Positions 1-64,000 of a DNA stretch of 64,000 nt are shown piece by piece. The notes under the pieces are model-generated. The model was not told the origin of the DNA and did no database searches. It saw only the letters and a list, made by a program, of their open reading frames with translations. The stretch comes from a bacterium. Lineage in GTDB: Bacteria > Vulcanimicrobiota > Vulcanimicrobiia > Vulcanimicrobiales > Vulcanimicrobiaceae. The DNA lies in NCBI GenBank assembly GCA_028869385.1, contig JAGWSR010000048.1, positions 1 to 64,000 of the forward strand, given 5' to 3'. The position numbers and the translations under genes are program-made. Each line of letters starts with the position of its first letter. The stretch's first letter is position 1.

Positions 1-122
1 AAAAAGCCGTGCGCGGTATGCTCCCGACCAATCGCATGCGCGACGTTCAACTCGGACGTCTCAAAGTGTACGCCGGAGCCGAACACCCGCACGACGCGCA
101 GAAGCCGCAATCGCTGTTCTAG
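1..122 (+). CDS. rplM: 50S ribosomal protein L13, C-terminal end (partial)
   Basis: Only the last 39 codons are in the window; the gene begins upstream. The reading frame that starts at base 3 gives the typical L13 tail, with GMLP near its start and [13 protein letters not shown] near its end, then TAG at 120-122. L13 binds 23S rRNA early in large-subunit assembly. The next gene is rpsI, whose ribosome binding site (GGAG at 122-125) overlaps this stop codon. This is the usual rplM-rpsI pair and anchors the left end as core chromosome. Confidence 0.95.
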
Positions 123-130
123 GAGTAGCT

Positions 131-520
131 GTGGAAAATCAGATTCAAGCCACCGGACGTCGTAAGCGCGCGATCGCGCGCGTCAAGCTCGTGCTCGGGC
201 AAGGCGTCATCACGGTCAACAAGAAGCCGATCGAAGAGTACTTCCCGCGCCCGCAGCTGCAGCAGATCGTGCGCCAGCCCTTCGAGGCGACGCAGAGCAG
301 CGGCCGCTTCGACGTGATCGTCAAAGCCGAAGGCGGCGGCGTCACGGGTCAGGCCGGTGCGGTGCGTCACGGTATCGCGCGCGCGCTCGTCGAGATGGAC
401 GGCTCGCTGAAGGAGACGCTGCGCAAGCACGGCTTCCTCACCCGCGACCCGCGTGAGAAAGAGTCGAAGAAGTACGGTCGCAAGCGCGCCCGCAAACGCT
501 TCCAGTTCTCCAAGCGCTAG
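131..520 (+). CDS. rpsI: 30S ribosomal protein S9
   Basis: This 129-residue protein has the normal S9 length. It carries the N-terminal [11 protein letters not shown] motif, the central [17 protein letters not shown] region and the basic C-terminal tail ending in KR, which reaches the P-site tRNA. The start is GTG at 131, supported by a GGAG ribosome binding site at 122-125. It is co-transcribed with rplM, 8 bases upstream. Confidence 0.97.
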
Positions 521-534
521 TTCGCAATCGCTCG

Positions 535-1545
535 ATGCGATTTCAACCGGCCGTGATTCGCGCACTCGCGATCGCGGCCGGTTTATTTTTGCTCGTCTGG
601 CAGCCGAACGCGGCGTGGATCGAGCGTGCCTATGCGAACGGCGCCTATCCCGTATGGGAGCACGTCGCGGTCGCGCTCGACGCGATCGCGCCGTGGTCGC
701 TCGGCGACGTCGCCGTGCTCGCGGGCGTCGTGCTCGTTGCGTGGCGCTTGCGCCGCCGCGATTGGCTCGGCGCGCTCGCGATCCTCGGCTGCTACGCGGC
801 GTGGTTCCAAGTGAGCTGGGGCTGGAACTACGATCGCGCGCCGATCGAAGCGCGCGTGCGCTACGACGCGACGCGGGTGAACAGCGCGGCAATCGAGAGG
901 CTGCGCGCGCACGCGATCGCCGAAATGAATCGTCTCGCTCCGCTCGCGCACGCCCGGGAGCGCTTCGATCTGACGACGCTCGCGGATGCCTGGCGGCCGG
1001 TCGTTCGGGCGGGCGGCGACGCGTGGACGCCGAGCGTCACCGGCCCGAAGCCGACGCTCGCCGATCCGTTCATGGCGGCGACCGGGACGAGCGGGTACAT
1101 CAATCCCCTCACGCTCAACGTCCACCTCGCGAGCGATCTGCTCTGGTTCGAGCGTCCGTTCTCGCTCGCGCACGAGTGGAGTCACGATGCCGCCTACGCG
1201 CGCGAAGACGAGGCGAATTATCTCGCGATCCTCGCCTGCACGCGTTCGCGAGATCCGGTGCTGCAGTACTCCGGTTGGCTCGAACTCTTTCTCTATCTCC
1301 CCGCGCTCCCGCACTATGCACGCTCGACGTTCGTGCCGCTCGTGTGGAGCGACTTCGACGCGCTGCGCGCGCGCAACGCATCCCGCGTGAACGCTCGGCT
1401 CGCGCGCCTTTCGTGGCACACGTATAACGCGTACCTCAAGAGCAAGCGCATCCCAAACGGCGTCGAGAACTACGACGAAGTGACGCGCCTCTACCTCGGC
1501 ATTCCGCGCGACGCCGACGGGCTTCCCCAACCGCTCGCGCCCTAG
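535..1545 (+). CDS. DUF3810-family membrane-anchored zinc peptidase-like protein
   Basis: The 336-residue protein begins with two hydrophobic segments (about residues 8-24 and 58-70, with another near 80-92), followed by an extracytoplasmic domain. That domain carries HEWSH at about residues 217-221, a HExxH-type zinc site, followed by AREDEAN. This combination is typical of DUF3810, a family of predicted membrane metallopeptidases without a settled substrate. It lies 14 bases after rpsI and may read through from that operon. The family call is from the motif; the proteolytic role is inferred. Confidence 0.75.
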   Translation: MRFQPAVIRALAIAAGLFLLVWQPNAAWIERAYANGAYPVWEHVAVALDAIAPWSLGDVAVLAGVVLVAWRLRRRDWLGALAILGCYAAWFQVSWGWNYDRAPIEARVRYDATRVNSAAIERLRAHAIAEMNRLAPLAHARERFDLTTLADAWRPVVRAGGDAWTPSVTGPKPTLADPFMAATGTSGYINPLTLNVHLASDLLWFERPFSLAHEWSHDAAYAREDEANYLAILACTRSRDPVLQYSGWLELFLYLPALPHYARSTFVPLVWSDFDALRARNASRVNARLARLSWHTYNAYLKSKRIPNGVENYDEVTRLYLGIPRDADGLPQPLAP

Positions 1546-1612
1546 CCTTTCGTTTACACCACGTTCATCTCGTCGTCGCGTGGCGGAAACGCGCGCCGAC
1601 TACGCTGAGCCC

Positions 1613-1825
1613 ATGTTCGACGTAGCCGACTCCCTCCAACCAGCGCTCGCACGCGCGGCCCAGAGCCTCGCGCGCGCGCAAAAAACCGTCGCGCGAGCGA
1701 ACGCCGGAGCCGGAAGCGGCGCCGACGGCGCGATGGCGGCGACCGCGCGCGCGGCGCTCTTTCAAGAGGCGCTGATGAACGCGGTGCACGCGCGCCTAAA
1801 CGAACTCAAAGCGGCGAGTCGCTGA
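1613..1825 (+). CDS. Small protein in the flgB position of the flagellar cluster
   Basis: This 70-residue alanine-rich helical protein begins with MFDVADSLQP and ends with NAVHARLNELKAASR. An in-frame GTG at 1580 would add 11 residues, but ATG at 1613 fits better. It lies 11 bases before flgC, exactly where flgB normally is. The N-terminal helix could be a remnant of a rod protein, but I see no FlgB signature such as the N-x-A-N-x-x-TPGY loop. I therefore do not call it flgB. It may be a reduced rod protein or a separate small cluster protein. Confidence 0.55.
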   Translation: MFDVADSLQPALARAAQSLARAQKTVARANAGAGSGADGAMAATARAALFQEALMNAVHARLNELKAASR

Positions 1826-1836
1826 GGGACCGCGCG

Positions 1837-2175
1837 ATGATGGACGGGCTCGCACTCTTGCGCACCGCCGCCGACGGCATGGACGCGCAGCGCGCTGCTC
1901 TCGACGTGGAGGCGCGCAACGTCGCCGCCGCCGAGGCCGCGGGACCGAACGGCGCCTACGCACGCCTCGTGCCGGAGTTCGCGCTGCGCGACGACGGCGA
2001 GGGCACGCGCGTGCTCTTCGCCGGGACGCGGAGCGAACGCGGCGTGAACGTGGATATCCTCACCGAGATGCTCGCCGTGATGAACGCGTCCCGCGCGTAC
2101 GAGTCGAACGCCTCGCTCTTCGACGTAGGCAAGACGCTCGCAGAGAAGACGATCGAGATGGGCCGGCTCTCGTGA
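1837..2175 (+). CDS. flgC: FlgC-like proximal rod protein (shortened)
   Basis: FlgC forms part of the proximal rod that crosses the periplasm and is exported by the flagellar type III system. The C-terminal helix is clear: VDILTEMLAVMNASRAYESN followed by a K-T-L-A-E-K-T heptad-like run. The N-terminal helix (LDVEARNVAAAEA) keeps only a weak form of the rod consensus ANVNTPGY. At 112 residues it is shorter than usual (about 135-150), so the D1 loop region is reduced. Its stop overlaps the fliE start by 4 bases. Confidence 0.8.
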   Translation: MMDGLALLRTAADGMDAQRAALDVEARNVAAAEAAGPNGAYARLVPEFALRDDGEGTRVLFAGTRSERGVNVDILTEMLAVMNASRAYESNASLFDVGKTLAEKTIEMGRLS

Positions 2176-2450
2176 AGGTCGAGTTGCTCGCGCCCGACGC
2201 GGCGCCCGCGCTCGACCGAACGCGGCCGAGCGATCCATCCGATGCGGCGAGCTTCGCGCGAGCGCTCGATGCGCTGGGCGCGATCTTCGATGGTGCGAAT
2301 CGCGCCGAGGATGCGTTCGCCGCCGGAGCCGGTTCGCTCCAAGAAGCGATCTACGAACGCGCGCGGGCCGACGTGGCGCTCTCGATCGCAAGTGCCGCCG
2401 CGCAGCGCGGTGCGCAAGCGCTGCAGTCGATCCTGAACATGCAGATCTGA
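2172..2450 (+). CDS. fliE: Flagellar hook-basal body adaptor FliE
   Basis: The 92-residue protein matches the FliE pattern: SFARALDAL, then ERARADVALSIASAAAQR, then LQSILNMQI at the end. FliE joins the FliF ring to the rod and is the first exported substrate of the basal body. The GTG start at 2172 overlaps the flgC stop, and the TGA shares its last base with the fliF ATG, so translation of the three genes is probably coupled. Confidence 0.93.
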   Translation: MKVELLAPDAAPALDRTRPSDPSDAASFARALDALGAIFDGANRAEDAFAAGAGSLQEAIYERARADVALSIASAAAQRGAQALQSILNMQI

Positions 2451-3922
2451 TGCCGTCGCTCGCACCGTTCCTCGCCCGCTTCGCCGCGACCTCACCGACG
2501 CTGCGCATCGCCGCGTTCGCTCTGCTGCTCGCCCTCGTGCTCGGCGCGCTCGTCGTCGGCGTGGCGACCCACGCGCCGCGCGGCGAGCTCTTCGCCACGC
2601 CGCTGCGCCCCGATCAGGTGAGCGAAGTCGAGGACGCGCTCGCCGCATGGAGCGTGCCGTTCGTGCCGACCAGCGACAATGTCGTCGTGGATACCTCGCG
2701 TCGCAGTGCGCTCTTGCTGCGCCTCTCGCTCGCGGGCATCCCGCACGCGCACGTGGCGACCACGAGCGAAACGCTCTCGACCGTCGGCGTGCTAACGCCG
2801 CAGAGCGTGATCGACGCCCAAGCGCGCAGCGGACTCGCGGGCGATATCGAGCTCGGTCTGCGCAGCATCGCCGGAATCCAAGACGCGCGCGTCATCGTCG
2901 CCCCCGCGCAAGGCGCGGAATTCGCCGACGAGCGAGCGCACGATGCGACCGCGAGCGTGCGCCTGCACCTGCGGCCCGGCGCGCGCCTCTCGCCCGCGCA
3001 GGTTGCCGGCGTTCGCGCGTTCGTCGCCGCGAGCGTGCCGCAGCTCGATGCGCGGCGCGTGACGATCCTCGACGACGACGGCGTCGCGCTCGACGACGCG
3101 CCCGACGGGGCGCCCGACGCGGATGCGTTGCAGCGCTCGCTGCAGTCGGCGCTCGATACGGCGCTCGGAGCCGGCGCATCGGTCGTTCGCGTGAGCGAGG
3201 AGCGCACGCACGCGACGAGCGAGCGCCGCGACACGTTGCGCACCCCCGCGGGAACGGTCGCGATCTCGCACGTCTTGGATGCGGAATCGCTCGACGACGG
3301 CGCGCGACATTATCGTAAGGAGAGCGATCGCGACGAGCGCGGCAGCGAAACGCGCGTGACCGTCACGCGCGACGAGCCGGGAGCCTTGATGCGCCTCTCG
3401 ACCGCCGTCTTCGTGGATGCGGCGCGCAATCTCGATCTGGCCCGCGTGCGCGAACTCGCCGCGGCGAGCGTCGGTTACGACGCACGACGCGGAGACACGC
3501 TGACGGTAGCCGCCGTCGATTTCGGTCGCGCCGTTCCCGCGCGCCGCGATGCGTGGAGCCTCGTGTTTGCTGCGGTCGCGTCGCTCGTGCCGACGCTGGC
3601 GTTGCTCGTCGCCGTGCTCGCGATCGTCAAAGCGAGCGCACCCGGACTCGGCACGCTCGCGCGCACCTTGCTCGAGCGCGCCGCGATCGAACGCACGACG
3701 CGCACCGTTGCCGGTTACGCGCCGGCACACGTGCGCGGAGCGCTCGCGCACGAACCGCCGCATGCCGCCGCCGCGATCATCAGCGCCCTGCCCACCGCGA
3801 CCGCTGCCGCCGTGCTCGAACTCTATCCGCAGCACGAGCGCGAGGCGATCGTCAAACGCATGCAGAGCGCCCGCGCCCGCATCGTTCCCGAGCCGCATGA
3901 AATCTTCGACGCGCATGGATGA
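2450..3922 (+). CDS. fliF: MS-ring protein FliF with a FliG-like C-terminal tail
   Basis: This 490-residue protein has a first transmembrane helix at about 17-40, the paired ring-building YscJ/FliF domains in the periplasm, and a second helix at about 370-394. FliF builds the MS ring around the export gate. The cytoplasmic tail is unusual. Residues about 434-475 carry HEPPHAAAAIISALP and LYPQHEREAIVKRM, which resemble the middle domain of FliG (HPQ-x-A-x-IL, then L-P-x-x-x-R-x-x-x-x-R-M). No independent fliG follows; the next gene, fliH, overlaps by 8 bases. The FliF call is firm. The FliG-like reading is from motif resemblance only. Confidence 0.9.
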   Translation: MPSLAPFLARFAATSPTLRIAAFALLLALVLGALVVGVATHAPRGELFATPLRPDQVSEVEDALAAWSVPFVPTSDNVVVDTSRRSALLLRLSLAGIPHAHVATTSETLSTVGVLTPQSVIDAQARSGLAGDIELGLRSIAGIQDARVIVAPAQGAEFADERAHDATASVRLHLRPGARLSPAQVAGVRAFVAASVPQLDARRVTILDDDGVALDDAPDGAPDADALQRSLQSALDTALGAGASVVRVSEERTHATSERRDTLRTPAGTVAISHVLDAESLDDGARHYRKESDRDERGSETRVTVTRDEPGALMRLSTAVFVDAARNLDLARVRELAAASVGYDARRGDTLTVAAVDFGRAVPARRDAWSLVFAAVASLVPTLALLVAVLAIVKASAPGLGTLARTLLERAAIERTTRTVAGYAPAHVRGALAHEPPHAAAAIISALPTATAAAVLELYPQHEREAIVKRMQSARARIVPEPHEIFDAHG

Positions 3923-4409
3923 ACGATTCGTACCGCTGCGCGAGTGGTTGCGTCCGGCGGATCGAGCGTCGCGCGACGAACTCCGAGAGCGCGAACCGGA
4001 GCCCGCGTCGTGCCCGGCCGAGGATACGTTTCCCGAAGAAGACGAGCGCGACGACGCGCTCGCCGAGGTTCGCCGCTTTCGGGCCGCGCTCGCCGACGCA
4101 CTCGACGCGGTCCTCGCGGATCTGCTCGCCGCGATCGCGCGCGACGTGCTCGCGCGCGAACTCGCACTCGCGCCGGCCGATCTTGCGGCGATTGCGGCCC
4201 GCGCGCGCGAACGCTGCGCGGGCGATGATCCGCTTGCGCTACGCGTGCATCCGGATGCGTGCGCCGCGCTCGCGAACGCGGAGATGCGCGTGGTTCCCGA
4301 TGAACGCGTGGGGCGCGACGACGTGGTGCTGCACGTGCGCTGTGGAACGATCGATGCAACGCTCGAGGCGCGGCTGGACCGCGTGCTCGCGCGGTTCGGG
4401 GCGGCATGA
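3915..4409 (+). CDS. fliH: FliH-like stator of the export ATPase
   Basis: This 164-residue protein lies between fliF and fliI, where fliH is expected. Its N-terminal third is charged and probably unstructured. It is followed by a long amphipathic helix and a small C-terminal alpha/beta domain with LRVHPDACAAL and a final LEARLDRVLARF helix, typical of FliH/YscL. FliH holds the ATPase FliI and links it to the FliN ring. I chose ATG 3915, which overlaps the end of fliF by 8 bases; the frame stays open further upstream, but that part overlaps fliF coding sequence. Confidence 0.85.
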   Translation: MDERFVPLREWLRPADRASRDELREREPEPASCPAEDTFPEEDERDDALAEVRRFRAALADALDAVLADLLAAIARDVLARELALAPADLAAIAARARERCAGDDPLALRVHPDACAALANAEMRVVPDERVGRDDVVLHVRCGTIDATLEARLDRVLARFGAA

Positions 4410-5659
4410 TCGCGCGCGGATGCGTGCGGGCGGTTCGCGGTGCGCTCGTCGAGATCGAGATTCCGGCGCTCGCAATCGGCTGCGGCGTGCGGATCGAGAC
4501 GCGCTCCGGCCACGTGATCGGCGAGATCGCCGCCTTCGAACGGGGGCGCGCGCTCGTTGCGCCGCACGCTGGTACGGACGGCATCGCGAGCGGGGATGCG
4601 GTGCGCGAGGATCTCCGCGCGATGCACGCATCACTTGGGATGGCGGCGCTCGGACGCGCGTTCGGCGCGAACTGCGCCGCGCTCGACGGCGGACCGCGCT
4701 TGCGCGGCCCGATGCGCGCGCTCGGGGTGGCGGCGCCGCCGCCCGATGCGCGCGCGCCGATCACCGAGCCGTTTTGGAGCGGCGTCAAAGCGATCGACGC
4801 GCTTGCGACGCTCGGGCGCGGTGCGCGCATCGGTATCTTCGGCGTGCCTGGCGCGGGAAAGAGCACGCTCGTGGAGAGCATCGTCGCCGGCGCACGCGCC
4901 GACGCGGTGGTCGTCGGGCTCGTCGGCGAGCGTGGTCGCGAGGCGCACGAGTGGATCGAGCGGCTCGATCGGCGTTGTACGCTCGTGTGTGCGACGAGCG
5001 ACCGGGCGCCGAGCGAGCGGGTACGGGCCGCGGCGCTCGCGCTCGCCCAGGCCCGCGCGCTCGCCGCGCGCGGGCTGCACGTGCTGCTCGTGCTCGACAG
5101 TCTCGCGCGCTACGCCGCGGCGCTGCGCGAGATCGCGCTCGCGGCCGGGGAGAGCGTGGGACGCGGCGGCTACCCGGCGAGCGTCTTCGCCGCGCTCGCA
5201 CGGACGCTCGAGGGCGCGGGCGCCTTCACCCACGGCTCCGTCACCCTCGTCGCGACCGTTTTGAGCGACGGCGACGAGCGCGATCCGATCTCGGATGCGG
5301 CGCGCTCGCTGCTCGACGGTCACCTGGAGCTCTCGGCGAGCCTCGCGCATGCCGGGCGCTTTCCGGCGATCGACCCGCTCGCGAGCGTGAGCCGCACGAT
5401 GGCGCGCGTGGTGACGGCGAAGCACGGCGCCGCCGCGCGTCTGGCACGCCAAGCGCTCGCGGCGCTCGCCCGTGTCGCCGATGCTCGCGCGGTCGGCATC
5501 GAACCGCGCGATGAGGGAACCTGCCGCGCCCTCGCCGCCGAGGCGGCCCTCGAAGCGCTCCTGCGCCAGGGCTCGGCGAGCGTCGCGCCCGCGCGGACCC
5601 TAGCGATGCTCGATGAAATCGCCGATATTCTGGGAGAAGCCGATGGATATTTCGACTGA
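4406..5659 (+). CDS. fliI: Flagellar-type export ATPase FliI
   Basis: The 417-residue protein is an F1-beta-like ATPase that unfolds and releases substrates at the export gate. Walker A is GVPGAGKST at residues 146-154 and Walker B is VLLVLDS ending near Asp231. The N-terminal beta-barrel region and the SVFAALARTLE and SLLDGHLELS segments fit FliI/SctN. Its start overlaps fliH by 4 bases and its end overlaps the transglycosylase gene by 17. No fliJ gene follows, although fliJ is commonly next. Confidence 0.93.
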   Translation: MIARGCVRAVRGALVEIEIPALAIGCGVRIETRSGHVIGEIAAFERGRALVAPHAGTDGIASGDAVREDLRAMHASLGMAALGRAFGANCAALDGGPRLRGPMRALGVAAPPPDARAPITEPFWSGVKAIDALATLGRGARIGIFGVPGAGKSTLVESIVAGARADAVVVGLVGERGREAHEWIERLDRRCTLVCATSDRAPSERVRAAALALAQARALAARGLHVLLVLDSLARYAAALREIALAAGESVGRGGYPASVFAALARTLEGAGAFTHGSVTLVATVLSDGDERDPISDAARSLLDGHLELSASLAHAGRFPAIDPLASVSRTMARVVTAKHGAAARLARQALAALARVADARAVGIEPRDEGTCRALAAEAALEALLRQGSASVAPARTLAMLDEIADILGEADGYFD

Positions 5660-6242
5660 CCTCGCCGCCGTCGCCGCCCGCATCTCGGAGATCACCGGGG
5701 CTCCCCCGGCGTTGCCCGGGTTGCCGCCGTCCTCGAGCGAGCAGAGCCCGTCGTTCGCCGCCATGGTGCAGGCCGAGATGGCCGCGCAGAACGCCGCCCC
5801 GCCCGACGCCTCGAACCCGGTCGCGCAGGCGCCGGCGATGGTGCCCCCGGCGCAGATCGATCGACTCGTGCAGGCCAACGCCGCGCAGCAAAGCGTGGAC
5901 CCCGCGCTCATCAAAGCCATCATCGCGAACGAGTCGGGCTTCAACGCGAATGCCACCTCGCAGGTCGGCGCGCAGGGGCTCATGCAGCTGATGCCGGGCA
6001 CGGCCTCGGGACTCGGTGTCACAAATGCCTACGATCCCGCGCAGAACGTCTGGGGTGGTACCAAATACATCAAGGGGTTGCTCGAGCGTTTCAATGGGGA
6101 TGTCCGACTCGCCGTCGCCGCCTACAATGCGGGACCGGGTGCCGTCGAGAAGTACGGCGGTGTACCGCCCTATGCCGAGACGCAAAATTACGTTCAGAAC
6201 GTTCTCGCAAGCTATCAGAAGTATCGCGGCAACACGCCGTAG
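5643..6242 (+). CDS. Lytic transglycosylase (SLT domain) of the flagellar cluster
   Basis: This 199-residue protein has a proline- and alanine-rich linker (about 1-70) and then an SLT domain. The catalytic Glu is E97 in IIANESGF, followed by GAQGLMQLMPGTA and AAYNAGPGAVEKYGG, all standard family motifs. It cleaves peptidoglycan and probably opens the wall for the rod, the role of FlgJ or SLT proteins elsewhere. No signal peptide is visible, so export through the type III gate is plausible. ATG 5643 has a GGGAG site just upstream; an earlier in-frame ATG at 5613 lies within fliI. Confidence 0.9.
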   Translation: MDISTDLAAVAARISEITGAPPALPGLPPSSSEQSPSFAAMVQAEMAAQNAAPPDASNPVAQAPAMVPPAQIDRLVQANAAQQSVDPALIKAIIANESGFNANATSQVGAQGLMQLMPGTASGLGVTNAYDPAQNVWGGTKYIKGLLERFNGDVRLAVAAYNAGPGAVEKYGGVPPYAETQNYVQNVLASYQKYRGNTP

Positions 6243-7806
6243 TCTCGCGTGCGCGCTGCTCCTTGCGTGCAGCGCCGCGATGCCCGCGCCGAGCGCGACG
6301 GGCGCGCCGATTCCCTCACTCACCGCAATCCTGAACGCCCACGTCGCGGCGCTCGCGGCGATGCATCTGCACGAACCCGCGACCGAAGAGATCGTTGGTA
6401 CGCTGGTCAGCGGCAAACAGGTCGGCGAGTTTCACGCGTGGCGATCGGGCAACGAGCAGCGGCGCGACGAACAACTCGGCATCCGTTCGCAGCGAACGCT
6501 GCGCGTCGACGGCCGCCTCTTCGTGCAGAACGCGAGCGGCGAGACGCGCGAACTCACCGGACTGCTCGCACGCCGGCAGGCGACGCAGGATTTCATCGAC
6601 TCCGGTGCATTCGCGCACCATCCCGAAGACGTGCGCTTTCTCGAGCGCGCCACGCTTCCGGATGGCCGCGTCGTCTATCGTCTGCAGATCGCGCCGCCGC
6701 ACGGCGAGAGCTACGTGATCGGACTCGACGCCGCGACGTGGTTGATCGACGAGGAGTCGTTCATCGAGCACGACGCTCCGTTCACGCTCACGTTCAGCGA
6801 CTACCGCGTGATCGACGGAGACCTGATCCCGTTTCGCGAGGTTGACTCCAACGGCGATCATGCCTACGACGTCGTTTCTCACGTGGAGCGAGTGCTGATC
6901 GATACACCGATCGACCCGAGCATCTTCGCGGCGCTGCGTCCGATCGCTGTTTCGATCTCGGCGCCGGTCACCGTGCCGTTTCGCGAAGAGTATCATCTCA
7001 TCTTTACGACGGTGACGATCGCGGGCAAGCCATTCAACTTTCTCATCGATTCGGGCTCGCAGGGCGACGTCGTTTCACCGAGCGTCGCGGCGGCGCTCGG
7101 ACTCACGCCGCAAGGTTCGCTCGAGGTAACGGGTGCCGCGCGCGCCGCGAGCCGCGGGGTGGTGGAGCTGCCGGATATCTCGGTCGGCGGCGCGGCGATG
7201 CCCGCGCATCTCGCGACGGTGCTGGATCTGAGTTCGATCTTCGATGGGGCGACGCCGGTCGACGGCGTGCTCGGGTATCCGTTCTTTGCCGCCGCCGAAG
7301 TGCGCGTGGATCCGACGCAGCACACGCTCACGATCGCAAAGCCCGGAACCCTGGCGCTCGACGGCGAGAAGATCGCGGTGGATACGGATCGCGAATTGCC
7401 CGAAATCCACGCGAGCGTCAATCGCGTTCCCGGCCGGTTTGTCGTCGATACCGGCGACACGCAGGAACTGCTCGTCTATCGCAATTTCGTGGACGCGCAT
7501 CCCGGCGTGATCCAGACGTTGGGCAGCGCGCCCGCGACCAATCGCGGCGTCGGGGGCTCGACCGATTCGATCGCCGTGATCGTGGACTCGCTCCAGATCG
7601 GGTCGATCGGGCTCTTCAACCGCTACGCGAACGTGATCTTGCAGACGACCGGCGCATTTGCCGACCGCAGCGATTCGGGGAATATCGGTTACGGATCGCT
7701 GCGGAACTTCGTGATGACCTTCGATCTCGCCGACCGCGCGCTCTACTTGCAGCGAGCGCGCGATTTCGACGACGGCCGTTTTCGCAGCGTGTACGAGCCG
7801 CAGTAG
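6172..7806 (+). CDS. Secreted retropepsin-like aspartyl protease
   Basis: The 544-residue protein has a basic N-terminus and a hydrophobic stretch ending before the A-S-A-like sequence near residue 45, consistent with a signal peptide. The C-terminal half contains two aspartyl protease half-sites: IDSGS with Asp293 and VDTGD with Asp426, each followed by a hydrophobic strand. The N-terminal half, about 250 residues, resembles periplasmic beta-sheet carrier domains but I cannot name it. The start is uncertain: ATG 6172 overlaps the transglycosylase gene by 71 bases, and no good ATG lies closer to the hydrophobic segment. A direct link to the export system is not evident. Confidence 0.75.
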   Translation: MPRRKITFRTFSQAIRSIAATRRSLACALLLACSAAMPAPSATGAPIPSLTAILNAHVAALAAMHLHEPATEEIVGTLVSGKQVGEFHAWRSGNEQRRDEQLGIRSQRTLRVDGRLFVQNASGETRELTGLLARRQATQDFIDSGAFAHHPEDVRFLERATLPDGRVVYRLQIAPPHGESYVIGLDAATWLIDEESFIEHDAPFTLTFSDYRVIDGDLIPFREVDSNGDHAYDVVSHVERVLIDTPIDPSIFAALRPIAVSISAPVTVPFREEYHLIFTTVTIAGKPFNFLIDSGSQGDVVSPSVAAALGLTPQGSLEVTGAARAASRGVVELPDISVGGAAMPAHLATVLDLSSIFDGATPVDGVLGYPFFAAAEVRVDPTQHTLTIAKPGTLALDGEKIAVDTDRELPEIHASVNRVPGRFVVDTGDTQELLVYRNFVDAHPGVIQTLGSAPATNRGVGGSTDSIAVIVDSLQIGSIGLFNRYANVILQTTGAFADRSDSGNIGYGSLRNFVMTFDLADRALYLQRARDFDDGRFRSVYEPQ

Positions 7807-7872
7807 CGGCGATTCATCGCGCGGCAACATCGTCGCGATCTTTCGACCACGAACGCGAGCGATGATGCGTCC

Positions 7873-8424
7873 ATGATGACGCACCAACTCGGATTCAGCG
7901 TGCTCACGGCACCGCTCGCGGCGATCGACCGCCGTGCGCTCTCGCAGGCGTGGTACTCCGCGCTGCATCTGGCCCACGATACGTCGACTGCGCGGCGAAC
8001 GCGCGTGCAGGCTCCCGCGAGTTGCCCACCCCGTCGCCCGAGCGCGGAACCTCCGGCGCGGCGAACGTCGCGGCGCCAGGAAGCGATCGAGATGCGCCTT
8101 CGCGACCGCGCGCCCGATCGAGAACTCGGATGCGCGGAGCATCGTCCCGAGCGGCGCCTGCTTCGCTCGCCGCTCGCGCGCAAGATCGAGCGCGCGTTTC
8201 TGCACCCGGCGCAGCGCTGCGAGCGCGCCACGTTCACGCTCGACGGAACGGCCGCCCGCGTGCACGTGACGCTGCAGGGGAGCGGTACCGATGTGCGATT
8301 GGTTGCGATCTGCCCCGCCGCGGTGCGCGCGCGGGTTGCGCGGGCACTCGAGGAGGCGCGCTATGCGCTTGCCGTCCGCGGCGTCGCGTGCGTGCTCGAC
8401 GTACGTGAGGCATCATGCTCGTAG
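7873..8424 (+). CDS. Flagellar-cluster protein, possible FliK-like hook-length domain
   Basis: The 183-residue protein has a basic, proline-rich and probably disordered N-terminal two thirds and a compact C-terminal part (about 120-180). That part contains ARVHVTLQGSGTDVRLVAI and then a helix with VRARVARALEEARYAL. The alternation of short strands and one helix recalls the C-terminal domain of FliK (LG-x-V-x-V and L-R-x-x-L). It overlaps the next gene by 10 bases. The assignment rests on order and a loose pattern; it could be an unrelated cluster protein. Confidence 0.5.
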   Translation: MMTHQLGFSVLTAPLAAIDRRALSQAWYSALHLAHDTSTARRTRVQAPASCPPRRPSAEPPARRTSRRQEAIEMRLRDRAPDRELGCAEHRPERRLLRSPLARKIERAFLHPAQRCERATFTLDGTAARVHVTLQGSGTDVRLVAICPAAVRARVARALEEARYALAVRGVACVLDVREASCS

Positions 8425-9134
8425 ATCCGAACGTCGATCGCGCGCTCGAGCGCATCGCGGAGCGCGAGCGCGACGTCCAGCATGCGTATACGCCGGGAGC
8501 CTTCGCCGTGCGCGACGACGCGGCGGCACGTCCGTCGGTACGCGCGGAGCTCGATCCGCTCGCCGCCGCGGCACCCGACGGCGCATTCTTCGTGACGACC
8601 GACGATCGTGGGCGCACGGCGTACACGCGCGACGGCGCGTGCACGCTTCGCGACGGGATGCTCGTCGGCGTTGCGGGATCGCCGATGCTCGGCTTTGTTT
8701 CCGCGCATGGCGGTACGCGCGAGTTGCGCGTGGATCCCGTGGACCTCGCACTCGGACGCATCGAGCATCCGCGGATCGAGGCGAACGGCGCCTTCGCCTA
8801 CGACCGTCTCGTGGTCGATCCGCGCACCGGTACGACGGAGCGCGAACGCGTCGAGGTCGGGCGGCTCGCCCTCGCGCGCTTTCCCGCCGGTACGGCCTTC
8901 GCCGCGGCGAGCGATGCGCGCGTCGCGGCACCGGATGGCGTTTTGCCGCACGTGGGGCGCGCGCGAGACGGCACCTTCGGCGCGCTCGCGCCGATGCACC
9001 GCGCGACCAGCGGCATCGCCATCGATCGCGGCCTCGACCGCCTGCACGATGCATATCTCGCCTTCGATGCGATGATCGCCGCGCGAACCGCGCGCGACGG
9101 CGCGAGCAAGACGACGCTCGGGCTCGTGAAATGA
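8415..9134 (+). CDS. FlgF/FlgG-like rod protein (reduced)
   Basis: This 239-residue protein carries the rod-hook core signature DGAFFVTTDDRG, YTRDGACTLRDG and GSPMLGF, then LALARFPAGTAF, as in FlgF and FlgG. These proteins build the rod or hook outside the inner membrane. The N-terminal helix lacks the usual asparagine-rich loop (N-x-A-N-x-x-T-x-G), and the C-terminal helix is short (DAYLAFDAMIAARTARDG). The D0 helices are therefore reduced, as in the FlgC-like protein. It cannot be placed as FlgF or FlgG from sequence alone. Confidence 0.75.
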   Translation: MLVDPNVDRALERIAERERDVQHAYTPGAFAVRDDAAARPSVRAELDPLAAAAPDGAFFVTTDDRGRTAYTRDGACTLRDGMLVGVAGSPMLGFVSAHGGTRELRVDPVDLALGRIEHPRIEANGAFAYDRLVVDPRTGTTERERVEVGRLALARFPAGTAFAAASDARVAAPDGVLPHVGRARDGTFGALAPMHRATSGIAIDRGLDRLHDAYLAFDAMIAARTARDGASKTTLGLVK

Positions 9135-9940
9135 AGACGCTCGTCTTCGATCGATCGTCGCGGATGGAGGGCGGACGCCGAGTGCGCGACGCGCGGTTCG
9201 CGGATCGCTCGAGCCTGCCGGTAAGCGCGGCGTGCCTGGTCGGCAACGCGCTGCGCGAAACGCTGGCCGCACTGCTCGCGTGCGAGGTAGAGGTGCGCGT
9301 CTTCGCGCCGGTTCTGCCCGCCGCCGCGGCGTGGCACGCAATCGCGAACGACGCGTTCGTCTATCGTCTGCGCGGTACGTGCGGCGACGCGGCGCTGGTC
9401 TTGCGCGCGTGCGATGCGCTCGCTCTCGCGGCGGCGGCATTCGGCGAGCCGAGCGACGCGGCTCGCCCGCTCTCGCCGATCGAGCGCATCGTGCTCGACC
9501 GGGCGGTCGCCGCGATCGCGGGCGCCGCCGCCCCCGTGTGCGGCCCGCTCATCGGCGCACCCGACGCGGTCGCGCCCGAATCGCTCGCGGGTTTTGCGAC
9601 CTACTTCGAGGTGCAGATCGAGCGGCCGATCCGGGCGCGCATCGGGGTCGCGCTCGCTCGCGACCCCGACCCGCCCGTCGGCGCGGCGCTGCCCGCGGAG
9701 GCGCTGCTCGATCTCGAACTCGAGCTTCGTGTCGCGCTCGCGGGAGCGCCGATCACCGCGGGAGCCCTCGCGGGGCTCGAACTCGGCGCGATCGTGCCGA
9801 TGACTGAAACAACGACCCCGGCGGGAAGACTGATCCTCGCCGGGAGGGTGATCGCACGCGGCGAATGCGGGGTAATCGGATCCCGATTCGCGTTCGCGAT
9901 CGGCCCGTCACCCGAAGGGAGCCCCGGAACGCCAGCATGA
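9131..9940 (+). CDS. fliM: FliM-like C-ring protein (SpoA domain)
   Basis: The 269-residue protein precedes fliN with a 4-base overlap. Its last 75 residues form a SpoA domain ([20 protein letters not shown], then GAIVPM), the fold shared by FliM, FliN and SctQ. The centre matches the divergent middle domain of FliM/SctQ only loosely. The N-terminal CheY-binding motif of FliM (Q-x-E-I-D-A-L-L) is absent; the protein starts [10 protein letters not shown]. It is therefore closer in design to a sorting-platform SctQ than to a chemotaxis switch protein. Confidence 0.7.
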
Positions 9941-10209
9941 CGATGGATGCGGAAAAATTGAAAGAGCGCGCCAACCTCGACGTGCTGATGCACGTGCCGC
10001 TCACCGTAACGGCGGAGCTCGGCACCTGCAAAATGTCGGTCTCGGAAGTGCTGCGCCTGGGCAGCGGCTCGATCATCGAGCTCGACCGCCTCGCCGGCGG
10101 CCCGGTCGATCTGCTCGTGAACAATAAGCTCGTGGCCCGCGGCGAAGTGGTCGCCGTGGACGAGAACTTCGGCGTGCGCGTCACCGAATTGATCTCGCGC
10201 CCGATTTAG
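9937..10209 (+). CDS. fliN: C-ring/sorting-platform protein FliN
   Basis: This 90-residue protein is almost only a SpoA domain. [29 protein letters not shown] and [20 protein letters not shown] are textbook FliN. FliN forms the bottom of the C ring and docks FliH and the ATPase. ATG 9937 overlaps the fliM stop by 4 bases. A palindrome lies between its stop and fliP. Confidence 0.93.
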
Positions 10210-10233
10210 CGCTTCGGTAACATTCCGTCCACG

Positions 10234-10261
10234 CGAGGGTGATGCGCATGCGTCACCCTCG
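10234..10261 (+). promoter_or_regulatory. Hairpin between fliN and fliP covering the likely fliP start
   Basis: Two perfect 9-base arms, CGAGGGTGA at 10234-10242 and TCACCCTCG at 10253-10261, enclose a 10-base loop that itself contains GCATGC. The left arm contains the only good ribosome binding site for fliP (GAGG at 10235-10238), and ATG 10248 lies in the loop. If formed in the mRNA it would hide the site. There is no T run, so it is not an intrinsic terminator. Confidence 0.6.
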
Positions 10262-10922
10262 TTGCATGGATGGCCTGATCTCGCTCGCCCACGGCCCGCA
10301 CGGCGCGCTTCCGCTCGACGTGCTCGCCGGGCTAACGCTGCTCTCGCTCGTGCCGTTTCTGCTGCTGATGTGCACGTCGTTCGTGCGCATCGTGGTCGTG
10401 CTCTCGCTCGTGCGCTCGGCGATCGGCACGTCGTCGCTGCCGCCGAATGCGATCCTCGCCGGGCTCGCGCTCGTGCTCACACTCGTCGTGATGGCGCCGA
10501 CGTTCCAGCGAATCGGCGACGACGCGCTGCAGCCGTACGCACGCGGACGCCTCACGCAGTCGCAAGCGCTCGAGCGCGCCGTCGCGCCGATGCGCGCGTT
10601 CATGCTGCGGCAGACGCGCGTGGCCGACATCGCGCTCTTCGAGCGCGTCGCGCATCGCGCACCCGAGCCCGCCGCGCGAGCGCCGATCACCGTACTCGTG
10701 TCGGCGTACGTCGTGGGCGAGTTGCGCAGCGCCTTCGCGATCGGTTTCGCGCTCTATCTCCCGTTCGTCGCGATCGATCTCGCCGTCGCCGCGATGCTCA
10801 TGGGCCTCGGAATGATGATGCTCTCGCCGCCCGTGGTGTCGCTGCCGGTGAAATTGCTACTCTTCGTCATGGTCGACGGTTGGGCGCTCGTCTGTGGAGG
10901 CGTAGCGGCGAGCTTTCGATAG
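10248..10922 (+). CDS. fliP: Export gate protein FliP
   Basis: This 224-residue membrane protein matches FliP: LVPFLLLMCTSFVRIVVVLSLVRSAIGT near the start (split here by residue class: a PFLLLM-S-F-R-I-V segment), then PPNAILAGLALVLT, FMLRQTR, ELRSAFAIGFALYLPF and GMMMLSPP. FliP forms the core of the FliPQR channel. It is shorter than FliP with a cleaved signal peptide. Candidate starts are 10239, 10242, 10248 and 10266. ATG 10248 has the best-spaced site (GAGG at 10235-10238). The next export gene, fliQ, is 2.5 kb away, which is unusual. Confidence 0.92.
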   Translation: MRHPRCMDGLISLAHGPHGALPLDVLAGLTLLSLVPFLLLMCTSFVRIVVVLSLVRSAIGTSSLPPNAILAGLALVLTLVVMAPTFQRIGDDALQPYARGRLTQSQALERAVAPMRAFMLRQTRVADIALFERVAHRAPEPAARAPITVLVSAYVVGELRSAFAIGFALYLPFVAIDLAVAAMLMGLGMMMLSPPVVSLPVKLLLFVMVDGWALVCGGVAASFR

Positions 10923-10964
10923 CGTCGCTTTCTTGACGAGTACGCTAGTAGCGGAGTAGAATCG

Positions 10965-11264
10965 ATGGACGGCGAGTTCGATGGCGTCGAATGGGACGAA
11001 AAGAACAGCGAGCGAAATCTCGCGATCAGGGGATTCGGATTTGCCTACGCTGCCCGTGTTTTTCAAGTTCCATGCGTGGAACGAGAGAGTCGGAGCGACG
11101 ATTCGGGCGAGCATCGTTTTGTGACGACCGGGCAGGTCGAAGAACTTCTGTTAACCGTCGTTTGGACGCCGAGAGGTTTGGTGCGGCGCATTATCTCCGC
11201 ACGGTATGCGTCGCGAAAGGAGCGACGAATGTATCATGCCTATTATACGAAAGAGACTTTCTGA
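10965..11264 (+). CDS. brnT: BrnT-family toxin
   Basis: The 99-residue protein has the BrnT signature: VEWDEKNSERNLAIRGFGF at the start, a GE-H-R element, LLTVVWTPRG and RRIISARYASRKERRMY at the end. BrnT toxins are RelE-fold ribonucleases that stop translation. The ATG at 10965 has GGAG at 10953-10956. The downstream gene overlaps by 29 bases, as in type II toxin-antitoxin pairs. The pair lies inside the flagellar cluster between fliP and fliQ and is less GC-rich than its neighbours, which suggests acquisition. Confidence 0.88.
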   Translation: MDGEFDGVEWDEKNSERNLAIRGFGFAYAARVFQVPCVERESRSDDSGEHRFVTTGQVEELLLTVVWTPRGLVRRIISARYASRKERRMYHAYYTKETF

Positions 11265-11571
11265 ACTCGGGGCAGGTGATCGAAATTATTCGTTTCCCAA
11301 ACCGACGGAAGCGCAAATTCAGAAGTGGAAGGAAGAAGACGGCGACGAGAATTTCGAGTTTTCTGACTTTCGACTCGTCCGCAACGTAAACGTCCGTGCG
11401 CTTCGCGAGCGGCTCGGACTGACGCAGCAAGAGTTTGCGCGCCGCTATCGCTTTCCGCTGCGCAGCGTGCAAGAGTGGGAGCAGGGACGCAAGCGCCCCG
11501 CCGCGGGTACGATGACGCTGCTCCTTGCGATCTCGCGCAAGCCAAAGGCGCTTGCCGACGCCTTGGCGTGA
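11236..11571 (+). CDS. HTH-type antitoxin paired with BrnT
   Basis: This 111-residue protein has a charged N-terminal half that probably wraps the toxin (PTEAQIQKWKEEDGDENFEF). Its C-terminal Xre-type helix-turn-helix reads VRALRERLGLTQQEFARRY, then SVQEWEQGRKRP. Antitoxins of this type bind the operon promoter through the HTH. The classical BrnA antitoxin is a ribbon-helix-helix protein, so this is a different partner type. I chose ATG 11236 over GTG 11206, which lies deep in the toxin gene. Confidence 0.82.
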   Translation: MPIIRKRLSELGAGDRNYSFPKPTEAQIQKWKEEDGDENFEFSDFRLVRNVNVRALRERLGLTQQEFARRYRFPLRSVQEWEQGRKRPAAGTMTLLLAISRKPKALADALA

Positions 11572-11661
11572 TGAGTACGCAGGGAGCGAGCGAGGGAACT
11601 CTCGGCTAGGTCGAAACGTTTCCTGGATCGTTCGCTCGGCTGTTTTTTGAGGTACCGCTGC

Positions 11662-12063
11662 ATGAGACTCGGCTCGCTCTCGTTCTTTGTTGCAACCGCG
11701 ATCTTCGCGCTTTCGAGTTTAGCCGGCGCGTCGGCCAATAGCTCGCAGCTCGTGGTTGTCACCAATACGTCGGCCGTGTGCCAGCGATTCGATGCCATCG
11801 GCACTCGCGAGGAGTGGGACCCGCATTCCCGTCGCTTTGAGCTCAAAACGGTCCCTCCGTATATCCAGCTCGATGCCGCCCCAGGTGCCACCGTGACATT
11901 CGATCGCCTGTCGGAAAGCGGCGCAGTCGTCTGGGCGAATTCGCACGTCGCCGCCGGCTGCGCTTCAGCGATGAGCGGCCGGGGCAATGGCCCTTACGGC
12001 ACAAGGGGACGCGTGCACCTGAGCTTCGACGGCACGCATTTTAAACGCGTCGCGACTTTGTAG
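11662..12063 (+). CDS. Small secreted protein of unknown function
   Basis: The 133-residue protein starts with a clear signal peptide (MRLGSLSFFVATAIFALSS, cleavage near AGASA). The mature part has two cysteines (VCQRF and AGCASAM), which may form a disulphide, and a predicted beta-rich fold. It matches no family that I recognise. An in-frame TTG at 11647 would add 5 residues; ATG 11662 has GAGG about 10 bases upstream. It lies alone between the toxin pair and the DUF167 gene. Confidence 0.6.
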   Translation: MRLGSLSFFVATAIFALSSLAGASANSSQLVVVTNTSAVCQRFDAIGTREEWDPHSRRFELKTVPPYIQLDAAPGATVTFDRLSESGAVVWANSHVAAGCASAMSGRGNGPYGTRGRVHLSFDGTHFKRVATL

Positions 12064-12163
12064 GATCTCGTCGTTCCATTCCGATGCTGCCATTGGACTT
12101 CCAATCTGCAAGGCCATGAACCTCAAGTCACGATTCGGCGATCGCGCATACGTGTAGCATCCT

Positions 12164-12379
12164 TCAATGCACGTCGAAGCGTTTCGTCTTCGAACGGCTG
12201 CCGTGAACGAGCGTGACTCGCGAGGGCGCAACATCGAAGTGTTCGGCGAGCGCCCGGATTACCGCCGCGTTCGCGGCGCCCTCGACGGCGCGTTCGCGCA
12301 CGCGAACCACGAGGCTCTCGCCCTCCCGCTCGATGCCGGGATGCTTGGAGCCGGGTTTGACCGTCACGGTCACGCGCAT
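12164..12379 (-). CDS. DUF167 (YggU-family) protein
   Basis: The 71-residue protein matches DUF167: VKPGSKHPGI at the start, VVRVRERAVEGAANAAVI in the middle and VTLVHGSRSKTKRFDV at the end. The function of the family is not established. It is transcribed on the minus strand, divergent from metF. Its length is slightly below the usual 90-100 residues because the C-terminus is short. Confidence 0.85.
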   Translation of the reverse strand: MRVTVTVKPGSKHPGIEREGESLVVRVRERAVEGAANAAVIRALAEHFDVAPSRVTLVHGSRSKTKRFDVH

Positions 12380-12477
12380 GGCTGCCGAATTGGCGAGGCC
12401 GCGGCATCCGCCTGCGCTTGGGCGGATGTTCGCGGAGGCCTCGAACGTCGGTGTCGGTAACTCTAAGGCGCACGATC

Positions 12478-13377
12478 ATGCGCATCTCCGAAGCCCTCGC
12501 GACCGTTCGCCCGTTCTTCTCGTTCGAGTTCTTTCCGCCGAAGGATGACGACGGCGGAAGGCAACTCTTCGCGACGATTCAGATGCTCGCGCCGTTACGG
12601 CCGGCCTTCGTCTCGATCACCTACGGAGCGGGCGGCTCCACGCGCGAGCGCACCGTGGCCCTAGCCAAGCGCATTCAGAGCGAGACGGGCCTCACCGTCA
12701 TGGCCCATGTGACGTGCGTCGGATCCTCGCGTGCCGAACTGCGTGCCGTATTCGACGATCTCGCGCGTGCCGGAATCGAAAATATTCTCGCGCTGCGCGG
12801 CGATCCGCCGAAGGGTGCGGAGCGCTTCGAGATGCCTCCCGGAGGCTTCGCGCACGCGAGCGACATGATCGCGATGCTCAAGCGCAATTATGATTTTTGC
12901 GTAGGTGCGGCGTGCTACCCCGAAACGCACGTCGAGGCGACGTCCGACGACGACGATTTGCGCGCGCTCAAGGCCAAGGTCGACGCGGGCGCCGATTTCT
13001 TGATCTCGCAGCTTTTTTTCAATAACGACCGCTATCGCGAGTTCCTCGCACGCGCGGCGGATATCGGCATCACCGTTCCGGTGTTGCCGGGCCTGATGCC
13101 GATCACGACCCATCAGCAGGTCGCGCGCTTCACCTCATCCATCGGCGCGACCATTCCGCCGAAGCTGTTGCGCGAACTGGAACTTCGTCGCGACGATTCG
13201 AAAGCCGTCGAAGATTTGGGCGTGGCCTATGCGGCGCTGCAGGCGACGGAGCTGCTGCAGCGCGGCGCCCCCGGCGTGCACTTCTACACGCTCAACCGCT
13301 CGCCCGCGACCCGCGCGATCGTCTCGGCGCTCATCGCCGGGAGCGCATGGCGCCCGAGCTTCTCGCCTCGTCCATAA
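12478..13377 (+). CDS. metF: 5,10-methylenetetrahydrofolate reductase
   Basis: This 299-residue FAD enzyme reduces methylene-THF to methyl-THF for methionine synthesis. Visible motifs are SFEFFPPK at residues 14-21 (catalytic Glu), VSITYGAGGS, HVTCVG, NILALRGDPP, GAACYPETH, DFLISQLFFN and PVLPGLMPI. The length is normal for the bacterial single-domain form. ATG 12478 has AAGG at 12465-12468; the frame is open upstream but carries no family sequence. It sits between two blocks of flagellar genes without a functional link. Confidence 0.95.
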   Translation: MRISEALATVRPFFSFEFFPPKDDDGGRQLFATIQMLAPLRPAFVSITYGAGGSTRERTVALAKRIQSETGLTVMAHVTCVGSSRAELRAVFDDLARAGIENILALRGDPPKGAERFEMPPGGFAHASDMIAMLKRNYDFCVGAACYPETHVEATSDDDDLRALKAKVDAGADFLISQLFFNNDRYREFLARAADIGITVPVLPGLMPITTHQQVARFTSSIGATIPPKLLRELELRRDDSKAVEDLGVAYAALQATELLQRGAPGVHFYTLNRSPATRAIVSALIAGSAWRPSFSPRP

Positions 13378-13430
13378 TTCGTTGCATGTCGGACATCGTT
13401 CGGTAACCTCGGCGCGCTAGCGTTGGAGGC

Positions 13431-13700
13431 GTGAACGGCTTCGACGGACTCTTGCGCGAGGCGCTCGTGATCGCCGCATTGCTGAGCGTTCCGGTGCTCG
13501 GGGTTGCCGCGCTCGTCGGCACGCTCGTCGCGGTGGTGCAAGCGGCGACGCAGGTGCAGGAACAGACGTTGACCATGCTGCCGAAGGTGCTCGCCGTCGG
13601 TACGTGCGTCGCGCTCTTCGGCCCCTTCGGCATGCAGGCGTGCGTGCGGCTCTTCCACGATGCGATCGCCGCGATTCCGTCGCTCGTGTACGGCGGATGA
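13431..13700 (+). CDS. fliQ: Export gate protein FliQ
   Basis: The 89-residue protein has two transmembrane hairpin helices and the FliQ consensus ALVIAALLSVPVLGVAALVG, then QAATQVQEQTLTMLPK. It packs around FliP in the gate. The start is GTG 13431 with GGAGG at 13424-13428. The stop overlaps the fliR start in ATGA. Confidence 0.93.
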   Translation: MNGFDGLLREALVIAALLSVPVLGVAALVGTLVAVVQAATQVQEQTLTMLPKVLAVGTCVALFGPFGMQACVRLFHDAIAAIPSLVYGG

Positions 13701-14410
13701 GCGCGGCGGCGCTGCTGGTCTTCGCGCGCTGCGCGGGCTTCGCGTTTCGAGCGCCCGGATTCTCTCATCCGAGCGTGCCGCACGCGTTGCGTGCCGGGCT
13801 CGCGTTCTTTCTTGCCGCGACCATCGCACCGGCGGTGCGCGCGCCGCATCTCGCGGGTCCGCTCGTCGTGCTCGCGCTCGCAAGCGAATTCGGCATCGGC
13901 AGCGCGATCGGTCTCGGTGCATCGGTGCTCTACGACGGCGCATTCGCCGGCGGACGCATGCTCGACGATTACGTGGGCGTGAAGGCGATCGCGCCGAATC
14001 TGGATCTCGTCGCGCCGAGCGGCTTTGGGCGCCTGTGGTCGCTCGCGTTCACCGGCGGATTCTTTCTTTTGGGCGCCTATCGGCCGACGCTGCTGGGCTT
14101 CGCGGCGAGCTTCGAGCGGGTGCCGCCCGGCGTGCCGCTCGATCTGCACGCGTGGAGCGCCTACGCGCTCTCGCTCGCGGTGACGATCGTGCTCGTGGCG
14201 ATCGCGGTTGCCGCGCCTGCGATCGTGCTCGCGTTCGTCACGCAGATCGCGCTAGCGGCGCTCGCACGCACGATCCCGCGCTTTGCGAGTTTCACGCTTT
14301 CCTTTCCGCTCGTCTTCGCCGTCGTCTTGATCGCAACCGCGCTCGCGCTCCCGTTCGTCGCCGCGCGCGCCGGGACGCCGCTGCTGCTCGTTCCCGAGGC
14401 GATGCGATGA
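13697..14410 (+). CDS. fliR: Export gate protein FliR
   Basis: This 237-residue membrane protein has about six transmembrane segments and the FliR pattern RCAGFAFRAPGFSHPSVP near the start, then EFGIGSAIGLGA and the final ALPFVAARAG helix. FliR closes the FliPQR channel and contacts FlhB. ATG 13697 overlaps fliQ by 4 bases. The open frame extends upstream within fliQ, but only this start gives a normal FliR N-terminus. Confidence 0.92.
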   Translation: MSAAALLVFARCAGFAFRAPGFSHPSVPHALRAGLAFFLAATIAPAVRAPHLAGPLVVLALASEFGIGSAIGLGASVLYDGAFAGGRMLDDYVGVKAIAPNLDLVAPSGFGRLWSLAFTGGFFLLGAYRPTLLGFAASFERVPPGVPLDLHAWSAYALSLAVTIVLVAIAVAAPAIVLAFVTQIALAALARTIPRFASFTLSFPLVFAVVLIATALALPFVAARAGTPLLLVPEAMR

Positions 14411-15429
14411 ACGCGGAGAGCGGGGAGAAGAGCTTCGAGGCGACCCCGCAGCGCATCGCGCGCGCGAAGCGCGAAGGCGACGTGGCGCGCGCGCAAGAGT
14501 TTGGTGCGAACGCCGCCTTTCTCGCGGCGCTGCTCGGAACGCTCGCGTGCGTTCCGCTGCTCGGTGCCAATGCGCGCCTGGCGCTTGCCGCGGCGGCGCG
14601 CGGCGAGGTTCCGCTTGGGGTTTGCGCCGCAATGCTCGCGTGGGCGCTCGTGCCGATGGCATGCGCCGCGGGAGCCGGTGCGATCGGTAACGTGGCGCAG
14701 AACGGCGGCCTGCGTTTCGTCGCCATCGCGCCGAAGTTCGAGCGTCTCTCGCCCGTCGGCGGGATCAAACGCATGCTCTCGCGCTCGACGCTCGCGCACG
14801 CGCTCCGCGCCTTCGCCGCATTCGCTATTGCGGGGGGCGCGAGCATCTTCGTGCTGCGCGACGTGCTCGGCGGTGCGCTCGCTCGCACGGAACCGCGCGC
14901 CTTCGCCGCGATCGGTTGGAGCGGCGCGGTGCGCGTTACCGTGAGCGCGGCTGCGATCGGCGCCGCGTTCGCGCTTGCCGAGTACGGTTTCGCGCGCCGA
15001 GAATGGCTTCGCAAGCTGCGCATGAGTTACGACGAACTGCGACGCGAGATCAAAGAGCGCGACGGCGATCCCCTCCTGCGCGGCCGACGCCGCGCGATGC
15101 AGCGGGCGTTCGCGCGCGGTTCGATCCGGCGCGTGAACGAGGCGGCGTTCGTGCTGGTCAATCCCACGCACGTCGCGGTCGCTCTCGCCTACGCGCCCCC
15201 GGCTATCCCCGTGCCGACCGTGCTCGTGCGTGCCGCCGACGAAGCGGCGCTGCGCGTGCGCGAACTGGCTGCCGCACACCGCATTCCGATCGTTGAGAAC
15301 GTGCCGCTCGCTCGCGCGCTCTATCGCGACGGTGAGGTGGATCGCCCGATTCCGCACGCGCATTACGTGGCGATCGCCGAGATCGTCGCGGCGCTCGCGC
15401 GCGCGGGCGTGCTGGAGGACGCGCGATGA
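14407..15429 (+). CDS. flhB: Export switch protein FlhB
   Basis: The 340-residue protein starts with EKSFEATPQRIARAKREGDV, the FlhB signature, followed by four transmembrane segments. Its cytoplasmic domain carries the autocleavage motif NPTH at 252-255. Cleavage between N252 and P253 switches substrate class in known systems, so an intact site suggests a working switch. The tail IVENVPLARALY is also conserved. It overlaps fliR and flhA by 4 bases each. Confidence 0.95.
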   Translation: MNAESGEKSFEATPQRIARAKREGDVARAQEFGANAAFLAALLGTLACVPLLGANARLALAAAARGEVPLGVCAAMLAWALVPMACAAGAGAIGNVAQNGGLRFVAIAPKFERLSPVGGIKRMLSRSTLAHALRAFAAFAIAGGASIFVLRDVLGGALARTEPRAFAAIGWSGAVRVTVSAAAIGAAFALAEYGFARREWLRKLRMSYDELRREIKERDGDPLLRGRRRAMQRAFARGSIRRVNEAAFVLVNPTHVAVALAYAPPAIPVPTVLVRAADEAALRVRELAAAHRIPIVENVPLARALYRDGEVDRPIPHAHYVAIAEIVAALARAGVLEDAR

Positions 15430-17483
15430 CGCGCGCGCCGGTCTATGGGTTCGCGGGCATCCTGCTCGCGATCGTCGCGATCTTGATCGTTCCGTTGCCG
15501 CCGTGGCTCTTGGACGTGCTGCTCGCGGTCAACGTGTTCGCCTCGGCGCTCGTGCTGCTGCTCGCGGTCACGATCGAGGATCCGTTGGAATTCTCCGCGT
15601 TCGCTCCCGCGCTCTTGGTCGCGACACTCTTTCGCCTCTCACTCGATGTCTCGGCCACGCGCCTCATCCTCACGCAGGGCGCGACGCCGGGCGCGGTGGG
15701 CGCGATCATTCCCGCGTTCGGGGACTTCGTGGTGCACGGAAACCTCGTCGTCGGCATCATCATCTTCGCGATTCTGATTACGATCCAATTCGTCGTCATC
15801 GCGACCGGCTCGCAGCGCGTCGCCGAGGTTGCCGCGCGCTTTACGCTCGACGCGATGCCGGGCAAGCAGATGGCCATCGACGCCGACGTGCACGCGGGCG
15901 CGCTCGACGCCGACGCCGCGCGGCGCAAGCGCGCCGCGGTGCAGCGCGAGGCCGACTTCTACGGCGCGATGGACGGCGCGGGCAAGTTCGTGAAGGGCGA
16001 TGCGATCGCGGCGCTCGTCATCGTGGCGCTCAACCTCATCGGCGGCGTGGTCGTCGGCGTTGCCTACCACGGGCTCTCGCCGCTCGATGCGCTGAACACC
16101 TACGCGTTGCTCTCCATCGGCAACGCGCTCGTCACCACACTGCCCGCGTTTCTGATCTCAACCGCGATGGGCATGATGGTCACGCGCGTCGCCGCCGACG
16201 GCGCGCTCGGTGCCGATCTCGCGGGCCAGCTCTTCGCGCGTCCCGACGTGCTGCGCAGCGCGGGCGCACTGCTCTTGGTGCTCTCGTTCGTCCCCGCCTT
16301 GCCGCGCCCGGTCTTTCTCGTGCTCGCGCTCGCAGCGTTCGGGCTCGCGCAGGCCGCGGTGCGGCGGCGCGCCGCGCGCGATGCGCGCGAACGCGGCGAA
16401 CGCGAACGCGCGAAGCGTCAGGCGCTGCGGCGTCCCGAACTCGCGCTCGGACTCGTCGGCGTGGACGCGATCTCGCTCGAGATCGGCGCGGAGATCGCGC
16501 AACTGCTCGCGCCGCCGCTCGCGGACGCGCTGCTGGATCGCATCGGTGAGGTGCGCCGCGCGCTCGCGAGCGAGATCGGGATCGTGCTGCCGGGCGTGCG
16601 GCTGCGCGACGACCTGACGCGCGAACCGCACGGTTACGCGATTCGCGTGCGCGACCGCGTCGTGGCGGAGGGCGTGCTCGATCTCGAGCGGTTGCTCGCG
16701 GTCGCCGACGCGCCGCTGCTCGAGCGTCACGGACTGCGCGTCGAGCGCGAGCCGGTCTATGGCCTGCCCGGCGCGTGGATCGCGCCCGCCGAGCGCGAGC
16801 GAATGGTCGAGGCCGGCGCCCTCGTCTTCGATCCCATCTCGATTCTCGGTTCGCACGTCGCGGAGACCGCGCGGCGGCACGCGAGCGAGTTGCTCGGACG
16901 CCAAGAGCTGCAGACGCTTCTGGAACACCTGCGCGCAACCGCGCCCGCGCTCGTCAAAGAGCTCGGCGGCGACGCGTTTCCGCTCGGGACGCTGCATAGA
17001 GCCTTCGGCTACCTGTTGCGGGAGGGCGCGTGGCCGCGCGATACGGTCGCGGTGCTGCAGGCCATGCTCGACGCGCCCACGCGCGACCCGCGCGAACTCG
17101 CCGAGACCGCGCGACGCGCGATCGTTCCCGATCTGCTTCGGCGTCGCGGTATCGAGCGCTTGGAGCCGTTGATCCTGGCCCCGGAGTACGAGCGCGAGCT
17201 AACCAGCGCCTGGAACGGACCCGGGGGTGAGGGCGCGCTCGAGCCCGGCCGGGCGCTTGCGCTGCGGGATGACGTGGCCGCCCATCTTGCCGGAGCCGCG
17301 CGAGAGCGCGCGGTGATCGTCTGCATGGGGCCCCTCCGCCCGCTCCTCGCCGAGTTCTTGCTGCGCTCGGGACTCCGGACCGAGGTCTTCGCTTACGCCG
17401 AGTTGCCGCCGGAGCTGGCGCTCCGTCCGGCGGGGGTGTTGGCTGGTTCCCTCGAACCCCCGCGGTCGGCCCTTCCGGTTTGA
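15426..17483 (+). CDS. flhA: Export gate platform FlhA
   Basis: The 685-residue protein has an N-terminal membrane half with about eight helices, ending near residue 320. It includes the conserved loop KFVKGDAIAALVI and the motif FRLSLDVSATRLIL. The C-terminal half is a cytosolic nonameric ring that receives chaperone-substrate complexes (VLPGVRLRDDL, GYAIRVRDR, WIAP). The length is normal for FlhA. It ends the third block of the cluster and no flhF or flhG follows; the next genes are secD and secF. A promoter for secD overlaps its stop codon. Confidence 0.95.
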   Translation: MTRAPVYGFAGILLAIVAILIVPLPPWLLDVLLAVNVFASALVLLLAVTIEDPLEFSAFAPALLVATLFRLSLDVSATRLILTQGATPGAVGAIIPAFGDFVVHGNLVVGIIIFAILITIQFVVIATGSQRVAEVAARFTLDAMPGKQMAIDADVHAGALDADAARRKRAAVQREADFYGAMDGAGKFVKGDAIAALVIVALNLIGGVVVGVAYHGLSPLDALNTYALLSIGNALVTTLPAFLISTAMGMMVTRVAADGALGADLAGQLFARPDVLRSAGALLLVLSFVPALPRPVFLVLALAAFGLAQAAVRRRAARDARERGERERAKRQALRRPELALGLVGVDAISLEIGAEIAQLLAPPLADALLDRIGEVRRALASEIGIVLPGVRLRDDLTREPHGYAIRVRDRVVAEGVLDLERLLAVADAPLLERHGLRVEREPVYGLPGAWIAPAERERMVEAGALVFDPISILGSHVAETARRHASELLGRQELQTLLEHLRATAPALVKELGGDAFPLGTLHRAFGYLLREGAWPRDTVAVLQAMLDAPTRDPRELAETARRAIVPDLLRRRGIERLEPLILAPEYERELTSAWNGPGGEGALEPGRALALRDDVAAHLAGAARERAVIVCMGPLRPLLAEFLLRSGLRTEVFAYAELPPELALRPAGVLAGSLEPPRSALPV

Positions 17484-17509
17484 CCCCCGGGCGGAGCCAT
17501 TGCTACACT
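17480..17509 (+). promoter_or_regulatory. Sigma70-type promoter upstream of secD
   Basis: TTGACC at 17480-17485 and TACACT at 17504-17509 are separated by 18 bases. The -35 box overlaps the flhA stop codon (17481-17483). Transcription should begin near 17516, upstream of a hairpin with a T run, so the secD leader contains that hairpin. Confidence 0.55.
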
Positions 17510-17520
17510 CGTAAGGTTGA

Positions 17521-17551
17521 CGCCGGGCAGTCGCTCCGGCGCTCCCTTTTT
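17521..17551 (+). terminator. Intrinsic terminator after flhA or attenuator in the secD leader
   Basis: CGCCGG at 17521-17526 pairs with CCGGCG at 17536-17541, with a loop of about 9 bases, followed by CTCCCTTTTT to 17551. It would end transcripts from flhA. Because the secD promoter lies upstream of it, it could also act on secD mRNA. Confidence 0.6.
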
Positions 17552-17564
17552 CATGTAGAAGCCG

Positions 17565-18938
17565 ATGAGCTGGAATACATTTAAACCGATTCTCAAGGCG
17601 CTGGTGATCGTCGCCGTCGTCGCCTACTCGCTGTATGCGATGCTCCCCCTCGAGCAGAAGATTCATCTCGGACTGGATCTGCAGGGCGGTTCGCGCCTGC
17701 TGCTTCAGCTCTCGCCCACGGAGGACGTGAAGACGATCACGCCCGAGGTGCAGGCGCAGACGCGTCAGGTGCTCGACAACCGCATCAACGGCCTCGGCGT
17801 GACCGAGCCGACGATCAGCAATGTCGGCAGCGACCGCATTTTGGTCGAGGTGCCTGCCGTCAAGAATCCCGATCAGCTCGAGCAGTTGGTCAAGCAGGTC
17901 GCGGTCCTCGATTACAAGATCATGCCGATTGAGGTCGAGCGTAAGGCCGACCTCGCGCTCTCGATCGTGAACGCGCCCGCGAACGCGCCCGGCATCACGG
18001 CCAAGCAGCGTGCCGAGGCCGAGAAATACGTGAAAGAGGGTGCGTACGCTGCGAGCGGCCCGGTCGTCTACACCGGTAAAGAACTCAAAGCCGCGCAGGC
18101 GAGCTACGATCAGGCCGGCAATCCGAACATCACGTTCCAGACCAAGGACGCGGCGAAGTTCGGTCGGATGACCACGGCCAACATCAACAAGCTCCTCGCG
18201 ATCTTCCTCGATCATCGCTACGTCTCGGCCGCGACGATCCAGAGCCCGATCTTCGATTCGGGCGAGATCACTGGCCAGTTTACGCAAGCGCAGACGGTCA
18301 CGCTCGCCAACGAGCTCAACGCCGGCGCGCTGCCCGCGAAGATCACGATCATTCAGAAAGAGACGGTCGGTCCGACCCTCGGCAAGATCGATCTCGTCGA
18401 GTCGCTCAAGGCCTCGATGCTCGGTCTCGCGCTCGTGCTCATCTTCATGGTGCTGATCTATCGGCTCCCCGGCTTCCTCGCGGACGTCGCGCTCGTCATT
18501 TACGTGGTCGTGATGATGGGCATCCTCGCGCTCTCGCACGCGACGCTCACGCTGCCGGGAATCGCGGGCTTCGTGCTCTCGATCGGTATGGCGGTCGACG
18601 CAAACGTCCTCATCTTCGAACGCATCAAAGAAGAGCTGTGGAACGGCAAGCCGATGCGCTCCGCCGTGCGCACGGGCTTCACGCGCGCGTTCTCGGCGGT
18701 CTTCGACAGCCACTTCACCACGATCGTCGGTTCGGGCGTGCTCTTCATGCTCGGCACCGGTACGGTGAAGGGCTTCGCCTTCACACTCTTCTGGGGAACC
18801 GTGGTCTCGCTCGTCACCGCGGTCTTCATCACGCGGTTCTTCGTCGACGTGCTCGTCGATAACGGCATCCTGACCGCTCCCGAACTCTACGGCGTCAAGA
18901 GCGACGACGTCGGCATCTTCGCCAAGACGGGAGCATAG
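17565..18938 (+). CDS. secD: Protein translocase subunit SecD
   Basis: This 457-residue protein has the SecD N-terminal motif LGLDLQGGSRLLLQL, a periplasmic P1 domain, and a C-terminal bundle of six helices with GTGTVKGFAFTLFWG. SecD works with SecF to pull secreted proteins out of the Sec channel using the proton gradient. It is followed by secF after 9 bases. ATG 17565 has no strong ribosome binding site, but the N-terminus aligns with the family. Confidence 0.96.
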   Translation: MSWNTFKPILKALVIVAVVAYSLYAMLPLEQKIHLGLDLQGGSRLLLQLSPTEDVKTITPEVQAQTRQVLDNRINGLGVTEPTISNVGSDRILVEVPAVKNPDQLEQLVKQVAVLDYKIMPIEVERKADLALSIVNAPANAPGITAKQRAEAEKYVKEGAYAASGPVVYTGKELKAAQASYDQAGNPNITFQTKDAAKFGRMTTANINKLLAIFLDHRYVSAATIQSPIFDSGEITGQFTQAQTVTLANELNAGALPAKITIIQKETVGPTLGKIDLVESLKASMLGLALVLIFMVLIYRLPGFLADVALVIYVVVMMGILALSHATLTLPGIAGFVLSIGMAVDANVLIFERIKEELWNGKPMRSAVRTGFTRAFSAVFDSHFTTIVGSGVLFMLGTGTVKGFAFTLFWGTVVSLVTAVFITRFFVDVLVDNGILTAPELYGVKSDDVGIFAKTGA

Positions 18939-18947
18939 GAAAGTACC

Positions 18948-20240
18948 ATGTTCTTTCGCAGACTGAATTGGAATATCGTCGGCTGGTTCCGTACCGTCTC
19001 GGCGATCTCGTACATCGTCATCGCCCTCGGTCTCGCGGCGATGGTCTATCACGGCTTCGAAGGCGGAAAGGGCTTCCAGCCCTCGCAGATGCTGCGTCTC
19101 GGCCTCTCGTTCACCGGCGGCACCGAGGTCGACGTGACCTTCGCGCATCCGGTTACGGCCGATCAGGTGCGCTCGGGTCTCACCGCGCTCAACCTGAGCG
19201 ACGAGCGCATCAACACGACCGGCAGCGACGGCACGCAGTTCTCGATCGCCACGCAGACGTCGTTCGCCAACGACTCGGTGCCGCTCAAGGACGCGCTCTC
19301 GAAGATCGCGCCGTTCGATGCGCAGAAGCTCTCGATCAGCGCCATCGGGCCGACGCTCGGCGCCGAGTATCTGCGCGACGCGCTCCTCGCGCTCGTGATC
19401 GCGCTCGGCATCCAGTTCCTCTACATCGCGTTCCGCTTCGGATGGAACTACATCTTCGGCCTCGTCACGGTTATCGCGCTGGTGCGCGACGCCGCGATGA
19501 TGGTGGGCATCTACGCGCTCGCGGGCAAGTCGGCCGACGACGCGTTCTTGGCCGCGGTGCTGACCGTCATCGGTTACTCCGTGATGGATACGATCGTCAT
19601 CTTGGATCGTATTCGCGAGAATACGAAGATCATGGGCGGCGCGCCGTACGACACGATCGTCAACGAGTCCATCAAGCAAACGATGACGCGTTCGTTCAAC
19701 ACCCTCGCGACCGTGGTGATCACGCTCGTCGCCCTGCTTGCCCTCGGCGGCGCGAGTTTGAAGAACTTCGCGTTCGCGCTGCTCGTCGGCATCTGCTCGG
19801 GCGGCTACCACTCGATCTTCTACTCGGCGCCGCTCGTGCTCGTTTTCCGTAAGCGTCAGCTCGAAGCTGCCGCGCGCAAGCGTCGCGAGAGCCTCTCGCC
19901 CGCCGCCGCGCGTTCGACGTCGTCGGCGCCCGCCGCGAGCAGCGGCGCGCGCGAACGCGACGATATCGTGGCGGCTCGTCGCGAGCGTCGGCAGAAGCAG
20001 AAGGGCTCCGCACGCCCGCCGCAGACCGGACCCGCGCGCTACAAGCGCAAGCGCGACGGCACGACGATGGTCGAAGACGCGGTCGACGTGGAGACGCACG
20101 AGGTCGATCCGCTCGACGCGCAGGTCTCGGGCATGCACGACGAAGCGCTCGAACAAGGCCACGAGACGATCACCCTCAACCTCGAGGGATTCGACGTGCA
20201 CGAGCATGGCGAGTCGCCCGCGGGTGAAGAGCAGCACTAG
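18948..20240 (+). CDS. secF: Protein translocase subunit SecF with a long charged tail
   Basis: The first 300 residues form a normal SecF: LGLSFTGGTEVDVTF, six helices and the motif SVMDTIVILDRIREN. The remaining 130 residues are an extension. It begins as a lysine- and arginine-rich segment (RKRRES to KRKRDG) and ends in an acidic, histidine-containing segment (EVDPLDAQ to EEQH). Standard SecF is about 300-320 residues. The tail faces the cytoplasm by topology. The end overlaps the helicase gene by 35 bases. Confidence 0.94.
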   Translation: MFFRRLNWNIVGWFRTVSAISYIVIALGLAAMVYHGFEGGKGFQPSQMLRLGLSFTGGTEVDVTFAHPVTADQVRSGLTALNLSDERINTTGSDGTQFSIATQTSFANDSVPLKDALSKIAPFDAQKLSISAIGPTLGAEYLRDALLALVIALGIQFLYIAFRFGWNYIFGLVTVIALVRDAAMMVGIYALAGKSADDAFLAAVLTVIGYSVMDTIVILDRIRENTKIMGGAPYDTIVNESIKQTMTRSFNTLATVVITLVALLALGGASLKNFAFALLVGICSGGYHSIFYSAPLVLVFRKRQLEAAARKRRESLSPAAARSTSSAPAASSGARERDDIVAARRERRQKQKGSARPPQTGPARYKRKRDGTTMVEDAVDVETHEVDPLDAQVSGMHDEALEQGHETITLNLEGFDVHEHGESPAGEEQH

Positions 20241-22209
20241 CGCGCTCCCCCCGCCGACGCCCTCGGAAGCAGCATTTGAGCGCGCCTTTGGCGCGCTCAA
20301 ATCGTCTCCCGGGGCGGCGCGTGCGTCGGAGGGCGGGCTCGCGGCGTTCGTCGCCGAGCAGTTCGCGCGTAGCGCCGAGTACGCCGCCGATCGCTACGGG
20401 TCGATCGGCGGCGCGTCGCAGTTTCATACCAAGATCGCGGGCGTCTCGTTCGAGCGCCGACAGTCCACGATCGAGGCGCTCCAACTGGGAACCGAACTCG
20501 GCCTCGTGCGCGAGCCCGAGAATCCGCACGACCCCAACGCCATCGCCGTGCGTTACGGAGACCTGCCGCTCGGCTATCTCAATCGCGGCATCGCCAAGCA
20601 CATCGCGCCGCTCGTGGATGCCGGCGCACGCTATCGCGCGCGCGTCGAATCGTTGACGGGCGGCGCGAGCGGCGACGGCGCCGCACGCCATCGCGGGGTC
20701 AACCTCTATGTCTGGCGCGATGCCGCGCAGAGCCTCGCGCAACGCGCCGACGAACGCGACGAGGCGCGCCGCGCGTGGAACGGCGATGCCGAGCGCGTGC
20801 GCGCGGCCCTCATCGGCGACGGGCGGCCACACGCCGCGCAGTACGCCGCGCTCGAACGCATCGAGGCGGGGCACAACACGCTCGTCGTGCTGGGCACCGG
20901 GCGCGGGAAATCGTTCTGCTTTCAGTATCCGGCGGCGCTGCGCGCGTTGCGCGCGGAGGGCAAGACGCTCGTCATCTATCCGTTGCGCGCGCTCGCGAAC
21001 GATCAGTACGAAGCGCTGATCAGAAAGTTCGATCCCTTCGGGCTACGTATCTACCGTGCGAACGGCTCGATCTCGCACGACGAACGCGAAGAGCTCTTCG
21101 AGGCGCTGCGCTCGGGCGCGTGGGATATCATCCTCGCGACGCCGGAGTTCCTCGAATTCCATCGCGCCGAATTCGCGGGCAAGAGCGCGCCCTCGTTCGT
21201 GGTGATCGACGAAGCGCACCATCTCTACGAATCCACGCACCGCGGCGCGTACGGCCGTATCGGGGCAACGATCGCATCGCTCGGCTCTCCGCAGGTGCTC
21301 GCCCTCACCGCCACCGCCAACGACGCGGCCTTCGCGCAGATCGTGCGCGACCTGCGCATCGACGCGTGGGTGATCGATCCGACCGTTCGCGAGAACCTCC
21401 ACGTGATCGACGCGCGCGAGACCAAGGATAAGGATGCCTATCTCCACGAGCTCTTTCGCGGCGGCGATAAGGGGATCGTGTACTGCATGTCGCGCCAGAA
21501 AGCGACCGCCGTGGCCGAAGCGCTGCGCAAGAAGATCGGCGACGCGGTGATGTTTTACCACGCGGGCATGCCGACGCCCGAGCGCCACGAGGTGGAGCGC
21601 TTCTTTCGCGAGGGAGCGCTGCAAGTCGTCGTGGCGACCTCGGCCTTCGGCGAGGGCATCGATCTGCCCGACGTCCGCCACGTCGTGCTCTACCACCTGA
21701 ACTTCGACTACACCGAATTCAATCAGCAGGCGGGTCGCGCCGGCCGCGACGGCGCGCGCGCGGAGATCCACCTGCTCTTCAGTACGAACGACAAGACGAT
21801 CAACGAGTTCATCATCGACCGCGAGGCGCCGACGCTCGCCGTGCTCCGGGCGCTCTACCGCGGCATCCGCGGGCTCGCTCCCGGCGGCGTCGTGCGCATG
21901 CCCTACACCGAGATCGCGCGCACGCTCGAGTTGGACAAGGTCAACGACCGTACCGTGAGCGTCGCGCTGCGGATCTTCGAAGACGCCGGACTCGTCGAAG
22001 TGGCCGAAGACGACGACGGGCGCTACGTGCGCTTTCTTTCGGTCGAAGGGAAGGTCGATCTCGAACGCAACGAACGCTTCGCCGAAGGCGAGGCGGAGCG
22101 CGAGAGTTTTAAGCGGTTCTCCGATTTCGTCCTGAGCGCGAATGCCGACGCGCTCGAACGCATCATCAATCGTCCGATCTATCCGGAGCGCGTGACGCTC
22201 GTCCGTTAG
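20206..22209 (+). CDS. RecQ-like DEAH helicase with an N-terminal HIRAN domain
   Basis: The 667-residue protein starts with a linker and then a HIRAN domain at about 73-165 (TKIAGVSFERRQ, REPENPHDPNAIAV, LGYLNRGIAKHIAP, TGG, RGVN). HIRAN domains recognise damaged or single-stranded DNA ends. The helicase core follows: Walker A GTGRGKS at 230-236, DEAH at 335-338, TATAND, and GRAGRDG near 505-515. It therefore resembles a RecQ or Lhr-type DNA helicase for repair. ATG 20206 lies inside secF; GTG 20224 is an alternative. A strong hairpin lies in its first codons. Confidence 0.85.
   Translation: MASRPRVKSSTSALPPPTPSEAAFERAFGALKSSPGAARASEGGLAAFVAEQFARSAEYAADRYGSIGGASQFHTKIAGVSFERRQSTIEALQLGTELGLVREPENPHDPNAIAVRYGDLPLGYLNRGIAKHIAPLVDAGARYRARVESLTGGASGDGAARHRGVNLYVWRDAAQSLAQRADERDEARRAWNGDAERVRAALIGDGRPHAAQYAALERIEAGHNTLVVLGTGRGKSFCFQYPAALRALRAEGKTLVIYPLRALANDQYEALIRKFDPFGLRIYRANGSISHDEREELFEALRSGAWDIILATPEFLEFHRAEFAGKSAPSFVVIDEAHHLYESTHRGAYGRIGATIASLGSPQVLALTATANDAAFAQIVRDLRIDAWVIDPTVRENLHVIDARETKDKDAYLHELFRGGDKGIVYCMSRQKATAVAEALRKKIGDAVMFYHAGMPTPERHEVERFFREGALQVVVATSAFGEGIDLPDVRHVVLYHLNFDYTEFNQQAGRAGRDGARAEIHLLFSTNDKTINEFIIDREAPTLAVLRALYRGIRGLAPGGVVRMPYTEIARTLELDKVNDRTVSVALRIFEDAGLVEVAEDDDGRYVRFLSVEGKVDLERNERFAEGEAERESFKRFSDFVLSANADALERIINRPIYPERVTLVR
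20275..20301 (+). repeat. Perfect 12-bp hairpin in the 5' end of the helicase gene
   Basis: TTTGAGCGCGCC at 20275-20286 and GGCGCGCTCAAA at 20290-20301 pair perfectly around a 3-base TTT loop. It lies 35 bases after the secF stop and within the helicase reading frame. No T run follows. It could end or slow secF transcription, stabilise secF mRNA, or limit translation of the helicase. Confidence 0.6.
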
Positions 22210-22705
22210 CGTGCCGTCCGGTGAGGAAGAGCGCGAATGCGATCAATGCGATGCCGACCGCGAGTTCGAGTAGATCGAGCGGCGTCTGCGGATCGTGCTC
22301 GAGCGCGAATTGGAAGTAGCGCACGACGAGGATCAGAAACACGACCTTGGCAAGGCGCTCTTTGAGATCGTCGATGCTCGTGATCAGCAGCAGGCGCTGC
22401 GCGATCGGCGAGCTCTCGGCGGCCTCGATGCGACTGATAAAGAGCTCGTAGAGGCCGAGTGCGAAGATCACGAGGATCGCCGCGAAGAGATAGCCATCCA
22501 CGATCTCCGCGACGTGCGCCACGATCGCCGTGTGCGTGATCGTGGTGCCGTCGTAGGCGACGACGTCGTGCGCGAGCCGAACCACGTCGGCGCTCGCAAC
22601 GTAAAAGAGCATGGCCGAGATCAGCAGGCTCGCGACGACCGCGATGAAGATGAGGAGGCGGCTGCTCCACAGCACGCGCTCTAGGGCACGCTCGAACGAA
22701 AGCAT
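22166..22705 (-). CDS. UPF0114 (YqhA-type) membrane protein
   Basis: This 179-residue protein starts LSFERALERVLWSSRLL and has four transmembrane helices, with the family motif VDGYLFAAILVIFALGLYEL and the loop LITSIDDLKERLAKVV. The UPF0114 family has no proven function. I chose ATG at 22705 because upstream codons overlap the divergent NUDIX gene and are not family-like. Its end overlaps the helicase end by 44 bases on the opposite strand. Confidence 0.85.
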   Translation of the reverse strand: MLSFERALERVLWSSRLLIFIAVVASLLISAMLFYVASADVVRLAHDVVAYDGTTITHTAIVAHVAEIVDGYLFAAILVIFALGLYELFISRIEAAESSPIAQRLLLITSIDDLKERLAKVVFLILVVRYFQFALEHDPQTPLDLLELAVGIALIAFALFLTGRHANGRASRAPDRSDD

Positions 22706-22738
22706 CGTTCCGGCATTCGCGCGTCGAACGGAGGGCCC

Positions 22739-23284
22739 ATGCAAGACGAGATTCGGCGCCCCGCCGCGGTGATTCTCGGCATCCTCGAGGAGCCGCCGCA
22801 CGGCGTGATCTTCGTCGAGCGAGCTGCGCACTTGCGCAGTCACGCTGGGCAGATCGGTTTGCCCGGCGGGGGCATGGACGAAGGCGACGCGGGCGATCTG
22901 CGTGCGACCGCGCTACGCGAGATGCACGAGGAGGTCGGCGTGCATGCCGAGCGCGTGACGATGCTCGCCACGCTCCCCGAGATTCGCGCTCGCGTCAACC
23001 GCTACGCGGTCACGCCCTTCGTCGCCACGGTGGCGCCGGGGGAGTTGCGAATCGACGCGAGTGAGACGGTGGGGCTCTTTACCGTACCGCTCGCGACGCT
23101 GCTCGCGGAGGTACGCGAAGGCACCGTCTCGTTCGGCGCGCTCGAGATCGACTCGACGATCTTGGATTACGGCGACCGGCGTATCTGGGGCCTCACCGGA
23201 CGGATCTTGCGTGACTTCGTGGATGCGTGGAGCGACCCGGGCGACGCGTTACGCGACCTGGTCGAAGCGCGCTTACGCCGTTAG
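22739..23284 (+). CDS. NUDIX hydrolase, CoA pyrophosphatase-like
   Basis: The 181-residue protein has a complete NUDIX box at about residues 43-69, with GGGMDEGD before REMHEEVGV. The preceding SHAGQIGLPGGG is close to the NudL/coenzyme A pyrophosphatase signature (SHKGQ-FPGG). Such enzymes cleave CoA or related diphosphates. It has a GGAGGG ribosome binding site just before ATG 22739. Its end overlaps the TetR gene end by 12 bases on opposite strands. Confidence 0.85.
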   Translation: MQDEIRRPAAVILGILEEPPHGVIFVERAAHLRSHAGQIGLPGGGMDEGDAGDLRATALREMHEEVGVHAERVTMLATLPEIRARVNRYAVTPFVATVAPGELRIDASETVGLFTVPLATLLAEVREGTVSFGALEIDSTILDYGDRRIWGLTGRILRDFVDAWSDPGDALRDLVEARLRR

Positions 23285-23854
23285 GCCCTCGCGCAAGACG
23301 GCGAGAAGCGCTTCGAACCGCCGGTCGAAATCGGCCGGATCGCGGGCGGCGAGCGCCACGCCGCGTGCCGCCGCGAGGAGCGTCTGCGCGATGGCGCGCG
23401 CGGTAAGGCGGTCGGCCGTTCGCCGCAGCTCTGCGCGCAGCAGGCCGCGCTCGACGAGTTCGACGACGAGCGATTCGAAGCGCTCGTCGAAGGCGCGAAA
23501 GAGGTCGGCGGCGTGTTCGTCGCGCGACTCGACCAGTTCGCGGCCGTACGGTGCCGACGCGACCATGCGAAAGAAGCGTCCGTACTTCACGCGGAGCGCC
23601 GCGGCGATGCGTGCGAAGGCATGTCCGTCGTCGCCGATCGTCTCCCGTACGTCCGAAAACACGTGCTCGATGACGTGCGTGCAGAGCGCGCGAAAGAGCG
23701 CCTCTTTGCTCGCGAAGTAGAGGTAGATCGTCCCTTTGCCGATGCCCGCCGCGGCGGCGATCTCGTCCACCGACGTCTTGCGGTAACCGTTGTGCGAGAA
23801 GAGGCGCAGCGCCGCATCGAGGATCGCGCGCTCTTTGCCGATCGTGGCCTTCAT
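23273..23854 (-). CDS. TetR-family regulator of the acyl-CoA operon
   Basis: This 193-residue protein has an N-terminal TetR helix-turn-helix (ILDAALRLFSHNGYRKTSV, then GIGKGTIYLYFASKEALF) and a variable ligand-binding C-terminus. It is the last gene of a four-gene minus-strand operon and overlaps the kinase gene by 4 bases. TetR proteins in such operons usually sense an acyl-CoA. The long open frame upstream belongs to another frame of the kinase gene, so ATG 23854 is the start. Confidence 0.9.
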   Translation of the reverse strand: MKATIGKERAILDAALRLFSHNGYRKTSVDEIAAAAGIGKGTIYLYFASKEALFRALCTHVIEHVFSDVRETIGDDGHAFARIAAALRVKYGRFFRMVASAPYGRELVESRDEHAADLFRAFDERFESLVVELVERGLLRAELRRTADRLTARAIAQTLLAAARGVALAARDPADFDRRFEALLAVLREGLTA

Positions 23855-24900
23855 CGCGCGAGGTGGAGTGCGACGGCGATCAAGCCGTTCGCCGCGTCGC
23901 CGAATCCGCGAAAGCGCTCGTCGTGCGTCTGCCCGAGGACGTAGCGCTTGTAGATCTGCTGGAGGATGCCGGCGAAGCGGAAGATGTTGAAAATATGGTA
24001 CCAGCGTACGTGCGCCACGTCGAAGCCGGTGCGGCGCGCGTAGCGCTCGACCACCTGCGCGCGCGTCGGAAAGCCCGCATGCCACGTGGGCATCGCGCCC
24101 ACGCGAAAGGCCGGGGGATCGCCGGGTTCGGGCCAAAGCGCGAGCAGATACCCGAGATCCATCAGCGGATCGCCGAGCGTGCACATATCCCAGTCGAGCA
24201 CGGCGACGATACGCGCGGGATCGCTCGCGTCGAGCAGCATGTTGTCGAGCTTGTAGTCGTTGTGTACGATCGTCGTCGCGGGCGACGGCGGCAGGCGGTC
24301 GCGCATCCATCCGACGAGCGGATGCGCATCGGCGCTCGCGTCGGTACGGGCCGCGTCGTAGCGCGACGCCCACCCTTCCAATTGCCGCGCGACGTAGCCA
24401 TCGGGGTGGCCGAGATCTCCGAGTCCCGCGGCGTAGGCGTCGACGCCGTGCAGGTCGGCGAGGGTATCGACGATCGCGTGACCGAGGCGCTCGGCAAAAC
24501 GCGCGTCGTCGGCGTACGCGGGCGGCAGATCGCGTCGGATCGCGATGCCGTGCTTGCGCTCCTCCACGACGAAGTCGCTGCCAATCACCGTATGGTCGGT
24601 GCACAGGTGATAGCTTTGCGGCGCGAGCGCGAAGCTCGCGTGGAGTTTCGAGAGCACCGCATGCTCGCGGCGCATATCGTGGGCGTGTTTGGGCACCGGT
24701 CCGAGCGGCGGCCGCCGCAGCACGTACTCGCGCTCGCCGAAGCACACGAGATATGTGAGATTCGCGTGCCCGCCGCCGAACTGACGCACCGCGAAGGCGC
24801 CGTCGGTTTCGGGGAGGTGCGCGCGCAGGTAGGGTTCGAGCGCGGCGAGATCGAGCCGCTCCTCGGGTCGAACGTCGATGACTTCGGGATCGTTCGTCAT
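23851..24900 (-). CDS. Aminoglycoside-phosphotransferase-like kinase, ACAD10/11-N or LvaA type
   Basis: The 349-residue protein has the kinase motifs FGGGHANLTYLV (nucleotide loop), YVLRRPPLGP, the catalytic loop HNDYKLDN at 213-220 and the metal motif DWDMCTLGDP with Asp236. The RRPP and CTLGDP elements are typical of the acyl-CoA branch of this fold, found at the N-terminus of animal ACAD10/ACAD11 and in LvaA of the Pseudomonas putida levulinate operon. Those enzymes phosphorylate the hydroxyl of 4-hydroxyacyl-CoA. Pairing with an ACAD in the same operon supports the same role here, by inference. Confidence 0.85.
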   Translation of the reverse strand: MTNDPEVIDVRPEERLDLAALEPYLRAHLPETDGAFAVRQFGGGHANLTYLVCFGEREYVLRRPPLGPVPKHAHDMRREHAVLSKLHASFALAPQSYHLCTDHTVIGSDFVVEERKHGIAIRRDLPPAYADDARFAERLGHAIVDTLADLHGVDAYAAGLGDLGHPDGYVARQLEGWASRYDAARTDASADAHPLVGWMRDRLPPSPATTIVHNDYKLDNMLLDASDPARIVAVLDWDMCTLGDPLMDLGYLLALWPEPGDPPAFRVGAMPTWHAGFPTRAQVVERYARRTGFDVAHVRWYHIFNIFRFAGILQQIYKRYVLGQTHDERFRGFGDAANGLIAVALHLAR

Positions 24901-25517
24901 CGTGCGTACTCCAGATGCGCGGTGTCGTTGAGCGTCACGACGAGGCGGCGCTCCGCGCGCGCGCGGACGACGGTGATGGACGTGTTGCCCGCGGGGAAGA
25001 AGAAGTCGCCGCTCAAGCCGAGCAGCATCGAGACGTAGGCGTTGATCGCTCCCGCGTGCGACACGAGCGCCACGCGCTCTCCCGCGTGTCGCGCGGCGAC
25101 CTCATCGACGGCGTCGCGCATACGCGCGCGGATCGCGGCCGACGACTCGGTTCCGGGAAGATGCGACCATCCGCCGCGCGCGAGCGCGATCTCGGCGAGA
25201 TCATGCAAGGCGACCGGGCCGACGCCGGCGATCTCGACCTCGCGCAAGCGAGGTTCGGGAACGATCGCGAGTCCGGTGCGTTCGCCGACGTAGCGCGCCG
25301 TTTCGTGCGTGCGTTGCAGCGGGCTCGCGTAGAGCGCGCGGAGGTCGCGTCGCGCGAGGCGCGCGGCGAGCGACTCGGCTTGCGCGCGCCCGTGTGCCGA
25401 GAGCGGCATATCGACGTCCTTCGGTTCGAGCGTCGCGCCGTGCTCCGGGTGCTCCGCCTCGGCGTGGCGGATCAGCAGCAACTCGCATGCGCCGTGCTTG
25501 ACCGCAAAGTCACGCAT
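24897..25517 (-). CDS. Histidine phosphatase (phosphoglycerate-mutase-like)
   Basis: This 206-residue protein has [12 protein letters not shown] with the phospho-accepting His, [10 protein letters not shown], and the second catalytic His in VSHAGAI. It is a branch 1 histidine phosphatase of unknown substrate. It lies between the kinase and ACAD genes, overlapping each by 4-8 bases, so it may remove phosphate from a pathway intermediate. ATG 25517 was chosen because upstream codons lie inside the ACAD gene. Confidence 0.87.
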
Positions 25518-26697
25518 CGTACTTGGCGAGCTCCGCTTTAGCGATGGAGCGCAGATGCACTTCGTCGGGACCGTCGGCGATGCGCAGCGATCGCGCGTTG
25601 ATCCAAGCGTGCGCGAAGCCGGTGTCGTCGAGCAGGCCTTCGGCACCGAAGGCCTGGATCGCGCGATCCACGACCGCCTGCGCCATGCGCGGCGCGGCGA
25701 CCTTGGCCATGGCGAGTGCTGCCGCGGCGGCCTTGTTACCGCGCTCGTCGAGCTCGCTCGCGGCGCGATAGACGAGGAGCCGGGTCTGATCGATCTCGAT
25801 GCGCGACTGCGCGATCCATTCGCGCACCACGCCCTGCTCCGCGAGGCGTCGCCCGAACGCGACGCGCTCGCGAACCCGCACGCACATGCGCTCGAGCGTA
25901 CGCTCCGCGAGGCCGATGAGTCGCAAGCAATGGTGCAGGCGCCCGGGCCCAAGGCGCCCCTGCGCGATTTCGAAGCCGCGTCCCTCGCCGAGAATCATTG
26001 CGTCGAGCGGCACGCGCACGTCGGTAAAGTCGATCTCGCAGTGGCCGAACGGGGCGTCGTCGTAGCCGAAGACGGGCAGGTGGCGCACGATGCGCACGCC
26101 GGGCGTCTCGATCGGCACGAGCACCATCGACTGCTGGCGATGCGTCGGCGCATCCGGGCTCGACTTGCCCATGAAGATGAGCACGCGGGTGTTGGGATGC
26201 ATCGCTCCGGTCGTCCACCACTTGCGGCCGTTCAACACCCAGGCGTCGCCGTCGCGTCGAATGGAGGCGGCGATGTTCGTGGCGTCGGAGGAGGCGACGC
26301 CCGGTTCGGTCATCGCAAAGCCGCTGCGTATCTCGCCGCGGAGCAACGGAGCGAGCCATCGCTCGCGTTGCTCATCCGAACCGTAGCGCGCGAGCACCTC
26401 CATGTTGCCCGTGTCGGGCGCGTTGCAGTTGAAGACCTCGGGCGCGATCAACGAGCGCCCCATCATCTCGCAGAGCGGCGCGTACTCGCGGTTGCTCAGC
26501 CCGGCGCCGAACTCGGGCTCGGGCAAGAACAGGTTCCACAGCCCCGCGTCGCGCGCTCGGGCTTTGAGTTCCTCCATCACGGGGGGTTGCGTCCAGCGCG
26601 ACGGCGCGGCGGCGAGCTCTTCGGCGTAGCGTCGCTCGCTTGGAACGACGTGCGTCTCCATAAAAGCGTGCAAGCGTTCCACGAGTGTTGGCGTCAT
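25510..26697 (-). CDS. Acyl-CoA dehydrogenase, ACAD10/11 or LvaC type
   Basis: The 395-residue flavoprotein has [15 protein letters not shown] (flavin and substrate contact), [27 protein letters not shown] and the C-terminal ADGPDEVH signature. GPDEVH and WWTTGA are typical of the ACAD10/11 lineage rather than straight-chain dehydrogenases. It is the first gene of the operon. With the neighbouring kinase it would convert 4-hydroxyacyl-CoA, through a 4-phosphate, to an enoyl-CoA that can enter beta-oxidation. The pathway is inferred from the family and the operon. Confidence 0.88.
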
Positions 26698-26779
26698 GAG
26701 CGTTACCTGCGATGACCAAACCGAGTGATTCGGTCAGCACTTCGAGCCTCGATAGAACGGCTCCTCACGTCCGTAAACG

Positions 26780-26819
26780 TGCACAAATTTGTGCAAAGCA
26801 ATAGCCTAAAAAACTATTG
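26780..26819 (+). promoter_or_regulatory. Two operator-like inverted repeats between ACAD and LysR genes
   Basis: A perfect 16-base palindrome TGCACAAATTTGTGCA lies at 26780-26795. A second repeat pairs CAATAG at 26799-26804 with CTATTG at 26814-26819. Both fall in an AT-rich 157-base divergent region, unlike the GC-rich surroundings. They are good candidates for the TetR and LysR binding sites; which protein binds which site cannot be told from sequence. Confidence 0.65.
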
Positions 26820-26854
26820 GTGACCTTTGTTTGCTTTTGTGTTACGCTCCGCTC

Positions 26855-27760
26855 GTGCCGTTACGTCGTGACCTCCCCTCGCTGAACGCCCTCGCTGCGG
26901 TCGAAGCTGCCGTTCGCAACGGGAACTTCTCTCAAGCCGCGCGCGAGTTGGACGTGGCCGCCTCGGCGATCAGTCGGCACATCGCGCAGGTCGAGGATTG
27001 GAGCGGTCTGCAACTCTTCGAGCGTCGCGGGCGGCACGTGGTGGTCACGCCGCAGGGCGCGGCGATCGCCGAGTCGGTGCGCGCCGGCTTCGACGATATC
27101 GCGCGCACGATCGAGCGTTTGCAGCGCGAGAAGAGCGGGCGCTACCTGACCGTGGCCTGCACCGTGGACGTCGGCATGAATTGGCTGATGCCGCGCTATG
27201 CCGACATTCGCGCGGCCATGGCCGACGTCGAGGTGCGCATCGTCACGTCGACGTCGTACGCGAATTTCGATTCACCGGATATCGACCTTTCGATCCGGTT
27301 CGGCGACGGCAAGTGGCCGAACATGGAGAGCGAGTTGCTCATCCACGAGTGCGCCTATCCGGTCGCATCCCCGGCCTTCGTCGCGCGTTATCCGGAGTGC
27401 CGCGAGATCACGGGCGCCGCCGACCTCGTCAAGTTTCCGTTGCTCGAACTCGATATTCCCGACGATCCGGGACTGAATTGGCGGCGGTTCCTGCGCCATT
27501 ACGGCTTGCATCCCGACAGCAAGCAGATGCTGCGCTTTCCGAGCCACGTGATGATGCTGCATTCCGCGTCGCGCGGTGACGGTATTCCGCTCTTTTGGAA
27601 AGGCATGCACGATCGCCTCGTCGCCGACGGCGAGTTCGTGCGTCTCGGCGACGTGCACGTCGAAACGAAACTGGGGTATTACGTGGTCGGTCGCGATCTC
27701 GCGCACGAGCCGGTCGCATCGCTCGTGCGCGAGTTGCGCGCCCACGGGGCCCGCGCCTAG
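26855..27760 (+). CDS. LysR-family regulator (GcvA-like)
   Basis: This 301-residue protein has the LysR N-terminal helix-turn-helix (LNALAAVEAAVRNGNFSQAA, then AASAISRHIAQVE) and a substrate-binding domain with the GcvA-group motif DLSIRFGDGKWP. It is divergent from the acyl-CoA operon and may control it. GTG 26855 gives a normal N-terminus. An upstream TTG at 26831 adds 8 unlikely residues. A -10-like TACGCT at 26843-26848 ends only 7 bases before the GTG, so a leaderless message is possible. Confidence 0.87.
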   Translation: MPLRRDLPSLNALAAVEAAVRNGNFSQAARELDVAASAISRHIAQVEDWSGLQLFERRGRHVVVTPQGAAIAESVRAGFDDIARTIERLQREKSGRYLTVACTVDVGMNWLMPRYADIRAAMADVEVRIVTSTSYANFDSPDIDLSIRFGDGKWPNMESELLIHECAYPVASPAFVARYPECREITGAADLVKFPLLELDIPDDPGLNWRRFLRHYGLHPDSKQMLRFPSHVMMLHSASRGDGIPLFWKGMHDRLVADGEFVRLGDVHVETKLGYYVVGRDLAHEPVASLVRELRAHGARA

Positions 27761-27782
27761 AACCATCCGCCTCGGCGCGTCG

Positions 27783-28994
27783 CTAGGCGATCGCTCCCGC
27801 AAATGCGGCCTCATCGGTCGCGGCGTAGAACGCGTTGTGCGTTTCGCTGATGTTCGGCGCCCACGGATCGATCTGCCCGCGCGAGATCGGCGCGTGAATC
27901 GTGGGACCCGCCGCGTCGCGATAGCTCGAACCGTCGAACGGCCCGAAGTGCGCGCTCTCCTTGTGCGCGAGCACGAGCGATCCGACCGCGTCGGCTGCGG
28001 CGCGCGCATCGCGACGCAGGGGCTCGGCGAGCGCGGCATCGCTCGCAATCGTACGGTACATCGCGATCGCCGGACGATCGGCGTGCCACGGCATATCGGG
28101 CGTCGCATCGTGAAAGCGGACCATACCCGGCACGCTCGCAACGTCGCGACGCAGACGTGCACGCATGCCGCCATCGTGTGCGGCCCGCGCGGCATCGTCG
28201 TTGAAGCGCTTGATCGCCGACTCCGCCCGCTGCAATCCCGACGGAGCGAGGTCGAGCACGTCGAATGCCGCCGCCGGCCCGAACGTATCGCCGCCGCCAG
28301 CGCCGTAGTGGGTGCGCATGACGTCGCCCGTCACGGCGCGCGCCATCGCCTGCGGGTCGTCGATGTGCGAGGCGATGTCGTGCGCGACGCTCGACGGAAC
28401 GCCCGGCGAGACCATCGTCTCCGGGCTCGCCGCGAGATATTTCACGCCCGCGCGGGAGAGTTCGTCGGCGAAGCCCATGCTCGCCATCAGGCATTGATTC
28501 GCGACGACGCCGTCGATGCGGCGGTCGGCATCTTCGGGATGCTCTCGTGCGTGCATCGCTTCGCCTTGCGCGATTGCCGCGGCAATCTGCGGCATCGGCA
28601 TCACGCCGTGGTACGCGTCGGCTTCGAGTCCGCCGCCGTCGCCCGCACCGTGATCGACGAGATCGATCCACGTCTGCTTCGCGCCGTTCTGTTCGGCGTG
28701 ATCGAGCGTGCGGGCGACGAACGCGGCGAGCGTGTCGGGCGACGACATATTGGCGCCGGCGCGCGATGCGAACCCACGCTGCGTTCCGTCGCTGACGGAG
28801 TACGTATGCGTCTCGAGGTGGCCGTTCGACGCGTGCGTGGTGTTCTCGACGTCGAATGCGATCGACGAATCGGTTCTGCTCGTCGCGAATGCCTGGGTGA
28901 GCACGTTCGATTGCGAGTCGTCGAGATTGTTATCGCCGTCGCGATAGATGCCGAATTCGAGCGCGCGCTGGTGCGCCTGGGAAATAATCTGCAC
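27783..28994 (-). CDS. C11 (clostripain-like) cysteine peptidase
   Basis: The 403-residue protein has the family motifs YRDGDNNLDD at residues 17-26, catalytic His115 in LVDHGAG and catalytic Cys168 in VVANQCLMAS, followed by FADEL and AASPETMVSPG. C11 peptidases cleave after arginine. No signal peptide is visible, and GTG 28994 has a strong AAAGGA site about 8 bases upstream, so a cytoplasmic enzyme is likely unless export is unconventional. Most known members are secreted, so this is notable. Confidence 0.82.
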   Translation of the reverse strand: MQIISQAHQRALEFGIYRDGDNNLDDSQSNVLTQAFATSRTDSSIAFDVENTTHASNGHLETHTYSVSDGTQRGFASRAGANMSSPDTLAAFVARTLDHAEQNGAKQTWIDLVDHGAGDGGGLEADAYHGVMPMPQIAAAIAQGEAMHAREHPEDADRRIDGVVANQCLMASMGFADELSRAGVKYLAASPETMVSPGVPSSVAHDIASHIDDPQAMARAVTGDVMRTHYGAGGGDTFGPAAAFDVLDLAPSGLQRAESAIKRFNDDAARAAHDGGMRARLRRDVASVPGMVRFHDATPDMPWHADRPAIAMYRTIASDAALAEPLRRDARAAADAVGSLVLAHKESAHFGPFDGSSYRDAAGPTIHAPISRGQIDPWAPNISETHNAFYAATDEAAFAGAIA

Positions 28995-29158
28995 GACTGT
29001 CCTTTCCTGGAGGGTTGGCTCTCCCGGCACTACTGCGCGCTCGGGCTCGGACGACAAGCGCCGGGCCATCCTCGAGGGGCGGGATCCGCTCCACCGGTCG
29101 TTACTGCCGACTTTGACGTTGCCCGGGGGGTCGGCAAGGGCGTATCGTCCGAAATGTT

Positions 29159-30643
29159 ATGGCCGACAACCGTACCGATATCGTCCTCGTAGGCGGCGGC
29201 ATCATGAGCGCCACGCTCGCCGCCATGCTCAAGGAACTCCAGCCGGAGATGACCGTCGAGATCTTCGAGATGCTGCCGAGCGCAGCCGAAGAGAGCTCGA
29301 ACGCGTGGAACAACGCGGGCACCGGGCACGCGGCGCTCTGCGAGCTGAACTACACGCCCGAAGGCAAAGACGGCAGCGTCACCATCGACCGCGCGCTCAA
29401 GGTCAACACGCAGTTCGACCTGTCGCGTCAGTTTTGGGCCTACATGGTGCGGGCCGGCAAGATGGACGCGCCCGAGAGCTTCATCCACGACGTGCCGCAC
29501 ATCAGCTTCGTCTGGGGTGACGATAACGTTGCCTTCCTGCGCAAGCGCTACCAAGCGATGACCGCGCACCACTGTTTCGCGGGCATGGAGTACAGCGAGG
29601 ATCACGCGGTCCTGCGCGAGTGGATGCCCCTCGTCATGGAAGGCCGCGATCCGGCGCAGAAGGTGGCGGCCACGCGCATGCCCATCGGCACCGACGTGGA
29701 CTACGGCGCGGTGACGCGCCAGCTGCTCGCACACCTTCAGCGCAGCGGCGGCGTGAACGTGTCGTACTCGCATCGCGTCACCGATCTGCGTCGCCTCGCG
29801 ACGGGCGGCTGGAGCGTCTCCGTTCGCGACGAAAAGAGCGGCGCGACGCGCGTCATCGATACCAAGACGGTGTTCCTCGGTGCGGGCGGCGGCGCGCTCT
29901 CGTTGCTGCAGAAATCGGGCATCTCCGAAGGCAAGGGGTTTGGCGGCTTCCCCGTGAGCGGCATCTTCCTGCGCTGCGACGACGAGGAGACCGTGAACCG
30001 GCATCACGCCAAGGTGTACGGCAAGGCCTCGGTCGGCGCGCCGCCGATGTCGGTGCCCCATCTGGATTCGCGCTTCGTCGACGGCAAGCGGTCGCTGCTC
30101 TTCGGGCCGTACGCGGGCTTCTCGACGAAGTTCCTCAAGCACGGCTCCTACGCCGACCTCTTCGGCTCGGTGAAGGGCGACAATATCGGCCCGCTTCTCG
30201 CGGTCGGTCGCGATAACTACGATCTCACGAAGTACCTGATCGGCCAAGTGCTGGAGTCGAAAGAGGCAAAGCATGCCTCGCTCAAAGAGTACTTCCCCGA
30301 CGCCGACCCCTCGAAGTGGCAGTTCATCGTTGCCGGACAGCGGGTGCAGGTCATCATGCCCGACGCCAAGAGCGGCGGTAAGCTGCAGTTCGGTACCGAG
30401 GTCGTCTCCTCAGCGGACGGATCGCTCGCGGCCGTGCTCGGTGCCTCTCCGGGCGCCTCGGTCGCGGTCGCGGTCATGCTCGACGTGCTCGGCCGCCTCT
30501 ACAAGGGCCAGATGCCCGCGTGGGCGGCGACGTTCGCCAAGATGATCCCCTCGTACGGAAAATCCATCGCCGACGACGCCGAGCTCTGCCGCCAGGTCCG
30601 CCACGATACGGCCGACGCGCTGCACCTCGCGAAGATCGGCTAG
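29159..30643 (+). CDS. mqo: Malate:quinone oxidoreductase
   Basis: The 494-residue FAD protein starts [18 protein letters not shown], followed by the Mqo signature [20 protein letters not shown]. Mqo oxidises malate to oxaloacetate at the inner membrane and passes electrons to quinone. The length is normal. A weak promoter TTGCCC (29119-29124), 18 bases, TATCGT (29143-29148) lies just upstream and a strong terminator follows the gene. Confidence 0.96.
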
Positions 30644-30660
30644 CCTGCGCGGCAACCCGT

Positions 30661-30693
30661 GCGAAAAGGGCGTCCGCAGGACGCCTTTTTCGC
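30661..30693 (+). terminator. Strong bidirectional intrinsic terminator after mqo
   Basis: A 15-base stem (30661-30675 with 30679-30693, one G-T wobble) encloses a 3-base loop. The stem carries AAAA on the left and TTTTT on the right, so it can stop transcription in either direction. Confidence 0.9.
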
Positions 30694-30817
30694 ATCCTTA
30701 ACCGCAGGCCGTTCGGCATGCTTTCCCTTGCCGTTGGTGGGGTGCTAGAGTGTGGGGGAATGAAGCGGCCGCTGTCCTACAGCGGGGCGCTCTCAACCCG
30801 TGTGGGAGCATGAATCG

Positions 30818-32272
30818 ATGACCCTGATCACCGGACAAGCGGCCTCAGCGCAGGCGGCGACCGCGATCGACGAGCTCGAGGCGCGCATTCGCGATCGCGT
30901 CGCGACGATCGGCGTCGTCGGTCTCGGCTACGTCGGCCTGCCGCTTGCCGTCGAATTTGCGAAGGCCTACCCGAAGGTCATCGGCTGCGATATGAACCCC
31001 GACCGGGTGGAGATGCTCGCCGGGGGACGCTCCCACATCGCCGACGTGCCCCACGCCGAGGTCGCCGAAGCCGTCGGCGCCGAGCGCTTTCTCACCAGCA
31101 CCGACATGTCGCTGCTCGGCGGTTGCGATGCCATCGTGATCTGCGTGCCGACGCCGCTCGAAAAGAGCAAAGATCCCGATCTGTCGTACGTCCGCGGTGC
31201 CGCGAAGGCGATCGCCGACGCGCTGCGTCCGGGGCAACTCGTCATCCTCGAATCCACGACCTATCCGGGCACGACCGACGAACTGCTCTTGCCGCTCTTC
31301 GCGCAGAACGGGCTGCAGCTCGACCGCGATTTCTTGCTCGCGTTCTCGCCGGAGCGCGTGGATCCGGGCAGCACCTACGCGCTGCGCGATATTCCGAAGG
31401 TCGTCGGCGGCTGCAGCGAACGATCCACCGCCGTCGCATGCGAGCTCTACGGCTCGATCGTGAACTCCGTGCACCCGGTCTCGTCCGCGCGGGTCGCCGA
31501 GACCGTGAAGCTCCTCGAAAATACGTTTCGCCTGGTGAACATCGGACTCATCAACGAGTTCGCGTTGCTGTGCAGCCACCTGGGCATCGATTCGGGCGAA
31601 GTGATCGGCGCCGCCGCCACCAAGCCGTTCGGGTTCATGCCGTTCTTTCCGGGGCCCGGCGTCGGCGGGCATTGCATTCCGCTCGATCCGCTCTACCTTT
31701 CGTGGAAGGCGCAGCAGCAGGGCTTCATCTCGCGCTTCATCGATCTCGCTGATCAAATCAATTCGCAGATGCCCGCGCACGTCGTCGAACTCGTGATGGA
31801 CGCGCTGAACTCCCGCGCGAAGGCGATGCGCGATTCGCGTATCCTGATCGTCGGCGTCGCGTATAAGAACGATATCGACGACACGCGACAGAGCCCGGCG
31901 ATCGCGGTGATCGATCGCCTGCGCGCGCGCGGAGCCTACGTGGCCTACCACGATCCGCTCGTCCCCGTGCTCGACTTCGACTTCCACGATTGGCCCGAGT
32001 GGCGACCGCGCGTGACCTTACCGTCGGAGCGCCGATCGCTGCGCGTCGCGAACCATCGTGCGTTCTCGCGCCGTCGCCGTTACGATATGCTCGAGAGCAT
32101 GGAACTGACTCCGAAACTCCTCGCCGACACCGATTGCGTGGTGATTCTCGCCAAGCATCGCAGCGTCGATTACGCCATGATCGCGCAGCATGCCGACTTG
32201 GTGGTCGACACCCGCGACGCGATCTCTGCCGAGCTGCGAGCGAGCGCGCGCGCACAGGTGGTGCGGCTGTGA
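30818..32272 (+). CDS. Nucleotide-sugar 6-dehydrogenase (UDP-GlcNAc/ManNAc type)
   Basis: The 484-residue protein oxidises a UDP-sugar C6 alcohol to a uronic acid in two NAD-dependent steps. It has the Rossmann motif GVVGLGYVGLPLA near the start, VPTPLEKSKDPDLSYV, ESTTYPGTT, FSPERVDPG, and catalytic Cys286 in GPGVGGHCIPLDP. PTPL and SPERVDPG fit the WecC/VipA/TviB group rather than UDP-glucose dehydrogenase. It overlaps the epimerase gene (GTGA), and the pair would make an acidic sugar donor for the glycosyltransferase downstream. The start is ATG 30818; GTG 30800 is possible. Confidence 0.9.
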   Translation: MTLITGQAASAQAATAIDELEARIRDRVATIGVVGLGYVGLPLAVEFAKAYPKVIGCDMNPDRVEMLAGGRSHIADVPHAEVAEAVGAERFLTSTDMSLLGGCDAIVICVPTPLEKSKDPDLSYVRGAAKAIADALRPGQLVILESTTYPGTTDELLLPLFAQNGLQLDRDFLLAFSPERVDPGSTYALRDIPKVVGGCSERSTAVACELYGSIVNSVHPVSSARVAETVKLLENTFRLVNIGLINEFALLCSHLGIDSGEVIGAAATKPFGFMPFFPGPGVGGHCIPLDPLYLSWKAQQQGFISRFIDLADQINSQMPAHVVELVMDALNSRAKAMRDSRILIVGVAYKNDIDDTRQSPAIAVIDRLRARGAYVAYHDPLVPVLDFDFHDWPEWRPRVTLPSERRSLRVANHRAFSRRRRYDMLESMELTPKLLADTDCVVILAKHRSVDYAMIAQHADLVVDTRDAISAELRASARAQVVRL

Positions 32273-33246
32273 AGGTACTCGTCACCGGAGGTGCCGGATT
32301 CATCGGATCGCACCTGTGCGATCTCCTCATCTCGGCGGGCCATCATGCCGTCGCATTCGACGACCTTTCCACCGGAACGCTCGAGAACGTCGCGCACCTG
32401 AGCGGCCACCCGCTGTTTTCGTTCGTACGCGCCGATATTCGCGACGCGCGCGCCGTCGAAGGCGCGATGGCGTCATGCGATGCGGTCGTTCATCTCGCCG
32501 CGCGCATCGGACTCAAGATCATCGTCGAGAGCCCGCTCGAGACGATCGAGGTCAACGCCCGCGGCACCGAGACGGTCCTCGAGGTCGCGTCGCGCCGCCG
32601 CGTGCGGACGATCGTCGCCTCCACCTCCGAAGTCTACGGACACTCGACACGCATTCCGTCGGCGGAGAGCGATCCGATCTGCTTCGGCTCGCCCACGATC
32701 GGCCGCTGGAGCTACGCCTGCGCGAAGGCCTACGACGAATTCTACGCGCTCGCGCTGCATCAGGAGCGCGGCCTGCCGGCAATCGTGGTACGCCTCTTCA
32801 ATACCGTCGGACCGCGACAGACGGGCCGATACGGCATGGTGATTCCGCGTTTCGTCACGCAAGCGCTCGCGGGAGAACCGCTCACCGTCTATGGTGACGG
32901 GACGCAGACGCGCTGCTTCTGCTCGGTGGACGACGTGGTCGGCGCGCTGCTCGCGATGCTCGAACGCAGCGACGTCGCCGTGGGTCAGGTCTTCAATATC
33001 GGCAATCCCGAGGAGACGTCGATCGAGTCGCTGGCGAAACTCGTCATCGAGATGACCGGCTCCGCTTCTGGTATTCGCTACGTCCCGTTCTCCGATGCGT
33101 ACCCCGTCGGATTCGAAGAGATCATGCGCCGCGTGCCCAATATCGATAAGGCGCGCGAGCTCTTGGGCTTCTCGCCGCGTTCGACGCTGCGCTCGATTTT
33201 GGACGACGTCATCGCGAGCGTCGATCGCCGGGAGCGAACGGCGTGA
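32269..33246 (+). CDS. NAD-dependent sugar epimerase/dehydratase (SDR)
   Basis: This 325-residue extended short-chain dehydrogenase starts VLVTGGAGFIGSHLCD. It carries VHLAARIG, STSEVYG and the catalytic Y-x-x-x-K in WSYACAKAYDE, then VVRLFNTVGPRQTG. It resembles UDP-glucuronate or UDP-GlcNAc(A) 4-epimerases and UDP-xylose synthases, which follow the dehydrogenase in capsule pathways. The exact sugar cannot be told. GTG 32269 overlaps the dehydrogenase stop. Confidence 0.88.
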   Translation: MKVLVTGGAGFIGSHLCDLLISAGHHAVAFDDLSTGTLENVAHLSGHPLFSFVRADIRDARAVEGAMASCDAVVHLAARIGLKIIVESPLETIEVNARGTETVLEVASRRRVRTIVASTSEVYGHSTRIPSAESDPICFGSPTIGRWSYACAKAYDEFYALALHQERGLPAIVVRLFNTVGPRQTGRYGMVIPRFVTQALAGEPLTVYGDGTQTRCFCSVDDVVGALLAMLERSDVAVGQVFNIGNPEETSIESLAKLVIEMTGSASGIRYVPFSDAYPVGFEEIMRRVPNIDKARELLGFSPRSTLRSILDDVIASVDRRERTA

Positions 33247-34025
33247 GGCGCGCCGCCGCCGCGTTCGTCGCAGCGGCCGCGCTCTGTACGACCTCCGTCC
33301 GCGCCGCTTGTCCGTTCGCCGAGCAGCCGGCCAAGAGCGTGCAGGTCGAGGCGGGAACGTCGAACGACACGCTAACGCACGGACGAGGCACGTGGAGCGA
33401 ATCCGCGCTCGACGTCGTCGCGCGCAACGGCAATCAAAACTCGCTTTATGCCCGCATCGCCGACGACACGCGTTTCGGTTCGAGCGATCCGAGCTATGAG
33501 GCCGGCGCGTACAGCGCGCTCGACAAGCACCTCATCGCCGATCTCACGGCCTCGTTCAGCCCGACGCACGCCTTCCTCCCGGCAACGACCGAGAGCGGCG
33601 GCCTCGACTGGCGCAGCAACGCGGGCTACGGCTATCAGGTGCAACTCGCACAGCGTAACTACGCCGCGCAGGTCGCATCGATTCAAACGCTCGGAGCCGA
33701 TCGCTACGTCGGAGCCGATCGCTTCGCGCTCGGCGTCACGCTCGCTCGACTGACCGGAGTCCCCGGAACGGCGCTCTCGGAACGCGCGAGCTTCGCGCGA
33801 TATCTCGGTTGCGATAGCGAGACGTTCTCGATCTCCGCCGGACGCGACGTGGAACTCACCGGCGTCGGCAGCGCCCTGGCGGTCTATCGGGCGTACTCTT
33901 ACGACGCCAACGACATCCATTGGTTCACGAAGCGGTTTGCGCTCGATGCGGGCGCTGGGTGGTACGTGCTGCTCGGTGCGTACAATCGCTTCGAGGTGCG
34001 CGTTGCCCTTCGCGAACGGCTCTAG
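33243..34025 (+). CDS. YaiO-like outer-membrane beta-barrel protein
   Basis: The 260-residue protein has a signal peptide (RRAAAAFVAAAALCTTSVRA) and a mature part of alternating short strands with aromatic ends (YGYQVQLAQRNYA, GADRFALGVTL, YAYSYD-like repeats). VYRAYSYDANDIHWF near the C-terminus recalls YaiO, an outer-membrane barrel encoded next to the glycosyltransferase YaiP in Escherichia coli. Here a GT2 gene lies two genes downstream. It may form the export pore of the polysaccharide module. GTG 33243 overlaps the epimerase stop. Confidence 0.65.
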   Translation: MRRAAAAFVAAAALCTTSVRAACPFAEQPAKSVQVEAGTSNDTLTHGRGTWSESALDVVARNGNQNSLYARIADDTRFGSSDPSYEAGAYSALDKHLIADLTASFSPTHAFLPATTESGGLDWRSNAGYGYQVQLAQRNYAAQVASIQTLGADRYVGADRFALGVTLARLTGVPGTALSERASFARYLGCDSETFSISAGRDVELTGVGSALAVYRAYSYDANDIHWFTKRFALDAGAGWYVLLGAYNRFEVRVALRERL

Positions 34026-35139
34026 CCTCTTCGTCAATGTCATCGCAGCCAGCGTCGCACTTTTCGCACTGCTCGCGGTCTCGCTGCTCGTCGCACTCGT
34101 CGTGGTGCGCTCGCGCAACGCGGTTCTCCGACGTCGCCGTGCGCGACTGACCTCGGCGTGGCGCGCGGTGTTCACCACCGCCTACACCGGCGCGCCGGAG
34201 CCCGATCCGCTCCCGCGAATTCGCCGCGCCGATTGGTTTACGGTCCTCCAGCTCTTCGTACAATTTCACGACATCCGCGATAAGGATCGCCCCCGCGCGA
34301 ACGAGGTCTTTCCCAAGTTGGATGCGCTCGCGCGCCGCTTGCGGCTCGATGACTACGCGCTCTCGCTGCTGCACCGTGGTGACGACGCCGACAAGATCCT
34401 CGCCCTCAACGCCCTCGGGCATCTGCGCGATCCGCGCGCGTTCGACACGGCCGAGCGTCTCGCGAAGAACGATGGTCCGGAGCTCTCTCGCGCGGCGGCG
34501 CACTGCGCGCTGCGGACCGAGCCCGAATTCATCGCGCGCGTGCTCGAACTCGTCGGCGCACGCGAGGAGTGGATTCGCTCGCGCATCGAGATGATGCTGC
34601 GCGAGGTAGATCCGCACCGCTTGGATCGCGCGATGCTCGGTGCGATCGCCGACGCCGACGACGCCGGTCGGACGCGCTTGCTCGACTTCGTCCGATTCTG
34701 CACCCCCTCCACGGCGCGCGCGATTTCGAAGGCCGTGATCGAGACCACGAACGATGTCGAGGTCGTCGCCGCGGCGCTGCGGTCGCTCGCACCGCTCGCG
34801 GGACCCGACGACCGCGAGATCGCGCTCGCCTTCAGCCGCAACGCCGAGGCGGTCGTGGCGCTCTCCGCGTTGCGCGTACTGCGCAAGTGCGTGCGCTATG
34901 ACGACCGGGATCTCTTGGTCGAACTGACGGCAAATCGCGATTACTGGGTGCGGCTGCGGGCGGCGGAGGTGGTGGTCGAACTCTACGGCGAGACCGGACT
35001 CGCGCAGGAGTTCGCCGATCTTCACCCCGACCGCTACGCGCGCGATGCCGTCCGTCAGGCACTCGCCGAGCGGCGGCGCATGCAGTTGAGGCGCGAACGG
35101 GCGGATCGCCGTGCGGGCGCGAAATCCGCGGGCGGATGA
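34003..35139 (+). CDS. Membrane-anchored HEAT-repeat protein
   Basis: The 378-residue protein has one N-terminal helix (about 11-35) and then a basic stop-transfer segment. The soluble region is made of helical pairs (ILALNALGHLRDPRAFD, VALSALRVLRKCVRYDD, RDYWVRLRAAEVVVELYG-like units), which are HEAT repeats. HEAT proteins act as scaffolds. Genes for a YaiO-like barrel and a GT2 flank it, so it may couple synthesis to export. The start is uncertain; TTG 34003 has GAGG nearby, and the frame is open further upstream. Confidence 0.75.
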   Translation: MPFANGSSLFVNVIAASVALFALLAVSLLVALVVVRSRNAVLRRRRARLTSAWRAVFTTAYTGAPEPDPLPRIRRADWFTVLQLFVQFHDIRDKDRPRANEVFPKLDALARRLRLDDYALSLLHRGDDADKILALNALGHLRDPRAFDTAERLAKNDGPELSRAAAHCALRTEPEFIARVLELVGAREEWIRSRIEMMLREVDPHRLDRAMLGAIADADDAGRTRLLDFVRFCTPSTARAISKAVIETTNDVEVVAAALRSLAPLAGPDDREIALAFSRNAEAVVALSALRVLRKCVRYDDRDLLVELTANRDYWVRLRAAEVVVELYGETGLAQEFADLHPDRYARDAVRQALAERRRMQLRRERADRRAGAKSAGG

Positions 35140-36572
35140 CGCACGCGCTTCACCAGGCTTGGGACGCGACGATCTATGCGATCGAGTACTTTCTCTTCGC
35201 GTATTTCTTGATCGTCAACGGGTACTACGTGTTCACGGGCGCGGTGGCGCTCGTGCGTTTGCCGTGGTTCGTGAAACTGCATCTCACCGATCCGGTGCGT
35301 CGCTCGAACTCGACCCTCGATCAACCCGTGAGCATGCTCGTGCCCGCCTTCAACGAGCGCGAGATCATCGTCAAGTCGCTCGAATCCATGCTCTCGCTCG
35401 ACTACGCGAACTTCGAAGTCATCGTGATCAACGACGGGTCGAGCGACGACACGCTCGAGCTCTTGGACGAAGCCTTCGAACTCGAGCCCTACCAGGGCAT
35501 CTATCGCGTCGAGATCCCGACCGCCGAGGTGATCGAGATATACCAGTCGGCGATCTATCCCGAACTCAAAGTGATCGATAAGAAGAACGGCGGCAAGGGC
35601 GACGCGCTCAACGCCGGGATCAACCTCGCGCGTTTCCCGTTACTCTTCAGCGCCGATGCGGATTCGTATTACCATCGCCAGACGCTGCAGTGGATGACCG
35701 AGCCGTTCCAAAAGGATCGCCGCACCGTCGTCGTCGGCGGGGCCATCGCCGTCGGCTTGCCCGAGCGCGATAAGAACGGCGGACAATTCCAGACCGAACT
35801 GCCCAAGAAGCTGATTCAGCGCTTCCAGGTGCTCGAGTACCTCCGCGCCTTTCTTGCGACGCGGATGGGTTTCGCCCCAATGAACGCGCTCGGCATCGTA
35901 TCGGGCGCGTGCGGCCTCTGGAAGCGCGACATCCTCGTGGCGTGCGGTGGCTTTCGTGCCGACACGATTTGGGAAGACATGGAGATGACGCTGCGCGTCC
36001 ATAACTTCTGCATCAACACCGGACGGCCGTATCGCATCGACTTCACCCCGTACCCGGTGTGCTGGACCGACGTTCCCGGCTCTCTGCAGGTGCTCTACAA
36101 CCAGCGCAAGGGCTGGCATCGGCACATGTCGGAGTGCATGATGATCCATCGCAAGCTGCTCTTCGGCAACGGCGGCTTTTTTAGTTGGGTGACGATGCCC
36201 TATCTCTTTATCTTCGAATGGCTCGCCCCGGTCGTGATCGTCTTCGGAACGATCTTCACGATCGTGACCGCCGCGGTCGGCATCGTGGACTGGGCGGCGC
36301 AGGTCTGGCTCCTCGGACTCGTCTTCGTGCTCGCGATCATGAGTTCGGTCGTCTCGATCTTACTCGACGAGATCTCGTTCACGGCGTATCGCTTGAGCAG
36401 CGTGTGGGCGCTGCTCGTCGCCACCGTCCTCGAGAATTTCGGCTATCGGCAGTTCGTGCTTGCCGCCAACTTCATGGGGCTCGTCGCCTGGCTCACGCAT
36501 CAGCCGATTCGGGGCAGCACGAAATATCCGGGCTTCTTCGTCCAAGCGTGGACGCCGAAGCGACGCGAGTAA
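35136..36572 (+). CDS. Processive GT2 glycosyltransferase (NodC/PgaC-like)
   Basis: This 478-residue membrane enzyme has one N-terminal helix, a GT-A domain and three to four C-terminal helices. Motifs are VPAFNEREII, NDGSSDDT, the DxD in FSADADSYY, WEDMEMTLRVH, and NQRKGWHRH, a form of the Q-x-x-R-W processivity motif. It should polymerise a UDP-sugar at the inner membrane. ATG 35136 overlaps the HEAT gene by 4 bases. Together with the dehydrogenase and epimerase it forms the core of an exopolysaccharide module. Confidence 0.88.
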   Translation: MTHALHQAWDATIYAIEYFLFAYFLIVNGYYVFTGAVALVRLPWFVKLHLTDPVRRSNSTLDQPVSMLVPAFNEREIIVKSLESMLSLDYANFEVIVINDGSSDDTLELLDEAFELEPYQGIYRVEIPTAEVIEIYQSAIYPELKVIDKKNGGKGDALNAGINLARFPLLFSADADSYYHRQTLQWMTEPFQKDRRTVVVGGAIAVGLPERDKNGGQFQTELPKKLIQRFQVLEYLRAFLATRMGFAPMNALGIVSGACGLWKRDILVACGGFRADTIWEDMEMTLRVHNFCINTGRPYRIDFTPYPVCWTDVPGSLQVLYNQRKGWHRHMSECMMIHRKLLFGNGGFFSWVTMPYLFIFEWLAPVVIVFGTIFTIVTAAVGIVDWAAQVWLLGLVFVLAIMSSVVSILLDEISFTAYRLSSVWALLVATVLENFGYRQFVLAANFMGLVAWLTHQPIRGSTKYPGFFVQAWTPKRRE

Positions 36573-36644
36573 CAGGAAACGGGCAGGAGTAGCGCGCGCT
36601 CGCAGCGGACCTCATTTTGGTTCACTCGTCCCGGAGGTTGATCG

Positions 36645-37655
36645 ATGTCTACGCTTCGATCCGTTCTGCTCGTCCTGATCGCCGTCGTGCGCTTCGCGAT
36701 CAATCTCGTCGGGTACGTCGCCGCGCTCGCGTACCTGGTGCTCTTCGCCTTCGAGTTCTTCCACGCGCCGCGGATCGAGAGCACGCGCGTCGTCGTCGAG
36801 GCGGGGCATCTGCTCGCGCCGTCGATTCACAAGCTCTCCGGGTGGTTTGGATGGCATTGGCCGCGGGCGGGGGCGCCGAATTTCGCACCCCTGATTCTCG
36901 CGATCGTCGTGCTCTTCGTACGCAGTTTCGTCGAAGGCTTGATCCTGCGGCTCGACTACCTGTTGCGGCGCGTTGCGAAGGCGCAGCCGCGCCGCCGTCT
37001 CGACGCCGCGGGTGCCGCGCAGGCCGCCGCCGCGAGCCGATACTCGGGCACGGCCGAGAGCGAACAGCAACGTGCGGCGCTCCTCAAGCGCTATCGCGAG
37101 ATCGAAGACTCGCTCAAGTCTTCCGAACGCAAGCTCTGCACGTTCCTCTCGATCGACGTCGTCGGCTCGACGAAGATGAAGGTGGGCGAACGTGAGACCG
37201 CGATCGCCGCGACCTTTCAAGCCTACGAAGAGATGGTAAAATCGGCGTTTGCCGACTACGGCATGTGGAAGGCGACGTGGACGCCCGACGGGGTGATGGC
37301 GGCGTTCCTCGATCGCGAACTCGCGCTGCGAACCGCGCAGCACGTCCTCACCTCGCTCGATGCCTTCAACCGGCACGAGAATCATCTGCGTACGCCCTTC
37401 AAGGTGCGGTGCGGCTTGAACGAAGGCGAGGTCGTGATCTACGAAGATAGCGCGCTCGAAAAAGTCAGCGATCACTCCATCGACATCGCGGGGCACATGC
37501 AGAAGTACGCCGACGAAGATACGCTGCTCGTGAGCGACGTGCTCTACAATAAACTCGGGAATCCGCCGGGCTTCGTCTCAACCGGACGCGAGGTTGACGG
37601 GTTCCAAACCTATGCGTGGACTCCGAGCGCGGAGTCCACTTCATCCGAACCTTAG
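36645..37655 (+). CDS. Class III nucleotide cyclase-like membrane protein with altered active site
   Basis: The 336-residue protein has three hydrophobic segments in the first 115 residues, then a cytoplasmic cyclase domain. Metal-binding Asp171 (FLSIDVVGST) and Asp215 (WTPDGVMAAF) are present. The transition-state motif that normally reads N-x-x-x-R is D280-I-A-G-H284, so the Asn and Arg are replaced. It may be catalytically weak or act as a sensor. It follows the GT2 gene after 72 bases and may regulate polysaccharide production. Confidence 0.8.
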   Translation: MSTLRSVLLVLIAVVRFAINLVGYVAALAYLVLFAFEFFHAPRIESTRVVVEAGHLLAPSIHKLSGWFGWHWPRAGAPNFAPLILAIVVLFVRSFVEGLILRLDYLLRRVAKAQPRRRLDAAGAAQAAAASRYSGTAESEQQRAALLKRYREIEDSLKSSERKLCTFLSIDVVGSTKMKVGERETAIAATFQAYEEMVKSAFADYGMWKATWTPDGVMAAFLDRELALRTAQHVLTSLDAFNRHENHLRTPFKVRCGLNEGEVVIYEDSALEKVSDHSIDIAGHMQKYADEDTLLVSDVLYNKLGNPPGFVSTGREVDGFQTYAWTPSAESTSSEP

Positions 37656-37669
37656 CTGTGGAGGCTTGA

Positions 37670-40216
37670 ATGGTCCGATATCTGTGCGGAGTGGCGTCGT
37701 GTGCGGCGCTGCTCCTTTCGTTTACCCCGCTCGGCGCGCGCGCGCAAGCGGCGCCGAGTGCCGCATCCGCGGCATCGGCGAAACCCGCCGAGCTCACCGC
37801 CTTCGTGAAAGGCGCCGACGTGCGCGACGGCATGCTGCCGATCGTGAGCAAGAACGGCAAGATCTTTCTCGAGGTCGCGACGTCGCAACTCGGCCAAGAT
37901 TTCATCGAGACCGCGATTCCCGCGACGGGACTCGGCGGCTTCGGTCCAGCGCCGGGTGAGCCGTACGTTGCGCCCGCGCGAATGCTGCGTTTCGAACGCA
38001 TCGGCGACACGGTCGTGCTGCGCTATCCGAACGCCTTCGCGCTGACGGGTTCGAACGCTCCCGCCGCGGACGGCGTCGCGCAATCGCTGCCGGATTCGGT
38101 CGTCGCGGTCGTGCCGATCGTCGCCGAGGATGCGAATCACGTGCTGATTTCGGCGGATCCGTTTTTGGGAGACGTCGCCGACCTCGCCGCGAGCTTTCGC
38201 GCGTTGAGTCCGAACCCGGCCCACGGCTACGCACTCGATCCGCACCGCGCGTTCTTCGTCGCGGCGAAGGCGTTCGCGAAGAACGACGTGCTGCGCGTGG
38301 ATCAGACGTGGGAGTCGCGCGATCCGGCGACCATCGACAACGCGCCCGACGCGCGCAGCGTCGAGGTGAAGATGACCTACAACATCATCGCGGCGCCGCA
38401 CGACGGCTTCGTGCCGCGCGTGTACGATCCGCGCGTCGGGTACTTCTCTCAGCCGCTCTTGGATTTCGCGACCGACGACGTGCTGCGTCGCGACGTACAC
38501 TACATCACGCGCTGGAACTTCGGACCGCGCGACTCGGCGGCGCCGGTGCACGCGCAGAATCCGATCGTCTTTTACCTGAGCAACGACATTCCGGTCGAAT
38601 ACCGTCAGACGGTGAAGGATGCGCTGCTCACCTGGAACGCGGCGTTCGAGAAGATCGGCATCCTCGACGCGGTCGAAGTCAAGCAGCAGCCGAGCGATCC
38701 CGCGTGGGATCCCGATGACATCCAGCACAACATGGTGCGTTGGATCGATACGAGCAAGCCGCAGTACGGCGCCGAGGCGTTGATCGTGGACGATCCTCGC
38801 TCCGGTGAGGAACTCAACGTCGGCGTCAACTTCGACGCCGTCGAAGGCCCGGGCGGACGCCTGACCTACAAGTATCTGATCGCCCCCGCGCGCGGATTGC
38901 CCGACTCGAAAGCCGCGGAAGCCGCGTTCGCACAAGAGCTCGTGCGCTCGGTCATCCTGCACGAGTCCGGACACGATCTCGGCCTGCAGCACAACTTCAT
39001 CGCCTCCGAAGCCTACACCGCCAAAGACTTGCAGAGCAAAGCCTTCACGCAGAAGTACGGCGTCGCGAACTCGGTGATGGAGTACAGCCCGACGAACCTC
39101 TGGCCGAAAGGCACGCCGCAGGGCGATTACGACCAACTCGTACTCGGGCCGTATGACTATTACGCCGTGAATTACGGTTACGGATACATTCCGGCCTCGG
39201 CATCGCCCGCGCAGGTGCGCGCCACGCTGGCGCATTGGGCCTCGCGCTGGAACGAGCCGTACTATCGCTTCGCGAGCGACGAAGATGCGCAAGGCTTCGC
39301 GAGCGGTCACTCGGTCGATCCGCGCGTCGTCACCGACGATCTCACGAACCATCCGCTGGCGTGGTGCGCAACGCAGATGACGATGCTCCACGGCGAGCTC
39401 GATAATCTCGGCGCACGCTTTCCCGAGGCGGGCATGCCCTACGACGAAGCGCGTGCCGCATTCGCCGTGCCGATGCGTTGGTATCTCCATTGCGCCACCA
39501 TGCCCGCGCACACCATCGGCGGCGAGTATCTCTCGCGCGCCGTCAAGGGCGAGCCGGGTTCGGCTCCGCCGCTCTCGCCCGTCTCGCGCGGCGAAGAACG
39601 GGCGGCCTGGAACCGCTTGAGCGACTGGCTCTTCGCCGACGCTCCCTGGCGTTTCAAACCCTCGGTGCTCGACATGCTCACCTACTCCGAAGTGAGTTCG
39701 CTCTCGGTCGACGCGCAGTGGGCGTACAACCCGACGCCTCGTCACGACGTGCCGGTCGTCGAAACCGTCGGCGCGGCGCAACTAGCGACGCTGCGCGAAC
39801 TCTTCTCGCCGCTGCGCCTCCAGCGCATCGACGAGATGGCGTTGACGTTCGGCCCGGGCAAGACGATGAGCCTGACCGATCTCTTCGACTGGTCGCAGGC
39901 GAGCATCGTGGGCAGCATCGCGAGCGGGAAGGCGACCTCCGACGGCGTCGTGCGTCGCAACCTGCAAGTGATGTATGCGAAGTTCCTCGGCGACATGCTG
40001 ACGGCACCGAAGCCGGGAACGCCGAGCGACGCGCAGGCACTCGCTCGCGCGAATCTCGAGCAGTTACGTCACGATGCGACCGTCGCGTCGCGTGATGGAA
40101 AGCTCGATGCGTTGACGCGTGCGCACCTCGAGGAGCTCGCGTCCATCGCCGATCAGGCGTTGAGCGCGCGAGCGGTGATCGCGGCGCCGATGCCGCACGC
40201 GCCCGGACAACCCTAG
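37670..40216 (+). CDS. Secreted zinc metalloprotease of the DUF5117/DUF4953 type
   Basis: This 848-residue protein has a signal peptide (cleavage near ARAQA at 27) and a long N-terminal beta-rich domain. The metzincin zinc site HESGHDLGLQHN has His431, His435 and His441, and a Met-turn SVMEYSP follows about 30 residues later. This layout fits the DUF5117-DUF4953 family of large extracytoplasmic proteases. The C-terminal 350 residues are mostly helical. It begins 14 bases after the cyclase gene; a functional link is not clear. Confidence 0.85.
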   Translation: MVRYLCGVASCAALLLSFTPLGARAQAAPSAASAASAKPAELTAFVKGADVRDGMLPIVSKNGKIFLEVATSQLGQDFIETAIPATGLGGFGPAPGEPYVAPARMLRFERIGDTVVLRYPNAFALTGSNAPAADGVAQSLPDSVVAVVPIVAEDANHVLISADPFLGDVADLAASFRALSPNPAHGYALDPHRAFFVAAKAFAKNDVLRVDQTWESRDPATIDNAPDARSVEVKMTYNIIAAPHDGFVPRVYDPRVGYFSQPLLDFATDDVLRRDVHYITRWNFGPRDSAAPVHAQNPIVFYLSNDIPVEYRQTVKDALLTWNAAFEKIGILDAVEVKQQPSDPAWDPDDIQHNMVRWIDTSKPQYGAEALIVDDPRSGEELNVGVNFDAVEGPGGRLTYKYLIAPARGLPDSKAAEAAFAQELVRSVILHESGHDLGLQHNFIASEAYTAKDLQSKAFTQKYGVANSVMEYSPTNLWPKGTPQGDYDQLVLGPYDYYAVNYGYGYIPASASPAQVRATLAHWASRWNEPYYRFASDEDAQGFASGHSVDPRVVTDDLTNHPLAWCATQMTMLHGELDNLGARFPEAGMPYDEARAAFAVPMRWYLHCATMPAHTIGGEYLSRAVKGEPGSAPPLSPVSRGEERAAWNRLSDWLFADAPWRFKPSVLDMLTYSEVSSLSVDAQWAYNPTPRHDVPVVETVGAAQLATLRELFSPLRLQRIDEMALTFGPGKTMSLTDLFDWSQASIVGSIASGKATSDGVVRRNLQVMYAKFLGDMLTAPKPGTPSDAQALARANLEQLRHDATVASRDGKLDALTRAHLEELASIADQALSARAVIAAPMPHAPGQP

Positions 40217-40246
40217 CGCGCCGAGCTCACGACGGCGCATCCGTGT

Positions 40247-40972
40247 TTACGGGTGCGCCGTCGGCGGCGGCGGGATGTTGGGGCAATCCGCGTTGAGCTT
40301 CGTTCCGCCGTAGGCCTTCGAATTCTGCATGATGTACTGCACGGCGGGCGGCTCGCTCGCGCGCTGCGCGACGGGCGGAAACTGAAAGAACATCGGCGCG
40401 CTCGAACTCGGATTGAACGGGTCGAACTCCTCGGTCTTGAAACGCCACGTCCAGTCGAGCGGCACCGACTCCGAGGAGCCGTCGGCGTAGTGCACGATCG
40501 CGGTGACGTTGCTGCGCTCGAAGAATCCCGTCTTCGCGTTATACACCGCCGGGCCGCGCGCGCTGAAATCCACGGCGCCGCACGGCGCTCCGCCGCCGCC
40601 CGCTCCCGTGCCGGTCGAGCCCGTTCCGCTTCCTTGCGTTCCCTCACCCAGGCTGCCGGCGCCCGCACCCTTTCCGGCGCCCGCGCCTTGGCCCGGCGTC
40701 GGCGCGACGGTATCCCAAATCGGTTTGGTGTTGAGCGTCTTCGGCGGCTTCACGCGGTTCGCACCCAAATGCTTGATCGTCTCTTTGTGCGCGGCCTTGC
40801 CCGCAGGCTGCGGCACGACGACGGGCGCGGTGGTCGGAACGCTGTTCGAGCGAACCGGCGAGATCGCGTGGATGGGCGGTGGCGTGGGGCTCGGCGTCGG
40901 CGTGGGTTTTCGTTCGATGCGCGCGAGGGTCACGCGCTCCACGCGTTCGCGTGGCGGCTCGCGCTTCGGCAA
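40247..40972 (-). CDS. TonB-like energy transducer with an unusual start
   Basis: The 241-residue protein has a proline-rich stretch (KPTPTPSPTPPP), a glycine-rich linker and a C-terminal domain with paired cysteines (APCGAVDF and NADCPN). This resembles TonB-type proteins that span the periplasm to power outer-membrane receptors, though the TonB C-terminal consensus is not clear. TTG 40972 is the first usual start. However, the same frame continues upstream to about 41122 and encodes a transmembrane-like segment (RRITVAIALSIAIHEILAAF) without any ATG, GTG or TTG. The real N-terminus probably lies there. Confidence 0.65.
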   Translation of the reverse strand: MPKREPPRERVERVTLARIERKPTPTPSPTPPPIHAISPVRSNSVPTTAPVVVPQPAGKAAHKETIKHLGANRVKPPKTLNTKPIWDTVAPTPGQGAGAGKGAGAGSLGEGTQGSGTGSTGTGAGGGGAPCGAVDFSARGPAVYNAKTGFFERSNVTAIVHYADGSSESVPLDWTWRFKTEEFDPFNPSSSAPMFFQFPPVAQRASEPPAVQYIMQNSKAYGGTKLNADCPNIPPPPTAHP

Positions 40973-41117
40973 GAGCGGCGGGATGAATGCCGCGAGGATT
41001 TCGTGGATCGCGATCGAGAGCGCGATCGCGACGGTGATGCGGCGCGCATACGCGGAGCCGAAGACAGCGCCGAGCCATCCGGATGCGGATGACTCGGCGT
41101 TGCCGGGTGGGGTTCGT

Positions 41118-41414
41118 CTATTCAGGGTTGACGCCGTACGTTTGCAGATACCACTGCTTGAACTGATCGTAGGTCGGATAGTAGCCGTACTTGTGGTAGA
41201 ACCAGTCGCGGTAGGCTTCTTGCCGACGCGTCACTTCTTGCTGCTGGGCGCGCTTCTCGCGCACCTTGTGGTTGTAGTTGGTGACCAGGATGCCGGCCGC
41301 GGTGCCGAGCAGGATGATGTTGCGGGTGCTCGCAGCTCCGTCGGCGAGCGCCGGTGCGGCCATGCCGACCGAGAGCGCCGCCGCGAGCGCGGCCGCCATT
41401 ACTCGCTGTTTCAT
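41118..41414 (-). CDS. Small secreted protein of unknown function
   Basis: The 98-residue protein has a signal peptide (KQRVMAAALAAALSVGMAAP, cleavage near ALADG). A short hydrophobic segment (NIILLGTAAGILVTNYN) follows, then a highly charged helix (KVREKRAQQQEV) and an aromatic C-terminus rich in Tyr and Trp (YRDWFYHKYGYYPTYDQF). No family is recognised. It is upstream of the TonB-like gene on the same strand, and the two open frames nearly touch, so they may be co-transcribed. Confidence 0.65.
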   Translation of the reverse strand: MKQRVMAAALAAALSVGMAAPALADGAASTRNIILLGTAAGILVTNYNHKVREKRAQQQEVTRRQEAYRDWFYHKYGYYPTYDQFKQWYLQTYGVNPE

Positions 41415-41597
41415 ATCTCTCCTAACGTTCTGCCCGTCTCGCGTGGTTCCCGACGAGCTTCATTATCGTGACCTTACCCCGTTTGCGCCGGATCACGCAA
41501 GCGTGAAGGCCCGCCCGGCGGGGCGGCCGCCCGCTTCTCGCTCGTGGATCGAAGCGTGAAAAGGCTCGTCTCCTCCGGCCTCGAAAGCCCGTTCCCC

Positions 41598-42110
41598 GTG
41601 GATACCGATCGTTTAATTCGCGCAATTCCCGACTTCCCGATTCCGGGAATCCTGTTTCGGGACATCACGCCGATGCTCAAGGATAAAGACGGCTTCAAAG
41701 AGGCGGTGGACATGTTCGTCAACCGTTTCAAGGGGCGCGGTATCGATTACGTGGTCGGGATCGAGGCGCGCGGCTACATGCTCGGCGCGCCGCTTGCCTA
41801 CGCGATCGGTGCGGGCTTCATTCCGGTCCGTAAGCCGGGCAAGCTGCCGTACAGCAAACTCTCGGAGTCGTACGCGCTCGAGTACGGCACCAACTCGCTC
41901 GAGATCCACGCCGATGCGCTCGGATCCGGCGACCGCGTGGTCGTCGTCGACGATCTGCTTGCGACCGGCGGTACCGCCGCGGCAACGCGCCGGTTGCTCG
42001 AGCGGCTCGGTGCGAACGTCGACGCTTTCGCGTTCCTCATCGAGCTCGAGGCGCTCAAAGGGCGCGATGTGCTCACAGGGGTGGACGTTGTCTCCTTCGT
42101 CACGTATTAG
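41598..42110 (+). CDS. apt: Adenine phosphoribosyltransferase
   Basis: This 170-residue enzyme makes AMP from adenine and PRPP. It has IPDFPIPGILFRDITP, GIEARGYMLG, RKPGKLPY and the PRPP loop VVVVDDLLATGGTAAAT. GTG 41598 gives the normal family N-terminus and length. GTG codons at 41544 and 41556 would add up to 18 non-family residues. The next gene begins within its 3' end. Confidence 0.94.
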   Translation: MDTDRLIRAIPDFPIPGILFRDITPMLKDKDGFKEAVDMFVNRFKGRGIDYVVGIEARGYMLGAPLAYAIGAGFIPVRKPGKLPYSKLSESYALEYGTNSLEIHADALGSGDRVVVVDDLLATGGTAAATRRLLERLGANVDAFAFLIELEALKGRDVLTGVDVVSFVTY

Positions 42111-42543
42111 CATCGCGCTCGCCGCGGCGCTGCTGCTGCTTCCGACCGCCGCGCTCGCGCGTCGGCACGCGCCGCCGACGCCCACACCGAGCGTCGCGCC
42201 GACGCCGACCTTGCCGCCGGAGAACCCCACGATCACCCGGCTCGCGCTGCGAGAGTTCGTGGCGTGGCAGGCCGACGCGGTGGATCCGAGTCACTATGCC
42301 GCGATCACGCGGGCGAAGCTCGTTCCCGACAAGGTGGCGGCGACGTCGAAGCAGCTCGGTCCCTATGGTGCGCTCAAGAGCGTGGAGTGGATCGGCAACT
42401 TCGGCATCGAGGGCGGTCCGCCCGGAGTCATCGGGTACATTTACCGGATGCACTGCGCGAACGCGGCGATCTACGAAGAGATCACCGTCGCTCCCGACGG
42501 CAAGATCGACGGCATCATCTTCCGCGATACGCTCCAGCAGTAA
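42088..42543 (+). CDS. Small secreted protein of unknown function
   Basis: The 151-residue protein begins with a hydrophobic signal sequence (ISIALAAALLLLPTAALA) and a threonine- and proline-rich linker. A small alpha/beta domain with WIGNFGIEGG and IYRMHCANAAIYEEI follows. TTG 42088 has an AGGGG site 6 bases upstream; ATG 42067 is an alternative. It overlaps apt and precedes the RelA/SpoT gene by 66 bases. The fold resembles SnoaL or DUF3887-type domains, but I do not assign it. Confidence 0.6.
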   Translation: MSPSSRISIALAAALLLLPTAALARRHAPPTPTPSVAPTPTLPPENPTITRLALREFVAWQADAVDPSHYAAITRAKLVPDKVAATSKQLGPYGALKSVEWIGNFGIEGGPPGVIGYIYRMHCANAAIYEEITVAPDGKIDGIIFRDTLQQ

Positions 42544-42609
42544 TTTTACCGGCGCTAGAACCATTGGACGGGACCGGGGCGTTTATGGGAGTATAGACGG
42601 ATACTCGCC

Positions 42610-44775
42610 ATGACGATCTCGGAGCTGACCGCAGCGGTTCAGGCCTACGATCCCTCCCTCGAGGGGGAGTGGCTGCGGCGCGTCTACGAAGTGGCGGACC
42701 GCGCCCACGACGGGCAGCGGCGCGCCTCCGGCGAGTCGTACATCGAGCACCCGCTCGCGGTCGCAGGCATCCTGGCCGAGCTCGAGATGGACCGCCACAC
42801 GATCGCCGCGGCGCTGCTGCACGACGTCGTCGAAGATACCTCGATCACGAGCGAAGAGGTTGCCGCGCAGTTCGGCGACGAGATCGCGGGCTTGGTCGAA
42901 GGCGTGACCAAGCTCACGCGCATCCCCTATCAATCGAAAGAAGACGCGCAGGTCGAGAACCTGCGCAAGATGTTCATGGCGATGGCGCGCGACATTCGCG
43001 TGATCATCATCAAGCTCGCCGATCGCCTGCACAACATGCGCACGCTCGCGAGCCTGCCGCCGCACAAACGCCTCGCGATCGCTCGCGAGACCCTCGACAT
43101 CTACGCGCCGATCGCGCATCGCCTCGGGATCTGGAAGATCAAGTGGGAGATCGAGGACGAGTGCCTCAAGTGGCTCGAGCCCGAGGCATACCGCGAGATC
43201 GTGGAACGCGTCGCAAAGACGCGGCGCGAGCGCGAAGACGACGTGCGCGAAGCGATCGTAAAGTTGCGCGGCGAGTTCGAGGCGATGAAGATCAACGCCG
43301 AGATTCAAGGTCGCCCCAAGCACTTCTATTCGATCTACTCGAAGATTCGCAAGGGCCGCGACTTCTCGACGATCTACGATCTCACCGCGATTCGCATCAT
43401 CGTCGATACGGTGAAAGATTGTTATGGCGCGCTCGGCGCCGTGCACGCGATGTGGACGCCGCTGCCGGGGCGGTTCAAAGATTACATCGCGATGCCCAAG
43501 CCCAACATGTACCAGTCGCTGCACACGACGGTCGTCGGGCCGCAAGGCGAGCCGCTCGAGATTCAGATTCGCACCTGGGAGATGCATCGCACGGGCGAGT
43601 ACGGCATCGCCGCGCATTGGCGCTACAAAGAGGGCGGCAAGGCGGACCAATTCGAGAACAAACTCTCGTGGCTGCGCGCGTTGCTCGAGTGGCAGAAGGA
43701 CATGCGCGATTCGCGTGCCTTCATGGAGAACCTGAAGCTCGATCTCTTCGATAGCCAGGTGTTCGTCTTTTCGCCGCGCGGCGACGTGTTCTCGGTTCCC
43801 GCCGGCGGCACGCCGCTCGACTTTGCCTACCAAGTGCACACCGACGTCGGCAATCATTGCGTCGGCGGTAAGGTCAACGGTCGCATCGTTCCGCTCGATT
43901 ACACGCTGCAGAACGGCGACATCTGCGAGATTCTCGTCAATAAATCGAGCGGGCGTCCGTCGCTCGACTGGCTCTCCGTCGTCAAAACGTCGAGCGCGAA
44001 GCACAAGATCAAACAGTGGTTCCGCAAGGAGCAGCGTGAGGAGAACGTGCTCGCGGGACAAGAGGCGCTCGAGACCGAGCTCGCGCGCGAACGGCTTCGC
44101 CCCGATCTCGCACGCGGCGAACTGATCGAACGCATCGCGCACCGCTTGAATTACGGCTCGCCGACCGATCTCTTCGCCGCGATCGGATTCGGCGATGCAT
44201 CCGCGCAGGCGATCGCCAATCGTATCCGCGACGAGATCAAGGGCGACAACGTCGTCGATCTCACGCAACTGCGCAAGCCGCCGGCGCGCCGCGCCCCCAA
44301 GAAATCGAGCGGTGTCCGCATCGCGGGCGTGGACGACGTGTTGGTGCGCCTCTCGAAGTGCTGCTCGCCGGTGCCCGGCGATCCCATCATCGGCTACGTG
44401 ACGATCGGCCGCGGCGTGAGCGTGCATCGCGCCGACTGCCCGAACGTGGCGTACATGAGCGCGACGCCCGAGCGCATCTTGCAGGCGCAGTGGACGCCGA
44501 CGAGCGACATGATGCATGCGGTGGATATCGAGGTCGAGGCCGAGGATCGTCCGGCGCTGCTCCAAGACATTATGGCGGTCTTCGCCGAGCTGAAGACGTC
44601 GGTTAGCTCGGTCAACGCTCGCGTGCGCAAAGAGGGCACGGCCGTCACGAGTTTGACCGTGCAGATTCGCGATTTGGATCACCTGCACAAGCTCCTCACC
44701 AAAATCGAGAATCTCAAGAACGTCCGGCGCGTCTATCGCGTCACCAAACGCGAGAAGAGCGCTGCAGGCGGGTAG
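42610..44775 (+). CDS. Bifunctional (p)ppGpp synthetase/hydrolase, RelA/SpoT
   Basis: This 721-residue protein has an HD hydrolase domain (IEHPLAVAGILAEL, LLHDVVEDT), a synthetase domain (RDFSTIYDLTAIRIIV, KPNMYQSLHTTVVGP), a TGS domain (VFVFSPRGDVFSVPAGGTPL), a zinc-finger-like CCSPVPGD segment and a C-terminal ACT domain. The HD motif is intact, so both making and breaking (p)ppGpp are likely. The enzyme controls growth arrest on starvation. Confidence 0.95.
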   Translation: MTISELTAAVQAYDPSLEGEWLRRVYEVADRAHDGQRRASGESYIEHPLAVAGILAELEMDRHTIAAALLHDVVEDTSITSEEVAAQFGDEIAGLVEGVTKLTRIPYQSKEDAQVENLRKMFMAMARDIRVIIIKLADRLHNMRTLASLPPHKRLAIARETLDIYAPIAHRLGIWKIKWEIEDECLKWLEPEAYREIVERVAKTRREREDDVREAIVKLRGEFEAMKINAEIQGRPKHFYSIYSKIRKGRDFSTIYDLTAIRIIVDTVKDCYGALGAVHAMWTPLPGRFKDYIAMPKPNMYQSLHTTVVGPQGEPLEIQIRTWEMHRTGEYGIAAHWRYKEGGKADQFENKLSWLRALLEWQKDMRDSRAFMENLKLDLFDSQVFVFSPRGDVFSVPAGGTPLDFAYQVHTDVGNHCVGGKVNGRIVPLDYTLQNGDICEILVNKSSGRPSLDWLSVVKTSSAKHKIKQWFRKEQREENVLAGQEALETELARERLRPDLARGELIERIAHRLNYGSPTDLFAAIGFGDASAQAIANRIRDEIKGDNVVDLTQLRKPPARRAPKKSSGVRIAGVDDVLVRLSKCCSPVPGDPIIGYVTIGRGVSVHRADCPNVAYMSATPERILQAQWTPTSDMMHAVDIEVEAEDRPALLQDIMAVFAELKTSVSSVNARVRKEGTAVTSLTVQIRDLDHLHKLLTKIENLKNVRRVYRVTKREKSAAGG

Positions 44776-44815
44776 TTACGCGCTCCCCATCGTCGCGGCG
44801 TTCGCGGCGGGAGCG

Positions 44816-45514
44816 ATGAACTCGGTTGCCGGCGGCGGGAGCTTTTTGAGCTTTCCCGCGCTCGTGCTCGCCGGCATTCCCGCGATTCCGGCCAATGCCA
44901 CGAACAACGCGGCGATGTGGGTGGGCACCATCGGCGGCGCGCGCGGCTATTGGAGCGACGTGAAGCCGCACAAGCGCATGCTCTACTCGGTGCTCGCCGT
45001 CAGCGCGCTCGGCGCGCTCATTGGGGCCATCCTGCTGCTCCTCACGCCGGCCGCGGCGTTCGATCGCGCGATTCCCTGGCTGCTGCTCTTCGCCACGTGC
45101 GTCTTCGCCGCGAGCCCGCTGCTCGTGAAGCCGCATGGCGGCGATCCCGAACATCAGGGCTGGCAGTTGGTCGTGCAATTCTTGGTCTCGGTGTACGGCG
45201 GCTACTTTGGTGCCGGGATGGGGATCCTGATGCTCGCGGTGCTCGCGTTTTCGGGTCTGCCGACCTTCAACGCGACCAACGGCATGAAGAACGTGCTCTC
45301 GGTCGCGATTAACGGCATGGCGCTCATTCCGTTCCTGATCGCGCGCATCGTGGACTGGCACTTCGCGCTCCCGATGGCGGTGACGGCCCTTCTGGGCGGG
45401 TACTTCGGCGCGAAATTCTTCCGGCGCATCCCGCAGCCGGTCGCCCGCGCCATCGTCATCGCCATCGGCGTTACGATGACACTCCTATTTTTTGCCCGAG
45501 GGCACCACGGCTAG
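44816..45514 (+). CDS. TSUP-family (TauE/SafE) membrane permease
   Basis: The protein has about seven to eight transmembrane helices and the TSUP motifs MNSVAGGGSFLSFPALVLAG and, in the second half, GGYFGAGMGILML, which form the two repeats of the family. These transporters carry sulfite, sulfonates or other anions. From ATG 44816 it has 232 residues, but the first helix (YALPIVAAFAAGA) lies in frame upstream and would need a CTG start near 44762. The annotated start therefore probably truncates it. Confidence 0.8.
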   Translation: MNSVAGGGSFLSFPALVLAGIPAIPANATNNAAMWVGTIGGARGYWSDVKPHKRMLYSVLAVSALGALIGAILLLLTPAAAFDRAIPWLLLFATCVFAASPLLVKPHGGDPEHQGWQLVVQFLVSVYGGYFGAGMGILMLAVLAFSGLPTFNATNGMKNVLSVAINGMALIPFLIARIVDWHFALPMAVTALLGGYFGAKFFRRIPQPVARAIVIAIGVTMTLLFFARGHHG

Positions 45515-45614
45515 CGGGAGCACCCGCCCCTCTTGATGGAACGGTGGAGACGATGAATGATCCGGTAATGGCCGCCGCGACGGTTCGCCGCGGCGCGGTG
45601 TCGCGCTGAATCGG

Positions 45615-46175
45615 GTGTATGTGGTCCTCGCGGCGGGCGACGCGTCGCGCATGGGCTTCGCGAAAGTCTTCACCCCGCTCGCGGGCACCTCGCCCCTCAC
45701 TCGCGTGGCGCGCGCCATCGGTGACCGAACGGCGATCTGCGTGGTTCAGGGGCCGCGGCTCAACGATGCGATCGAGCATGCGCCGGAGCTGCTGGTCGTC
45801 GTGAACGACTCGCCCGATCGCGGCATGATGCACTCGCTGCGGCTCGCACTCGAAGCGATTCCGCCGGATCGCACGATCGGCGTGATTCTCGCCGATATGC
45901 CGCTGCTCGAAGCATCGTTGCTCGATGCGCTCGAGAGCGCCGCTACGGATTCCAACGCCGACGTGGTCTTTCCACGGCGCGCCGACGGCACGCCGGGCTA
46001 CCCGATGCTGTTCTCGCTTCGGGCGCGCGCCGCGCTGACCAAGCTCGGCGACGGCGATCGGCTCGGCGAGATACGCGACGACGCATCGCTTTCGCAATGC
46101 GCCGTCGCTTTTGAGGATCCGGCCGCCTTCTGCGACCTCGACCTGCCCGAGGACTGGAACGCCTTCGGCGCCTAG
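45615..46175 (+). CDS. MobA/MocA-like nucleotidyltransferase
   Basis: This 186-residue protein begins VYVVLAAGDASRMGFAKVF, the nucleotide-binding signature of the MobA/MocA fold (LAAGxSxRMGxxK). It then has ILADMPLLEASLLDAL (metal-binding Asp) and FPRRADGTPGYPML. MocA-type enzymes add CMP or GMP to the molybdenum cofactor; others use sugar phosphates. No molybdenum genes are near, so the substrate is open. The start is GTG 45615. Confidence 0.75.
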   Translation: MYVVLAAGDASRMGFAKVFTPLAGTSPLTRVARAIGDRTAICVVQGPRLNDAIEHAPELLVVVNDSPDRGMMHSLRLALEAIPPDRTIGVILADMPLLEASLLDALESAATDSNADVVFPRRADGTPGYPMLFSLRARAALTKLGDGDRLGEIRDDASLSQCAVAFEDPAAFCDLDLPEDWNAFGA

Positions 46176-47950
46176 GGCACGACGAACGCCGGGAAGACGG
46201 TCGAGGTGTTGAACGTCGGCGTTCCCGCGATCTGATTGAGCACGACGCTCGTGCCAACGGAACTGAAGCGATTGAGGCCCGCGACCGTGCCTCCGCCTTG
46301 GCCCATCCACATGCCGCCCTGCGCAGTCGCCGCGAACATATTCGTTCCGGCACTCACACCGAGCGCGCTCGTGGTGGCCGTCGCGAGTTGATTCAGCGTC
46401 GGGTTGGACGGGGTTCCCGTGAGCGAGTACACGGCAATATTCGCTCCGTCGTAATTCCAGAGATAACCAAAGGCGTCGAATCCGACCGCTGACGAAGCGT
46501 TCGGACCACCCTTCGCTGGATTGCCGGAGCTGAAGGCCGCGTTGAACGGCGAGTAGATGACGAGCCCACTCGATGTTCCAACGACGATCGCACCGGCGAA
46601 AGCCGACGGAAGATTCGGCGAGCTTGGAGCGATCGCGATAGACGTCGGCGCTGCGGTGAGTCCCGTCTTCGATAGCGATGCGGGTGAGAACGCTTCGTTC
46701 GTGGCGTAGAGCGTGTTCGTCGAAGCGTCGGCGTAGAACACGTTGCCGCTTGTATCGGCGGTGATCGCGGTGATGTTTTGCGATCCGGAGAAGGTGGCGA
46801 TCGGGGCGGTCGGGGCGTTGAGTCCTTGCGATCCCGTCGCTTGCGTGTACTGAAAGACTTGCTGCGGCGCGGTCGCGCTGATGAATTCGAAGCTGCCGTC
46901 TGGAAGCGTGGTTCCCCATTCGAACTGACAGCCCGAGCCGCCGCAGAGCGACGTCGAGTCGGGGAGATAGTCGATGTAATTCGTCGGCACGAATGCGTTG
47001 CTCAAGAGCAGCGGATATCCGACGATGCCGTCCGGTGTGGTGAAAAGTTGCGACGTCCAGAGCTCCTGCACGGGCAGAAGTTTATAGGCATTCTGGATGG
47101 TCTGTAGGCCCGATCCGTTTGCGACGGCTTTGGCTTCGAGCGTGCCGGTCGTCGAGCCGTCGCCCGGAGCGGCGATCGCGGTCACGGTGAATTGATCCGT
47201 TCCGGTTCCTTTCGCGACTTTGAAGAACGGGATCGGATCGGTGGTCGCTTCATACACCGTGAGCGTGGGCGCACCCGAATCGTTCGCACCGATGATGAAT
47301 CCGTCGGCGTCGAGCGGCTCCGCGTAGAAGGTCTGCGGCGCGTTTCCGATGATCGCCATCGTACCGTTCACCGTGGTGACGTGCGATTGCGACGGCGCGG
47401 GGACGAAGCTCACGCTCGCTGGTATACCGTAAAACGTCAGATTCGGAATCGGATTATCGACGCCGGCGTTGATCGTGATCGGTGCGGCGAGTTGCCCTTG
47501 AGCGAGCATGTTTGCCGTCGTCGCGAAGCTGCTCGCGTCGGCCGTCGTACCCGTCGGTGCCGCGTCGAACGTCGTGACGGTGAAGGTGTATGTTCCCGGC
47601 GACATATCGAACTGGAACGTATAGATCGTGCTCCCGCTCGCGTCGAGATAACACGAGGTAATCCCCGTAGGCAGCGTCGGCGGACACGTCTGCGTGATCG
47701 AATAGCCGAGGTTGGGATTCCGCGGATCCGTAGAACTCCAATCGATGGCCACGCCCGCGGTTGCCTGCGATTGATAGAACGGACGGCGCACTTGCGCCAT
47801 CGTCGTCTTGCCGGGAAGTTTGAGCTTAAAACTCGCGAGTGCGGGTGCTTTCGGACCCGTGCCCGGCACGATGGTCGAGCTTGCGCCGCCGCCGCCTCCG
47901 CATGCCGCGAGCGCGACGAGCGCAGCGCTTGCCAAGATGCGTCGCATCAT
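46172..47950 (-). CDS. Secreted lipoprotein with beta-sandwich and propeller-like repeats
   Basis: The 592-residue protein has a lipoprotein signal peptide with lipobox ALAACGGGGG. An N-terminal part of about 220 residues has strands and paired cysteines (TQTCPPTLPTGITSC). The rest contains repeats such as AITADTSGNVFYADASTNT and VGFDAFGYLWNYDG, as in NHL or Vgb-like propellers. It shares its design with the three lipoproteins that follow. The start overlaps the next minus-strand gene by 4 bases (ATGA), so they form an operon. Confidence 0.7.
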   Translation of the reverse strand: MMRRILASAALVALAACGGGGGASSTIVPGTGPKAPALASFKLKLPGKTTMAQVRRPFYQSQATAGVAIDWSSTDPRNPNLGYSITQTCPPTLPTGITSCYLDASGSTIYTFQFDMSPGTYTFTVTTFDAAPTGTTADASSFATTANMLAQGQLAAPITINAGVDNPIPNLTFYGIPASVSFVPAPSQSHVTTVNGTMAIIGNAPQTFYAEPLDADGFIIGANDSGAPTLTVYEATTDPIPFFKVAKGTGTDQFTVTAIAAPGDGSTTGTLEAKAVANGSGLQTIQNAYKLLPVQELWTSQLFTTPDGIVGYPLLLSNAFVPTNYIDYLPDSTSLCGGSGCQFEWGTTLPDGSFEFISATAPQQVFQYTQATGSQGLNAPTAPIATFSGSQNITAITADTSGNVFYADASTNTLYATNEAFSPASLSKTGLTAAPTSIAIAPSSPNLPSAFAGAIVVGTSSGLVIYSPFNAAFSSGNPAKGGPNASSAVGFDAFGYLWNYDGANIAVYSLTGTPSNPTLNQLATATTSALGVSAGTNMFAATAQGGMWMGQGGGTVAGLNRFSSVGTSVVLNQIAGTPTFNTSTVFPAFVVP

Positions 47951-50178
47951 TGCAGTTTGACCTCCCCGATCTTGTTCGTCGTGCTCTCGGTGAACCAGAT
48001 GTTGCCGTCAGGACCGGCAACGATGCCCCATGGCGCGCCGTCGGACGTCGGCACGGCGTATTCGTAGGCTTTGCACGATGTCGCGCAGGACGCGACCGAG
48101 ATAAAGCCGACGTAGCCCGACATGTCGGTGAACCACACGTTGCCGTCGGGCCCGATCGTCAGGCTTTGTGGCGTCGCGGTCTTCTCCGGCAGCGTGATCG
48201 GCGTATAGGTGCAGCTCGCGCCGGAGCACGAGAGCCATACCGATGCCTGAAGGCGGTCGATTTGATGAGCGCCTGGTTCCGCGACGTAGAGATATCCATC
48301 TGCCGCTTCCACGATTCCAGCGATGCCCTTAGAGAACGGCGTGCCGCCTAGGGAACCCGCCGGTCGTCGCGCGCCCGGCGTTACGCGATGCGCGAATCCG
48401 GTGAGGCCCTGGGTGTTGGAAGGCTCCTCGTACATGGTGCACGGTGTCAGGTTATTGCACGGAATCGAAAAATGTCCGACGTTCCCGTTCCCTGCGTCGG
48501 TGAACCACATTTCCGATCCACTCGAGTCGAGCGTGAGGTACGCCGGCGCACTCGGAAACGACGAGACGTTGAATCCGAACGTACTCGTCGGAAAGCCCGT
48601 CAGGCCGATGCTGTAGATGTGCGAGGGGCCCGGACTCGGCGGCGTGGTCGGTAGCATCGTCGAGTACGCGGACGGTGCATAGATGTCGCCGTGGGGACCG
48701 AGCTGTGCGTCGACTGGTTGCGTTACGGACGTGTCCTGCATTGCGCTCGAGCATGAACCGCTCGCATCGCTGCAGTTGACTTGTATGACGCTGCCTTGAT
48801 CGGTCGTGCCGTTGCCGAGCGACGCGATGTACATATTGCCGTCGTAGCCCGTCGAGATAGTGCGCATGTTGGCGGGCGCGATCTGGAGTCCCGGGAGCGA
48901 TGCAAGTTCGGTGATCGTACACGTCGTGCCGTTACACGACGATGGACTCTGCACTTCGCCGATCGTGCCGGCGTTTGCATCGACGAACCAAAGACTCTGA
49001 CCGCTCGAACCGACCGTGATGCCGTAGAGGCTGCCGCTCGACATGTTCGTGGGGTACTCGTACACCGGGTATGCCGGGCCGATGAGCGTGCCGCCGCCGC
49101 TGCCGGTGGTGGCGGTGACTGAAAACACGCCGGCGCTGCCGTATCGGTCCTCGACTGCGAAACTTCCGCTGCCGGCTTTCGAGGCAGTCACCGAAATCGT
49201 TACCGTCCCGCCGGGGGTCGAGGGCGCACACGATGCGGGCGAGCAACTGGTGGTGACGAACGAAGGAGTGACGGTGCCGAAGGGAACGCTGTAGCCCGCT
49301 TCACTCACCGTGATGTTGACGGGCGTGCCGACCGGAAGCTGCGAGAGCGTCGTCGGCGAGTAAACGAGCGGCGCGAACGACGTGCTGGCGGTGGCATTGC
49401 CGCTCGTCGCGACGATCTGCGTGAGGCCGACGCTCTGCGATCCGTCGTACGTGAGGGTCACCGTGTCCGCGCCGTTCGGCGCAGGCGACGCGATCGCCAT
49501 CGTCGAGAGCGCGAGACCGCTGCCGCTGCTGTTTTGCAGCGTAAGCGCGATCGGCGCGGCGTACGCACCCGGCGCGATGATGACGTTGCCGGAAGCATCC
49601 TTGGCGGTGACGGTCAGCGTAATCGTGTGCGTCTTCCCGTCGGCCGGCGCGGAGTTTGCGCTCGGCGAGATCGTGATCGACGACGTGATGCCGCCCAGGA
49701 CGACGTTCGGCGGCGTGATGACCGGCTGCGTCGTATCGATCGGGCCGACTTGTCCGACGCCGAGAACGTTGTTGTTTGCATCGAGCGTTGCAACGGCGAC
49801 GACGACGGCGGTCGCTATCGGCAGCGTCACCGGAACGGTGCATGACGTGCCGCTCGTCGTCGCCGTGCAGTACGGCGACGTGGCGATCGTCACGAGCGTT
49901 GACGCGGTTCCCGGCGCGGGCGACGCGCCGTTCACGCTTACGACGTAGAAGTCGAGTTGCGTCGTGCCGGGAGAGATGGTCTGCGGCTTACGCTTGCGCG
50001 CGCTCGACGTGACCGTTGAGGCCTTGGGGATCACCACGGTGATCTTCGCCTGCCCGGACGACGGGTGGCCGGGACCGCTGCCGGAACCGGTGCTCGGCAC
50101 CGCCGCGCCTCCACCGCCGCCGCCGCCGCACGCGGCGAGCGCGCCGGCGACGAGAAATAGCCAAACCAGCCTTCTCAT
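47947..50178 (-). CDS. Secreted lipoprotein with Vgb-like (streptogramin lyase-type) propeller
   Basis: This 743-residue protein has a lipobox (AGALAACGGGG) and an N-terminal domain of about 330 residues with Ig-like strands. A C-terminal propeller carries GITVGSSGQSLWFVD, LTIGPDGNVWFTD and IVAGPDGNIWFTE blades. These match virginiamycin B lyase-type propellers, but most such proteins bind or hydrolyse other ligands. The open frame extends far upstream of ATG 50178, but only this start gives a signal peptide. Confidence 0.75.
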   Translation of the reverse strand: MRRLVWLFLVAGALAACGGGGGGGAAVPSTGSGSGPGHPSSGQAKITVVIPKASTVTSSARKRKPQTISPGTTQLDFYVVSVNGASPAPGTASTLVTIATSPYCTATTSGTSCTVPVTLPIATAVVVAVATLDANNNVLGVGQVGPIDTTQPVITPPNVVLGGITSSITISPSANSAPADGKTHTITLTVTAKDASGNVIIAPGAYAAPIALTLQNSSGSGLALSTMAIASPAPNGADTVTLTYDGSQSVGLTQIVATSGNATASTSFAPLVYSPTTLSQLPVGTPVNITVSEAGYSVPFGTVTPSFVTTSCSPASCAPSTPGGTVTISVTASKAGSGSFAVEDRYGSAGVFSVTATTGSGGGTLIGPAYPVYEYPTNMSSGSLYGITVGSSGQSLWFVDANAGTIGEVQSPSSCNGTTCTITELASLPGLQIAPANMRTISTGYDGNMYIASLGNGTTDQGSVIQVNCSDASGSCSSAMQDTSVTQPVDAQLGPHGDIYAPSAYSTMLPTTPPSPGPSHIYSIGLTGFPTSTFGFNVSSFPSAPAYLTLDSSGSEMWFTDAGNGNVGHFSIPCNNLTPCTMYEEPSNTQGLTGFAHRVTPGARRPAGSLGGTPFSKGIAGIVEAADGYLYVAEPGAHQIDRLQASVWLSCSGASCTYTPITLPEKTATPQSLTIGPDGNVWFTDMSGYVGFISVASCATSCKAYEYAVPTSDGAPWGIVAGPDGNIWFTESTTNKIGEVKLQ

Positions 50179-50257
50179 AGACCCTCCGAGCGAGGCATAG
50201 CGAATCGTTTTCGTCCCAGGAGCCTCTTCGGGGTTCCCGCGAGCGGGCCCCGCGCGC

Positions 50258-50286
50258 TTGACCGCCGAGTGGGCAACCCGTATGAT
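50258..50286 (+). promoter_or_regulatory. Sigma70-type promoter of the 50359 lipoprotein gene
   Basis: TTGACC at 50258-50263 and TATGAT at 50281-50286 are separated by exactly 17 bases. Transcription should start near 50293, giving a leader of about 66 bases before GTG 50359. A small hairpin of CGCCCG and CGGGCG lies in that leader. Confidence 0.65.
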
Positions 50287-50358
50287 GCCCCTGCACGCCC
50301 GACGCCTATGGCACCGGGCGTTCTCGCTACTGCGCGCCGTAGGTTGAGGGGTCCTATC

Positions 50359-51555
50359 GTGACGTTTCGCGTTGGTGTTCTGGCCTTTTTGTTTGCATTC
50401 TGCGCCGCCGGCTGCGGCGGCTCGGGGGGCGGCGTCGGGAAGCCGCCGGTCGTGCCGCCGAGTCACGACATGGGTGACATTCGCTTCACCATCGTCGTGC
50501 CGAATCAAACCGCGATCGCATCCGCGCACGTCGGACCCTCGTATATCTCCAGCAACGCGCATACGCTCGTGCTCACCGTGAACGGCGGCACGCCGCAAAT
50601 TTTCGGCCTCACCCCCAGCACCGATCCGAACTGCTCCACGACCTCGGGCACGACGACGTGTTCGAACCTCGATGCGAGCGCACCATTCGGCACCGACACG
50701 CTTTCGTTCCAACTCGACCAGGAGGCGACGCCGCTCCCGGCATCGCCAACCGTGCTCGCGACGACGGTGATTGCGAACGAACAAGTGCTCGAAGGCGTTG
50801 CGAATCAACTCGGCACCTTCACGCTCAATCCGGTGATCGGTTCGATCTCGTTCTCGCTCTCGGAACCGAGCGGAGGTTTTCAGCCCGGTACGGCGTCGAG
50901 CGGAAACGCGATCAACGTGCTCGTCAAGGATCCAAGCGGCGCGACGGTCATCGCTCCGGGAACCTACGTCACGGCTAGTGATGCCGCGAATCCCATCGGC
51001 TTGACGTCGAGTCAGGGCGCGTTTACGTTTTCGGTCGATGGCGCGAGCGCAGCGGCAACGGGATCGCTGTCCGGGCCGTCCAACGCGGCGACGCTCGGTT
51101 ATAGTGGCGCGACGGTTGCTGCGACGACCACGATCAGCGCGACCGCCGGTGCGATCACCGCGTCGCAGACGATCGCCGCACTCCAGGCTCCGATCACCGC
51201 GACCCTAACGAGCAGCGCGTCCGGCAACGATTACCACGTCGTCACGGCGCCGCCGGAACTGGATTTCTACGCAACCGGTATCACCGGAACCATCGCACTC
51301 GCCGAGAACGGCTACGCGGGCTCGTTCACGCTTCAGAGCGATACCTGCAATACCACCGACGACGCGAGTGCTACGGGAAACTATCTGTCGTTCTCGCCCG
51401 GGAAGGGCCAATCTGGTTCTAGCTTCACCGTGAGCGCGAATGCCGCCGGTACGTCGGCAAATCCGGCCATCTGCACGGCGACCTTTACGGACGCCAACGG
51501 ACAGACGCTCTCGGTGACGCTCAGCGTCACCACGATTTCGTTCGGCTTGCAGTAG
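50359..51555 (+). CDS. Secreted lipoprotein with beta-sandwich domains
   Basis: The 398-residue protein has a lipobox (FCAAGCGGSGGG). Its mature part contains repeated Ig-like strands rich in Thr, Ser and Ala, with paired cysteines (NCSTTSGTTTC). The first 150 residues align in design with the N-terminal domains of the neighbouring lipoproteins, but it has no propeller. GTG 50359 fits the signal peptide and lies 66 bases after the predicted transcription start. It is probably a surface or periplasmic adhesin or binding protein; I cannot say which. Confidence 0.7.
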   Translation: MTFRVGVLAFLFAFCAAGCGGSGGGVGKPPVVPPSHDMGDIRFTIVVPNQTAIASAHVGPSYISSNAHTLVLTVNGGTPQIFGLTPSTDPNCSTTSGTTTCSNLDASAPFGTDTLSFQLDQEATPLPASPTVLATTVIANEQVLEGVANQLGTFTLNPVIGSISFSLSEPSGGFQPGTASSGNAINVLVKDPSGATVIAPGTYVTASDAANPIGLTSSQGAFTFSVDGASAAATGSLSGPSNAATLGYSGATVAATTTISATAGAITASQTIAALQAPITATLTSSASGNDYHVVTAPPELDFYATGITGTIALAENGYAGSFTLQSDTCNTTDDASATGNYLSFSPGKGQSGSSFTVSANAAGTSANPAICTATFTDANGQTLSVTLSVTTISFGLQ

Positions 51556-51569
51556 CGCGCCGCGAGGCA

Positions 51570-53204
51570 ATGGATCTCACGCTGCGGGCACGGCTCGGCG
51601 CTGCCGTCTGCGCGGTCGCCTTCGCGGCATGCGCGTCGGGGACGGTCGCGTCATCGGAACCACCCGTTGCCGGGGCAACCGTCTTGATTGCGATTTCGGT
51701 GCCTCGGGTGTCTGCAGCGAGCGCGAGCGCGCGGCCGACATATATAGCGCCGAGCACGCAATCCGTCGTGCTTGCGATCGTGACGCAGGCGGGCAACACC
51801 GTTGTAGAGAGCGTCACCTTCAACGTGTCCCCGACCTCCAACGGCTGCTCGACGGCGGCTTCGTTGACGACCTGCCGCGAGTCGCTCGTTCTCGCACCCG
51901 GGGCGTACGACGCGAACGTCGCAACGTACGATGGAGCGAACGGGACGGGTCATGAGCTTTCCGAGCAGTCGAGCGTTCCGTTTGACGCCGTCCAAGGGGT
52001 TGCCAACAGCGTAGCACTCACGCTCTACGGCGTTCCGCATTCGATCGTGATCGCTGCAGCGTCGTCGAACGTGCGCGGGAGCCAAGCATCCGGGTTTAGC
52101 ATCTATGGCTCCGATGTGAAAGCGTTCACCGTCACTGCGTACGATGCGGACGGCGCCGCGATTGTCGGGACGGGTGCGCCGACCTGGTCTGTCGTCAAAG
52201 GTAGTGGTGCGGGTTTGACGCTCGCGCAGCCTGCGAACGGAACATTCGACCTCGCGGCCACCACGAACGATGGCGTTGAGTCGCTAACCGCGACCGCATC
52301 TTTTCTCGATTCGAGCGTTTGCGCGCAGAGCGGTGCCACGTGTTCGGCGACATTCTCTGCGCAGCACGTGCAGTATTTGTTTTATTGCGAAAATACCACC
52401 GACGTGAAGATGCTCGCACCCCCGTATACGGGAGCGAGCAAAACCATCACCGGACCCGCTGACTGGATTGCCACCGGGGCCGACGGCGATCTTTTCGTCT
52501 TTAACGGCACGACGGTTACTGATTTTCCGCCTCCATACACGAGCGCGGCGGCGGCGTTCACCGTGAGCGGGTCGCGCGAGATCGCAGCCGACGGTAACGG
52601 CAATCTTTTCGCCACTGGATCCAATAGCTTCTACGAGAGCTTCGCCGGATCGTATGGAACGGCGACGAGTACGCCGTTCCCATCGTCTGGCTTGGGTTAC
52701 GCGATTGCCGCCAATGGCTCGCACTTGGTCGTCGCGACAACGAGTGCATACGTTTACAAAACGAATCCGCTGGCACTCGTGGCGACGGTCGCGTTAACGC
52801 AACAGGGCTACCAAGGCGTCGCCGTTGATGATGGAGGTGACGTTGCTACGATTGGAAATAATCAGGTGAACTATTATGCTTCGGCAACGAATTACGCCGC
52901 GCAAGCGTTGGCGTTCTCGGGACTGCCGGAGGATATTGCCATGAATCATCGTGGTGATATCTTGGCATATTCGAGCTCAACATCACTCATAGACGTGTAC
53001 GCGTGGCCTCACACCGCAGGCCAGGCCGCGAACTACACGATTCCTCTAGCGAATACGTTGCGCTTCGCCTTTGATATAACCGACGATCTGTTTGCCGGTT
53101 CGACGAGCGGCCTTTTCTATCGCGCGTACCCCTACAATCAAAGCTCGACGCAACGCCTCGGGTCGCTGAGCGTACCGATTGGAAACGTTTCGCTGACACC
53201 CTGA
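51570..53204 (+). CDS. Secreted lipoprotein with beta-sandwich and propeller-like region
   Basis: This 544-residue protein has a lipobox (AVAFAACASG). Its N-terminal part has IAISVPRVSAASASARPTYI and a CSTAASLTTC cysteine pair, as in the 50359 protein. The C-terminal 300 residues carry blade-like repeats (ADGDLFVFNG, ADGNGNLFATG, VDDGGDVATIG). It is the fourth member of the local family and follows the third after 14 bases. The gene is less GC-rich than its surroundings towards its 3' end. It converges on the RND gene. Confidence 0.7.
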   Translation: MDLTLRARLGAAVCAVAFAACASGTVASSEPPVAGATVLIAISVPRVSAASASARPTYIAPSTQSVVLAIVTQAGNTVVESVTFNVSPTSNGCSTAASLTTCRESLVLAPGAYDANVATYDGANGTGHELSEQSSVPFDAVQGVANSVALTLYGVPHSIVIAAASSNVRGSQASGFSIYGSDVKAFTVTAYDADGAAIVGTGAPTWSVVKGSGAGLTLAQPANGTFDLAATTNDGVESLTATASFLDSSVCAQSGATCSATFSAQHVQYLFYCENTTDVKMLAPPYTGASKTITGPADWIATGADGDLFVFNGTTVTDFPPPYTSAAAAFTVSGSREIAADGNGNLFATGSNSFYESFAGSYGTATSTPFPSSGLGYAIAANGSHLVVATTSAYVYKTNPLALVATVALTQQGYQGVAVDDGGDVATIGNNQVNYYASATNYAAQALAFSGLPEDIAMNHRGDILAYSSSTSLIDVYAWPHTAGQAANYTIPLANTLRFAFDITDDLFAGSTSGLFYRAYPYNQSSTQRLGSLSVPIGNVSLTP

Positions 53205-53210
53205 CCGGGA

Positions 53211-56200
53211 TTACACCTCTGCGGTCGTCGGGATCGCATGACCGCCGCTCTTCGCCTTGCCGTTGCGCGTGCCGTGGAAGCCGCCCATGCGCGGTTCCAG
53301 GTGTTTGGCAACCCAGAGATAGAGCGTCGGCACGACCAGCAGCGAGAGCGTGGTCGAGCAGAGCAGACCGCCGATGACGACGGTGCCGAGCGGCGCCTGC
53401 GTCTGGCTGCCGGCCTCGATGCCGATGGCGATCGGGAGCATGCCGCCGACCGATGCGAGCGTGGTCATGAGAATCGGACGCAAGCGTAGCGGAGCGGCGC
53501 GCAGCACCGCATCGCGCGCGGAGTACCCGCGTTCGCGCAGTTGGTTCGTGAACTCGACCACGAGGATCGCGTTCTTCACCACGATGCCGACGAGCATCAG
53601 CACGCCGATGAAGGCGGTGAGACCGAACGAGCGATGCGTGACGACGAGCGCGATCACGATACCGACGAGTGAGAGCGGCACCGAGAGCATGATGACGAGC
53701 GGATGCAGCAGCGATTCGAACTGCGCGGCGAGCAGCATGTACACGAGCGCAATCGCGAGCAGCACGATGAGCCCGAGGCTGCCGAACGTGTCGCTCTGCT
53801 GCGAGACCGATTGCCCGAACTGCCAGTAGTAGCCCGACGGAAGCGAGATGCCGTTCATGATCCGCGACGCTTCGGCAACGGCTTGCCCGAGCGGCATGCC
53901 GTTGAGGCCGGCCTCGATTTCGATCATGCGCTGCTTGTTCTCGCGCGTGATCTCGGATGGCCCGGCGCCGAAGTGGATGTTCGCGAGTTCGACGAGCGGC
54001 ATCACCCCGAGCGTCTGCGTCGGCCCGCCCGCCGAACTCGAGCCGCTCTGCGCGATGGACGACGCGAGCGGCGTCGTGTTGGTGCCGAGCGGCACGTTCA
54101 GCATATCGAGGCTCTGCAGCGAGCGGCGCTGGTCGGGCGGCAGTTGCACCACGATCGGATACTGCGTGCCGTTCGTCTGCAGATACGAGGCGATCGTTCC
54201 GGCGGTTGCGGTATCGATCACGTTCGAAATGGTCGACGTGGAGAGACCGAGCGTCGCGGCCTTCGCGCGGTCGACGGCGACGTCGACTTCGGGCTGCGCG
54301 TCATTGATGTTGGTGTTCGGCGATTGGATGCCGCGAATGCGCTGCAGCTTCGGAATGACCTGATTCCATGCCGTATTGTAGAGCGTGGATACATCGGGTC
54401 CGTAAATCTGGATCGTGAGCGCATCCTGACCGCGCGCGATGGTACCCTGCACAATGTCGAAGGTGCGCCCAAACATCTGCAGTCCGGGAATCGGGTTGCC
54501 GAAGCGCGAGTGCGGGATGCCGAAGACGAGCGCGTGCTGCCATTGCCGCACGAAGACCGCGGCTTCGTCGCCGGTGACGTTCGGCTTGAGGTCCACGGAG
54601 AGGTTGCCTTGATTGGTAACCTGCGAACCGTTGCCGATGAAGCCCGCCGTGCCGACTTGGCTGCCGACGTGGGCGACGCGCGGATCGGCGAGCATGCGCC
54701 GCTCGATGTCGTTCGCGACGGCGTTCGTGATGGAGAGCGCCGTGCCGGTCGGCATCTTGAAGTTGAAGCGAACGATCGTGGTGTTCTGCGGCGGGAACAT
54801 CTCGGTCTGCACGACACCGAGGCGCAGCGCGATCAGCGTGACGAGCAAGAGCCCGCCCGCGATCGCGGCGACGAGTCCGGGCCGGTCGAGCGCCGCCGAA
54901 AGCACGCTCGTGTACCACGCCTGGAAACGTTCGTAGCGCCGGTCGAAGGCGTGACTGAACCGTGCGTAGGGCCCGGCGTGCGCGCCGTTGCCGTTGGCGT
55001 GCGCGGCGCGCTTGCGGATGAGGATCGTCGAGAGCATCGGCACGGTCGTGACCGCGACGACGAACGAGATGGCGACCGCGCCCATCACCATCACCGCGAA
55101 CGGCGTGAAGATGAGGCCCTGCAAGCCCGGGATCAGCACGAGCGGCACGAAGACGGTGACGACCGTGATGGACGACGCGAGCACCGCGCTGAAGATTTCG
55201 GCCGTCGCGGATTCGGCCGCGTCGGATGGCGACTGCCCGAGCCCCATGTGCCGATAGATGTTTTCGATGACGACGATCGCGTCGTCGACGATCAGGCCTA
55301 CGGCGAGTGCGAGCCCTCCGAGCGTCATGATGTTGAGCGTGTAGCCCGAAAGGTACGCGATGAAGAGCGCGCCGAGCACCGAGATCGGCAGCGAGACCGC
55401 GACGATGAGCGTGGTGCGCCACGAGTGGAGGAAGAGAAAGATGACGATGATCGCGAGGATCGCGCCGTAGATCGCGGTGTGTTCGAGCGCGGCGATCGAC
55501 TGCTTGATCGAGGACATCTGCTCGAAGACGACCGACATCTGCATGCCCGGGTAGCGCGCTTTGATCTGCGCGATCTTCTGGTACACACCGATGGTGGTGG
55601 CGACGATGTTGGCGTTCGGCTGCGCGTTGACGATCATGCCGAGCGCGGGCTTGCCGTCGAGACGCTGAAAACTGCGCTGCTCGGTGATCGCGTCGGTAAC
55701 CTTCGCTACGTCGCCGATGCGGATCGGCGCTCCGTTGCGCGTGGAGAGCACGAGTCGCGAGACTTCTTGCGCCGATTTCAGCAGCGCGTTGCTGCGCACC
55801 TGATATTCGTCGGCGCCGACGCGCACGATGCCAGCGGGGAGGTTGAGGTTCTCTTGTTGGATGCGCGAGGTTACTTGCGCGAGCGTGAGGCCGTTGGCCG
55901 CGAGTAGGTTCGCGTTGGGCTCGACCATGATCGCGCGCTGCTGATCGTTGGTGATGCTCACCGCGGCGACGCCGTCGATCGAGGCGAACTCGTCGGCGAG
56001 CGTGTTCGTGAAGAGATCGCCGAGCTTGCGCAGCGTCATGCTCGGATCGGTGATGTAGAGCCGAACGATCGGGAAGGCGTTCGAGTCGAACTTCGAGACC
56101 TGCGGCTGACCGAGGTTCGGGTCGTTGGGCAACTGGCTGCGGATGCGGTCCACCTGCTGCTGCACGTCCACGGCGGCGGTGTCGATGTTGGTGCCGTAGT

Positions 56201-56486
56201 AGAACTGGGCGCGGACCTCGGTCTGCCCCTCGGACGAGGTGGAGTCGATGAGCTGCACCCCGTTGACGCGGCTGACCGCGTTCTCGATGGGGCGCGTCAC
56301 GAGGGCCTCCATCTGCTCGGGCCCGACGTTGGGGTAGGAGACGCTCACGTTGACGACCGGATAGGTGAAGTTCGGCAGAAGGGCGACCGGCAGCCGGGGC
56401 AGCGCGAAGACGCCCAGGATGATAATTGCCAAGGCAATCATCGAAACGGCGATGCGGCGCGTGACGGCAAAGTGAGCGATAGGCAT
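53211..56486 (-). CDS. RND multidrug efflux transporter (AcrB/HAE1 family)
   Basis: The 1091-residue protein has twelve transmembrane helices and two large periplasmic loops. Motifs are RLPVALLPNFTYPVVNVSV at the start, GLIVDDAIVVIENIYRH with the proton-relay Asp pair in helix 4, FVPLVLIPGLQG, and GIVVKNAILVVEF in helix 10. It should pump hydrophobic compounds out by proton exchange. No membrane-fusion or outer-membrane partner gene is adjacent. The C-terminal 25 residues are a basic tail. Confidence 0.92.
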   Translation of the reverse strand: MPIAHFAVTRRIAVSMIALAIIILGVFALPRLPVALLPNFTYPVVNVSVSYPNVGPEQMEALVTRPIENAVSRVNGVQLIDSTSSEGQTEVRAQFYYGTNIDTAAVDVQQQVDRIRSQLPNDPNLGQPQVSKFDSNAFPIVRLYITDPSMTLRKLGDLFTNTLADEFASIDGVAAVSITNDQQRAIMVEPNANLLAANGLTLAQVTSRIQQENLNLPAGIVRVGADEYQVRSNALLKSAQEVSRLVLSTRNGAPIRIGDVAKVTDAITEQRSFQRLDGKPALGMIVNAQPNANIVATTIGVYQKIAQIKARYPGMQMSVVFEQMSSIKQSIAALEHTAIYGAILAIIVIFLFLHSWRTTLIVAVSLPISVLGALFIAYLSGYTLNIMTLGGLALAVGLIVDDAIVVIENIYRHMGLGQSPSDAAESATAEIFSAVLASSITVVTVFVPLVLIPGLQGLIFTPFAVMVMGAVAISFVVAVTTVPMLSTILIRKRAAHANGNGAHAGPYARFSHAFDRRYERFQAWYTSVLSAALDRPGLVAAIAGGLLLVTLIALRLGVVQTEMFPPQNTTIVRFNFKMPTGTALSITNAVANDIERRMLADPRVAHVGSQVGTAGFIGNGSQVTNQGNLSVDLKPNVTGDEAAVFVRQWQHALVFGIPHSRFGNPIPGLQMFGRTFDIVQGTIARGQDALTIQIYGPDVSTLYNTAWNQVIPKLQRIRGIQSPNTNINDAQPEVDVAVDRAKAATLGLSTSTISNVIDTATAGTIASYLQTNGTQYPIVVQLPPDQRRSLQSLDMLNVPLGTNTTPLASSIAQSGSSSAGGPTQTLGVMPLVELANIHFGAGPSEITRENKQRMIEIEAGLNGMPLGQAVAEASRIMNGISLPSGYYWQFGQSVSQQSDTFGSLGLIVLLAIALVYMLLAAQFESLLHPLVIMLSVPLSLVGIVIALVVTHRSFGLTAFIGVLMLVGIVVKNAILVVEFTNQLRERGYSARDAVLRAAPLRLRPILMTTLASVGGMLPIAIGIEAGSQTQAPLGTVVIGGLLCSTTLSLLVVPTLYLWVAKHLEPRMGGFHGTRNGKAKSGGHAIPTTAEV

Positions 56487-56540
56487 GTTCGTTTAGGTGT
56501 AACCCGCCGCGTTGACAAACGGCTGAGGAGACCATGGCGA

Positions 56541-56569
56541 TTGCCTTCCCGCGCCGCCTAGTGTAAACT
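56541..56569 (+). promoter_or_regulatory. Sigma70-type promoter of rpsF-ssb
   Basis: TTGCCT at 56541-56546 and TAAACT at 56564-56569 are separated by 17 bases. The start of transcription should lie near 56576, about 80 bases before the rpsF start. It is within the divergent region between rpsF and the RND gene. Confidence 0.55.
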
Positions 56570-56656
56570 CACGAGGCTTTGGGGCTGCGCCCCGCCACCT
56601 GCCCGCCGCGCCGGGCCGCCCGCATCGGGCGTCCACAGATGGAGAATCTACGAACC

Positions 56657-57013
56657 GTGAACGACTACGAAGTCACCTACATTTTGCGTCCGAACCTCGA
56701 AGAGGCCGACGTTGACACGCGGGCGACCGCGATCGGCGAGATCATCAAGAATCAGGGCGGCGAAGTCGTCGCCATCGAGAAGCTGGGCAAAAAGCGCTTG
56801 GCCTACGAGATCAACGACCTGCGCGAAGGCCACTACGTGGCGATGCAGTTCCGCAGCACGGGCGACGCCTCGAAGGAGCTCGAGCGCCTGCTGAAGCTCA
56901 ACGAGGACGTGATGCGCGCCCTCGTCATCCACCTCGACAAGCACGCCCTCGCCGCGATGGCGCAGGCCGCCCTGGCGGCGCCGCCCGCGCAGGCAGCCTA
57001 CGGCCAAGCCTAA
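56657..57013 (+). CDS. rpsF: 30S ribosomal protein S6
   Basis: This protein has 118 residues and the S6 pattern NDYEVTYILRPNLEE, then LGKKRLAYEINDLREGHYV and LNEDVMRALVIHLDK. S6 binds 16S rRNA together with S18. I chose GTG 56657 because S6 normally starts 2-3 residues before the YE, and GGAG lies at 56641-56644; ATG 56639 would add 6 residues. The alanine-rich tail is an extension. rpsR, its usual neighbour, is absent from the window. Confidence 0.93.
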   Translation: MNDYEVTYILRPNLEEADVDTRATAIGEIIKNQGGEVVAIEKLGKKRLAYEINDLREGHYVAMQFRSTGDASKELERLLKLNEDVMRALVIHLDKHALAAMAQAALAAPPAQAAYGQA

Positions 57014-57123
57014 AACTCTTCGAACGTACCAAGAACGGGCCGTGCCACCCGTGTGGCATCGGCTCGTTCTATTTTTCAAGCCATAGCGATAGCACAGCGA
57101 CACAAGCGAAAGAGAGTACAACG

Positions 57124-57567
57124 ATGGCAGGTTCCTACAACCGCGTGATCCTGGTCGGCAACCTTACGCGCGACCCCGAGATCCGCTACACGCAGTCGGG
57201 CAAAGCCGTGACCAAGTTCACGCTTGCGATCAACAACCCGCGCAATAAAGAAGAGACGACCTACGTGGACATCGTCGCGTGGGATCGCCTTGGTGAGACC
57301 TGCAACACGTATCTGAAAAAGGGCTCGAGCGCGCTCGTCGAGGGCCGCCTGGTGATCCGCAGCTACGACGACAAAGACGGCAACAAGCGTAAGGCAACCG
57401 AAGTCGTGATCGACAACATGCAGATGCTCGGCGCGCGCGGCGAAGGCGGCGGCATGGGCGGCGGAGGCGGCGAATACGCCGGCGCCCGCAGCAGCGGCGG
57501 AAGCTCGAGCAGCGCCCCATCGAACGACACCTTCGGCAACGACCTCGACGACGAAATCCCGTTCTAA
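57124..57567 (+). CDS. ssb: Single-stranded DNA-binding protein
   Basis: The 147-residue protein has an OB fold (NRVILVGNLTRDPEIRYTQ, then TYVDIVAWDRLGE, LVEGRLVIRSYDDKDG). A glycine- and serine-rich linker and the acidic partner-binding tail DDEIPF follow. It protects single-stranded DNA in replication and repair. It follows rpsF by 110 bases. A 98-bp module that begins 15 bases after its stop marks the start of the mobile region. Confidence 0.96.
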   Translation: MAGSYNRVILVGNLTRDPEIRYTQSGKAVTKFTLAINNPRNKEETTYVDIVAWDRLGETCNTYLKKGSSALVEGRLVIRSYDDKDGNKRKATEVVIDNMQMLGARGEGGGMGGGGGEYAGARSSGGSSSSAPSNDTFGNDLDDEIPF

Positions 57568-57582
57568 TGGGCAATATTTCTA

Positions 57583-57680
57583 TTAAGTTAAGATAGCCCG
57601 CAAAGCAGAGCGAAAAACTAATAACGACAGCGTACAGGCTGCGAGCAGAGGGGTCGGCAAATGCCGGTCCCTTTTCTTAA
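57583..57680 (+). repeat. Left flanking module (R1)
   Basis: It starts TTAAGTTAAG at 57583-57592 and ends CCGGTCCCTTTTCTTAA at 57664-57680, with a terminator inside. It shares both ends with a module at 63803-63901, while the middle matches only loosely (TAGC, GCAG, then GA-AAAACT). The end sequences TTAAG and CTTAA are also complementary to each other. It may be a small RNA gene, an attachment site, or both. Confidence 0.6.
57650..57675 (+). terminator. Intrinsic terminator in module R1
   Basis: GGGGTCGGC at 57650-57658 pairs with GCCGGTCCC at 57663-57671 (two G-T wobbles) around an AAAT loop, followed by TTTT. It would end ssb transcripts or a small RNA that starts in R1. Confidence 0.8.
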
Positions 57681-57709
57681 TGGCAGCTCACGTTAACTTT
57701 ATATTCTCG

Positions 57710-57739
57710 TTGCACACTTCATGCGAGCCATTGTAAGAT
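57710..57739 (+). promoter_or_regulatory. Promoter of the recombinase operon
   Basis: TTGCAC at 57710-57715 and TAAGAT at 57734-57739 are separated by 18 bases. The expected transcription start is near 57746, which is the A of the ATG. A GGAG sequence ends only 1 base before the ATG, too close to act normally. The message may therefore be leaderless. Confidence 0.5.
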
Positions 57740-57745
57740 AGGAGC

Positions 57746-58978
57746 ATGACCGAGCTGGCGGTAGACAGCGACCGCGTTGCGCTTTACCAGGTTCGCGTGT
57801 GTCGCATGACCGATGGGGAACGACTGCCGCTCGTTGTCAACCGTCGCGGGCTTCCCGTGCCGCTCGCCAATCAATGGTCGCTGTTTATCCGGCGTCCACG
57901 ACTGCAATTCAATTCGCTCGCCGAAGAACTGCGAACTGTTGCCCACGTCTACGACTGGGCACATCGCCGGCGTATCGATCTGGACGTGCGCCTCAAATCG
58001 GGTAACGGTTTGCAGCCGGCCGAGATCAGCGCGCTGTACCAGAACCTGCGGTATGCTCGCCCATTCGGACGCCAGTCCGCAGCGCGCCGTTTGACGGACG
58101 TTCGTAGCGCGCAAGTGGTCGCGGGCAAGGTTCATGCCGTTCGCGTCGCCACTGCACGTGAATTTCTCTTGTGGGCGCTCGAACGCACGCTGTACCGGCT
58201 CGACGTCGCCGATCCGCGCGTACTCGCAATTCGCGATCGCTGCGAACAGCTACGCCGTTTGGCAAAAGAGTATCTGCGCGGATCATCGGATGCCGGGTCT
58301 CCTCGCGTTGGTCTGAGCACCGAACAGCGAGTGCGACTCCTAAAAATAATCGATCCAAGCGACGACCGCAATCCTTTCTCGCGCACTGTTCGCTTCCGCA
58401 ACTATGTGCTGATTCTCCTAATGCTGACGTTCGGATTCCGCCGTGGTGAGACACTGAAGTTGTATGTTAGCGACGTGAACGTTAGAGGGCGTCGTCCGTC
58501 GCTGCGCGTTGTAAGGAGGCCCGGGGACGCAAACGATCCCCGAGCAATCGAACCGGCGGTAAAGACACTTGGGCGTGAAGTACCCTTTTCGGCCGAGATG
58601 GCGAAGCTGCTCGATGTCTATATCCAAGATCACCGTCCTCGCTTTCCCGGCGCTGGCGAGTCGCCATTCTTGTTTTTTTCAGAAGACGGGCAGCCGCTTT
58701 CGCTGCGTATGGTCAACGCGGTGCTTGAACAAATCTGTCGGCGCTTTCCGGAGTTTGATGGCGCTCTCTCGCCGCATGTCTTGCGCCACACGTACAACGA
58801 TATGTTGAGCGAGAGTGCTAGCGCTAGCGGCATCGAAGGCGAAACGTTCAGGCAGGCGCAGAACTACCTCAACGGTTGGCAGCTCACCAGCGATCAGGGG
58901 GCGACGTATTCGCGTCGTGCGATTGAGGAACAGGCTCGGAATATATCTTTGGCTCACCAGCGGAGCTTATTTGCATGA
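57746..58978 (+). CDS. Tyrosine recombinase 1 of the element (TnpA-like)
   Basis: This 410-residue protein starts with an N-terminal segment (YQVRVCRMTDGERLPLVV, then GLPVPLANQW) typical of this recombinase group, followed by a SAM-like core-binding region. The catalytic domain has Arg232 (GFRRGE), His344 and Arg347 (PHVLRHTY), Trp378 in the H/W position and the nucleophile Tyr388. All catalytic positions look intact, so it is probably active. It cuts and rejoins DNA for integration and excision. The stop overlaps the next gene by 4 bases. Confidence 0.88.
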   Translation: MTELAVDSDRVALYQVRVCRMTDGERLPLVVNRRGLPVPLANQWSLFIRRPRLQFNSLAEELRTVAHVYDWAHRRRIDLDVRLKSGNGLQPAEISALYQNLRYARPFGRQSAARRLTDVRSAQVVAGKVHAVRVATAREFLLWALERTLYRLDVADPRVLAIRDRCEQLRRLAKEYLRGSSDAGSPRVGLSTEQRVRLLKIIDPSDDRNPFSRTVRFRNYVLILLMLTFGFRRGETLKLYVSDVNVRGRRPSLRVVRRPGDANDPRAIEPAVKTLGREVPFSAEMAKLLDVYIQDHRPRFPGAGESPFLFFSEDGQPLSLRMVNAVLEQICRRFPEFDGALSPHVLRHTYNDMLSESASASGIEGETFRQAQNYLNGWQLTSDQGATYSRRAIEEQARNISLAHQRSLFA

Positions 58979-60465
58979 ACGCTTCCGTGCTCTCCGCTGG
59001 CGTCGATGATCGCGAGTTTCCCTCTCACGTGTTGGACGTTCAAGGTCTCGTCGTTGATACATCATCGTCGTACTGGAGGCTTCACGACTCGACGTTTTCG
59101 GCGAACATCTCCTGGAATCGACTGCAGGGATGCTGCGAGGATACGGTTCGGGCGCTAAAGTGGCACCTGATTCGCTTGATAGAAACTCGCTCAGCGCGGT
59201 ATGCCTGCAATACGGTAAGGTACATCGGCGACTTCTTGTGCACGCTTCGAGACAATCGCGACGAGATAGAAAATATCGTCACGCTGAAATCCCTCGTTTG
59301 GTACCTGGAGCAGCTGCGCAAGAAGCGGATCGAGTATCAGTTTCACCACATCCGCGCATGGTATATCGCGTCAACAGATCGACTACTGCCGGCTTTTGAC
59401 GATGAAACTGCATTCGCCCTATCCGATCTTCGTGTTGGAGGCAACAAGAAGGGCTTTGCAGTGCTCTCCGACGATCCGGATGAAGGTCCGCTAAGCGAGT
59501 ACGAGGAGGCAGCGCTTCGTCGCGCCCTAATTCGAGATACTGGGCCAATCCAGCAACGCGCGGCACTGTGGCTTGCCTTAGCTTTTGGGACGAACCCCGC
59601 GAGTCTCAGCTTGCTGCGCGAGGAAGATTTTACGGTACACCAGTTCGAAGACGACACGCCGCCAGCATACTTTCTAAACATACCGCGCATCAAGAAACGC
59701 ACGCTTCCAAGAGCTGAGTTCAAGATACGGTACGTGGATCAACCGCTCGCAGCGATCATTCGAGAGTTGTTGGATTTCAACAGAACGTTCGGCGATAGTC
59801 ACCAACGCTGCCGGCCCTTGTTCCGGCTCAAGGAACCGCGCCCTTCTCTCAAGGACGGACCACTCGCCGATTTCGCCTTGCATTATTCCGCCGGTGGTAT
59901 TACCGGTCTTATTTCGGATTGCGTGAGGCGGCTGGATGTTGTTTCGCCGCGGACGAATACGCCGCTTAGAGTAACAACACGCCGACTGCGTTATACGTTT
60001 GCATGCAAGATGGTTCGCCAGGGAATTGCCTCACGCGATCTCGCCGAGCTGCTCGATCACACCGATACTCAAAACGTTCAGGTATATTACAACGCCGATT
60101 CGCGTTTCGTCGAGCGACTCGATCAAACGATCGCTGAACAACTGGGTCCGAGAGTCCGCGCTTTTATGGGCGCGATTCTTCAGCGGAGCGATGAGCAGGT
60201 CGATCTCATTCCGTATCGAGATCTTCCGGAACTCGGCCAATGCGGCGCCAGTTTCGTGTGCGGTTTATCGGCGCCTAAAAACTGTTACACGTGTACAAAA
60301 TTCAAGGCCTTCTCAAACGGCCCTCATGAGGCCGTCCTCGCATCACTCATCAATGAGCGCGAGGAACTGCAAAAAGCGGGGCACGAGCGAATCGCCGAAC
60401 AACTTGACGAAACGATCTTAGCAGTCGGGGAGGTCGTTGCAAGAACGCACGGCGACGCCCTATGA
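58975..60465 (+). CDS. Tyrosine recombinase 2 of the element (active site altered)
   Basis: The 496-residue protein has a recombinase C-terminal half with Arg339 (TRRLRYTFACK), His362 (ELLDHTDTQNVQ) and Tyr371 or Tyr372 (VYYN). The first catalytic Arg is replaced by Asn207 in FGTNPASL, and the usual box II His before LRYT is Thr. It then ends with a cysteine cluster (CGASFVCGL, NCYTCTKF) likely to bind zinc. It may act as a structural or regulatory partner of the other two. Both ends overlap neighbours by 4 bases. Confidence 0.85.
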   Translation: MNASVLSAGVDDREFPSHVLDVQGLVVDTSSSYWRLHDSTFSANISWNRLQGCCEDTVRALKWHLIRLIETRSARYACNTVRYIGDFLCTLRDNRDEIENIVTLKSLVWYLEQLRKKRIEYQFHHIRAWYIASTDRLLPAFDDETAFALSDLRVGGNKKGFAVLSDDPDEGPLSEYEEAALRRALIRDTGPIQQRAALWLALAFGTNPASLSLLREEDFTVHQFEDDTPPAYFLNIPRIKKRTLPRAEFKIRYVDQPLAAIIRELLDFNRTFGDSHQRCRPLFRLKEPRPSLKDGPLADFALHYSAGGITGLISDCVRRLDVVSPRTNTPLRVTTRRLRYTFACKMVRQGIASRDLAELLDHTDTQNVQVYYNADSRFVERLDQTIAEQLGPRVRAFMGAILQRSDEQVDLIPYRDLPELGQCGASFVCGLSAPKNCYTCTKFKAFSNGPHEAVLASLINEREELQKAGHERIAEQLDETILAVGEVVARTHGDAL

Positions 60466-62483
60466 AGACTCGAGCCATCACCGCCACCGTAGCAAGTCCG
60501 GCTCTTCACGATGCCAAAAGAAATCTGGAGACATTCGTTACTGCGGCAAAGGCACAGCAACCATATGCTGGCGTCGTTTGGGATACGGCCGCCTGGGACA
60601 TCAGCGCGGCTGACGCGCGAGCGCGAGCGCACCTGCGCAATAAACAATCACTCCTGTTTACGGAACACGCTGAGACGAGGGTGCCGATTCATCGGCGCAC
60701 GTTATTCATCGCTCCCTTCGCCGATCTCGCAAAAGCATGCATCGTGACGCGGCGCGTGAATCGTGGTATCGAGAGCGGTCCACAACGCGTCTTCATGCGC
60801 GCTGCCCGCTACCTCTACGCGGCATGTCCTCTACCCGTTCGCCGTGACCCCACGCTGTTGACCCGTGAATACTTCGTACGCGCTGAAACCGCTGCTTTTC
60901 AGCGGGAGAAAGCATCCTCGGCATATCGGGTCGGGCGATTTCTCGAAGACTTCGCGCGTCTCGTGGATCGGCACGGCCTCGCGCGGATCAGCATCGATTA
61001 CCGTAGCGCAATTCCACGACCGCAAAGCGTTTTGGACAGGACCTCTTCCGCGTTTGAAGAGCGCATAAAAGAACTGCCGTCGAGTGAAGTGCTTGACGCT
61101 TTGTCGACGATCGCGAATAACCCGGAACTGGAGAGTAGCCCCTTCGATCTGATCCGCATTCGCATTGCCGAATTACTCTTTGTTTGCGGCTTTCGAATTG
61201 GCGAGGTACTGACGCTTCCCGCAAATACACTGGTTCGTGAACTGGTGTCAAACGAAGCGCGTGAGATCCGCCACGATTCGATTTCTGGAGCGCCCGTAGA
61301 GCGCATTGGATTGCGGTACTGGCCCGAAAAAGGCGGTGAGCCGATTGTGAAATGGGTGCCAACCGTCGCTAATGACCTTGTCCTAAGGGCGATTCACGAC
61401 ATCGACCGAGTTTGCTGCGAACCCAGGAAGAACGCCCAATGGCTAGAGGCGCATCCGGGGGAGGTGAATATCGCTCTTGACTCAGAGCGCCTTTTCTCAA
61501 TGAGCGAACTTGCCCAGCTGCTCGGATTAGCGAATTCCGGCAGCGCTATGCAATGGGTGAAATCCAAGAAGCTATCGCTAGCCCTGACGGCAGTCCGCAG
61601 TCGGGCGTTGCGCATCAGCGGGCATCATATCGTGCGAGCTTTGGCATCGGATCGGTACGATACGCCGGTGTTGGTTCGGGACAATGGTACTGTGCAAACT
61701 TTAGGCTCTTCTCTTTTCGTGGTATTTCGGAACGAAGCGCACACACGACGAGCGAGTTTGAAATTTAGCTCTGTTCCGATCACGTGGGGACAAATCAGCG
61801 CGTTCCTTTGCGGAAGGCCCGGCGTCCCCTCAATATTTGCGCGTTTTAATTGCAGTAATCAGGATGGTAAGCCTTTTAGGATCAAGACGCATGATTTCCG
61901 CAAGATTGTTAACACCGTCGCTCAACGGGGCGGCCTTTCGCAAATCGAGATCGCGCGCTGGATGGGCCGGCGACGCGTTGCCGACAACAGCGCCTATGAC
62001 TATCGTACGGCTGCAGAGATGGCTGGCGAGATGCGCAAACTGCTTCTGAGGAACGAAGTTTACGGGGTCATCGCCGATCAGGTGAAAACGCTGCCGGAGA
62101 GTGAGCGGAAAGTTTTTCTCGAATCACGGCTCGCGATGGTCCACACGACGCCGCACGGCCAGTGCGCTTCAAATATTGCAGAGAATCCATGCGCGACTGC
62201 TGTATCGTGCCTTGGAGGGTGCCGGCACTACATGCGCCGCAAGGGTGATGAGGTGAGTCGACGGCGTTTGCTAGCTATAGAGCAGGACACACTTGTGGCT
62301 TTGCAACGAGCGCGTGAAGCGCGCAACGAAGGGAAATACAACGCCGATAATTGGGTCCGCGCGCAGGAAACTGTGTTGCGAACCGTGCGAGCAGCGCTTG
62401 CGATCGACGACGACGCAACCGTTCAGCTAGGTGCTCTCCGACCCGTAAATCCAGACGGGTCTGCTCTTGGAGAGCCTCTGTGA
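60462..62483 (+). CDS. Tyrosine recombinase 3 of the element (TnpB-like, large)
   Basis: This 673-residue protein has an N-terminal core-binding part, then Arg245 (GFRIGEVLTL), His477 and Arg480 (THDFRK), and Tyr512 (NSAYDY). The H/W position falls in RWMGRRR. An insertion of about 200 residues separates the first Arg from box II. The C-terminal part has several cysteines (CASNIAENPC, SCLGGCRHY), as in TnpB of Tn554-type elements. It probably works together with recombinase 1. The stop overlaps the accessory gene in GTGA. Confidence 0.85.
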   Translation: MKTRAITATVASPALHDAKRNLETFVTAAKAQQPYAGVVWDTAAWDISAADARARAHLRNKQSLLFTEHAETRVPIHRRTLFIAPFADLAKACIVTRRVNRGIESGPQRVFMRAARYLYAACPLPVRRDPTLLTREYFVRAETAAFQREKASSAYRVGRFLEDFARLVDRHGLARISIDYRSAIPRPQSVLDRTSSAFEERIKELPSSEVLDALSTIANNPELESSPFDLIRIRIAELLFVCGFRIGEVLTLPANTLVRELVSNEAREIRHDSISGAPVERIGLRYWPEKGGEPIVKWVPTVANDLVLRAIHDIDRVCCEPRKNAQWLEAHPGEVNIALDSERLFSMSELAQLLGLANSGSAMQWVKSKKLSLALTAVRSRALRISGHHIVRALASDRYDTPVLVRDNGTVQTLGSSLFVVFRNEAHTRRASLKFSSVPITWGQISAFLCGRPGVPSIFARFNCSNQDGKPFRIKTHDFRKIVNTVAQRGGLSQIEIARWMGRRRVADNSAYDYRTAAEMAGEMRKLLLRNEVYGVIADQVKTLPESERKVFLESRLAMVHTTPHGQCASNIAENPCATAVSCLGGCRHYMRRKGDEVSRRRLLAIEQDTLVALQRAREARNEGKYNADNWVRAQETVLRTVRAALAIDDDATVQLGALRPVNPDGSALGEPL

Positions 62484-62923
62484 AGAAGAAGCGCTCCGTA
62501 GCAAAAGGCCGGATGACGCAGGCCCACATCAGCGCCGTCGTGGCGGAGATCGAAGCCTATGACCGCGGCGAACGGGAAGGCGCGTTGAGTTGGTCGCATC
62601 TCGAAAAATTTTCCGGCTTCAGTCACGTCGCGCTTTGGCAAAAAGAACCGATCAAGAATGCGTTCCAACGCGTGAAACAGCGCGCGCGCCGCGACGCGAC
62701 TCCGGCCATCAAACCTCATCGCACCGTCGATAAACGCATATCAAGCATGCAAGAGGCTATCGACGAACTACGTGAACTCATTCGCGCTTACGATGAGCAA
62801 TGGGCGCTTTACGAGCACAACCTGCATCGCTTAGGTCTGGACCCAGAGGAACTTCGTCGACCGCTCGATCGCCTAAGCCGGCGCGAAGTACGAGGCCCAG
62901 GTCGCAGCGACTCCACATGGTGA
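62480..62923 (+). CDS. Small basic accessory protein (TnpC-like)
   Basis: The 147-residue protein is basic at its start (KKKRSVAKGRMTQ). It contains a predicted HTH-like region (LSWSHLEKFSGFSHVALWQ) and a long C-terminal helix that may form a coiled coil (RISSMQEAIDELRELIRAYD). Position, size and coupling match TnpC, the third protein of Tn554, which affects the efficiency and orientation of transposition. The assignment is by context; sequence identity to TnpC was not tested. Confidence 0.65.
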   Translation: MKKKRSVAKGRMTQAHISAVVAEIEAYDRGEREGALSWSHLEKFSGFSHVALWQKEPIKNAFQRVKQRARRDATPAIKPHRTVDKRISSMQEAIDELRELIRAYDEQWALYEHNLHRLGLDPEELRRPLDRLSRREVRGPGRSDSTW

Positions 62924-63065
62924 CACCGTGAACCGCACGGTCTTCGCGCTCGCGACAGTTTGGCTTGCGGTTACAATCGGTTTGCAGCGCGGTTCTGCCA
63001 GCGGCTGCAGGTCCTAGTTATCGCTTTAATTTCTTCTTTTTCCTAGAATCGTCGAGCTTTTCTTT

Positions 63066-63320
63066 ATGCCGGGAAAATTCAAAGCAGTCGGTGTAAAGAT
63101 GCCGGCAGCTTCTCGTACGAACGCCGTACGCGCTTCTCTTTCGGGCACACCGCTCGTTTCGAAGCCTTACAAAATTCGAACGGCGGTATGCGAAAGCGGC
63201 GAGCGAATGCCTTTGCTAGTGGAAGCTACTATCGGTCTTCCGATGGTTACTGCGAATCAATACGTGTTGCGCGCCAGGCACCCGTCATGCGACGTAGCGG
63301 CCATCGGGACGCGTGGATAG
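63066..63320 (+). pseudogene. N-terminal remnant of a second TnpA-like recombinase
   Basis: The 84-residue open frame matches the start of recombinase 1: YKIRTAVCESGERMPLLV and GLPMVTANQY here, YQVRVCRMTDGERLPLVV and GLPVPLANQW there. It ends after about 60 aligned residues, before any catalytic region. A -10-like TAGAAT lies at 63044-63049. It is best read as the 5' end of another element of the same kind, the rest of which was deleted. Confidence 0.7.
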
Positions 63321-63393
63321 TCAAGACTCTCGACGCCACGTTCAAGTTGGCAGGACGATAGTGAGAGTTGTTCGTCTCGGCGAAGAGGCAAAG

Positions 63394-63765
63394 ATGTCTT
63401 TGTATAGGCGGGTGTTCACAGTATTTCTGGCGTCGCCCGGAGACTTGGCCAAAGAACGGCACGCTGCGAAGCAGATAGTCGACGAACTGTCGCCTATCGT
63501 GAGCGAGGTGGGCGTCGCGCTTGAGCTACTTGAATGGGAAGACACGCTGCCCGGTGCTGCGCGACCACAGGAGGTGATCAATAGGGATCTCGACCAGGCA
63601 GATCTGCCGGAGCGACGCCTTATAACCCTCCGCAGAATTGCGGCTCATATTGCCAGCTTGGCGGACGAAATCGGCGTCGAAGCGCTTCATCAGCTTGATG
63701 AGCGTGCGCGACTCTACCTCTCGCAGGCGACCGACGAGTTCCAGCGGACGCGGCTCAGAAGTTAA
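63394..63765 (+). pseudogene. Truncated DUF4062-type gene
   Basis: The 123-residue protein starts RRVFTVFLASPGDLAKERH, then DELSPIVSEVGVALELLEW and a VINRDLDQADL segment, the N-terminus of DUF4062 proteins. The normal continuation (LFVGLLW) is missing. Instead the frame jumps to a helical end (TLRRIAAHIASLADEIGV) that looks like the C-terminus of the same kind of protein. An in-frame internal deletion is the likeliest cause. DUF4062 proteins are often large multidomain proteins in mobile or defence regions; this remnant is probably not functional. Confidence 0.6.
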
Positions 63766-63806
63766 CGGTTTTCATTGCATATTCTAGGGGGATGTAAAAC
63801 CGTTAA
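63762..63806 (+). repeat. 11-bp perfect inverted repeat at the left of module R2
   Basis: TTAACGGTTTT at 63762-63772 and AAAACCGTTAA at 63796-63806 are perfect inverted copies with a 23-base spacer. The left arm overlaps the stop of the DUF4062 remnant and the right arm overlaps the first bases of R2. It may be a recombinase or regulator binding site. Confidence 0.65.
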
Positions 63807-63901
63807 GTTAAGTAGCGAAGGCAGTCGTCGAGAAAACTGCGCTCGGTATTAGAAAATAACCAAGGGATCGAGGCTAAGGCCCCCGGTCCCTTTTTTCTTA
63901 A
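63803..63901 (+). repeat. Right flanking module (R2)
   Basis: It starts TTAAGTTAAG at 63803-63812 and ends CCGGTCCCTTTTTTCTTAA at 63883-63901, the same ends as R1 with two more T bases. Its length is 99 bases against 98. The middle differs at many positions, so it is an old or rapidly changing copy. Confidence 0.6.
63864..63896 (+). terminator. Intrinsic terminator in module R2
   Basis: GGGATCG at 63864-63870 pairs with CGGTCCC at 63884-63890 (one wobble), extended by G72-G73 with C82-C83 around a bulged A, and six T bases follow at 63891-63896. Confidence 0.75.
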
Positions 63902-63910
63902 CACACGAGG

Positions 63911-63962
63911 CAGTATTAAATACGGCTTCTGTATTTAAATCGGGGTAAACTGTATCTAAATT
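63911..63962 (+). repeat. AT-rich short repeats at the right end of the window
   Basis: CTGTATTTAAAT at 63929-63940 and CTGTATCTAAAT at 63950-63961 are direct repeats with a 21-base period. A related palindrome GTATTAAATAC lies at 63913-63923. The spacing of two helical turns suggests protein binding sites. No gene is visible in the last 100 bases. Confidence 0.5.
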
Positions 63963-64000
63963 CGCATGCGTTTTGGTTACCCGAGCCTTATCTCATGCGC

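Follow-up and report, generated by a model that had tools for sequence, protein, structure and literature searches.

The ssb locus and its two repeated modules

The window, meaning the whole stretch of 64,000 nucleotides analysed here, shares its coordinates with an 81,369-bp contig (C5) of the draft genome G000, so the right flank beyond the window could also be read. The draft consists of 152 contigs, and all three junctions described below lie on this single contig. The host gene and insertion target, ssb, occupies positions 57124 to 57567 on the forward strand, as do all features given here (SSB family, E=1.5e-34). It is followed by an operon of overlapping genes on one strand, three of them recombinase-like and the fourth small, encoding proteins of 410, 496, 673 and 147 aa. 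The first gene, ginA (57746 to 58978), encodes a tyrosine recombinase (Pfam PF00589, 5e-13) that is 29-35% identical to the GinA proteins of 12 further GInts, a class of genomic island that has three integrases. It overlaps by 4 bp with ginB (58975 to 60465), whose product is a second tyrosine recombinase, 27-39% identical to other GinB proteins and matching NCBIfam NF041502 at 6e-86, under that model's cut-off. The large, divergent recombinase-like protein encoded by ginC (60462 to 62483) is 31% identical over 657 aa to a Desulfovibrio GinC (E=1e-103). The small TnpC-like product of ginD (62480 to 62923) is 31% identical to a Paraburkholderia GinD (E=2e-13) and 53% identical to a ginD relic in G002, a genome of the same genus. 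Conserved catalytic columns are intact in GinA (R347, Y388), GinB (R337, H362, Y371) and GinC (H477, R480, Y512).

Downstream of these genes, in the cargo of what we call element A, a remnant of another ginA N-terminus lies at 63066 to 63320 and was also seen by tblastn. Over 36-39 aa it is 42-44% identical to the N-termini of GinA proteins (E between 2e-6 and 2e-5), and it points to an earlier GInt at the same place. Element B begins at 63782 and continues past the window end at 64000 to contig position 69336. It carries mercury resistance, and besides mercuric reductase (MerA, 551 bits, cut-off 454) and a second FAD reductase its genes encode an ArsR-type regulator and membrane and thioredoxin-like proteins. 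No Gin homology was detected between 63782 and 69340 at E<=0.01, and the genome contains a single ginC.

An earlier sequence-only reading of this DNA had singled out two modules, R1 (57583 to 57680, 98 bp) and R2 (63803 to 63901, 99 bp), and we recovered both at these positions and lengths. Their shared ends are exactly identical, with TTAAGTTAAG at the left and CCGGTCCC, a T run (four residues in R1, six in R2) and CTTAA at the right. Global alignment of R1 with R2 scored 24, against a mean of -5.5 and a maximum of 9 in 500 shuffles. The middles had been described as different but with short matches; they do differ, and the matches are at chance level, with a score of -2.0 against -2.5 +/- 3.6 for shuffles. 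Within the 64 kb window TTAAGTTAAG and GGTCCCTTTT each occur exactly twice. The combined R pattern matched exactly twice in the whole 3.08-Mb genome (control hits, 0), and this strict search yielded no copies besides R1 and R2.

A hairpin terminator was said to close each module, and this was borne out. The R1 terminator (57650 to 57675) begins 83 bp beyond the ssb stop and consists of GGGGTCGGC, AAAT and GCCGGTCCC followed by TTTT (-16.3 kcal/mol); in a strict scan none of 30 shuffles was equally good. In R2 the terminator (63864 to 63896) is formed by GGGATCGAGGCTAAGGCCCCCGGTCCC and TTTTTT (-16.6 kcal/mol). A generic terminator scan overlooked both hairpins, probably by extending the stem into the T run, and our own scans detected both. 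The similarity of the modules begins 21 bp earlier and in register, as TTCTA lies 21 bp before TTAAGTTAAG both times (57562 and 63782). The TTCTA before R1 belongs to the end of ssb and the one before R2 adjoins the right end of element A. In R1, TTAAGTTAAG occupies 57583 to 57592, and its second half, GTTAA, starts at +25 from TTCT.

Three junctions and the limits of the island

Three junctions were read on the contig. The first (J1, 57559 to 57592) joins ssb to the left end of A and reads ...ATCCCGTTCTAATGGGCAATATTTCTATTAAGTTAAG; the second (J2, 63761 to 63812) joins the right end of A to the left end of B and reads ...GTTAACGGTTTTCATTGCATATTCTAGGGGGATGTAAAACCGTTAAGTTAAG; the third (J3, contig 69304 to 69336) joins the right end of B to host DNA and reads ...CTTAACGGTTTTCATTGCATATAACCGTTCTAACCAAACC. 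The ssb end CCGTTCTAA is common to J1 and J3, the right end TTAACGGTTTTCATTGCATAT to J2 and J3, and TTCTA followed by 16 bp and TTAAGTTAAG to J1 and J2. These shared sequences resolve the island (57568 to 69336) into element A, from J1 to J2, and element B, from J2 to J3, with R1 and R2 as their left ends. The attachment core CCGTTCTAA is the last 9 bases of ssb (57559 to 57567) and is repeated exactly at contig 69328 to 69336. This 9-bp exact direct repeat thus flanks the whole island, at 57559 and 69328, and the inner junction has only TTCTA.

The right end of A is GTTAACGGTTTTCATTGCATA (63761 to 63781). With up to three mismatches allowed, TTAACGGTTTTCATTGCATA is found in this genome only here and at contig 69305 to 69324, and a copy with one mismatch is present at the ssb-linked relic of G002. 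The TTCTA core of the A/B junction (63782 to 63786) has an inverted repeat, TTAACGGTTTT and AAAACCGTTAA, on either side. This junction (window 63782 compared with contig 69325 to 69330) is exactly 6 bp (AACCGT) shorter than the right ends of B at the host border and of the G002 relic, and J2 is therefore not a perfect canonical site. The original description of GInts proposed 6-nt staggered cuts and reported deletions of 2 or 6 nt at restored sites (PMC5385486), to which the 6 bp lacking at J2 may be related.

The host flank beyond 69340 corresponds to DNA downstream of ssb in G002, with identities of 57% (at 70934) and 75% (at 77664), and likewise in G001 (50%, at 71527). The gene rpsR was considered as the far flank of the island and rejected, as it does not adjoin ssb in this genus. 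A native terminator hairpin lies to the right of J3 (contig ~69377 to 69411, -30 kcal/mol), and the island has displaced this ssb terminator 11.8 kb downstream. Since the native terminator sits beyond J3, the predicted terminator in the right-hand shared part of each module is the element's own and lies inside it.

We conclude that R1 and R2 are very probably the left ends of two GInt-type elements that stand in tandem, in head-to-tail arrangement, at the ssb 3' end. Each would comprise a recombinase-site box, a spacer and a terminator. Of the roles proposed earlier, that of attachment sites or ends of nested elements largely holds, each left end being an attachment-site arm plus terminator, with the elements in tandem and not nested. 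The modules had also been said to bracket the recombinase region; both are instead left ends, matched by right ends at 63761 to 63781 and at contig 69304 to 69324. The left ends mapped from the junctions coincide with R1 and R2 and do not lie elsewhere.

Relatives and a common left-end rule

Element A belongs to the GInt / Tn6571 family. Its four Gin proteins are homologous to those of GInts elsewhere and follow the order ginABCD, and judged by its sequence it combines these genes with the catalytic residues and imperfect direct repeats at a specific site. Insertion of GInts at the ssb end has been documented (PMC5385486), and the name Tn6571 comes from PMC10121019. Homologous Gin proteins were present in 12 GInts, located on plasmids and on a chromosome, and 10 of these GInts adjoin ssb. 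These relatives include one directly after ssb in a Desulfovibrio genome and others after ssb on plasmids of Pseudomonas, Escherichia, Serratia, Xanthomonas, Citrobacter and Burkholderia. In G002 a decayed relative lies at ssb, and its right end has one mismatch and then CCGTTCTGA. Searches of 149 genomes of the phylum with GinC and GinB revealed no second complete GInt. A match to the right-end pattern in viral contigs proved to be a chance hit in a microvirus-like contig.

Several further loci deserve mention. In G002 a DDE transposase gene lies between ssb and the relic GInt genes (L063, 8082 to 9692). On a P1-like plasmid prophage (NZ_CP148442.1; L076/L086), the P1 ssb gene is occupied by a GInt that has a type I restriction system and whose right end resembles that of the F-plasmid GInt. 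The ssb-linked GInt region of Pseudomonas aeruginosa pF045_1 (L066/L081) has a full mer operon beside an IS66-type element, as well as SIR2 and methyltransferase genes. After the ssb stop in five relatives (G002, G001, G013, G014 and G004; L035, L036, L041, L042 and L043, respectively) we found ATG(C/T)TG(T/A)CTCAC or a similar sequence, and several of these ends also show repeats of GAAATG-type units and, some 100 bp further along, a hairpin resembling a terminator. This sequence is not a GInt end and may be the end of another kind of ssb-targeting transposon.

Thirteen left ends, which include related pairs, were aligned on the core. In 10 of the 13, an automated count covering +18 to +27 from the core found TGTAA, TGTTAA or GTTAA 23-25 bp from TTCT, against a mean of 0.5 and a maximum of 4 of 13 in shuffles. 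One further box (L068) is present by eye and was missed by the automated count; L059 and L074 are without a box at this distance. The second half of TTAAGTTAAG in R1 and R2 is this same TGTAA/GTTAA box, and we infer that the TTAAGTTAAG part represents half of the recombinase core site. By a relaxed scan, all 13 left ends have a predicted intrinsic terminator some 30-120 bp beyond the gene end; by a strict scan, 10 of 13 do. Among shuffled left ends, 22% yield a hairpin of this kind in the relaxed scan. We rejected TTAAGTTAA as a family-wide motif because it is present in the window ends and the F-plasmid GInt and is not general. Comparisons of F-plasmid and P1 insertions placed CCGTTCTGA at right junctions, and no extra copies of the ends were found inside the F and P1 GInts.

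Escherichia coli AVS0967 (L108, NZ_CP124398.1, 3168700 to 3212000) carries two complete GInts in tandem at ssb1, the first with type I restriction-modification, RecQ and DprA genes and the second with Avs4. The second occurs alone at ssb1 in strain AR435 (L109), where its left end is identical over 168 bp to that in AVS0967. As this identity is kept behind ssb1 and behind another GInt, the core, the box and the terminator are parts of the element rather than of the host. The arrangement in AVS0967 is like that described here, with ssb, a GInt, a right-left junction, a GInt with its own terminator, and host DNA. It differs in that both elements retain ginABCD and the cargo is anti-phage defence rather than mer.

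These features suggest how such ends could work. The Gin recombinases would bind boxes flanking the core, and strand exchange would follow cleavage in TTCTA or close to it; insertion at the TTCTA core would leave the ssb reading frame whole. The terminator of the element would end the ssb transcript at the border, with R1 standing in for the native ssb terminator, and would act as an insulator, so that gin and cargo genes are not driven by ssb. Termination and insulation by R1 and R2 are suggested by the hairpin and T run. We dropped the idea that R1 everywhere merely replaces a native terminator, as the empty F-plasmid site reaches the next gene within 62 bp; insulation would hence be the more general role. 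A second element could use the hybrid site at either border, giving rise to tandems.

Element B, alternative readings and the ecology of the ssb end

Element B has a left box at +25, a right end that is the same as that of A and nearly equal to that of the G002 relic, the core CCGTTCTAA and an inverted repeat of about 12 bp at its ends. As it lacks ginABCD, we do not count it among the GInts and class it as a gin-less element that has their ends; it could move only if Gin proteins were supplied in trans. The GinABCD of A probably moves it, either in trans or along with A itself; for movement in trans taken by itself, we put the chances at about even or slightly better. The wider proposal that GInts have passengers, cargo-only units with a left-end module and a right end moved in trans by a neighbour's GinABCD, we judge to be a little short of evenly balanced. 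Alternatively, B may have been a complete GInt whose ginABCD genes were deleted after integration, leaving immobile debris between A and the host. Decay does occur nearby, in the ginA remnant at 63066 to 63320 and at ssb of G002, where a ginD relic is accompanied by an inserted transposase gene. Both ends of B and its mer genes look intact, however, and no trace of gin remains in it, and we regard this account as possible yet somewhat unlikely. It is compatible with tandem ends and contests only the mobility of B.

We consider it improbable that the island is a single GInt with mer as ordinary cargo, R2 and the A/B junction being what remains of a left end duplicated internally and no second mobile unit being present. 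Such a GInt would have the usual layout, ginABCD at the left followed by cargo and the right end, and a normal size at 11.8 kb, and the ginA remnant does lie just before R2. At 63761 to 63781, however, a right end abuts the core and R2, forming a complete right-left junction like the one in the E. coli tandem, and R1 and R2 differ throughout their middles, which argues that R2 is not a recent duplicate of R1. The suggestion that the modules represent a small non-coding RNA gene, for instance one regulating ginABCD, present in two copies whose 5' and 3' ends are conserved, can be given very little credence: both modules are about 98 nt long, end in a terminator and fold well (-30 and -32 kcal/mol for the whole modules), but they have no Rfam match, no sigma-70-like promoter site and no copies away from the two junctions, their interiors are no more alike than shuffles, and the shared 5' box is explained by its distance from the attachment core in other GInts.

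The island resembles the GInt / Tn6571 group of Bardaji et al. 2017 (PMC5385486) in that ginABCD has the same order and sizes, cargo is carried, the insertion lies where ssb ends, the direct repeats are imperfect and about 10 bp long, and GinD is similar to TnpC. In its main text that paper describes neither terminators nor GInts in tandem, and no feature common to the 3' end is reported; in the present case, left ends have a terminator and a box whose distance from the core is fixed, and the ends are shared by a second element, which is gin-less. Terminators are likewise unmentioned in the main texts of the papers on strand-biased circularizing elements (SEs) and on E. coli defence islands. 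SEs (PMC10214605) also have four recombination genes with a TnpC-like fourth, placed at the left end, and a 6-bp footprint. Their order is intA-tfp-intB-srap with the catalysis-deficient gene second, whereas the large divergent gene of A is third and matches GinC; SE and GInt proteins fall in separate clusters (PMC10214605), and gene order sets A apart from SEs.

Tn554 is similar in its TnpC-like protein, recombinases at the left end and site-specific target, but has two recombinases (tnpA, tnpB and tnpC only) where A has three recombinase-like genes and ginD. The target of Tn554 is radC. RIT elements encode three recombinases, 315-410 aa in length, and are bounded by terminal inverted repeats of 34 bp, unlike the 410, 496 and 673 aa proteins and fourth gene of A and the repeat of about 12 bp at the ends of B. 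In ICE/CIME accretion, elements stand in tandem at one att site and one partner is without recombination genes, as with A and B. That system (ICESt1-type, cited in PMC10214605) differs in having a single Int/Xis system and a conjugative partner. For Tn916, which is unrelated to GInts, a published account (PMC11658703) describes experiments in which a terminator near one end of the integrated element blocks unwanted expression driven from outside; the role is experimental there and deduced from sequence here.

The element type and its ssb target were already known. The gin-less passenger and the general left-end terminator and rule appear to be new, to a modest extent. GInts are widespread and bring with them genes for resistance, toxins and anti-phage defence; their ends were earlier described as having no feature in common for self-recognition. 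The box near the core, at its fixed distance, and the built-in terminator together offer a simple rule by which GInt left ends may be located, even where gin genes are absent, and the terminator would help explain why insertion right behind ssb is tolerated. The end of ssb would then be a docking site at which elements stack, as in E. coli, and if passengers such as B are indeed moved by their neighbours, resistance or defence cassettes could queue at ssb somewhat as cassettes do at an integron.
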